Assembly (NCBI RefSeq): GCF_001553455.1
Contig: NZ_BBOX01000039.1
Coordinates: forward strand, 1-32,258
Direction of reading: 5' to 3'
Length of the DNA stretch: 32,258 bases
DNA from: Streptomyces hygroscopicus subsp. hygroscopicus
Lineage (GTDB): Bacteria > Actinomycetota > Actinomycetes > Streptomycetales > Streptomycetaceae
The notes under the pieces were generated by a model, which saw only the letters and a list, made by a program, of their open reading frames with translations, ran no database searches and was not told where the DNA came from. The translations under genes and the position numbers were made by a program. Of this stretch, positions 1 to 32,258 are shown piece after piece (position 1 is the stretch's first letter; every line of letters starts with the position of its first letter).

Positions 1-125
1 GTGCCGGTCCGGCCCACGCCTGGCGGTGTGCCGTGGCGACCGGATATCGGCCCCCGGTGTGTGGAGGACGGACGCGGGACACCGGGCACGGCGTTTCCGC
101 GCCGGCGGCCGGTCGGGGCGCGGGG
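1..125. other. Left-edge non-coding stretch
   Basis: Short stretch downstream of the first dehydrogenase gene, which ends at 126. It is open in plus-strand frames but none shows a start with a ribosome binding site or a recognisable protein. I see no gene here; it could hold the tail or terminator region of something beyond the window edge. Confidence 0.4.
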
Positions 126-887
126 TCAGCCTTCGCGGCCGGGGAGCATGGCCAGGGCCCGGGAACGCTGGGCGACGAGGTCGTCGTAGGTGCCGTCGCG
201 CTCGGCCCAGCGGTGCATGAGGACACCCTTCACCAGGATTTCGCGGGGGGTGGGGTCCGCCGAGAGCAGCCGCATGACTTCGGTGGCGAAATCGTCGAGC
301 GGCAGCGCGTGCGGGTTCACCTTTTCCTGGCCCGCTGTGGCGACGGCCGGGGGGACGAGCTCGACGACGCCGACCCCGGTGCCGTCCAGCTGCGCGCGCA
401 GTGCCTCGGAGTAGGCGTGCACCGCGGCCTTGGAGGCGGCGTAGCTGGGCATGGGCGGGAAGGGCAGGAAGGCGATGCCGGAGGTGACGGTGATGAAGGT
501 GCCGGCGCCCCGCCGGACCAGGTGCGGGGTGAACGCGTCGATGACCCGGATGGTGCCGAGCAGGTTGGTGTCGATCGTCGTCTCCGCCGCCGCGAAGTGG
601 GCGGGGTCGCGCAGGTCCTCCAGGAGCATGACGCCCGACATCGTGACCACGGTGTCCAGCTCGGGGTAGCGGTCGAGCACGACGTCACGGGCGGAGGCGA
701 CGGAGGCGCTGTCGGTGACGTCGATGCCGACCGTGCCGAAGCCCTCTCCGGCGAGCTCCGCGAGTGCTTCCGGGCTGCGGCCGCCAATGGCCACGGTGCT
801 GCCCGCCGCGGCGAACCGCCGGGCCAGCTCCCGGCCGATGCCCGAGGTTCCGCCGACGACGAGAACGGTGCGGTTGGAGAGATCCAC
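126..887 (-). CDS. Short-chain dehydrogenase/reductase, DltE-like
   Basis: A 253-residue NAD(P)-dependent oxidoreductase of the classical SDR family, cytoplasmic, substrate unknown. The Rossmann glycine motif VGGTSGIG lies at residues 11-18. The catalytic residues are Ser136 (VTSG), Tyr149 and Lys153 (YAASK). The length is typical of the family. The start is GTG at 887, preceded by GAAGGGAAG about 8 bases upstream. The gene is divergent from an XRE-family regulator that starts 190 bp away. SDR genes next to MmyB-type regulators are common in Streptomyces, so local control by that regulator is likely but inferred. The family is clear from the motifs; the reaction cannot be given. Confidence 0.93.
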   Translation of the reverse strand: MDLSNRTVLVVGGTSGIGRELARRFAAAGSTVAIGGRSPEALAELAGEGFGTVGIDVTDSASVASARDVVLDRYPELDTVVTMSGVMLLEDLRDPAHFAAAETTIDTNLLGTIRVIDAFTPHLVRRGAGTFITVTSGIAFLPFPPMPSYAASKAAVHAYSEALRAQLDGTGVGVVELVPPAVATAGQEKVNPHALPLDDFATEVMRLLSADPTPREILVKGVLMHRWAERDGTYDDLVAQRSRALAMLPGREG

Positions 888-1057
888 GAGATCTTCCCTT
901 CGGTACGAGGCGCCGACGGCGTTCGGGGCCGCGGCGCGGACAGTGGTGTTCTCTGTCTCTTCTTGAAACGGTGCTACCGCAGTCTTGACGGATTCCGCCG
1001 GCTGTGGCAGGGCCCCCGTCTTCCCTGGTCCTGTCAGGACCCCCTCTGACGCACGCG

Positions 1058-1072
1058 CACCGCATTACGGTG
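1058..1072. promoter_or_regulatory. Inverted repeat just upstream of the XRE regulator start
   Basis: CACCG-catta-CGGTG, a 5-bp perfect inverted repeat, ends 5 bases before the regulator's ATG at 1078. It overlaps a possible -10 (TTACGG). No Shine-Dalgarno sequence is visible before the ATG, so the transcript may be leaderless. The site could be an autoregulatory operator that also affects the divergent dehydrogenase; that is inference. Confidence 0.3.
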
Positions 1073-1077
1073 TCGGT

Positions 1078-1950
1078 ATGAAGGATGAGGAATCCGGCAA
1101 CCGGCTCGGCAGCTACCTCCGTGCCCGGCGTGAGCTGGTCTCGCCGGCGCAGGCGGGGCTCCCGCCCGGCGGCAACCGCCGCGTGCCCGGCCTGCGCCGG
1201 GAGGAGGTGGCCCTGCTCGCCGGCATCAGCGCCGACTACTACCTGCGCCTGGAACGGGGCCGGGACAAGAACCCCTCCCCCCAGGTTCTGGAATCACTCG
1301 CACGCGTCCTGCGACTCGACGACGTGGAACGGACGTATCTGCTCGGCCTCGCGGCGATACGCCCCAGGGCGCCGCGCCGCAAGCGGCCCGAGCACGTACC
1401 GGCGCGTGTGCACCAGCTGCTCGCCCACCTTCAGATCCCCGCGTTCGTCGAGGGACGCGCGTTCGACGTGCTGGCCTCCAACCCCCTGGCCGTCGCGCTC
1501 TCCCCCCGGCTGCGGCCCGGCCAGAACCGGCTTCGCTCCCTGCTCCTCGATCCCGAGGAACGGGCCTTCCACCAGGACTGGGCCAAGGCCACCGCCGATT
1601 TCGTCGCCGCCCTGCGCACCACCATCGGGGACGACACCGACAACCCCCGGTTCGTCGAACTCGTCGGCGAACTCGCGCTGTCCAGTCAGCGGTTCCGCTC
1701 CCTGTGGGCCCGCCACGACGTCCGCAACCTCGACGGGGGAACCACCATCGTCAACCACCCCGTCGTCGGTGAACTGCGTCTCCACCGCGACAAGCTCGCC
1801 ATCGACGACGTCATCCTCGTCGTCTACTACCCGGACAAGGACAGCGACAGCGACGAGAAACTCCGGCTCCTCGCCACCCTCGCGCACACCGCGTCCGCCG
1901 ATACCGCACCGGACAGGCCGGCGGACGACCCGCGCCCGAGGACACCCTGA
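1078..1950 (+). CDS. XRE-family regulator with MmyB-like ligand-binding domain
   Basis: A 290-residue transcription factor. An XRE-type helix-turn-helix occupies about residues 12-90, with the family motif LRREEVALLAGISADYYLRL and then RGRDKNPSPQVL. The rest, about 110-270, matches the PAS-like MmyB domain, including LASNPLA and the closing block VVGELRLHRDKLAI. These proteins bind fatty-acid-like or other small ligands and usually control an adjacent dehydrogenase gene. The start is ATG 1078, because the open frame upstream has no binding site and the family begins with a short tail before the HTH. The likely target is the divergent SDR at 126-887. Family assignment is firm; ligand and target are inferred. 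Confidence 0.93.
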   Translation: MKDEESGNRLGSYLRARRELVSPAQAGLPPGGNRRVPGLRREEVALLAGISADYYLRLERGRDKNPSPQVLESLARVLRLDDVERTYLLGLAAIRPRAPRRKRPEHVPARVHQLLAHLQIPAFVEGRAFDVLASNPLAVALSPRLRPGQNRLRSLLLDPEERAFHQDWAKATADFVAALRTTIGDDTDNPRFVELVGELALSSQRFRSLWARHDVRNLDGGTTIVNHPVVGELRLHRDKLAIDDVILVVYYPDKDSDSDEKLRLLATLAHTASADTAPDRPADDPRPRTP

Positions 1951-2142
1951 CGGCGGCCGTGCCGCCCCGCGCCTCATCCGCCTGCGGCGTCGCCGGGCCC
2001 GTCGACTGCCGGGGAGGCGGCGTCCGCACACCGCCGGGCGTCCCGGGCGGTGTCGCGACGGCGCCACCCGTCCGCCCCCGCGCAGCGGGCCCCGGCCCGC
2101 GCTGACGCGGGATCCGGGGCGGGCGTCGGCCGGCGGGCGGGG

Positions 2143-2976
2143 TTACGGCTTGCGCGCCACCCCGCCGTAGGCCCACACCCGGCTCGGATCGGACTCGGCG
2201 CCGATACCCGGGCGCCAGGAGGGCAGTTGCACCAGGCCCGGGTCGAGCAGTTCGAGACCGGAGAAGTACTCCATGATCTGATCACGGTCGCGGGCGACCA
2301 GTGAGACCGGGTCCTCGAAGCTGATGACCTCCCACTCCCGGTCGGTGTCGAGGGTGAAGTCACCGGTGCCGTGGGAGAGGACCAGACAGCTGCCCGGCGC
2401 GGCCCAGTCCATGAGCCGGCGGACAATGCCGATGGGGTCCTCCCGGTCCTCGATGTAGTCGAGGACGAGCGTCAGCAGGATCGCGACCGGCTGCCCGGGG
2501 TCGAGCAGCCGGCGCAGCTCCTCATGGCCCAGGAGGTCGTCGGGCGAGCGGACATCGGCCCGGACCATCGTGGTGCCGGAGACGGTGAGACGGGCCTGGC
2601 CGTGGCTCGCCACGATGGGGTCGTTGTCGGCGTAGACCACGCGGGCCCGGGGATTCACGGCCTGGGCGATCTCGTGCACATTCGGGTTCGCCGGCAATCC
2701 CGCGCCGATATCCAGGAATTGACTGATTCCACCGGAGGCGAGATGACGGACGGTGCGGTGCACGAATCGCCGATTGGAGAGCGCGGTGTCGCGGACTTCG
2801 GGTGCGACGCCGAGAAAACGCTGGGCCTGTTCGTAATCGGCGAGGTAATTGTCCTTACCGCCGACCAGATAGTTGTAGACCCTGGCCGGATTCGCCTCGC
2901 TGACCGCACGCCGGCCGTGGTCGGCCGGCCGCCACTCCCTGGTCCGGAGCCCGATGCCCGGTCCGCTGCTCTTCAT
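2143..2976 (-). CDS. SAM-dependent methyltransferase, Methyltransf_19 (DUF574) family
   Basis: A 277-residue cytoplasmic methyltransferase of the family expanded in Streptomyces (PF04672 type). The signature VYNYLVGGKDNY lies near residue 31. The SAM-binding block FLDIGAGLP is followed by VYADNDPIVASHG, where the acidic residue would hold the ribose. The C-terminal part has the usual VWAYGGVARKP ending. The start is ATG 2976 with TAGGGGAATCAGC in front; a GTG at 3000 is in frame but lacks a binding site. A small unknown gene lies about 55 bases upstream in the same direction, so the two are probably cotranscribed. The family's substrates are unknown. It is convergent with the XRE gene, with about 190 bp of unremarkable sequence between. 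Confidence 0.93.
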   Translation of the reverse strand: MKSSGPGIGLRTREWRPADHGRRAVSEANPARVYNYLVGGKDNYLADYEQAQRFLGVAPEVRDTALSNRRFVHRTVRHLASGGISQFLDIGAGLPANPNVHEIAQAVNPRARVVYADNDPIVASHGQARLTVSGTTMVRADVRSPDDLLGHEELRRLLDPGQPVAILLTLVLDYIEDREDPIGIVRRLMDWAAPGSCLVLSHGTGDFTLDTDREWEVISFEDPVSLVARDRDQIMEYFSGLELLDPGLVQLPSWRPGIGAESDPSRVWAYGGVARKP

Positions 2977-3030
2977 GCTGATTCCCCTACCGATTAGCAC
3001 TGCCTCGCCTCACCGCGGGACGGTTCCGGA

Positions 3031-3354
3031 TCACTGTGGACGCGGAGCCTCGCCCGGACGCCAGGTGACCGTCGCGCTGGGCCCCGGCTCGGCCCAGGCG
3101 ACCGGGTCCCGGGCCCACAGGTGGAAGGGCAGCTCGACGTCCGCGGACACCCGGCTCAGCTGTCCCCAGGAGTACGCGCCGGAGTGGGCCGCGGCGGCCT
3201 GGAGCGCCGCTTCGAGGCAGGCGCGGGCGGTGCGCTCGGCCCGGCAGGTGCCGCTCGGGCCGGACCCCTCCACCCCGTCGCAGAGCTGGAAGGTGCTCCA
3301 GGCGTAGAGAAGTTCGTCCTCGGTATGAGGCTGATACTGCTGGTCGACGTTCAC
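3031..3354 (-). CDS. Small conserved-looking protein of unknown function
   Basis: A 107-residue protein that I do not recognise. The GTG start at 3354 has a good binding site (GGAGAGGG, spacing about 3-4). The sequence is acidic to neutral, with no signal peptide or membrane segment, two cysteines (LCDGVEG and GTCRAER) and an alanine-rich helix near residues 45-60 (ARACLEAALQAAAAH). It lies immediately upstream of the methyltransferase gene in the same orientation, suggesting cotranscription. It might be a partner or substrate of the methyltransferase, but nothing in the sequence proves it. Codon bias and the binding site support a real gene. Confidence 0.7.
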   Translation of the reverse strand: MNVDQQYQPHTEDELLYAWSTFQLCDGVEGSGPSGTCRAERTARACLEAALQAAAAHSGAYSWGQLSRVSADVELPFHLWARDPVAWAEPGPSATVTWRPGEAPRPQ

Positions 3355-3445
3355 AGGCCCTCTCCGGACACATCCCTGACGGGCGGCTGTAGCGATGCGC
3401 CCAGCATGGAAGAGGGTGGAACAGCGGCGGTATACCGGCAGTAAA

Positions 3446-3505
3446 GCGCGGCCGCGGCGGCTCTACCGGGTCCGTCCCGGACCTGGGTCACCGCCGCGGC
3501 CGCGC
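3446..3505. terminator. Large nested hairpin between hydrolase gene and small unknown gene
   Basis: A perfect 15-bp inverted repeat (3446-3460 and 3491-3505, GCGCGGCCGCGGCGG and its complement) encloses a 30-base loop that carries its own 5-bp hairpin (CCGGG-tccgt-CCCGG, 3466-3480). It lies 70 bases past the end of the minus-strand hydrolase gene, so it probably stops that transcript. No U-tract follows, which is usual in actinomycetes. Confidence 0.6.
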
Positions 3506-3574
3506 CGCGTTCCGCCTGGAAAGACCCTGGTCACACGCGATGTGGCAGCACGGCGCGCGGACCGGGCCGCCCGG

Positions 3575-4456
3575 TCACCCGGCGAGCCAGGCCAGCACCT
3601 CGCGGTTGATCCGCTCGGGCCGCTCCAGGTGGAGGAAGTGCCCCGCGCCCTCGATCAGTTCCATCCGCGAGCCCGCGGGGAGGTGATCCTTGGCCCTCTG
3701 GGACACATCGGCGCCGATGCAGCCGTCGTCGGTGCCGTGCAGATACAGGATGGGGGTCTCCCCCGTCCGCAGGACGGCCTCCTGTTCGGCCGCGTACTTC
3801 TCCACCTGGCGCGACGGGTCGAACAGCGCCCGGTAGTAGCCGATCGCGGCGGCGAGGTGGTCCGGGTCCCGCAGGCTCTCCTTGACGTGCGCGATGTCCT
3901 CGGCGGCGTCGTGGTAGCCGGGCGACCAGTCCCGCCACAGGCCGTCGATCAGGGCCATGTCGTGTGCCGCCGCGCCGGCCTCGGCCAGCGGCGTCTGGAA
4001 CAGGAAGATGTAGAACGAGCGCTTGAACTGGCCGTAGTCGTAGTTGAAGAAGTCGGCCAGCACCCCGCCCAGCGGGGGTACCGACATCGTGACGGCACGC
4101 CGCCAGCGCTCGGGGGCGACGGCGGTGGCGGCGTACCCGGCGATGGCGCCCCAGTCGTGGCCGATGAGCACGGCGTCGCCGCCGGCGCCGAACGCCTCGT
4201 GCAGCGCGTTGGCGTCCGCGGCGATCGCGCCCACCTGGTAGGCGCCGTCGGCGGGTATACCGGTGGGCGCGTACCCCCTCATGAAGGGCGCGACGGCGTG
4301 GTACCCCGCGTCCGCGAGCGCGGGGAGCAGATGGCGCCAGGAGTGCGCGGAGTCCGGGAAGCCGTGCAAGCAGAGCGCCAAGGGGGCGTCGGCCGGACCC
4401 GCTTCGAAATACCCGAAATCAAGTCCATTTGCGTTGATGTTCTTCAGCTCTGTCAC
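3575..4456 (-). CDS. Alpha/beta hydrolase, epoxide-hydrolase-like
   Basis: A 293-residue cytoplasmic hydrolase. The oxyanion motif HGFP is at 31-34. The nucleophile motif GHDWG has aspartate (D101) instead of serine, which is typical of epoxide hydrolases and haloalkane dehalogenases rather than esterases. The late acid is probably in HGTDDGCIG, and the catalytic histidine is H273 (GAGHF). A cap domain rich in aromatic residues (about 130-200) follows the first half. The GTG start at 4456 has only a weak binding site. It is divergent from the MEDS protein gene, with 153 bp between them, and is followed by a strong hairpin. Epoxide hydrolysis is the best guess; a fluoroacetate- or haloalkane-type dehalogenase cannot be excluded. 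Confidence 0.92.
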   Translation of the reverse strand: MTELKNINANGLDFGYFEAGPADAPLALCLHGFPDSAHSWRHLLPALADAGYHAVAPFMRGYAPTGIPADGAYQVGAIAADANALHEAFGAGGDAVLIGHDWGAIAGYAATAVAPERWRRAVTMSVPPLGGVLADFFNYDYGQFKRSFYIFLFQTPLAEAGAAAHDMALIDGLWRDWSPGYHDAAEDIAHVKESLRDPDHLAAAIGYYRALFDPSRQVEKYAAEQEAVLRTGETPILYLHGTDDGCIGADVSQRAKDHLPAGSRMELIEGAGHFLHLERPERINREVLAWLAG

Positions 4457-4609
4457 GGCCGACGATGCTAATGCAGCGTCAGGATGCCGTCCACGTATGG
4501 GCGGAACGGGCTGTGCGGCGGACTCGGGAAGTGGCAGACTGCGCTATACCGTCCGGAAATTCGATGACGCACATCCGTGTTTTCACCGGCCGAGCCCCAG
4601 GGAGGCCCG

Positions 4610-5560
4610 ATGACCAGCCCGAGCAGTCCCGTCGCGGACCACCGCGACGCGATGGTGCACCGCGGATTCCTCTACCGCGACGAGGGGGAAGTGGTCGACA
4701 TCTGCGTTCCCTTCCTGCGGGAGGGCCTGGAGGCGGACGACGCCGTGGCCGTCGTCGCCGCCGCCTCCAACATCGCGGCACTGCGCGACGCGCTCGGACA
4801 GGACGCCAAGGCGGTGCAGTTCGAGGAGGCGCTCAGCTGGTACCAGCACCCGGTCAAGACCATCGCAGCCTACGACTCCTTCATCAAGGCCGAGAAGCCG
4901 CGCCGGGTCCGGGTGATCTCCGAACCGGTGTGGCAGGGCCGCACCCCGCTCGAGGTGGTCGAGTGGGCCCGCTACGAGTCGATCGTCAACGCGGCCTTCG
5001 CCCACTCCGGCGCCCGCGCGATCTGCTGCTACGACCGGCGTCTGCTGCACCCCGAGATCCTCGCCTACGCGCGCCAGACCCACCCCGAGATCATCGACGG
5101 CCACGGTCCGGAGCGGAGCGGCGCCTACACCGGCCCCGGCCCGTTCAGCGCCACCTGCGACCGGCGCCCGCTGCCGCCCGCCCCGCGCACCGCCGAGTCC
5201 ATGCCGGTCGACTCCGCCAGGCTGGACGAGGTGCGCGCCTTCGTCGCCGAGCGGGCGAGCCGGCACGGCATGGGCCATGACGCGCTGCGCAACATGGTCG
5301 CGGCCGTGAGCGAGGTGTCCACCACCGCGGTCCGGCACGGCGGGGCCCCGGCGCGCTTGAGCACCTGGGTCCACGACGGCGACCTGGTCTGCGAGATCTC
5401 CGGTCCCGGCCACTGGTACCCGGACGCGCTGTGGGGCTTCGCCCCGCCGGCCGACGCGGAGCCCGGATTCGGGCTGTGGGGCGTCCGCATGCTGTGCGAC
5501 GTGGTGCAGATGCAGGCCGACGCGGACGGCACCCTCATCCGGCTGCGCACCGGGATCTGA
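4610..5560 (+). CDS. MEDS-domain protein with HATPase (anti-sigma-type) domain
   Basis: A 316-residue signalling protein with two parts. Residues about 8-175 match the MEDS (DcmR sensory) domain: HRGFLYRDEGEVVDICVPFL, later YESIVNAAFAHSGARAICCYD and HPEIL. Residues about 200-316 match an RsbW-type HATPase, with an AVSEVSTTAVRHGG N-box-like segment and a GFGLWGVRMLCD glycine-rich lid. Such proteins are thought to bind a small ligand and to act by switching sigma-factor or anti-sigma partners. The start is ATG 4610 with GGAGG four bases upstream; GTG 4577 in frame is less likely. The usual asparagine of the N-box is replaced by serine or threonine (SEVSTTA), so ATP binding or kinase activity may be altered. 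Confidence 0.9.
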   Translation: MTSPSSPVADHRDAMVHRGFLYRDEGEVVDICVPFLREGLEADDAVAVVAAASNIAALRDALGQDAKAVQFEEALSWYQHPVKTIAAYDSFIKAEKPRRVRVISEPVWQGRTPLEVVEWARYESIVNAAFAHSGARAICCYDRRLLHPEILAYARQTHPEIIDGHGPERSGAYTGPGPFSATCDRRPLPPAPRTAESMPVDSARLDEVRAFVAERASRHGMGHDALRNMVAAVSEVSTTAVRHGGAPARLSTWVHDGDLVCEISGPGHWYPDALWGFAPPADAEPGFGLWGVRMLCDVVQMQADADGTLIRLRTGI

Positions 5561-5564
5561 CGCC

Positions 5565-5596
5565 GCGCGCCGCACCGGCACACCGGTGCGGCGCGC
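5565..5596. terminator. Bidirectional terminator hairpin
   Basis: A perfect 14-bp stem (GCGCGCCGCACCGG and its complement) with the 4-base loop CACA starts 4 bases after the stop of the MEDS gene. It sits between that gene and the 3' end of the minus-strand aztD gene (5653), so it can serve both convergent transcripts. Confidence 0.8.
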
Positions 5597-5652
5597 TCGG
5601 CCCGCGTGGCGCGCGGCGTACCCGGGAGCGCCGTGGCCGCGGGGCCGGCGGA

Positions 5653-6852
5653 TCAGTGGTCCGCGACGACGCCGGAGAGCTCGTTCGTGCTCTTCGGCAG
5701 GGTCACGGACGCGAGTTCGTCGCCCGATGCGAGGTCGATGGCGTGCACCCTGCGCTTGCTCGGTTCGGAGACGTACGCGGTGTGGCCGCGGACGAAGAGG
5801 GTGGGCCTGGCCTGCTGCCAGTCCAGCGGTTCCCGCCACGCGTCCACCACGGGGATCTTCTTCTCCACCTTTCCGGTCTCCGGGTCGATCACATGGAGGG
5901 CGCCGTTCGTGCCGAGGACGAGTGCCTCGCCGTGCGGTCCGCGCCCGAGCGAGCGGAAGGAGTAGCTGGTGCCCAGGTCGACGAGGCGGAGCCGGCCGGT
6001 CCCGGTGTCGATCAGCGACACGCGGGTCGGCCGCTCCAGTTCGGCGTCCGGGTCGGTCTTGTAGTCGCCCAGGAGGACCGGTGAGGCGTCGCTGCCCGCC
6101 TGGTTGCCGATGCGGCCGTAGGTGTCGGGGGCGTCGGCCTTGGTGAACTTGCCGTCCTTGTAGATGAGGACGCCGTCCTCGCAGCCGACGCCGATGGCCT
6201 CGCCCTTGGCCGCGGCTTCGCCGTGCACCCCGGGGCAGTTCTCGTTGCGCTTGATCTCCTTGTTGTCCTTGTCCAGGACGAGGACGCCGGTGCGCTTCTC
6301 CTCGGTGCCGAGGGTGCTGAGGAGTTCGCCGTTGCTCAGTTCGATGGCGACGCCGTGGTGCGGCTCGGCGGAGGTGTAGCCGCGGCCTTCCGGCTTCCTG
6401 CCGCCGGCGAGGTCGTCGGGGTCGAAGACGTCGACCTGGCCGGTGCCGTCGGTGAACAGGACCGTCTTGCCCGCGTGCCGTACCACGTGCCCGGGTTTGG
6501 CGCCCTGGTAGGCGATGTCGGTGAGGGTCTGTTCGGCGGCGTTCAGGACGCGGAAACCGCTGTCGGTGGAGAGGACGACGTGGGAGTCGTCACCGGCGGG
6601 GTTGACGCGGTTGAAGCCGGGCAGCGCGATCGTCCTGGCCAGGGTCAGTTTCTCGCCGTCCAGGATGTACAGCCCGCCGTCGAACGTGGCCACCAGCGGG
6701 TCCTTGACCTCGGTGGCCTTCGTGCCCGGCCGGTCCCCGGCCTTCGCCCCGGACGAGGAGGTGTCCTCGCCCCCGCAAGCGGTCAGGACGGCGGCGGCCG
6801 CCAGGGCGAGGGCCGTGCCCGTGACGGCTCTGTGGCGTATCGGCTTGTTCAT
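5653..6852 (-). CDS. aztD: AztD-type zinc metallochaperone lipoprotein
   Basis: A 399-residue exported lipoprotein, with signal peptide residues 1-25 and lipobox LTAC ending at Cys26. The body is a repeated beta-strand pattern of a propeller (LYILDGEKL, VDVFDPDDL, LIDTGTGRL, HVIDPETG, HAIDLASG). Histidine-bearing segments typical of AztD are present: PGHVVRHAG, SAEPHHGVAIEL and CPGVHGEAAAKG. AztD is known from Paracoccus to hand zinc to the binding protein AztC outside the membrane. The gene is last in the aztB-aztD2-aztC-aztD run, 83 bp after aztC. The ATG has AAGGA about 8 bases upstream, and a strong terminator follows at 5565-5596. Two cysteines (NENCPG and GVGCEDG) could form a disulphide. 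Function by family and context is well supported. Confidence 0.88.
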   Translation of the reverse strand: MNKPIRHRAVTGTALALAAAAVLTACGGEDTSSSGAKAGDRPGTKATEVKDPLVATFDGGLYILDGEKLTLARTIALPGFNRVNPAGDDSHVVLSTDSGFRVLNAAEQTLTDIAYQGAKPGHVVRHAGKTVLFTDGTGQVDVFDPDDLAGGRKPEGRGYTSAEPHHGVAIELSNGELLSTLGTEEKRTGVLVLDKDNKEIKRNENCPGVHGEAAAKGEAIGVGCEDGVLIYKDGKFTKADAPDTYGRIGNQAGSDASPVLLGDYKTDPDAELERPTRVSLIDTGTGRLRLVDLGTSYSFRSLGRGPHGEALVLGTNGALHVIDPETGKVEKKIPVVDAWREPLDWQQARPTLFVRGHTAYVSEPSKRRVHAIDLASGDELASVTLPKSTNELSGVVADH

Positions 6853-6935
6853 CGGTGTGTTCCTTTCCGGGGGCCGCGGTGTCGCGGCGAGAGGTGTGGG
6901 TGGGCGACGGCGGGCCGGCCGGTGTCCGCGCCGGG

Positions 6936-7940
6936 TCAGTCGCCGGTCAGCCCGTCGGTCATGGCGGTGGTGTTGGCGCGCATCATCCGCAGATAGGTGT
7001 CGGCGCCCTTGCCCTTCTCGGTCAGCGATTCGGAGTACAGCTCGATGACGCGCACCTGGCCGCCCAGCTCGGTGCGCAGGACCTCGGCCAGCCGCTTGGG
7101 CTGGGAGGAGTCGGCGAAGACGGTGTGCACCCCGGCGTCGCGCATGGCCCGGGTGAGCGAGCGCAGGTCGGAGGAGCTGGGCGAGGCCAGCGTCGTACCG
7201 CTCGGGATCACCGCGCCGATCACCCGGAAGCCGAAGCGGTCGGCGAGATAGCCGAAGACGTGGTGGTTGGTCACCAGCGCCCGCCGCTGCCGGGGTATGC
7301 CGTCGAAGGACTTCTCCATCCAGGTGGTGAGGCCGGCGAGTTGTTTCCGGTAGCGGGCGGCGTTGTCGTGGATCGTCCTGCCGTCCACGCCGTCCACGTG
7401 CTCCACCACCTGGTCCGCGATCAGGCCCACCGCCTCGCGCACCCGGTCGGGGTCGGTCCAGAAGTGCGGATCGGGCTGCCCGGCCTCCTCCTCGCGGTCA
7501 CCGCCGTCGTGCGCCCGGAAGGTGAGGGGGTGCACCGCCCTGCCGACCTCGAAGGTGGCCACGCCCAAGGCGCGGGCGGCGTCCACGTGGCGCAGGACGT
7601 TCTCCTCCAGGCCCAGCCCGTTGAAGACCACGAGGTCGGCGCGCTCCAGTTCGGCGGCCTGCACGGCCGACAGGCCGAAGGAGTGCGGGTCGGCGTTCGG
7701 CTTCATCAGCACGGTGACCTCGGCTTCGCGGCCGACGACTTGGCGGGTGATGTCGCCCAGGATGTTGGTCGTCACCACGACGCGGGGCCGGTCGTCGCGG
7801 TGCGCGCAGGCGGTCGCCGCACCGGCGCAGACGAGGAGGAGCAGGGCGAGCAGCAGGGTGTGCGGCCGGCGTGGCGCCCGTGTGCGTGGCGCCCATGTGC
7901 GTGGCGCCCGTGTGCGTGCCGCTCGGTTCCGTTCCGTCAT
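6936..7940 (-). CDS. aztC: Zinc ABC transporter substrate-binding lipoprotein AztC
   Basis: A 334-residue cluster A-I metal-binding protein (ZnuA/AztC type), anchored outside the membrane. Likely zinc ligands are His86 (NADPHSF), His159 (PDPHFWTDP), His226 or His227 (VTNHHVFG) and Asp277 (ADSSQ). The loop before His159 is short and acidic rather than histidine-rich, as in AztC and unlike ZnuA. The leader is odd: a 25-residue Arg/Pro/Thr-rich n-region made by a 15-bp DNA repeat precedes the hydrophobic core, and the lipobox-like ATAC ends at Cys45. The start codon overlaps the stop of the preceding aztD-like gene (ATGA, 7937-7940), implying translational coupling. It feeds zinc to AztB/AztA. 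Confidence 0.93.
   Translation of the reverse strand: MTERNRAARTRAPRTWAPRTRAPRRPHTLLLALLLLVCAGAATACAHRDDRPRVVVTTNILGDITRQVVGREAEVTVLMKPNADPHSFGLSAVQAAELERADLVVFNGLGLEENVLRHVDAARALGVATFEVGRAVHPLTFRAHDGGDREEEAGQPDPHFWTDPDRVREAVGLIADQVVEHVDGVDGRTIHDNAARYRKQLAGLTTWMEKSFDGIPRQRRALVTNHHVFGYLADRFGFRVIGAVIPSGTTLASPSSSDLRSLTRAMRDAGVHTVFADSSQPKRLAEVLRTELGGQVRVIELYSESLTEKGKGADTYLRMMRANTTAMTDGLTGD
7870..7914. repeat. 15-bp tandem repeat in aztC leader
   Basis: Three copies of CGTGGCGCCCRTGTG in tandem (7870-7884, 7885-7899, 7900-7914), differing at one base. Because the period is 15 bp, each copy adds five residues (RT-R/W-AP) to the positively charged start of the AztC signal peptide without a frameshift. 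Confidence 0.8.
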
Positions 7941-9178
7941 CGCCCGGTCTCCACCATCAGGTCCGGCTCGATGTCCAGGCCGAAGGAGCGCGCGACGCGC
8001 AGGTTGTCGTTGTAGTCGATCTCGTACACGCGGTTGCCCGCCGGGTCGTTGAGGTAGGCGCGGCTGCGGTCGACCTCGATGGCCGGTCCGCGGGTCCCGT
8101 CGGTGCCGCTCTCGGGGGCCTTGGTCAGGAGCGGTTTCGTTGCGGAGACGTGCTTGCCGCTGGCGATGTCGTAGCCGTGCAGCGACCGGTCGGTCTGCAG
8201 GACGATCAGGACCGAGCCCTCCCCCGCGGTGTTCGCGGCGACGACGGGCCCGGTCTTCACCCGGGTCCAGGTGCGCTCCGTGACGTCCAGGACCCATACG
8301 GCCCGGTCCCCGGCCGGCGCCGTGAGCGTGTCGCTGCCGGCCCGGTGGCGGAAGTCCGTGGCCCGTTCCTCCTCGGGGACATCGCCGCCGTACGCGATCT
8401 TCTCGGCCGTGAACGCGCCGTGGGACTCGCGTACGAGCAGGGCGCCGTCCGCGCATCCGAGGACGACGCCGCGCCGGGTGACGGCGTCGCCCCGCGGGTC
8501 CTCGCACTCCGCGGCCGGCGACGCGACGCGTTCGCCCTCGCGGTCGTACACCACGACCCTCGTGGAGCCCTTCCCGTCGTCCGTGAGAGCGAGCAGGTGT
8601 TCCGCGTACGGCACGACGGCGCCGGTATGCGCTCCGGCGAGCGCGCGGGAGGCGCCGACCTTCCCCTTCTCCCATTCGGTCCGGCGGTAGATGCTGGCCC
8701 GGCCGTCCTCGTCGGTCACCGCGGCCACGGCGGCGTCGCCGCGGATCCGTGTTCCGGGGCCGCCGGGGATCCGGCCGACGTCGCGGATCCGCGTGCGGTA
8801 GTAGTGGACGTGGTCGCCGTGGTCCACCATCCAGGCACCGCCGTCGAGGACGTGTGTGCCGCCCGTGGTGTGGAAGTAGCCGAACCGGCCGTCCGTGGTG
8901 AGTTCGGTGGTGCCCTGCCTCCGGGACACCTCGTGCGCTTTTCCGGTGATCAGGTCGAGTACCCGGGTGTCGCCGGTCTCGGGGTCGTTGAGCAGCAGCC
9001 GGGACTGCTGCTCGGCCGCCTCCTGTGCCCCCGCGACGTACCCGTGCGGGGCGGAGGCCGGAGGACCGGTCCGCGGGGCGGACGCGTTGCCGTCCTGGTC
9101 CGCACAGCCGGTGGTGAGCAGCGCCACGGCCGCGAAGACGGCCGATGCCCGGGCGGTGGCGTTTCTTCGTATCGACAA
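7937..9178 (-). CDS. Second AztD-like secreted propeller lipoprotein
   Basis: A 413-residue lipoprotein with signal peptide and lipobox LTTGC (Cys25). The body is a beta-propeller-like repeat (LLLNDPETGDTRVLDL, THVLDGG, WVLDVTERTW, HGYDIASGKH, VYEIDYND). A histidine patch, MVDHGDHVHYYRT, could bind zinc. Sequence pattern and position resemble AztD, but it differs strongly from the aztD copy at 5653. It begins with TTG 9178, preceded by TTGAGGCG about 8 bases upstream, and lies 22 bp after aztB and overlaps aztC by 4 bases. It is probably a second extracytoplasmic zinc carrier or a scaffold for AztC. Exact role unknown; family placement moderately sure. Confidence 0.8.
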   Translation of the reverse strand: MSIRRNATARASAVFAAVALLTTGCADQDGNASAPRTGPPASAPHGYVAGAQEAAEQQSRLLLNDPETGDTRVLDLITGKAHEVSRRQGTTELTTDGRFGYFHTTGGTHVLDGGAWMVDHGDHVHYYRTRIRDVGRIPGGPGTRIRGDAAVAAVTDEDGRASIYRRTEWEKGKVGASRALAGAHTGAVVPYAEHLLALTDDGKGSTRVVVYDREGERVASPAAECEDPRGDAVTRRGVVLGCADGALLVRESHGAFTAEKIAYGGDVPEEERATDFRHRAGSDTLTAPAGDRAVWVLDVTERTWTRVKTGPVVAANTAGEGSVLIVLQTDRSLHGYDIASGKHVSATKPLLTKAPESGTDGTRGPAIEVDRSRAYLNDPAGNRVYEIDYNDNLRVARSFGLDIEPDLMVETGR

Positions 9179-9200
9179 GGGGATCGCCTCAAGGGTTCTT

Positions 9201-10058
9201 TCAGTCGGTTGCGGCGGGGTGGGCGCCGGGCCGGCGGGCCCGGCGGCGGTGGCGGAGGCCGGATGCCAGATGGGAGAGGAAGAACAGGCTCACCGCGAGG
9301 GCCGAGACGGTCGCCCCGGCCGCGGTGCTCAGATGCCAGGACAGCAGGAGGCCGCAGAAGGTGGCGGCGATGCCGAGCAGCGCCGCGAGGGCCATCACGC
9401 CCCGCACGCTGTGCGCCCAGGGCAGGGCGGCCGCCGGCGGAGCGATGAGCAGGCCGAGCACCAGCAGGGTGCCCACGATGTGGAAGGAGGCGACGATGGC
9501 CAGCGCCAGCAGGCCGAGCAGCACGGCGTGCGCCAGGCGCGGGCGCAGACCGAGCGTCCGGGCCTTGCGCGGGTCGAACGCCAGGGCGAGGAAGGCCCGG
9601 TGGCCGAGGACCGAGACGGCGAGCGCCAGCAGCAGGGCCACCCCCAGCAGCGCCAGGTCCTCCTCACGGACGGCGAGCACATCGCCGAAGAGGAACCCGG
9701 TCAGGTCGACCGCGAAGGACTGCGAGCGCGACACGATGATGACGCCGAGCGACAGCATCCCCACGAAGAGCAGGCCGATCCCGGTGTCCTGGGACAGCCT
9801 GGGGGTGCGGCCGAGCGCGGTGACGCCGGCCGTCATCACCGCCGCGCTCAGCAACGCCCCCACCAGCAGGTTGCCGCCCGTCAGCGCGGCCACCGCGACT
9901 CCGGGCAGCAGCCCGTGGGACATCGCGTCGCCGAGGAAGGCCATGCCCCGGAGCACGACCCAGGTGCCCGCCAGGGCACAGATCGCCGACACCAGCATCC
10001 CGCCCCACAGGGCCCGTTGCACGAAGGTCACCTCGAAGGGACCCGTCAGCCACTCCAC
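9201..10058 (-). CDS. aztB: Zinc ABC transporter permease AztB
   Basis: A 285-residue integral membrane protein of the ABC-3 (ZnuB/AztB) family, with about eight or nine hydrophobic segments. The diagnostic block RGMAFLGDAMSHGLLPGVA is near residue 40, and AFDPRKARTLGL forms the cytoplasmic coupling region. HIVGTLLVLGLLIAPPAAA follows. It forms the channel through which AztC-bound zinc enters, powered by AztA. I chose GTG 10058 because a -10-like TAGTGT lies 7 bases upstream, giving a leaderless message, and related proteins begin close to this point. GTG 10067 is the alternative. The start lies only 25 bp from the divergent aztA start, and a Zur box lies between. Confidence 0.93.
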   Translation of the reverse strand: MEWLTGPFEVTFVQRALWGGMLVSAICALAGTWVVLRGMAFLGDAMSHGLLPGVAVAALTGGNLLVGALLSAAVMTAGVTALGRTPRLSQDTGIGLLFVGMLSLGVIIVSRSQSFAVDLTGFLFGDVLAVREEDLALLGVALLLALAVSVLGHRAFLALAFDPRKARTLGLRPRLAHAVLLGLLALAIVASFHIVGTLLVLGLLIAPPAAALPWAHSVRGVMALAALLGIAATFCGLLLSWHLSTAAGATVSALAVSLFFLSHLASGLRHRRRARRPGAHPAATD

Positions 10059-10065
10059 GGCAAGC

Positions 10066-10075
10066 ACACTACAAT
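10066..10075. promoter_or_regulatory. Overlapping divergent -10 elements of aztB and aztA
   Basis: On the plus strand TACAAT (10070-10075) lies 7 bases before ATG 10083 of aztA. On the minus strand TAGTGT (10071-10066) lies 7 bases before GTG 10058 of aztB. The two hexamers share two bases. No Shine-Dalgarno sequence is present before either gene, which fits leaderless transcripts from back-to-back promoters. The -35 elements are weak. This is prediction from spacing. Confidence 0.55.
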
Positions 10076-10089
10076 GAAAATCATGTTCA
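10075..10089. promoter_or_regulatory. Zur box (zinc uptake regulator operator)
   Basis: TGAAAATCATGTTCA is a 7-1-7 imperfect palindrome that, as I recall the Streptomyces Zur consensus (TGAAAATCATTTTCA type), differs by one base. It is markedly AT-rich in a very GC-rich setting. It covers the -10/start region of aztA and lies just upstream of the aztB -10. Zinc-loaded Zur bound here would block both transcripts; under zinc shortage both would be expressed. Confidence 0.82.
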
Positions 10090-10814
10090 AAAAACCGGTG
10101 TTCTCCGCCACCGCCGGGGACCGTTCACCCCGCGTCCGCCTCAGCGAGCTGTCCGCCGGCTACCCCGGCCGTCCCGTCCTCCACCAACTCGACGCCGACA
10201 TACCGGCGTTGGCCATCACCGCGCTCGTCGGCCCGAACGGCAGCGGAAAGTCCACCCTGCTCGGGGTGGTGGCCGGTGTGATCCGGCCGACATCGGGCGA
10301 GCTCCTCCACAACGGCGGCCGGCCGCCGGCGTTCGTCCCGCAGCGCGGAGCCGTCGGTGACGCACTGCCGCTGACGGTCCGGCAGACCGTGGAGATGGGA
10401 CGCTGGGGCGACCGCGGGCCGTGGCGCCGGCTGACCCGGCGGGACCGCGCCACGGTGGACACCGCCATGGAACGGCTGGCCGTCACCGGCCTGGCCGCAC
10501 GCCAACTCGCGGAGCTGTCGGGCGGACAGCGGCAACGCGTCCTGATCGCCCAGGGACTCGCCCAGGAGTCGGACCTGCTGCTGCTGGACGAGCCCACCAC
10601 GGGCCTCGATCCGGAGGCCCGGGAGCGGATCACGACGCTGCTGACGGAGCTGGTCACCGACGGGGTGACCGTCGTCCAGGCCACCCACGACCTGGCGGCC
10701 GCACGCTCGGCGGACGCCTGTCTCCTGCTCCACGACGGTCACCTGGCCGGGCAGGGGGACCCCGCGCAGCTCCTCACCGCTTCCACGCTCGCCCGGATCT
10801 GGCAACCGGTGTGA
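10083..10814 (+). CDS. aztA: Zinc ABC transporter ATP-binding protein AztA
   Basis: A 243-residue cytoplasmic ATPase. Walker A GPNGSGKS is at residues 50-57. The Q-loop region PAFVPQRGAV, the signature LSGGQRQR, Walker B LLLLDEPTTG and the switch histidine in ATHD follow in order. It powers the AztB permease. It is encoded alone and divergent from the aztB operon, unlike a simple aztABCD order. ATG 10083 lies 7 bases after a TACAAT -10, so the message is probably leaderless. ATG 10074 and GTG 10098 are alternative starts; the conserved domain begins only near residue 18. The Zur box overlaps the start codon. Confidence 0.94.
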   Translation: MFKKPVFSATAGDRSPRVRLSELSAGYPGRPVLHQLDADIPALAITALVGPNGSGKSTLLGVVAGVIRPTSGELLHNGGRPPAFVPQRGAVGDALPLTVRQTVEMGRWGDRGPWRRLTRRDRATVDTAMERLAVTGLAARQLAELSGGQRQRVLIAQGLAQESDLLLLDEPTTGLDPEARERITTLLTELVTDGVTVVQATHDLAAARSADACLLLHDGHLAGQGDPAQLLTASTLARIWQPV

Positions 10815-11071
10815 GGAGAGCACCGCCCGGTCTGCCGAGCGCCGCCCCGTCTGCCGAGCGCCGCTCATCGACCGGCCCAGCGCCCGGTGCTTCCGTCTCG
10901 GGCGGCGTCGACCGGACCGGTCCCGTCCGCCGCTCGATGCCGCCTCCGGCCCAGCGGGCGGCGGTGCCGGATGCGGTCGCGGCGGTGCGGGGCGACACTG
11001 GCGGGGAGGGCACCAGCCGTGATGCGGAGTGTGCGTATGGATGGTCTGCCATCCGTCTGGGAGAGCACGCG

Positions 11072-12541
11072 ATGAACACGCCCCACAGGCGCCGGGGCGC
11101 CCGGGGCGTCCCGAGGGTCCGGGACCTGCCCACCCGCATCGACGCCACCGGCACCCGCCGGGAGACCGACGCACTGGGCACCGTCGAGGTCCCCGCGGAC
11201 CGGTACTGGGGCGCCCGGACCCAGCGGTCCCTGATCCACTTCGCGATCGGGGACGACCGCATGCCCAAGGCGGTCTACCACGCCTACGGCCACGTCAAGA
11301 AGGCCGCCGCGCTGGTCAACGGCCGACAGGAGCGGCTGGCGGGCTGGCAGGCCGACCTGATCGCGCATGTGGCCGACGAAGTGGTCTCCGGTGCGCTGGA
11401 CGACCACTTCCCGCTGTACGTGTGGCAGGACGGTTCCGGCACCCAGACCAATACGAACGTCAACGAGGTCATCAGCAATCGGGCGATCCAGCTGGTCGGC
11501 GGCGTCATGGGCAGCAAGGATCCGGTACACCCCGATGACCACGTCAACCTGGGCCAGTCCGCCAACGACACCTTCCCCACGGCCATGCACATCGCCGCGG
11601 TGCGCATCCTGCACGACCCCCTGTTGCCGCAGGTCAGCCTGCTCCAGGAGGCCATCGCCGCCAAGTCCCGCGCCTGGTACGAGGTGGTCAAGACCGGCCG
11701 CACCCATCTGCGGGACGCGGTCCCCCTCTCCGTGGGACAGGAGTGGTCCGGGTACGCCGCCCAGCTCTCCGACGCGCTGGAGCGGCTGCGCGCCACCCTG
11801 CCGGATCTGTACCAGCTCGCCATCGGCGGCACGGCCGTCGGCACCGGGCTGGGCGCTCCCGAGGGCTTCGGCCGGGCGGTGGCCCAGGAGATCGCCGGGG
11901 CCACCGGACATCCGTTCAAGGTGGCGTCCAACTCCTTCGCCGCGCAGAGCGGTGTGGACACCATGGTGGCCGCCTCCGCCGGGCTGCGGGGGCTCGCCGT
12001 TCCCCTGATGAAGATCGCCAACGATATCCGCTGGCTCGCCTCCGGGCCGCGCTGCGGAATCGGGGAGCTCACGCTGCCCGTGAACGAGCCGGGCAGCACC
12101 GGTATGCCCGGCAAGGTCAACCCGAGCCAGTGCGAGGCCATGATCATGGTGTGCACCCAGGTGCTCGCCGACGACGGTGCCGTCGCGCACGCGGGCACGC
12201 AGGGAAACTTCCAGCTCAACGCCGCGCGGCCGCTCGTCATCAGCGATTTCCTGCGCTCCGCCCGGATTCTCGCCGACGCCTGCGAGAAGCTGCGCGAGTA
12301 CTGCGTGGAGGGCATCGAGCTGAATCGCGAGCAGATCGACGACTACCTCGCGCGCTCGCTGATGCTGGTCACCGCGCTGGCCCCGGAGATCGGCCGTGAC
12401 AAGGCCGACGAGATCGCCCACAAGGCCGCCGCCGAGGGGATGACGCTGCGCGAGGCCGCCATCGCCAGCGGCCATATCGGCGCCGAGGACTTCGACCGCA
12501 TCGTGGACCCCAGGAAGATGGCCCGCCTGCGCGACGGCTGA
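11072..12541 (+). CDS. fumC: Fumarate hydratase class II
   Basis: A 489-residue enzyme of the fumarase/aspartase family that interconverts fumarate and malate in the TCA cycle. Class II fumarase motifs are clear: YWGARTQRS, SGTQTNTNVNEVISNRA, the B-site-like HPDDHVNLGQSANDTFPTAMH, GRTHLRDAVPL, and the catalytic loop GSTGMPGKVNP. The loop keeps the catalytic serine (first S) and the lysine, while the usual second serine is threonine and the next hydrophobic residue glycine. The N-terminus has a 30-residue basic extension before the fold. ATG 11072 has GGGAGAG about 7 bases upstream. Aspartase is less likely because the fumarase-type B-site and GQSANDTFPT are present. A 17-codon open frame overlaps the start (ATGA). 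Confidence 0.93.
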   Translation: MNTPHRRRGARGVPRVRDLPTRIDATGTRRETDALGTVEVPADRYWGARTQRSLIHFAIGDDRMPKAVYHAYGHVKKAAALVNGRQERLAGWQADLIAHVADEVVSGALDDHFPLYVWQDGSGTQTNTNVNEVISNRAIQLVGGVMGSKDPVHPDDHVNLGQSANDTFPTAMHIAAVRILHDPLLPQVSLLQEAIAAKSRAWYEVVKTGRTHLRDAVPLSVGQEWSGYAAQLSDALERLRATLPDLYQLAIGGTAVGTGLGAPEGFGRAVAQEIAGATGHPFKVASNSFAAQSGVDTMVAASAGLRGLAVPLMKIANDIRWLASGPRCGIGELTLPVNEPGSTGMPGKVNPSQCEAMIMVCTQVLADDGAVAHAGTQGNFQLNAARPLVISDFLRSARILADACEKLREYCVEGIELNREQIDDYLARSLMLVTALAPEIGRDKADEIAHKAAAEGMTLREAAIASGHIGAEDFDRIVDPRKMARLRDG

Positions 12542-12597
12542 GCCCGCGGTGCGATCCCCCGTGTCCGTCCCGTCCCCGTGTCCGTCCGTCTCCGCGT

Positions 12598-12661
12598 GCG
12601 TTCCTTCCCGCGCGTGTTCATTCCCCCCTGCGTTCATTCCCGCGTGCGTTCATCGGTGTGT
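12598..12661. repeat. 16-bp tandem repeat at the deacetylase 3' end
   Basis: Four 16-bp units of the type GCGTTCATTCCCGCGT (12598, 12614, 12630, 12646), with the outer copies less exact. The repeat encodes the tail (MNARGNERRGE) of the minus-strand deacetylase and supplies its stop codon. A change of copy number would shift the reading frame of that tail. Confidence 0.75.
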
Positions 12662-13436
12662 GCACGGGCCCGTGGCCTGAGCGGCGCGCTCCGGGCTCGT
12701 GACCCCCTCGGCGTATCCCGTGCTCGGCCAGCGGGCCCACCTCCCAGCCGGCGGCCCGGCACTCCGCCACCACCGCGGGCAGCGCGGCCAGCGTGGCACG
12801 CCAGCAGCCGGGCGCCGCCGCCCGGTCGGTGTCGTGCAGCAGCACCGTGGCACCGCCGCGCAGATCACGCCGTACGGTGGCGAGCACCGACCGCGCGGTG
12901 GCGTCCGCGGACCAGTCGCGCCCCCAGGCCGACCAGAGGACGGGGGTGAGTCCGGCCCGTGCCGCCGCGAGCCAGCGGCCGCCGGTGAGGATGCCGTACG
13001 GCGGCCGGTACCACCGCGGTGCCGCCCCGGTGACCAGCCGTACGGCGCGGGCGGCGCGGGCCACCTCGCGGGCGTCCCGGGCCACCGTGGGCAGCCAGGG
13101 ACGGCTGTGGGTCCAGCCGTGGACGGCGAGTTCGTGGCCCCGGCGGACGATCTCCAGCGTGGTGCGCGGGGAACGCGTCACCGCCTCGCCCAGGACGAAG
13201 AAGGTGGCCCGTACGCCCAGTTCGTCCAGGACCCGCAGGAAGTGCGGTGTGGTGCGCGGATCGGGTCCGTCGTCGAAGGTGAGGGCCACGTGGTCGGACC
13301 GGCCGCGGCCCGCCAGGGCCGGGAAGAGGGCCCGCCGCGCTCCGGGCAGCCAGGTGCCGGCCGGTGCGATGTGCGCGGCCGCCGCCAGCAGCGTCGCGTT
13401 CCGCACCAGGGCACCGCGGTGGTGGCGCTCGCTCAT
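12618..13436 (-). CDS. Polysaccharide deacetylase (NodB family)
   Basis: A 272-residue carbohydrate esterase 4-type enzyme that would remove acetyl (or similar acyl) groups from a glycan or glycolipid sugar. The five NodB motifs are present: TFDDGPD with Asp55 and Asp56; HGWTHS with metal-binding His106 and His110; RPPYG at 144-148; the DWSAD region; and LLHD with His201. The hydrophobic N-terminal stretch at about 12-30 could be a membrane anchor but is a poor signal peptide. The gene overlaps the end of the DMT transporter by ATGA (13433-13436). The repeat-built C-terminal tail is unusual. With the neighbours it suggests modification of an envelope glycolipid. Confidence 0.92.
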   Translation of the reverse strand: MSERHHRGALVRNATLLAAAAHIAPAGTWLPGARRALFPALAGRGRSDHVALTFDDGPDPRTTPHFLRVLDELGVRATFFVLGEAVTRSPRTTLEIVRRGHELAVHGWTHSRPWLPTVARDAREVARAARAVRLVTGAAPRWYRPPYGILTGGRWLAAARAGLTPVLWSAWGRDWSADATARSVLATVRRDLRGGATVLLHDTDRAAAPGCWRATLAALPAVVAECRAAGWEVGPLAEHGIRRGGHEPGARRSGHGPVHTPMNARGNERRGE

Positions 13437-14407
13437 GGCGTCCGGCCACCGCTCGGGTTCCGCCGCCCTCGGGACAGCGGTGGCCGTGACGTCCCGGCGG
13501 TCCGGTCCGCGGTGTCCGGCGGCTCGGGGGCGGTCGCGTCCCAGGCGCCGCACATGGCGGGAGAGCGGGTCAGCCCCACGATGCCGGCCGCCATCAGCAG
13601 GATGCCGGCCATCTCGGGCAGGATGCGCAGCCCCAGTTCGATGCGCTCGGCGAACAGCACCCAGCCCAGCACGATGCTCACCAGGGCGTCCCCGAGGGTG
13701 AGCGCGGGCTGGGACGCGGCGAGGGTGCCCGCGCGCAGGGTGCTCTGCAGCAGCAGGAAGCTCAGCAGTCCCACGGCGCACACCGCGTACAGCGGCCAGT
13801 CGGTGAGCACCGCGGCCACTCCCCCGGAGAACCGCCCGGTGAACTCCTTGATCAGCGCGGCCGTGCAGGCGAAACAGGCGGCGGTGGCGCATCCGAGGAC
13901 CACGGCGCGCGCCGCCCCGCGCACCACCCGGGCCACCGCGATCAGACTGCCCACGACGATGGCCACCGCCACGCCCGCGGGCAGCCACGTGCCGTTGCGC
14001 GCCGTGGTCTCGCCGTGCGAGGGGTCGGCCGCCGCCAGGAAGAGCGCGAGCCCGGCGGCGAGCATCACGAACGACCGCCAGGTCCGGCCGTCCGGGCGAT
14101 GGCGGAAGACCAGACTGCCGACCACCAGCGTGAACAGCAGTTCGCTGACCAGCAGTGGCTGAACCGCGGAGAGCCGTCCGACCGCCAGCGCGCCCACCTG
14201 TGCCACCGCCGAGACCACCATCGCGGCCAGCCCGGCCAGCCAGTACGGGCGGCGCAGCAGACGTGCCAGCCGCAGCAGGTCCCCCTTCGGCCCCCGGGCG
14301 CCCCGGTCCCCCCGGTCCTGGTCCATCGCGGCCCGCCGTTGCAGGACGGAGGCCGCGCCGTTGCCCAGAGCGGACAGCAGGGCGAGCACCACGGCCAGGA
14401 CGTTCAC
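13433..14407 (-). CDS. DMT-superfamily (EamA-like) membrane transporter
   Basis: A 324-residue integral membrane protein with about nine or ten hydrophobic segments and a hydrophilic C-terminal tail from about residue 285. The opening NVLAVVLALLSALGNGAASVLQ and the second-half SQPALTLGDALVSIVLGWVLFAERI resemble the DMT transporters paired with envelope enzymes in actinomycetes. The substrate is unknown; nucleotide-sugar, lipid-linked sugar or small amphiphile export would fit the neighbours. The GTG start at 14407 lies 6 bp after the SDR stop, and the stop overlaps the deacetylase start, so the three genes form one coupled operon. Confidence 0.9.
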   Translation of the reverse strand: MNVLAVVLALLSALGNGAASVLQRRAAMDQDRGDRGARGPKGDLLRLARLLRRPYWLAGLAAMVVSAVAQVGALAVGRLSAVQPLLVSELLFTLVVGSLVFRHRPDGRTWRSFVMLAAGLALFLAAADPSHGETTARNGTWLPAGVAVAIVVGSLIAVARVVRGAARAVVLGCATAACFACTAALIKEFTGRFSGGVAAVLTDWPLYAVCAVGLLSFLLLQSTLRAGTLAASQPALTLGDALVSIVLGWVLFAERIELGLRILPEMAGILLMAAGIVGLTRSPAMCGAWDATAPEPPDTADRTAGTSRPPLSRGRRNPSGGRTP

Positions 14408-14413
14408 CGCGGG

Positions 14414-15232
14414 TCACCCGAAGCGTGCGGCCAACCGGTGGTACAGCCCGGGGGCCAGGGCGCGGACCGCCACGGGCAGCCGCATCCAGGCCGGTACGTA
14501 CACCTCGTTCCGCCCGTGCTCGACGGCGTCCCAGACCGCGTCGGCGATCCGCTCGGGCGGCAGCGGCCGCGGCCGCCGGCGGGTGTACGGGGCGCCGCGC
14601 CGGGCGAAGAACGGCGTGTCCACCACGCCGGGGACCACATGGGTGACGCGGACACCGGCCCGGCGCAGCTCCAGGCGCAGGGCGTCGGCGAAGACGCCGA
14701 GAGCCGCCTTGGCCCCGGAGTACACCGCCTCGCCCCGCACCCCGACGGTCCCGGCCACCGATCCGATCAGCACGATGTGTCCCCGCCGCTCGGCCTGCAT
14801 CCGGGGCACGACCGTGCGGACCAGCCGCATCGCGGCGAGCAGGTCGACGCGGACCACCTGTTCGATGGCGACGGGCGGCATCGTGGCGAAGGGACCGGCC
14901 CAGCCCACGCCCGCCCCCGCGACCAGCAGATCCACCCGCCCGGCGGCCCGGATGGCGTCCTGGACCAGCGCCTCCGGGCCCTCCGGCGCGGACAGGTCGA
15001 CGGGAAGGGCGAGGGCCGATGTCCGGTCGGCCACCCGGTCGAGCCGTTCCCGGTGGCGGCCGCTGACCAGCAGCCGCCATCCGTCCTCGGCCGCGATCCG
15101 GTCGGCGATGGCGGCGCCGATGCCCGAGGAGGCACCGGTCACCAGCGCGACCCTGGTCCCGGTGGCGGTGCGACCGCGGGTGTACCGCACCTGGCCGCGG
15201 TCGAGGGGTGCGTCCGGGAGGGGGCGGGTCAT
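14414..15232 (-). CDS. Short-chain dehydrogenase/reductase, first gene of envelope operon
   Basis: A 272-residue SDR. The cofactor motif TGASSGIG is at 32-39. Catalytic Ser158 (LIGSVAG), Tyr171 and Lys175 (YSGAK) are present. A conserved VVPGVVDTPFF follows, and the C-terminus ALAPGLYHRLAARFG is amphipathic, typical of SDRs that handle lipophilic substrates. ATG 15232 has GGGAGA about 5 bases upstream; the longer open frame to 15394 would run into the divergent gene's control region. The gene leads an operon with the DMT transporter and deacetylase and is divergent from a glycosyltransferase. Lipid or sterol-like substrate is inference. Confidence 0.92.
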   Translation of the reverse strand: MTRPLPDAPLDRGQVRYTRGRTATGTRVALVTGASSGIGAAIADRIAAEDGWRLLVSGRHRERLDRVADRTSALALPVDLSAPEGPEALVQDAIRAAGRVDLLVAGAGVGWAGPFATMPPVAIEQVVRVDLLAAMRLVRTVVPRMQAERRGHIVLIGSVAGTVGVRGEAVYSGAKAALGVFADALRLELRRAGVRVTHVVPGVVDTPFFARRGAPYTRRRPRPLPPERIADAVWDAVEHGRNEVYVPAWMRLPVAVRALAPGLYHRLAARFG

Positions 15233-15293
15233 GGCATCTCCCTGTCTCGCCGCCGGCCGGCTGCTGGTCCTGGGGCACCGGCCGTCGAGCGCG

Positions 15294-15318
15294 GTTTGAC
15301 GGTGCGCGGGGCGGATAC
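15294..15318 (+). promoter_or_regulatory. Sigma-B-like promoter of the glycosyltransferase gene
   Basis: GTTT (15294-15297), a 15-base spacer and GGATAC (15313-15318) resemble the stress sigma-B promoter of Streptomyces (GnnT, 14-16 bases, GGGTAC/T), with one mismatch in the -10. The predicted start point near 15325 gives a roughly 40-base leader ending in GGAGGT before ATG 15366. Confidence 0.4.
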
Positions 15319-15365
15319 CTCCAGTGAGCCACGAGGAGCCGAGCCTCGCACCATCGGAGGTGGTC

Positions 15366-16487
15366 ATGCGTCCGCCGTCGGCACGTTTTCTCATGGTGAG
15401 CGCCGGGATGGGGGCCGGACACGACGCGGTCGCCGCCGAGCTGGCGCGCAGGCTGGAGGGCCTGGGCCAGGAGGCCGGCCGGGTGGATGTGCTGGGGCTG
15501 CTGCCGGACGGGATCGGGGCCGGGCTGCGTGCGTTCTACCGGACGGCCGTCCGCCGTGCCCCGGTGGTGTACGAGGGGATCTACCGGGTGTTCTTCCGGC
15601 CCGGCAGAGGCCCCCGGCCGGGCAGCGCGCCGCTGGCCGCGCTCGCCGAGGACCGGCTGCTGGCCCTGGTGGAGCGGGAGCGGCCGGACGTCGTCGTGCC
15701 GGTGTTCCACCTGGCCGCGCAGCTGACCGGCAGGCTCCGGGCGCGCGGTGCGCTGCGGGTGCCCAGTGCGGTGGTGGTGACCGATTTCGCGGTGCACCGC
15801 CAGTGGCTGCACCCGGGCAACGATCTGCATCTGTGCGTCACCCCGGAGGCCGCCGGCACGGTGCGCCGGGCGCTGGGCCGTCCGTCGGTGGCCACCGGGC
15901 CGGTGGTGGCGGAGCGCTTCCTCGCCCCGGCGCCGGGGGCGGCTCGGTGGCGGCGGCGCTTCGGGGCGTACGCGCCGGGAAGGCCGCCGGTGCTGGTGTC
16001 CGTGGGGGCGTGGGGCGCCGGTACGCGGGTGGCGGACACGGCGCGGCTGCTGTCCGGGGCCGGGTATCTGCCGGTGGTGCTGTGCGGCCGGGACGAGCGG
16101 CTGCGCGACCGGCTGTCGCGCCTGCCGGAGGTGGTCGCGCTCGGGTGGGAGCGGGACCTGCCCGGTCTGCTGACCGCCGTACGGGCCGTGGTGGACAACG
16201 CGGCCGGTCAGACCGCGCTGGAGGCGCTGGCCGCCGGGGTGCCCGTGGTCGGCTACCGCCCCATCCCGGGCCATGGCCGCGACGGGGTCCGGCGGATGGC
16301 CGCGCTGGGGCTCTCGGACCACGCGCGGGACGCGTGGGAGCTGCTGCGGCTGCTCGATGTGCTCACCGAGCCCTCCGCGCCACGGGAACGCCGGATCGCG
16401 GCGGGCCGCCGGCTGTTCACCGCCGACGCCGCCGCCCGGCTGACCGAGGCGGTCGCCCGGACGGCGGCGCCGGGAGGAGCGCGGTGA
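15366..16487 (+). CDS. MGDG-synthase-like glycosyltransferase (GT28 type)
   Basis: A 373-residue glycosyltransferase. The N-terminal part has the MGDG synthase motif FLMVSAGMGAGHDAVAAELA and DVLGLLP, then a region for the lipid acceptor (YRTAVRRAPVVYEGIYRVFF). A VVTDFAVHRQWLHPG block follows at about 135. The C-terminal half binds the nucleotide sugar: VLVSVGAWGAGTR, ALGWERDLPGLL, and DNAAGQTALEALAAGVPVV. It should transfer a sugar from UDP-sugar to a diacylglycerol-like lipid at the membrane surface. ATG 15366 has GGAGGT four bases upstream; GTG 15324 is in frame but poorly placed. It is divergent from the SDR-DMT-deacetylase operon, suggesting one glycolipid pathway. Confidence 0.92.
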   Translation: MRPPSARFLMVSAGMGAGHDAVAAELARRLEGLGQEAGRVDVLGLLPDGIGAGLRAFYRTAVRRAPVVYEGIYRVFFRPGRGPRPGSAPLAALAEDRLLALVERERPDVVVPVFHLAAQLTGRLRARGALRVPSAVVVTDFAVHRQWLHPGNDLHLCVTPEAAGTVRRALGRPSVATGPVVAERFLAPAPGAARWRRRFGAYAPGRPPVLVSVGAWGAGTRVADTARLLSGAGYLPVVLCGRDERLRDRLSRLPEVVALGWERDLPGLLTAVRAVVDNAAGQTALEALAAGVPVVGYRPIPGHGRDGVRRMAALGLSDHARDAWELLRLLDVLTEPSAPRERRIAAGRRLFTADAAARLTEAVARTAAPGGAR

Positions 16488-16570
16488 GCGGGGGCCCTGT
16501 CCGGTGGACCGTCATGGGCCGCCCGTGACGCCCGGCACGCGCCCCCGGCCACCGCCGGGGTCCGCGCACC

Positions 16571-16795
16571 GGACACCACGGACGTCCCGGCTGCAACTGG
16601 GGGGCTGCCCCGACGCCCGCACACCACGGACATCCCGGCCACCACCGAAAAGCACCCCACACCCGACACCCGCAGGCTCCCCACAACCACGGGGGGCTGC
16701 CCCGACACCCGCACACCACGGACACCCCACCCACCACCGAGGACTTCCCCAACACCCGACACCACAGACACCCCGGCCACCACCGAAAAGCACCC
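16571..16795. repeat. Imperfect ~46-48 bp tandem repeats, intergenic
   Basis: This region holds about five degenerate units. ACACCACGGACRTCCC-like segments occur at 16573, 16621, 16713 and 16759, and CCACCACCGAAAAGCACC segments at about 16640 and 16778. A GGGGGGCTGCCCCGACRCCCGC block occurs twice (ending at 16620 and 16712). No coding potential that I trust is seen on either strand. The region separates the glycosyltransferase from the convergent binding-protein gene. Confidence 0.65.
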
Positions 16796-16836
16796 GGCGC
16801 CGGACGCCCGCGGGATGCGCGGGTGTCCGGCGCCGA
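16796..16836. terminator. Hairpin terminator
   Basis: An 18-bp stem with one G-T mismatch (16796-16813 and 16819-16836, CGGCGCCGGACGCCCGCG and complement) with a 5-base loop. It lies at the end of the repeat region between two convergent genes and is likely to work in both directions, especially for read-through from the glycosyltransferase. Confidence 0.65.
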
Positions 16837-16874
16837 GGTCACGGACGGGGAGCGCCACCAGGCAGGTCCCGGGA

Positions 16875-16913
16875 CCCGGGAGCCCCGGGACGCTTCCGCC
16901 CGGGGCTCCCGGG
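16875..16913. terminator. Hairpin terminator of the ABC importer operon
   Basis: A perfect 15-bp stem (CCCGGGAGCCCCGGG at 16875-16889, complement at 16899-16913) with a 9-base loop. It starts 26 bases past the stop of the minus-strand binding-protein gene, so it most likely ends that operon. Confidence 0.75.
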
Positions 16914-16939
16914 CCGGGGCGTCTCCGGCTCAGCCGCCC

Positions 16940-17971
16940 TCACCGGGCGGCCTTCTTGACGAACTCGGTGGTGTAGGTCTTCCCCAGGTCCACCGTGGCG
17001 TTCTTCAGGTTGGGGTTGAACGCCTTGAGAACGCGCTCGACGGTCGCCGGGCCGTCCGCGGGCATCACACCGTCCTTGGTGAACATCGGCAGGGTGCTCT
17101 TGATGGCCTCCGTGTAGAGCTTCGCGCCGCCCTGCGCGTAGTCACCGGGCATCTTGGCGGCGATGTCCTCGGCCGAGTGGCTGGACATCCAGGTGAGGGT
17201 CTTCACGAAGGCGTTGGCCAGCTTCTGCACCGTCTCCTTGTGGCCGTTCACCCAGTCGGTGTTCATGTAGAGGGAGGAAGAGGGGTACAGGCCGCCGAGC
17301 GCCTTCCTGGACCCCTCGGGGGTGCGCATGTCGATCAGGACCTTGCCGATCTTCTGGTCCACGATCTGGGCGACGGTCGGATCGGTCGTCATACCGCCCT
17401 GGATGGAGCCCTGCTTGAGGGCCGAGATGAACGTCTGGCCCGCCCCGACCGCCACCGGCGTGAACTCGCTGGTCTTCACTCCGCTGTCGACCGCGAGGTA
17501 TTTGGTCAGGAAGTCCGTGGAGGAGCCCAGACCGGTGACACCGAGCTTCTTGCCCTTGAAGTCCTTGGGGGACTTCACCTCGTCCGCCGCCTTGTTGGAG
17601 ACCACCTCGACCTCACCGGGTGCCTGGGCGAGCTGGACGACGGACTCCACCTGCTTGCCCTTGACCTGGAGATCGAGGGTGTGGTCGTAGAAGCCGACGA
17701 CGCCCTGGACGTCGCCCGCGACCAGTGAGGTGGTGGCCTGCACCCCGGCGGGCTCGGTGAGCAGCTGGACGTCGAGCCCCTCTTCCTTGAAGTAGCCCAG
17801 CCGCTGGGTGAGCATCGCGGGCAGGTAGATGACCTTGTCCAGGCCACCCACCATGATCTTGACCTTGCCGTCCTTGCCACCGGAGGCGCCGGAGTCGCCG
17901 CAGGCGGTGAGGGTGGTGAGAGCGAGCGCCGCGGCGACCGCGGCCGCGGAGAACTTGGCAGAGCTGCGCAT
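16940..17971 (-). CDS. ABC transporter substrate-binding lipoprotein, NMT1/SsuA/TauA type
   Basis: A 343-residue lipoprotein: signal peptide, lipobox LTAC ending at Cys24, then a periplasmic-binding fold. VMVGGLDKVIYLPAMLTQR-like opening (residues 38-58), GYFKEEGLDVQLL, ATTSLVAGDVQGVVGFYDHT and SPKDFKGKKLGVTGLGSSTD are typical of the nitrate/sulfonate/taurine/pyrimidine group. The substrate cannot be read from the sequence. It is the last gene of an ATPase-permease-binding protein operon and is separated from the permease by G-rich repeats. AAGGA lies about 8 bases before the ATG. The adjacent CitA/CitB-type two-component system hints at an organic anion. Confidence 0.92.
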   Translation of the reverse strand: MRSSAKFSAAAVAAALALTTLTACGDSGASGGKDGKVKIMVGGLDKVIYLPAMLTQRLGYFKEEGLDVQLLTEPAGVQATTSLVAGDVQGVVGFYDHTLDLQVKGKQVESVVQLAQAPGEVEVVSNKAADEVKSPKDFKGKKLGVTGLGSSTDFLTKYLAVDSGVKTSEFTPVAVGAGQTFISALKQGSIQGGMTTDPTVAQIVDQKIGKVLIDMRTPEGSRKALGGLYPSSSLYMNTDWVNGHKETVQKLANAFVKTLTWMSSHSAEDIAAKMPGDYAQGGAKLYTEAIKSTLPMFTKDGVMPADGPATVERVLKAFNPNLKNATVDLGKTYTTEFVKKAAR

Positions 17972-17990
17972 GGGTCACGTCCTTGTGAGC

Positions 17991-18101
17991 GGTGGGTGAG
18001 GCGGAGTACGGGGGGGCGGGAAGGGGGCGGTGGGTGAGGCGGAGTGCGGGGGCGGGAAGGGGGCGCGGCAGGTGAGGCGGAGCGCGGAGCGGGAGAGGGG
18101 C
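17991..18101. repeat. 36-38 bp G-rich tandem repeats between permease and binding protein genes
   Basis: Three copies of GGTGGGTGAGGCGGAGTRCGGGGG...GCGGGAAGGGGGC (17991, 18029, 18065), the third degenerate. On the transcribed minus strand the RNA is C-rich. The repeat fills most of the 136-bp gap inside the importer operon and may change the relative expression of the binding protein; that is speculative. Confidence 0.7.
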
Positions 18102-18107
18102 GGTGGG

Positions 18108-18980
18108 TCAGCGGTCGGAGCCGGGCTGGGCGGGCTTCCAGCGGAAGAGCCGCTTCTCCAGGAAGGTCAGGAGACCCTCGGCGAGCAGGGCCACCACCGC
18201 GAGGATCACCATGGCCGCGTAGACACCGGCCGCGTTGAAGGTGCCCTGCGAGGAGGACACCAGCAGGCCGAGCCCCTTGGTGGCGCCGATGTACTCGCCG
18301 ACGATGGCGCCGATGAGGGCGAACCCGAAGCTGACGTGCAGGCTGGTGAAGATCCATGAGGTGGCGGAGGGGATCACCACCTGGAGGGTGACCTGACGGT
18401 TGCTCGCGCCGAGGATCCGGGAGTTGGCCACCAGGTTGCGGTCGACCTCCCGCGCGCCCTGGAAGGCGTTGAAGAAGACGGGGAAGAAGACCAGGACGAC
18501 GGCCGAGGCGACCTTCGAGGCCGGTCCGAGCCCGAACCAGATGAGGAAGATGGGCGCGAGCACGATGCGCGGCAGTGCGTTGAGCACCTTGATGTACGGG
18601 CCGAGCACATCGGCGAGGAAGGCGATCCGGCCGAACGCGATCCCCAGGACCACACCGGCCACCACGCCGATGCCCCAGCCCAGGAGCGCCTCGTAGAGCG
18701 TGTACCAGACCTGCTCCCACAGCGAGCCCTGCGCGGTGCCGTGCAGCGCCCACTGCCTGAGCTGGTCCCAGATCTTCGAGGGCATGGAGAAGTTGAAGGG
18801 ATCGATGACGGCGGCGCGGGCCAGCCATTCCCACAGCCCGATGACGGCGAGGAGCACCAGCGCGCGGGTGGTCTGGACGAGGATCGCGCGGTTGCGGGCG
18901 GCGCGGGCGCGGGCCCTGGAGCGGTCCGACCCGGGGGTCTTGCCGAGGGCGGGGGCGGCCGTGGTGACGGTCTCAGGCAT
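18108..18980 (-). CDS. ABC transporter permease, NitT/TauT (SsuC) type
   Basis: A 290-residue inner-membrane permease with about six hydrophobic segments. The EAA loop region reads ANSRILGASNRQVTLQVVIPSA. The first segment VLLAVIGLWEWLARAAVI follows a basic N-terminal tail of about 30 residues. The ATG at 18980 overlaps the end of the ATPase gene by 8 bases, indicating coupled translation. It forms a homodimeric channel with the ATPase encoded upstream and the lipoprotein encoded downstream. A GTG at 18989 is a possible alternative start. Confidence 0.93.
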   Translation of the reverse strand: MPETVTTAAPALGKTPGSDRSRARARAARNRAILVQTTRALVLLAVIGLWEWLARAAVIDPFNFSMPSKIWDQLRQWALHGTAQGSLWEQVWYTLYEALLGWGIGVVAGVVLGIAFGRIAFLADVLGPYIKVLNALPRIVLAPIFLIWFGLGPASKVASAVVLVFFPVFFNAFQGAREVDRNLVANSRILGASNRQVTLQVVIPSATSWIFTSLHVSFGFALIGAIVGEYIGATKGLGLLVSSSQGTFNAAGVYAAMVILAVVALLAEGLLTFLEKRLFRWKPAQPGSDR

Positions 18981-19785
18981 GGACGGCACCCCGCTCCCGG
19001 GTGATGCGGACCTCTTCGCCGAGCGAGGACCAGATCTCCCGGTAGATCTCCACGAACCGGGACTCCAGCCGCACCGACTCGACCTTGCGGGGCCGGGGCA
19101 GATCGATCTCGAAGACCTCCTTGACGGTGGCCGGTCCGGCCGTCATCACCACGACCTTGTCGGCGAGCGCGATGGACTCCTCCAGGTCGTGGGTGACGAA
19201 GACGACGCACGCGCCGGTGCCCGCCCACAGTTCCAGCAGTTCGTCCGACATCAGCGCCCGGGTCTGCACGTCCAGCGCCGAGAACGGCTCGTCCATCAGC
19301 AGGATCTCGGGGTCGTTGACGAAGGTCGCGGCGAGCGCCACGCGCTTGCGCTGACCACCCGACAGCTGGTGCGGGTAGCGGTCCTCGAAGGCGGAGAGGC
19401 CGACCCGGGCCAGCCACTCCCGGGCCCGTTCCTTCGCCTCGGCCTTGGGCACGCCACGGAACCGGGGGCCGGCCATCACGTTCGACAGCACGCTGCGCCA
19501 GGGGAACACCGCGTCCTGCTGGAAGACGAAGCCGACGTTGGAGGCGATGCCGCGGACCGGTTCGCCGGCCACCAGCACCTCGCCCTCGGTGGGCTCCTCC
19601 AACCCGCTGACCAGTGTCAGTGTCGTGGACTTTCCGCACCCGGTGGGCCCCACGACGGCGACGAACTCACCGTGCCCGACGGTCAGGTCGAGATCCCTGA
19701 CCGCGGTGTGGAGGGCCCCGGACGGCGTCCGGAACGCCTTGCTCGTTGCCCGCAGCTCGATGGCGGGGCTGGTGTGGCTGCTCAT
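18973..19785 (-). CDS. ABC transporter ATP-binding protein, NitT/TauT (SsuB) type
   Basis: A 270-residue cytoplasmic ATPase. Walker A GPTGCGKSTTL is near residue 44. The Q-loop FVFQQDAVFPWRSV, signature LSGGQRKRVALA, Walker B ILLMDEPFSALD and the switch histidine in VTHDLEES follow. The VFPWRSV sequence after the Q-loop is typical of sulfonate/nitrate/taurine importers. ATG 19785 has no clear binding site, so a leaderless message is possible. It is first in the three-gene importer operon and divergent from the histidine kinase gene, with a 244-bp gap. Confidence 0.93.
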   Translation of the reverse strand: MSSHTSPAIELRATSKAFRTPSGALHTAVRDLDLTVGHGEFVAVVGPTGCGKSTTLTLVSGLEEPTEGEVLVAGEPVRGIASNVGFVFQQDAVFPWRSVLSNVMAGPRFRGVPKAEAKERAREWLARVGLSAFEDRYPHQLSGGQRKRVALAATFVNDPEILLMDEPFSALDVQTRALMSDELLELWAGTGACVVFVTHDLEESIALADKVVVMTAGPATVKEVFEIDLPRPRKVESVRLESRFVEIYREIWSSLGEEVRITRERGAVHA

Positions 19786-19861
19786 GGCCGGGAGGCTAGG
19801 AGTGACCCGGGCCACGGCGGCAGTCTTCTGAGCACAACCCGCTCTTGCGCTCACAAACCCC

Positions 19862-19879
19862 GTTTTGCTCGTTTTGCTC
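19862..19879. promoter_or_regulatory. Direct repeat in the importer / two-component divergent region
   Basis: GTTTTGCTC occurs twice in tandem (19862-19870, 19871-19879) and related GCTCTTGCGCTC lies just upstream (19840-19851). The segment is AT-rich for this DNA and sits 77 bases upstream of the ATPase gene and about 150 upstream of the kinase gene. It may be a binding site for the CitB-type response regulator; inference only. Confidence 0.35.
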
Positions 19880-20029
19880 GCACCCGGACAACGAAAACGC
19901 CACGGAGGCTGTGCACGGGCCCCGGGCACCTTTACGGTGCGTTCACAGCACCATAAACGGAGGAATTACTACCGCTCGCGCTCCGGACGCCACGAGACCG
20001 GCCGGAAGACCGCAGACAGGGGGCCCACC

Positions 20030-21718
20030 ATGCGTATCCGATGGCCCCGGCGTGTCTCCGGGCAGGTGCTCGCCGCGCAGCTGGCCATCACCGCCGGGGT
20101 GATGGTGCTGGCCACCGCGCTGTTCCTGGCCCCGCTCAGCTCGGAGATCGACAGCCAGGCGATGCACCAGGCGCTGGCCATCGCCCAGACCACCGCGGCC
20201 GATCCGGACATCGCGCGGGACCTCACCGCGACCGAGCCCACCCCCACCGGTCCGGTGCAGCGGGCGGCCGAGCGGATCCGCCGGGCCACCGGCGCGCTGT
20301 ACATCGTGGTGATGGATTCCCGGGGCGTGCGCTGGTCGCACACCACCGCCGCGCGGATCGGCGAACACGTCTCCACCGATCCGCGCGAGGCGCTCTCCGG
20401 CCGGGAGATCATGCAGATCGACGTGGGCACGCTCGGCCGTTCGGCCCGTGCCAAGGTGCCGCTGCGCACCGGGGGCGGGCGGATCGTCGGCGCGGTGTCG
20501 GTGGGCATCGGCTACGGAAGTGTGCGCGGCCGGCTGCTGGCGGCGGTGCCCCGGCTGCTGCTGTACGCGGGCGCGGCGCTCGGCGTGGGCGTGCTGGCCG
20601 CGATCGCCGTCTCGCGCCGACTGCGCCGCCGTACCCACGGTGTCGCGTTCGCCGACATCTCGGCGCTGCTCGACGAGCGGGAGGCGATGCTGCACGGCAT
20701 CCGCGAGGGGGTCGTGGCCTTCGACCGGCAGGGCCGGATCCGTCTGGTCAACGACGAGGCCGGACGGCTGCTCGGGATCCGTCCGGACGCCACCGGCCGC
20801 ACCCTGGAGGAGTCACTGCCGCCCGGCCGCACCACCGATGTGCTGGCGGGTCGGGTCGACGGGGCGGATCTGCTGACCGTCAGCGGCGGCCGGGTGCTGG
20901 TCGCCAACCGCATGCCGACCAAGGACGGCGGCGCGGTGGCGACCCTGCGCGACCGTACCGAGCTGGAGTTGCTGGGCCGGGAGCTGGACAGCACCCGGGG
21001 GCTGCTGGACGCGCTGCGCGCCCAGGACCACGAACACGCCAACCGGCTGCACACCCTGCTCGGGCTGCTGGAGCTGGGACTCCACGAGCGGGCGGCGCAG
21101 TTCGTGGCCGAGCTCACCAACGCCCGCCGCGCCTCGGCCGAGCAGATCTCCGAACGGGTGCCCGATCCGCTGCTGTCGGCGCTGCTGGTCGGCAAGTCGG
21201 CCATCGTGGCCGAGCGCGGGGTCGCCCTGCGCATCTCGCCCGCGACGCTGCTGACCGGGCGGGTGGTCGATCCGCGCGATCTGGTGACCGTGCTCGGCAA
21301 CCTCATCGACAACGCGCTGGAGGCGGTGGCCGCACACCCCTCCCCCACCCCGTTCATCGAGGTCGAGCTGAGAGCCGAGGGCACCACCGCGGTGCTGCGG
21401 GTGAGCGATACCGGTCCGGGCGTGCCACCCGGGATGCGCGATCTGATCTTCACCGAGGGCTGGTCCACCAAAGGGCCCGCCCTCCCCCGCTCTCCGGACG
21501 CCGGCCCCGATGCCCGCGCAGGGTCCGCCGTGGTGTCATCGCGTGGCCGGGGTATCGGACTGGCCCTGGTGCGGCGGCTCGCCGAGCGGTACGGAGGCAT
21601 GGCCCGGGTCACCGCCCGGGCGGGTGGCGGCGCGGTGTTCACCGTCGTCCTGCCCGAGGCCCTCACCAGGGACGACACACCCACTCATGAGTTCACCGCA
21701 GCAGGAGAGTCACGATGA
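20030..21718 (+). CDS. Sensor histidine kinase, CitA/DcuS family
   Basis: A 562-residue membrane kinase. A first membrane helix (about 13-35), an extracytoplasmic PAS-like sensor (about 36-170), a second helix (about 175-197), a cytoplasmic PAS domain (about 212-320) and a CitA-type kinase core. The histidine box RAQDHEHANRLHTLLGLLELG has the likely phosphorylated His334; the family form is HEFMNKLH. Asn428 (LIDNALE), the DTGPGV loop (D460) and GRGIGLALV follow. CitA-type kinases sense citrate or C4-dicarboxylates. ATG 20030 has AGGGGG upstream. The response regulator gene overlaps its stop (ATGA), and the importer operon is divergent. Confidence 0.93.
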   Translation: MRIRWPRRVSGQVLAAQLAITAGVMVLATALFLAPLSSEIDSQAMHQALAIAQTTAADPDIARDLTATEPTPTGPVQRAAERIRRATGALYIVVMDSRGVRWSHTTAARIGEHVSTDPREALSGREIMQIDVGTLGRSARAKVPLRTGGGRIVGAVSVGIGYGSVRGRLLAAVPRLLLYAGAALGVGVLAAIAVSRRLRRRTHGVAFADISALLDEREAMLHGIREGVVAFDRQGRIRLVNDEAGRLLGIRPDATGRTLEESLPPGRTTDVLAGRVDGADLLTVSGGRVLVANRMPTKDGGAVATLRDRTELELLGRELDSTRGLLDALRAQDHEHANRLHTLLGLLELGLHERAAQFVAELTNARRASAEQISERVPDPLLSALLVGKSAIVAERGVALRISPATLLTGRVVDPRDLVTVLGNLIDNALEAVAAHPSPTPFIEVELRAEGTTAVLRVSDTGPGVPPGMRDLIFTEGWSTKGPALPRSPDAGPDARAGSAVVSSRGRGIGLALVRRLAERYGGMARVTARAGGGAVFTVVLPEALTRDDTPTHEFTAAGESR

Positions 21719-22407
21719 TCGACGTTCTTGTCGTGGACGACGACTTCCACGTCGCCGAGATCAACGCTGCGTATGTGGCCCAGGTGCCCGGCTACCGGGT
21801 CGCCGCCCGTGCCCATACCGCCGCCCAGGCCCTCGCGACCCTGGAGCGCACCCCGGTCGACCTGGTCCTGCTCGACCACTACCTGCCGGACGAGACCGGG
21901 CTGACGCTGGTGCGGCGGATGCGCCAGCTCGGCCACCACGCCGACGTCATCATGGTGACGGCGGCCTGTGATGTGGCCACCGTCCAGGCCGCCATGCGCC
22001 ACGGCGCACTGCAGTACCTGGTCAAGCCGTTCAGCTTCGCCGGACTGCGCGCCAAGCTGGACGGCTACGCGGGGCTGCGCCGCACCCTCGAAGGCGTCGG
22101 CGGGCGCGGCGAGACCGGCCAGGAGAGAGTGGACCGGATCTTCGGCGCCTTCGCAGCCGCCGACACCTCCGGCCCCGCCCTCCCCAAAGGCCACTCCGCA
22201 CCCACCGTCGACCTCATACGCCGGGTCCTGGACAAGGCCGACCAGCCGCTCTCCGCCCACGAAGTGGCGGAGCGCACCGGTATCAGCCGCTCCACGGCCC
22301 AGCGCTATCTGAAGTACCTCGAGCATGCCGGCCGCATCAGCCTCACCCTCAAGTACGGGGACACCGGCCGTCCCGAACACCGCTACACATGGGTGGCGGT
22401 GAACTGA
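21715..22407 (+). CDS. Response regulator, CitB/DcuR family
   Basis: A 230-residue cytoplasmic regulator. Receiver domain about 1-120: acidic pocket VVDDD (8-10), phosphorylated Asp54 (LLDHYLP), Thr82 and Lys104 (VKPF). A linker follows, then a CitB-type winged helix at about 165-230 (PLSAHEVAERTGISRSTAQRYLKYLEHAGRISL). It is translationally coupled to the kinase gene. The likely targets are the divergent importer operon and perhaps itself. Only 8 bases separate its end from the convergent histone-like gene. Confidence 0.94.
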   Translation: MIDVLVVDDDFHVAEINAAYVAQVPGYRVAARAHTAAQALATLERTPVDLVLLDHYLPDETGLTLVRRMRQLGHHADVIMVTAACDVATVQAAMRHGALQYLVKPFSFAGLRAKLDGYAGLRRTLEGVGGRGETGQERVDRIFGAFAAADTSGPALPKGHSAPTVDLIRRVLDKADQPLSAHEVAERTGISRSTAQRYLKYLEHAGRISLTLKYGDTGRPEHRYTWVAVN

Positions 22408-22415
22408 CGGAGCTG

Positions 22416-23213
22416 TCAGCTCGTGGCCGTGGCCTCGTACAGGCCACGGCCGGAGCGCTGGGCCCGGTCCGAGGAGCGCAGCCGCTCCAGGGTGTTGCGC
22501 ACCGAGTTCACGTTGGTGCGGGTCTCGTCGCGCCCCAGGGCCTGGTTGACCTCGGAGGCCCGCATGGGGCGGCCGGCCTTGCGCAGCGCGGCGAGCACGC
22601 TGTCGGCGAGCCCCGTGGAGCGCTCGGAGGTGGTGGCCGTCTCCTTGGCGGCCTTCTCCGCCGGCTTCTCGGCCGCCTTGGCGGTCTTGGCCGTCTTGGC
22701 GGTGGCCTTGGTGGCGGCCTTGGTGGCCTTCACCGTGGCCTTGGGAGCCTTGGCCGCCGTCTTCGCGGCGGTCTTCTTGGCGGCGGTCTTCTTGGCCGCC
22801 GCCTTGGTGGCCCGTCCGGTGGCCGGAGCCTTGGCCGCCTTGCCCCGGCTGCGCTGACGGCCGATGGCGGCCTTGCGCGTGGTGGCGGCGTCGCCGGTGG
22901 CGTCCGTCTCCTCGGCGGACTCCGGCTCCGCCTCGGCGGTGGCCCCGGCCACCGGCTCCGTGGCCGGCTCGGCCGGGGTGGCCTCGGCCGCCGGCTCGGC
23001 CACCGCCACCGGGGTTCCGTCGGCCTGCGCCGGCACCGCGGAGGTGGAGAGGGCCTGAAGGCTGCTCAGCGCGGTGCTGACCGCCTCCAGCCGCTTGGTG
23101 ACGGCCTCCAAATCACCCTTGAGTGCCTCCTGTTGCCTCTGGAGCTGAGGGAGTTCGGCCTCCAGCACCTCGATGGTCGATCCCACACTGCTGTCCGCGC
23201 TCAACGCGTTCAC
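22416..23213 (-). CDS. Histone-H1-like Lys/Ala-rich protein with winged-helix domain
   Basis: A 265-residue protein with three parts. Residues about 10-60 form a predicted coiled coil (TIEVLEAELPQLQRQQEALK). A Pro/Ala/Glu stretch and then a Lys/Ala-rich region with KKTAAKKTAAKTAAKAPKA-type repeats (about 125-190) resemble histone H1 tails. The C-terminal 70 residues look like a winged helix (LADSVLAALRKAGRPMRASEVNQAL). I infer a nucleoid-associated DNA-binding protein that may oligomerise. GTG 23213 follows GGGGACGAAGTGAA. The repeats make the DNA itself repetitive around 22640-22830. No signal peptide. Exact role unknown. Confidence 0.85.
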   Translation of the reverse strand: MNALSADSSVGSTIEVLEAELPQLQRQQEALKGDLEAVTKRLEAVSTALSSLQALSTSAVPAQADGTPVAVAEPAAEATPAEPATEPVAGATAEAEPESAEETDATGDAATTRKAAIGRQRSRGKAAKAPATGRATKAAAKKTAAKKTAAKTAAKAPKATVKATKAATKATAKTAKTAKAAEKPAEKAAKETATTSERSTGLADSVLAALRKAGRPMRASEVNQALGRDETRTNVNSVRNTLERLRSSDRAQRSGRGLYEATATS

Positions 23214-23512
23214 TTCACTTCGTCCCCTTTCTGGGCGTCTGCGCCCATCGCAGCAGCGATTATGCCTGCTGTCAGAAGTGTGCGGTGCCCTGTGTGCCAC
23301 TACGCAAAACAACTACGCGTGTCCCAGCACCCCGTGAGAGGCCAACTTTCGGCGAAGAAACACACCTGCCACACCGCACCCACACGGCCGAAGTCATCCG
23401 GAAGGGTGGCGGCGCATGCACGGTGGCGACGCGTCAGACCCCCGTTTGCTCCGGTGTTCTGACCCGGGTGGTAGAAACACCGTACCGGTCCGGGGAAACG
23501 GAAGGCGGGACG

Positions 23513-24481
23513 ATGAGGCTGCGCTGCGCCGTGCTCGACGACTACCAGGACGCCGCGTTGGCGGCGGCCGACTGGTCGAGCGTTCTCGACACGGTGGACG
23601 TGGTGCCGGTCCATGAACACCTCGCCGGTGAGGACGCGGTGGCCGAGGCCATCGGGGACTGCGAGATCGTGGTCATCATGCGGGAGCGCACTCCCTTCCC
23701 CGCATCCCTGTTCGCCCGGCTGCCACGGCTGAGGCTGCTGGTCACCACGGGCATGCGCAACGCGTCGGTCGATCTGGCGGCCGCCGCCCGCCACGGTGTC
23801 ACGGTGTGCGGCACGGCCAGCAGCTCCCAGCCGCCCGCCGAGCTCACCTGGGCGCTGATCCTGGGGCTGGCCCGCCATGTGGTGCCGGAGAGCACCGCGC
23901 TGCGGGACGGCGGGCCGTGGCAGAGCACGGTCGGCACCGATCTGCACGGCCGTCGGCTGGGGTTGCTGGGGCTGGGCAGGATCGGCGTCCAGGTGGCGCG
24001 GGTCGGGCGGGCCTTCGGCATGGAGGTGGCCGCCTGGAGCGAGAACCTGACCGCCGAGCGCGCCGAGGCGGAGGGGGTGCGGCCGGCCGGTTCCAAGGAG
24101 GAGCTGCTGGAGACCAGTGACATCGTCTCGGTACACCTGGTGCTCGGCGACCGCACCCGGGGGCTGCTGGGCGCGCGGGAGCTGAGGCGGATGCGGCCCA
24201 CGGCGTTCCTGGTGAACACCTCCCGCGCGGCGATCGTGGACCAGGCGGCGCTCGCGGAGGCGCTGCGGGAGGGCTGGATCGCGGGCGCGGGCGTCGATGT
24301 GTTCGAACGGGAGCCGCTGCCGCCCGGCGATCCGTTCCGTACGCTGCCGAATCTGCTGGCCACTCCGCATCTGGGCTATGTGACCCGGGGCAACTACGAG
24401 CGTTTCTACCGGGATGCGGTCGAGGACATCCGCGCCTATCTGGCAGGGGAGCCGGTCCGGCGGCTGAGCCCGGCCGGCTGA
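23513..24481 (+). CDS. D-2-hydroxyacid dehydrogenase family protein
   Basis: A 322-residue NAD(P)-dependent dehydrogenase. The cofactor motif is GLGRIGVQVARVGRAFGM near residue 150. Catalytic Arg is in NTSRAAIVDQAAL, Glu in DVFEREPLP, and His in ATPHLGYVT. The fold order (catalytic half, Rossmann domain, C-terminal catalytic residues) and length match the family. The ATG has GGAAGG upstream. An imperfect hairpin, CGGTGTT...AACACCG (23452-23482), lies 30 bases ahead. Substrate unknown (glycerate, lactate and similar acids are possible). The gene stands alone on the plus strand. Confidence 0.93.
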   Translation: MRLRCAVLDDYQDAALAAADWSSVLDTVDVVPVHEHLAGEDAVAEAIGDCEIVVIMRERTPFPASLFARLPRLRLLVTTGMRNASVDLAAAARHGVTVCGTASSSQPPAELTWALILGLARHVVPESTALRDGGPWQSTVGTDLHGRRLGLLGLGRIGVQVARVGRAFGMEVAAWSENLTAERAEAEGVRPAGSKEELLETSDIVSVHLVLGDRTRGLLGARELRRMRPTAFLVNTSRAAIVDQAALAEALREGWIAGAGVDVFEREPLPPGDPFRTLPNLLATPHLGYVTRGNYERFYRDAVEDIRAYLAGEPVRRLSPAG

Positions 24482-24980
24482 GCCTTTCCTGAGCGGTGTC
24501 CTCTTCGTTCCGCACCGCCCCGCGCGTCGTCGGATGACGCGAATCGTTCGTTCGAACAGGGCGTAACGGCCGGCTCTCCACCGGCTGTACACCGATCCCG
24601 GGGCGCGGTCACCGGCGGTGCGCCCACCGGTCCCGGGGAGATTCCGAGCCGTTCCCCGCGGATGTCGGGGGCGCCGCCCCGGCGGATGTCCGGCCGTGGC
24701 CGAACGCGCGGTGCTGTAGCGGTCGTTGACCGCCTACCGCCTGCCCCCGACCGGCGGCTGGTGGTGCCGCTGGACGCCGCCGCCACCGCGGCCCCGGCCC
24801 GCCCGCCGCTGCCGGGCGAGGCGGACCGGGGCTGAAAGCGACACCTGTTCGGCACCCGGTGGACACTATTCCGTTTCGCCTCCGCCAGACCGGAGAGGCT
24901 GCCTGGCACGGAAAACCCATCGGCCCGCAGCACTGACCGGTGGCCGGTCCGCCCGGCCGGCCACCGCGGACGGAGGGAAC
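24482..24980. other. 499-bp intergenic region
   Basis: No coding frame I trust. It holds a weak hairpin GCCGG-ctctcca-CCGGC (24569-24585), which could end the dehydrogenase transcript. It also holds two copies of GCGGATGTCSGG (about 24659 and 24680) and the 3' part must contain the promoter of the lipoprotein gene, with no clear -35/-10 pair seen. Confidence 0.5.
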
Positions 24981-26054
24981 GTGGCTCACAGCACATCCGG
25001 AAACCCGGCACATCAGGAGGCATCGGCCCGGCAGGACGCGGTACCGCACGGCGGCGGCACGGGACCGGGAACACCACCGCCGCCGACCCGGCGCGGCATG
25101 CTCGCGGTGGCCGCGGCGGCAGGGGCCGGCCTGCTCGCCGGCTGCGGCGAGAAGACCGCCGACTCCGCCTCCGGCGCGGGCCCGCAGGGCTCCAGGGGAG
25201 CGCAGCGCTCCCCGTCCGCCACCCCGTCTGAACGTTCTCCCTCCCCCACCCCGAAACCACGTCCGGAGCTGCCCCGCGGCGGCCGGGAGCTGTCCCGCTA
25301 CCGTCTGGTGGGCTACTGCGGCCTGCCCGGCGCCGCCGCGCTCGGCCGGCTCGGCACGGGGGACCTCGACGACCGGGTGCGGGAGATCGAGAAGACCGCC
25401 CGCGCCTACGCCGCGGACCGCACACCGCAGCCGGTGCTCGAACTCCTGGCGACCGTGGCCAACGGCACCGCGGGCCCCGACGGCACCTACCGCTCGCGCA
25501 CCTCCCCCGACACGATCCGCCGCTTCCACGACGCGGCCAAACGCCACCGTGCCCTGCTGCTGCTGAACATCCAGCCGGGCCGGGCACCGGTTCTGGGCGA
25601 GGTCAAGGCGCTGCGCGAATGGCTGGTCCACCCCGACGTCGGGATAGCGCTGGACCCGGAGTGGGAGATGGGTCCGGACCAGGTGCCGGGCGACTCCTAC
25701 GGCCACACCAGCGGCAAGGAGCTCACCGATGTGGCCCGCTATCTCTCCGGGATCGTCGCCGAGCACGATCTGCCGCAGAAACCACTGGTCTTCCACCAGG
25801 TGGCGGTCTCCGTCGTCCGCGACCAGTCCGCGCTGCGTCCGCAGCCGGGGGTGGTTCTCATCAAGAGCGCGGACGGCATCGGATCACCGGGGATGAAACG
25901 GGACACCTGGCGGCAGCTGGTCAAGGACCAGCCCGAGGGCCTGCGCACCGGCTTCAAGCTCTTCTACGAGGAGGACACCGAGGGAAGCCGGCTGATGACC
26001 CCCGAAGAGGTGCTGGCCCTGCGGCCGCGGCCGGATTACGTCATGTTCGAGTGA
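24981..26054 (+). CDS. Unrecognised Tat-exported lipoprotein
   Basis: A 357-residue protein. The leader has a twin-arginine motif (TRRGML, Arg37-Arg38), a hydrophobic core and lipobox LLAGC ending at Cys55. A Ser/Pro/Thr-rich linker (about 60-90) is followed by a compact domain from about 98 to the end. Strand-like blocks (YRLVGYCGLPG, PVLELLATVA, ALLLLNIQPG, VGIALDPEWEMG, PLVFHQVAVS, GVVLIKSADG, TGFKLFYEE, PDYVMFE) recur with helices between, suggesting a TIM-barrel-like fold, perhaps a glycoside hydrolase with DPEWE near the active site. I do not recognise the family. GTG 24981 has GGAGGG just upstream. It is convergent with the synthase gene and shares the terminator at 26079-26110. Confidence 0.8.
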   Translation: MAHSTSGNPAHQEASARQDAVPHGGGTGPGTPPPPTRRGMLAVAAAAGAGLLAGCGEKTADSASGAGPQGSRGAQRSPSATPSERSPSPTPKPRPELPRGGRELSRYRLVGYCGLPGAAALGRLGTGDLDDRVREIEKTARAYAADRTPQPVLELLATVANGTAGPDGTYRSRTSPDTIRRFHDAAKRHRALLLLNIQPGRAPVLGEVKALREWLVHPDVGIALDPEWEMGPDQVPGDSYGHTSGKELTDVARYLSGIVAEHDLPQKPLVFHQVAVSVVRDQSALRPQPGVVLIKSADGIGSPGMKRDTWRQLVKDQPEGLRTGFKLFYEEDTEGSRLMTPEEVLALRPRPDYVMFE

Positions 26055-26078
26055 CCGGGGCGACGGCGCCACCCATAC

Positions 26079-26110
26079 GGCCGCCCCCGGCCGGAGGGCC
26101 GGGGGCGGCC
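26079..26110. terminator. Bidirectional terminator hairpin
   Basis: A perfect 14-bp stem (GGCCGCCCCCGGCC and complement) with a 4-base loop GGAG, placed 25 bases past the lipoprotein stop and 26 bases past the convergent synthase-like gene's end. Confidence 0.8.
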
Positions 26111-26135
26111 GGGCACCGCCGGGCGCGACGCGCGC

Positions 26136-28199
26136 TCAGGGGCGCGGCGCCGTCTGCACGGTGAGTGGCTCGTGACGGACGACATCACCGGGACCGCGCC
26201 GGGTGAAGCGCATGGCGACACAGGCACCCGCGTACAGCACCGCCACGACCAGCAGCAGCGCCTGGTAGCCGGTCACCAGGGCCAGGTACTCCAGGGTGCC
26301 GCCGACCAGGGAGCCCAGCAGATTGGCCCCGAAGGCCGCGGTGGGATCGGCGGCCGCCGCCAGCCGGTCGGAGAAGATGAGGTTGGCGCAGAAGATGGGG
26401 GCGAAGGCCAGCGCGATCGCGGCGGCCAGCCGGGGAGCGAAGGGCAGCCCCAGCACCAGATCGGACGGAATCAGCCAGGCGATCGCGAGGCTGGCGAACA
26501 GCATCAGTTGCAGCACGAGCTGGTTGACCCGGCGCATCCGCCGCCGGACCTCCACCGCGCACAGCACGGCGAGCAGCACACCCGCGAAGACCATGGCGTT
26601 GACCAGCCAGGTGGTGCCGAAGTAGAGCGCGAACCCGATCACGTTCTTGGTCTCCAGCAGCATGAACGCCACGCCGAGCAGGAAGACGTCCGTGTAGCGG
26701 GCGGTGCGCCTCAGCCGGACCCCGGTCAGCCGTACCGACACCAGCGTCACCAGCAGGATCGCGCCCAGCACCCCGATGTAGAGGGTGGGGATGGTGCGGT
26801 GCAGCAGATACGGGAACGGATGGTCGTCACCGGCCGCGGCGGGCACCGGGCCGGAGGGGTGCCAGGTGGACGTGGCGCAGGACTGGTCGCTGGAGGCGAT
26901 TCCGGCCACCAGGATGGCGGCCTTCTTGCCCCCGTAGTGCGTGATGCAGGGAGCGTGCCCGAAGACGGAGGTGACCGTGGAGCCGAACCGGTCGATGAGC
27001 CAGTTCTGCCGGTAGTAGTTGTACATGGCGAACGCGCCGCCGGGGGCGAGGTGGCGGTGTGCCGCCTCGAACGCCTGCCGGGTGAACAGGTAGCTCTCCA
27101 GGCGCAGGTTGCTGGCGCCGGAGACCAGCGTCAGGGAGTCCGGCAGGGCGAGGACGATCAGGTCGTAGCGGGCGTCGGTCCGTTCGAGGAAGGCCCGGCC
27201 GTCGTTGATGTGCACGTGCACCCGGGGGTTGTCGTAGGGCCGCGCCGGGTGCAGTGACGCGCCGATCTCCTGCAGCCGGGGGTCGATCTCCACGGCGTCC
27301 ACCCGCTGGGCGCCGTGGGCCAGCGCCATGGCCACGTCGTTGCCGTTGCCCGCCCCGATGACCAGCACCCGCCGGTGCGCATTGCGCGGGGTCTCCCGGT
27401 AGGGCTGTTCGTAGGGCGAGTCGGGGCGTCTGAGCACCTTCAGCGGGGCGATCGACTGGTGCGGCACACCATTGGCGGAGATCTTGTAGTCCCGGCTGCC
27501 GGTGGTCGGCCTGGTGACCTCGATCTTGTAGTACGGGGACCAGGAGATACCGCTGGCCGCCGTCTCCAGCGCCAGGACGGTCACCATCAGCAGCAGTGGC
27601 ACCGTGAACCGGACGGTGTTGCGGCGGCCGCCGAGGGTGAGCAGCGCCACCGCGGCGAGCACACCCCACACCACCGACGGTGCGCGCAGCCAGGACAGCA
27701 CCGCGAAGGACACCGATCCGGTGAGCGAGCCGAGCAGGTCGTAGCGGTACGCCTCCAGCGAGGGCAGCCGACGGAACTGATCGGCCGTCATCTTCCCGAT
27801 CGCCGTCATGATCAGCGCGGTCAGACCGAAGAGCACCGGCAGGGTCACCCACTGCGGCAGACCGGTGGTCTTCACCGCCGTGAAGTAGATGACCTCGCCG
27901 CTGGTCTGCCGCACCTGCACGGGGAATTCCCGCACCAGGACGACGAGTACGGCCAGCGGGACGGGCGCCCAGCGGGTGAGCCACTGCCCACGGTCGGCGG
28001 GCAGCAGGAATCCCAGGCCGATCCCGAGGAACGAGCCCAAGAGGATGAAGTTCGAGAAATAGCTCAGATGGACGATATTGGCGCCGGTCCACCGGATCAG
28101 CGCCAGCTCGACGAAGAGCATGGTGGCGCTGGCCAGCAGCAGCCTCGCGCGCACGTTTTGCGGTCCTGGGCTGTGCTCCATGTCGGCCCACGCTGTCAT
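26136..28199 (-). CDS. Membrane-embedded spermidine-synthase-like protein
   Basis: A 687-residue protein in three parts. An N-terminal membrane region of about 7 helices (roughly 15-230); a Rossmann methyltransferase/spermidine synthase domain (about 240-430) with VLVIGAGNGNDVAMALAHGA and DAVEIDPRLQ, then VHINDGRAFL and LIVLALPDSL; and a C-terminal region of about 7 helices. Such proteins are common in actinobacteria but poorly understood; they may aminopropylate or methylate a membrane or exported substrate. ATG 28199 is chosen; an ATG 18 bases inside is possible, as neither has a good binding site. The N-terminal opening (LLLASATMLFVELALIRWTG) is the family hallmark. Confidence 0.88.
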   Translation of the reverse strand: MTAWADMEHSPGPQNVRARLLLASATMLFVELALIRWTGANIVHLSYFSNFILLGSFLGIGLGFLLPADRGQWLTRWAPVPLAVLVVLVREFPVQVRQTSGEVIYFTAVKTTGLPQWVTLPVLFGLTALIMTAIGKMTADQFRRLPSLEAYRYDLLGSLTGSVSFAVLSWLRAPSVVWGVLAAVALLTLGGRRNTVRFTVPLLLMVTVLALETAASGISWSPYYKIEVTRPTTGSRDYKISANGVPHQSIAPLKVLRRPDSPYEQPYRETPRNAHRRVLVIGAGNGNDVAMALAHGAQRVDAVEIDPRLQEIGASLHPARPYDNPRVHVHINDGRAFLERTDARYDLIVLALPDSLTLVSGASNLRLESYLFTRQAFEAAHRHLAPGGAFAMYNYYRQNWLIDRFGSTVTSVFGHAPCITHYGGKKAAILVAGIASSDQSCATSTWHPSGPVPAAAGDDHPFPYLLHRTIPTLYIGVLGAILLVTLVSVRLTGVRLRRTARYTDVFLLGVAFMLLETKNVIGFALYFGTTWLVNAMVFAGVLLAVLCAVEVRRRMRRVNQLVLQLMLFASLAIAWLIPSDLVLGLPFAPRLAAAIALAFAPIFCANLIFSDRLAAAADPTAAFGANLLGSLVGGTLEYLALVTGYQALLLVVAVLYAGACVAMRFTRRGPGDVVRHEPLTVQTAPRP

Positions 28200-28721
28200 C
28201 CGAGGCGGGGCAGGTCGAGCACCCGCACGGCCCGTGCCGTCGGCCGGACGGCGGGGGCCCATCCCCTCGGCAAGTGGCCCCGGCCGCACGCCTCCGCACC
28301 CGCGCGCCACCTCGCCGCCCGACCCCCGGCGGGGCCGTCCGGGCAGGTCAGCCGGGTGGCTCGGGGTACGGTACGCCGGCCGTGCGGTATGCGGCGGGCA
28401 TGCGGCGACGAGGGGGCCGGGTCCGCTCCCCGGCACACCGCCGTACGGCGTTCGGGTCATGCTCCGGCCACCATCCGTCACCTGCCCGGGCCAACGGTGG
28501 ACGCCCACGCGGAGGAGGGGCGCGAGGTCGCGAGGGGCGCGAGGGTCGCGAGGCTGCTGGTGCGGCAGGGCGGCCGTTCGGCGTTCGGCCGGTCCTGGGG
28601 AACGCCGACCCGAGGCGTTATGCGGTCCCGCGCGGACCAGCCGGGGCGGGAGGAACGGGGGAGGGCCGCGTGCGTGGCGAGCACCACCGCCCCGGCCACG
28701 GTGGCGGGTGCGTACCCCAGG
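28200..28721. other. 522-bp stretch without an intact gene
   Basis: I see no intact gene. Two near-identical 16-17 base units (GGGCGCGAGGTCGCGAG) repeat around 28528-28560, and a perfect 9-bp inverted repeat TCGGCGTTC...GAACGCCGA lies at 28578-28608. The stretch includes the promoter side of the membrane synthase gene and possibly the decayed 5' part of the truncated TetR gene. Confidence 0.5.
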
Positions 28722-29098
28722 AGAGAAGTCGCAGGCAGGCCCGCAACCCCGGCACGGAACTCATCACCATGGCGTGCGCGGCGGTCGACTACGCGCTCGA
28801 CCACCCCGGGTTGTACCGCCTCATGTTCGGGCAGCCCTGCAGCACCCACCCGGACGCCGTCGCCGCCTCCGACGCCGCGATCGCCTTCGTAGCGGAGCGC
28901 ATCGCGGCCGTCGCGCGGCCGGAGCGGTGCGAGGCGCTGCGCATCGGGCTCTGGTCGCTCGTGCACGGACTGAGCACCCTGCTGCTCGACGAACGCCTCG
29001 GCACGCGGACCCGCGCCGAGGCCGGTGCCCTGGTGGAGACGGTCGTCCGCACCATGCTGGACACCGGCCTCGAACGGCCGGACGGGTGCTCCGGGTGA
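28722..29098 (+). pseudogene. Truncated TetR-family regulator (C-terminal WHG-type domain only)
   Basis: The open frame encodes the ligand-binding end of a TetR-type regulator: AVDYALDHPGLYRLMFGQP, then AASDAAIAFVAERIAAVA, LRIGLWSLVHGLSTLLLDERLG and VETVVRTMLDTGL. The N-terminal helix-turn-helix (about 60 residues) is missing; upstream frames give low-complexity sequence instead. ATG 28769 could express a 109-residue domain without DNA-binding part, but no binding site precedes it. Third-position GC remains high, so the loss is recent or the domain is still used. A pseudogene is most likely; a stand-alone ligand-binding protein is the alternative. Confidence 0.6.
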
Positions 29099-29119
29099 CC
29101 GGGGCGGGCTGACCGGGGT

Positions 29120-29217
29120 GGAGTGCCCACTCCGGTGCGGCCGGGATGGGGTGGCCACTCCCGCGTGCCCGGACTGGGGCGGCCACTCCAGTGCACCCGG
29201 GCTGGAGTGGCCACTCC
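29120..29217. repeat. Four 14-bp palindromes at exact 28-bp spacing
   Basis: GGAGTGCCCACTCC (29120), GGGGTGGCCACTCC (29148), GGGGCGGCCACTCC (29176) and GGAGTGGCCACTCC (29204) start exactly 28 bases apart. The last is a perfect palindrome. The spacers share a YGTGCnCCSGG-type core, so the whole is a four-unit 28-bp tandem repeat. It lies between the truncated TetR gene and the 3' end of the GH93-like gene. Confidence 0.85.
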
Positions 29218-29277
29218 CGCGTGCCCCGGGCTGGGGTGCCCGGGTGCACACCGCCGGTCAGCGGGTGTTCACCGGGG

Positions 29278-30450
29278 TCAGCTGGACCCGGTGGCGAAGT
29301 AAGGCTTGCACACGGTGCCCACGTAGTCCGTGGCGATCTCCAGCAGGCGGGTACCGTCCGCCGACGGGAGTAGCGCCGAGCTGTAGTTGGGGCACCAGTC
29401 GACGACCTTGGAGTCCACCCGCACCGGTGCGGAAATCGAACGCCAGGCCCCGGTGCCGCCCTTGCTGTTCGTCCACACGGTGGCACCGCTGCCGGCGGCG
29501 GTGCTGCCGTCGGCGTTGTTCAGGACCTGCCCGATGAGGAAGAGCTTGCCCTGGGGGTTGCCGGCCTCGGGGGCCCAGGCGAGGTTCGGCGTATGGGTGA
29601 AGTACTTGCCGTCGGCGGTTTCCGGACGGTAGCCGAGGTGCGCGGGGTTGCCCCAGTTCCAGCCGTCCCATGAGGTCCGGTAGTGGACCACACACGAGTA
29701 CTGCCCCTGGGCGGCGCAGATCTCGTAGGCCATGAAGTACTGGCCGCTGGGCAGCTTGCGCACGATGGGCATACCGGGCCGGTCGGAGGCGAGGTTGCTG
29801 GCGACGGTGTCGTGGTGGCCCACCCAGGTGGTCCCGTTCGCACTGCGGGCGGCGACCAGTTTCTGGCTGTGGGCGGGGTCGGTCTCGTCCGAGTAGTGGA
29901 CCACCAGACGGCCGCTGGAGTCGATGGAGAACTCCGGCTCCCACAGCCCCTTGGTGCTGGCGGCGGTGGCCACGGTGGACAGATAGGACCAGGTGCGCCC
30001 CTGGTCGTTGCTGCGGAAGACCCGGATGGCCATCCGGCGGTTCGGCTCGTCCTGGCCGATGGACGCGGACCACAGCAGGGTCCCGGCGGGCAGGGAGCCG
30101 ACGGCCTGCGGCAGTTCGTACAGCGTGGCGCAGCATTCGCCCTGTCCGCCGGACGCCTCGGGGTCGGCCACCTCGCCCACCTGCCGGAAGGTGGCGCCGT
30201 CGTCGGTGCTCTCGTAGATGGCGCCGATGCCGTCCGAGCCCCGGAAGGTGACGACCGAGGCGAGGACACGGCCGTTGGCGGCGCCGTTGTGCTGGAGCCT
30301 CACGGCGCGTGGGTAAAGGCCGGTGCCGTCCCTCAGCAGGGTGCCGGAGGCCGCCGCGGCCGGTGGCGCCTGGATGGCCAGGAGCGAGCCCAGGACGGCC
30401 AGCAGGGTCAGCAGGACAGGCATGAGGTGTCTTCGGTACGGCGTGGTCAT
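29278..30450 (-). CDS. Secreted GH93-like arabinanase / sialidase-fold glycosidase
   Basis: A 390-residue secreted protein. A Sec signal (about 1-34, cut after APPAAAA) precedes a six-bladed propeller. Asp-box motifs STDDGATF and SNDQGRTW occur at 81 and 147. Sequence blocks match GH93 exo-arabinanases more than true sialidases: LYPRAVRL, LWEPEFSID, HYSDETDPAHSQKLVAARS, DRPGMPIVRKLPSGQYFMAYE. The likely catalytic acids are Glu171 or Glu173 and Glu243. No arginine triad of sialidases is obvious. ATG 30450 follows GAGGGAG. Expected role: release of sugars from plant arabinan outside the cell. No carbohydrate-binding module is attached. An AT-rich palindrome upstream may be its operator. Confidence 0.85.
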   Translation of the reverse strand: MTTPYRRHLMPVLLTLLAVLGSLLAIQAPPAAAASGTLLRDGTGLYPRAVRLQHNGAANGRVLASVVTFRGSDGIGAIYESTDDGATFRQVGEVADPEASGGQGECCATLYELPQAVGSLPAGTLLWSASIGQDEPNRRMAIRVFRSNDQGRTWSYLSTVATAASTKGLWEPEFSIDSSGRLVVHYSDETDPAHSQKLVAARSANGTTWVGHHDTVASNLASDRPGMPIVRKLPSGQYFMAYEICAAQGQYSCVVHYRTSWDGWNWGNPAHLGYRPETADGKYFTHTPNLAWAPEAGNPQGKLFLIGQVLNNADGSTAAGSGATVWTNSKGGTGAWRSISAPVRVDSKVVDWCPNYSSALLPSADGTRLLEIATDYVGTVCKPYFATGSS

Positions 30451-30523
30451 GCACGCTCCCTCGGGAGGAGTGACGAAGGGGGAAAGAGTGGGCCCGGGCC
30501 GTGCGGGCGCAACGGTAGGCAGA

Positions 30524-30541
30524 ATTTCCAACGTTGTAAAT
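30524..30541. promoter_or_regulatory. 18-bp AT-rich palindrome upstream of GH93-like gene
   Basis: ATTTCCAACGTTGTAAAT matches its own complement at 16 of 18 bases and stands out as AT-rich in GC-rich DNA. It lies 74-91 bases upstream of the glycosidase ATG. Its size and CAACGTTG core fit a LacI/GntR-type sugar repressor operator. Confidence 0.6.
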
Positions 30542-30580
30542 CCCTCGCGCACGCATCCGTGGAGTCCGCCCTTCCGCAAG

Positions 30581-30655
30581 GCCCGCGGCGCCTTCGCGGC
30601 CACCTGCCCGCGGCGCCATCGCGGCCACCTGCCCGCGACGCCTGGCCGGTGGCCG
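30581..30655. repeat. 25-bp tandem repeat
   Basis: GCCCGCGGCGCCWTCGCGGCCACCT occurs at 30581-30605 and 30606-30630 with one difference, followed by a degenerate third unit to 30655. It is intergenic, upstream of the glycosidase operator. Confidence 0.75.
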
Positions 30656-30678
30656 CGCCCCGGCCCGGCTTGAGGGCC

Positions 30679-30740
30679 GGGCCGGATCAGAGCCGGGCTG
30701 GATCGGGGCAGGCCGGGGCGGGGCCGGATCAGAGCCGGGC
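30679..30740. repeat. 20-bp direct repeat, 42-bp period
   Basis: GGGCCGGATCAGAGCCGGGC occurs exactly at 30679-30698 and 30721-30740. The intervening sequence is a further GCCGGG-rich variant. No function is apparent. Confidence 0.75.
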
Positions 30741-31293
30741 CGATCCGAACGCCCCGCGGCGCGACGGTGGCGGTCCCGCCCGTCGGCCATCGGCTCCGTG
30801 GCGGTCACGTCAGCGCGACCAGTCCCACCCGGACTCCGCTGACGGTCCCCTCCTGGCGCATGGCCTCGGGGCCCCGGCCTGGCCGCCCATCGCCCCGCGT
30901 TCCGCGTTGTTCTGGCCGGTCGCCGTACCGGCCGGCGGCGGACCAGGGATGGACCAGGGATGGTCCAGGGACCGGCCGGGGCGGGGGGCGGACCACATGG
31001 CGGACCAGGCGCGGATCGGGGGCCGGTCGCGGGCGGACCGGCGGCGGGGGCCGGCGGACGGTGTGCCGCCGTCCGCCCCCGCCCCCGACCCTCCTCGTGG
31101 GCACACGACACCCTCCCCGTGGGCACACGACCGGCGTATGCCTGTAGTCCGTTGGGGTCGGGCTGCTGTCCAGCCTGAGCACCCTGCCGCCGGGTCGCGG
31201 CGACGATCTGTCCCTGAGCCCTCATACCGCCGAGACGGCGCTCGACCGCCGAGTCCCCACCCGTCCGCCCCACTCGCCCAGGGAGCCGAGATC
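30741..31293. other. Intergenic region upstream of dhaK
   Basis: About 550 bases with no protein I trust on either strand. It contains an 11-bp tandem repeat GGACCAGGGAT (30940-30961) and two copies of CGTGGGCACACGAC (31096-31109 and 31118-31131), each with CGTG....CACG symmetry and 22 bases (two helical turns) apart. The latter could be an operator pair for dhaK; inference. Confidence 0.4.
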
Positions 31294-32258
31294 ATGCCCC
31301 AATACTTCCGCGACTCGCCCGAGTCTCTCGTTCCCGACGCGCTCGCGGGCTTCGCCGCCGCCCATGCCGACCTCGTCGCCTACCATCCCGACCACGGTTA
31401 TTTCCGCACCCGCCACACCGCGCCCACCCGCCGCGTCGGACTGGTCTCCGGGGGCGGCTCCGGCCATGAGCCCCTGCACTCCGGTTTCCTCGGCACCGGC
31501 ATGCTGGACGCCGCGTGCCCCGGCCGGATCTTCGCCTCGCCGCACAACCGGCAGATCTTCGAGGCCAGTCGCGCCGTCGCCGGACCCGACGGCGTGTTGC
31601 ACATCGTCAAGAACTACACCGGGGACCGCATCAACTTCGGCATCGCCGCCGAACGCCTCGCGCACGAGGGCATCCACTGCGCCCGCGTCCTCATCGACGA
31701 CGACCTCGCCAGCGACTCCGACGACATCGCGGTCGGCCGGCGCGGCACCGGCGCCACCCTGATCGTCGAGAAGATCCTCGGCGCCGCCGCCGACGAGGGA
31801 CGCGGGCTGGACGAACTCACCGCCCTCGGCACCGAGGTGACCCGGCGGGCCCGCAGCCTGGCCGTCGCCTCGGCCGCGCACACCACGCCCGCCTCCGGGG
31901 CCCCGGCCTTCGCGCTGCCCGACAACGTCCTGGAGTTCGGGGTCGGGATCCACGGCGAGCGGGCCGAGGGGACCACCCCGCACGCACCGCTCGGCAAGCT
32001 GGTCGAGACCATGACGGACCAGCTGCTGGCCGCGCTGCCCGACACCGCCGGGACACGGGTGCTCGCCCTGGTCAACGGGCTGGGCTCGATCACGTCGCTG
32101 GAGCTGTACGGCATCCGCCACGCCGTCGCCAAGGCGCTCGACGACCGGGGTGTGGGCCTCGACAGGTCCCTGACCGGCACCTTCGTCAGCGCCCTGGACA
32201 TGCGGGGCTTCTCGCTGACCCTGTTCGCCACCGACGCGGAGACGCTGCGGCTGTGGGA
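31294..32258 (+). CDS. dhaK: Dihydroxyacetone kinase subunit DhaK (partial, 3' end beyond window)
   Basis: The first 321 residues of a DhaK-domain kinase that phosphorylates dihydroxyacetone. Motifs: SGGGSGHEPLHSGF at 52-65, KNYTGDRINFG near 106, and DDDLAS near 135. His220 (FGVGIHGE) matches the histidine that forms a hemiaminal bond with the substrate. The ATG has GGGAG about 8 bases upstream. The frame stays open to the right edge. A DhaL gene or fused domain should follow, but the window ends; whether the phosphate comes from ATP (single-chain type) or from PTS proteins cannot be decided. It follows an 843-bp gap after the glycosidase gene start. Confidence 0.93.
   Translation, partial: MPQYFRDSPESLVPDALAGFAAAHADLVAYHPDHGYFRTRHTAPTRRVGLVSGGGSGHEPLHSGFLGTGMLDAACPGRIFASPHNRQIFEASRAVAGPDGVLHIVKNYTGDRINFGIAAERLAHEGIHCARVLIDDDLASDSDDIAVGRRGTGATLIVEKILGAAADEGRGLDELTALGTEVTRRARSLAVASAAHTTPASGAPAFALPDNVLEFGVGIHGERAEGTTPHAPLGKLVETMTDQLLAALPDTAGTRVLALVNGLGSITSLELYGIRHAVAKALDDRGVGLDRSLTGTFVSALDMRGFSLTLFATDAETLRLW

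What the first reader, a model, noticed from the sequence alone, without database searches (positions are those of the whole stretch)
10058..10089. Zur box inside a compact leaderless divergent promoter of aztA and aztB
The starts of aztB (GTG 10058) and aztA (ATG 10083) are about 25 bp apart. Between them lie overlapping -10 elements and a 15-bp palindrome one base off my recollection of the Streptomyces Zur consensus. No ribosome binding sites are present. One repressor molecule could silence both halves of the transporter at a single site.
Basis: partly seen in the sequence, partly recalled or inferred. Interest (0 to 1): 0.72.

Follow-up and report, generated by a model that had tools for sequence, protein, structure and literature searches.

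The report
Start codon inside a zinc-repressor site
In this Streptomyces, the 24-base gap between two oppositely read zinc-transporter genes carries one sequence matching the published landing site of the zinc-sensing repressor Zur, with the likely start codon of one gene lying inside it, so a single bound repressor would probably shut off both halves of the transporter when zinc is plentiful.

Summary
aztB (GTG 10058, minus) and aztA (ATG 10083, plus) are 24 bp apart. TGAAAATCATGTTCA (10075-10089) fits the published S. coelicolor Zur ChIP consensus with 0 mismatches; that consensus occurs at 2 places in the 9.46 Mb genome (reversed control 0). Overlapping -10 hexamers (TACAAT, TAGTGT) each end 7 nt before a start codon. 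All 98 distinct related gaps compared keep TANNNT 6-8 nt before aztB. The genome encodes a close relative of S. coelicolor Zur, and its znuA has two box-like sites. The design has a tested precedent, Corynebacterium glutamicum cg0042/cg0043 (29-bp gap, one Zur motif, leaderless starts, Zur gel shift), so it is a known kind. New here: in one clade, nearly all Streptomyces, box position 11 is G in 77 of 77 gaps, against T in 21 of 21 outside it. That base makes the aztA ATG part of the operator. Outside the clade aztA starts further downstream, with a ribosome-binding-site-like match in 17 of 20. One change on the AztB tree explains the split. Zur binding, transcript ends and leaderless translation are inferred here, not measured.

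The parts
10075..10089 (.). Predicted Zur operator TGAAAATCATGTTCA (7-1-7), containing the aztA start codon at box positions 9-11
   Evidence: 0 mismatches to published tGaNNatSatNNtCa; column conservation in 98 distinct gaps
10070..10075 (+). Predicted -10 element of aztA, TACAAT
   Evidence: TACAAT (69) or TATAAT (8) exactly 7 nt before the box ATG in 77 of 77 clade members; background 0 of 7258 ATGs
10066..10071 (-). Predicted -10 element of aztB, TAGTGT, sharing TA (10070-10071) with the aztA -10
   Evidence: TANNNT 6-8 nt before the aztB start in 98 of 98 distinct gaps; background 185 of 53905 ATG/GTG triplets
10083..10085 (+). ATG of aztA inside the operator; predicted transcript start at A10083
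   Evidence: in frame with the Walker A motif in 75 of 76 clade loci; 43 of 76 have no further in-frame start within 110 nt of the box
10074..10076 (+). Upstream in-frame ATG that overlaps the -10; judged not to be the start
   Evidence: cannot be the aztA start in 18 of 20 loci outside the clade; annotated as start in two S. clavuligerus records
10056..10058 (-). GTG start codon of aztB; predicted transcript start at 10058
   Evidence: the matched first codon is ATG in 94 of 98 distinct gaps, GTG in 3; the last (L037) is my one-base offset and reads ATG
10083..10814 (+). aztA, zinc ABC transporter ATPase
   Evidence: NF040873 269.7 bits, cut-off 220
9201..10058 (-). aztB, zinc ABC transporter permease
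   Evidence: NF040871 372.6 bits, cut-off 280
7937..9178 (-). AztD-like protein between aztB and aztC
   Evidence: NF038015 66.3 bits, below cut-off 400
6936..7937 (-). aztC, zinc-binding protein
   Evidence: NF040870 394.3 bits, cut-off 350
5653..6852 (-). aztD, zinc metallochaperone
   Evidence: NF038015 481.5 bits, cut-off 400

Best explanation
The 24-bp gap between aztB and aztA carries one sequence that matches the published Zur box (10075-10089), and zinc-loaded Zur bound there would likely repress both genes at once, because the box spans the predicted aztA start point and lies directly upstream of the predicted aztB -10. The two -10 hexamers share a TA dinucleotide, so RNA polymerase is expected to open the DNA for one gene at a time, making this a bidirectional promoter (inferred). 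Both mRNAs are predicted to begin at their start codons (10083 and 10058), without leaders. When zinc falls, Zur should leave and both halves of the transporter be made together (inferred from the C. glutamicum counterpart). In the clade that includes this genome, a T-to-G change at box position 11 is inferred to have moved the aztA start codon into the operator. The same bases would then serve as repressor half-site and initiation codon, and the operator would fix the first codons of AztA (Met-Phe, then a codon starting with A).
For: Consensus match and rarity. The signature TAYAATGAMAAYCATGTTCA occurs in 20 of 150 genus genomes, once each, in every case beside an AztB match; reversed control 0. 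TANNNT 6-8 nt before aztB: 98 of 98; TAYAAT exactly 7 nt before the box ATG: 77 of 77. Box position 11: G 77 of 77 in the clade, T 21 of 21 outside; codon 2 is TTC 77 of 77, codon 3 starts with A 77 of 77 while coding K, N, I, T, S or R. Frame and scarcity of other starts. One clade on the AztB tree, support 100/98. A Fur-family protein of this genome scores 262.9 bits to the chain of 7vo0, named as S. coelicolor Zur on zitB DNA in PMC11077047. znuA lies on the same contig with two box-like sites, as published for S. coelicolor. C. glutamicum cg0042/cg0043: 29-bp gap, one motif, leaderless starts, zinc-dependent Zur gel shift, both genes up in a zur mutant. In S. coelicolor 21.0% of primary starts are leaderless and 80.4% of starts have TANNNT.
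Against: No Zur binding or RNA 5' end measured at this gap was seen for any Streptomyces. I saw no clear -35 for either gene by eye (the promoter scan tool was not run); -35 motifs are found for only 58.6% of S. coelicolor starts. Two S. clavuligerus records annotate the aztA start at the ATG corresponding to 10074. Some clade members have a 4-5 nt Shine-Dalgarno-like match before that ATG. The G at position 11 breaks operator symmetry and could weaken binding. The sequences are related and 80 of the 110 are the closest hits of a capped list, so counts are not independent events.
Confidence: 0.82

Rival explanations
1. aztA starts at ATG 10074, as annotation pipelines place it, on an mRNA that begins further upstream; the ATG at 10083 is then an internal methionine and the start codon is not specially embedded in the box.
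For: S. clavuligerus aztA is annotated from the corresponding ATG in the two records looked at; that ATG is listed as in frame in 75 of 76 clade loci.
Against: ATG 10074 overlaps TACAAT, so an mRNA from that promoter would start after it. In 18 of 20 loci outside the clade that ATG cannot start aztA (in 15 the aztA frame has a later stop codon, in 3 more the ATG is out of frame), so its conservation is explained by the -10 and box. It does not explain why position 11 is G in 77 of 77 clade gaps and T in 21 of 21 outside.
Confidence: 0.12
2. The box is a Zur operator for only one of the two genes; the other is expressed independently.
For: The box lies asymmetrically: over the aztA start but beginning 17 bases upstream of the aztB start.
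Against: The two -10 hexamers share two bases, and the published Zur footprint at the zitB box is 38 bp, enough to cover both if centred. In C. glutamicum both genes rise in the zur mutant.
Confidence: 0.08
3. Another Fur-family regulator, or no repressor, acts here; the conserved block is only a bidirectional promoter.
For: The genome has four Fur-family genes; -10 elements account for part of the conservation.
Against: Box positions beyond the -10 are conserved both where they are coding and where they are not and match the Zur ChIP motif; the genes are zinc transporter genes.
Confidence: 0.05

Closest known systems
Corynebacterium glutamicum cg0040-cg0041-cg0042/cg0043 (znuB2/znuC2) Zur-controlled divergent gap (PMC2823685, passages)
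   Same: Same gene order (secreted protein, binding protein, permease / ATPase); tiny gap (29 bp); one Zur motif for both units; leaderless starts (cg0042 mapped; cg0043 deduced according to the figure legend). The AztB family model rings in the C. glutamicum control genome (over the cut-off in one of the two ringing controls, not said which).
   Different: There the motif is described as overlapping the core promoter regions; in the passages read I saw no statement that a start codon lies inside it. Here the gap is 24 bp and the aztA ATG is box positions 9-11.
Streptomyces coelicolor Zur regulon (znuA, zitB and others; PMC5472717, passages and outline)
   Same: Same 15-bp box and a closely related Zur; a two-box znuA is also in this genome.
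   Different: The passages read and the S. coelicolor row of the review table (PMC6103462) do not list azt genes.
Bidirectional promoters with near-symmetrical -10 elements (PMC10268837, passages, citing Warman et al. 2021)
   Same: Opposed starts 7-25 bp apart with overlapping -10 elements; here predicted 25 bp.
   Different: The usual spacing is 18 bp and the second RNA is often antisense and non-coding; here both products would be repressor-controlled mRNAs.
Paracoccus denitrificans aztABCD (PMC5387054, passages)
   Same: Same transporter family under Zur.
   Different: The motif lies in the aztA promoter; the genes are treated there as one aztABCD operon and the consensus differs.
Mesorhizobium nreAXY leaderless, repressor-controlled promoter (PMC12724321, passages)
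   Same: Metal-responsive repressor, compact promoter, leaderless mRNA.
   Different: CsoR/RcnR-family repressor; operator in the -35/-10 spacer, not over the start codon; one direction.

Membership tests
Streptomyces Zur operator | Match to tGaNNatSatNNtCa | tested here: met
   0 mismatches at 10075-10089
Streptomyces Zur operator | Zur present in the genome | tested here: met
   C127:2270-2617, 262.9 bits to 7vo0 and 262.6 to 3mwm
Streptomyces Zur operator | Zinc-dependent Zur binding | not testable with these tools
   needs gel shift or ChIP
C. glutamicum-type divergent leaderless Zur gap | Divergent permease and ATPase genes with a gap of about 30 bp or less and one Zur motif | tested here: met
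   24-bp gap, one box
C. glutamicum-type divergent leaderless Zur gap | -10 spacing that puts both transcript starts at start codons | tested here: met
   7 nt on each side; 6-8 nt in 98 of 98 for aztB and 7 nt in 77 of 77 clade gaps for aztA
C. glutamicum-type divergent leaderless Zur gap | Mapped 5' ends at the start codons | not testable with these tools
   no RNA data here
AztABCD zinc transporter locus | AztA, AztB, AztC and AztD above curated cut-offs | tested here: met
Bidirectional promoter | Opposed transcript starts 7-25 bp apart | tested here: inconclusive
   predicted 25 bp from -10 positions only; 24-26 bp across the clade (its single 23 is my one-base offset in L037)
Leaderless mRNA | 5' leader shorter than about 9 nt and no Shine-Dalgarno | tested here: inconclusive
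   no Shine-Dalgarno match and -10 spacing fit; leader length not measured

The most novel reading that the evidence does not exclude
A single T-to-G change in a Zur operator turned a repressor half-site into a start codon: in this clade the aztA mRNA begins inside its own operator, zinc-bound Zur sits on the initiation codon, and the operator dictates the protein's first residues. Zur operators may capture start codons repeatedly: the own-genome znuA box 2 ends on the A of its ATG, and one locus of another family (L154) has the aztA ATG at box position 15.
Probability: 0.6. Interest if true: 0.55.

Novelty: new variant of a known kind. Interest (0 to 1): 0.48.

Why it matters
It gives a clear natural case of a gene apparently losing its leader by one base change inside a repressor site, with the derived form and likely older forms both alive in one genus. 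That makes two questions directly testable: how leaderless genes arise, and what an operator pays to carry a start codon. It also predicts that AztA starts three codons later than the S. clavuligerus records have it, and that zinc uptake in these bacteria is switched from a very compact two-way promoter.

Tried and rejected
Rejected or weakened: (1) that a -10 hexamer before a start codon is itself evidence: TANNNT-N6-8-ATG is only mildly enriched genome-wide (839 against 671). (2) ATG 10074 as the start. (3) A clear -35 element: none seen on either side by eye; the scan tool was not run. (4) The recalled pattern TGNNAATNATTNNCA: it misses this box and hits one other place; the published consensus replaced it. 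(5) Novelty of the overall design: withdrawn after reading passages of the C. glutamicum Zur paper.

Counts against the reading: only 30 of 150 genus genomes have an AztB match of 67% identity or more. In class-wide loci L163, L164, L165 and L167 no TANNNT stands 6-8 nt before an in-frame aztB start (40 of 44 have it, one of them, L166, at an odd distance from the box). Three over-cut-off AztB loci (L168-L170) have no box-like stretch and no aztA found at that place, nor do three fetched below the cut-off (L171-L173). A Walker A frame in the divergent direction was found in 42 of the 44 (not L145, L166). In L091 the box ATG is not in frame with the Walker A motif; two clade loci do not reach the conserved AGY, by the translations these are L091 and L037; the L037 aztB match is split. 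L036 and L086 gave no Walker A match and were left out of the frame counts. The tree left out L037 (97 of 98 rows). In L037 my start index was one base off (true gap one longer). Values below 4 in the Shine-Dalgarno column come from cut strings and mean none. One member of the embedded-start clade is titled Kitasatospora aureofaciens (L075), so 'Streptomyces clade' is loose. The znuA boxes differ from the recalled consensus at 3 positions each, in a search that listed 18 rows against 3 control matches.

Literature: I found no description of an operator-embedded start codon at azt in the listings of searches (titles and abstract openings of 9 to 12 papers each, out of 10, 330, 375 and 22 holding the terms) or in passages of the nine papers read. 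The library lacks most subscription journals; the 2007 S. coelicolor Zur paper PMC1913400 was not held, the 2010 one was not tried. Supplementary tables were not tried, as the session allows none.

Full report
What is there. AztA, AztB, AztC and AztD score above NCBIfam cut-offs. The aztB start (GTG 10058) and aztA start (ATG 10083) leave 24 bases between them.

The operator. TGAAAATCATGTTCA at 10075-10089 matches the 15-bp motif tGaNNatSatNNtCa found by ChIP-chip for S. coelicolor Zur (PMC5472717, passages and outline) at every defined position. The consensus, palindromic as written, occurs at 2 places in 9.46 Mb with 0 for the reversed pattern. In the window, with up to 1 mismatch, it occurs at 1 place against a shuffle mean of 0.04. 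The same genome encodes a Fur-family protein with 262.9 bits to the chain of 7vo0, which PMC11077047 names as S. coelicolor Zur on zitB DNA (passages). It lies on contig C127 with znuA, and znuA is preceded by two box-like stretches, as published for S. coelicolor.

The promoters. TACAAT (10070-10075) on the plus strand and TAGTGT (10071-10066) on the minus strand share the TA at 10070-10071 and each ends 7 nt before a start codon. I compared 110 related loci: 30 and the 80, which are the best of 254. Of these, 98 are distinct across the gap. A TANNNT hexamer stands 6-8 nt before the aztB start in 98 of 98; the same spacing precedes 185 of 53905 other ATG/GTG triplets in these loci. TACAAT or TATAAT stands exactly 7 nt before the box ATG in 77 of 77 clade members; background 0 of 7258. 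In S. coelicolor 80.4% of mapped starts have TANNNT and 21.0% of primary starts are leaderless (PMC4895711, passages). So leaderless starts at both codons are predicted, not shown.

The embedded start codon. The 98 gaps fall into 77 with ATG at box positions 9-11 and 21 without. Position 11 is G in 77 of 77 and T in 21 of 21. Among 76 clade loci with a findable Walker A motif the box ATG is in frame in 75, none has a stop between, and 43 have no other in-frame start within 110 nt of the box. None of the 75 has a Shine-Dalgarno match of 4 nt or more at the box ATG. Outside the clade, taking the start I judged most likely, aztA begins about 30-60 nt after the first box base, with a Shine-Dalgarno-like match of 4 nt or more in 17 of 20 (not L027, L028, L098). 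The ATG at 10074 is conserved too, but in 15 of 20 loci outside the clade the aztA frame has a stop codon after it and in 3 more it is out of frame, so it is best explained as part of the -10 and box. In the clade, AztA codon 2 is TTC in 77 of 77 and codon 3 begins with A in 77 of 77 although it codes six different residues, as expected if the operator constrains the coding sequence.

History. A maximum-likelihood tree of 97 AztB proteins puts the 76 embedded-start sequences on one side of one branch (support 100/98; one change; the bootstrap had not fully settled). The root was only drawn at the midpoint, but the six rows from other families in the tree (two Nocardia; Nonomuraea, Saccharopolyspora, Prauserella and Marinactinospora) carry the T form, so T-to-G is the likely direction. 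One row inside the clade is titled Kitasatospora. Across the class, 44 of 47 AztB loci over the family cut-off have a box-like stretch (at least 10 of 15 letters of a recalled Zur-like string; the six loci without one score 7-9) at the gap upstream of aztB; an aztA Walker A frame in the divergent direction was found in 42 of the 44, and 40 of the 44 keep the aztB -10 spacing (three of the 47 are also in the set of 110). The leaderless-type aztB thus looks old and the operator-embedded aztA young. The 20-base signature TAYAATGAMAAYCATGTTCA is present in 20 of 150 genus genomes, once each, beside aztB, with 0 for the reversed control (one search read).

Mechanism. Zur at low concentration footprints 38 bp around the zitB box. 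If centred on 10082, that would cover both -10 elements. Zur with zinc should thus exclude RNA polymerase from both promoters; because the -10 elements share bases, only one polymerase should open at a time even without Zur. These steps are inferred. The nearest tested case is C. glutamicum cg0042/cg0043 (PMC2823685, passages): 29-bp gap, one Zur motif, starts at the A of the ATG (cg0042 mapped; cg0043 deduced according to the figure legend), zinc-dependent gel shift of the gap, both genes up in a zur mutant, and zinc- and Zur-dependent activity of the cg0042 promoter. Its gene order is that of this locus, and the AztB family rings in the C. glutamicum control genome. The predicted spacing of the two transcript starts, 25 bp, is at the edge of the 7-25 bp used to define bidirectional promoters (PMC10268837, passages).

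Other papers read as passages: PMC5387054, PMC8914203, PMC6103462 and PMC12724321.

Verdict. The design is a known kind, described in C. glutamicum in 2010. The variant with the start codon captured by the operator through one base was not found described in the searches listed. It is a modest but clean and testable case.

Noticed in passing
G000 C127, locus L007:1440-1560 (znuA promoter of the same genome): Two Zur-like boxes upstream of znuA; the second (TGAAAATGAGAGTCA on the znuA strand) ends on the A of the likely znuA ATG, with GAAAAT 7 nt before it, so znuA may also be leaderless with a start codon touching its operator.
   Followed up: partly
window 7937-9178: A 413-aa AztD-like protein (66 bits, far below the 400-bit cut-off) lies between aztB and aztC besides the true AztD; S. 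clavuligerus has a 'hypothetical protein' in the same place.
   Followed up: no
L154 (G407:C35): aztA ATG lies at box position 15, with GACAAT ending 7 nt before it: another register of start codon and Zur-like box in another family.
   Followed up: partly
L163 and L165: aztA reading frame can open at an ATG touching the first base of the box, with no clear -10 at the usual distance; aztB there lacks the usual -10 spacing.
   Followed up: no
L174:6820-6870 (S. clavuligerus pSCL4): aztA is annotated from the ATG that overlaps the -10, three codons upstream of the start predicted here; a possible annotation error, seen the same in a second record.
   Followed up: partly
L003:1501-1515 (G000 C53): The only genome place matching TGNNAATNATTNNCA (TGTGAATGATTGTCA), just upstream of a gene that by eye looks like an ABC ATPase; a possible further Zur target.
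   Followed up: no
L027 and L028 (sister group of the embedded-start clade): aztA has a downstream ATG but no Shine-Dalgarno match of 4 nt or more; possibly an intermediate state.
   Followed up: no
L091 and L037 (G009): The aztA (L091) and aztB/aztA (L037) reading frames appear broken; could be decay or sequencing error.
   Followed up: no
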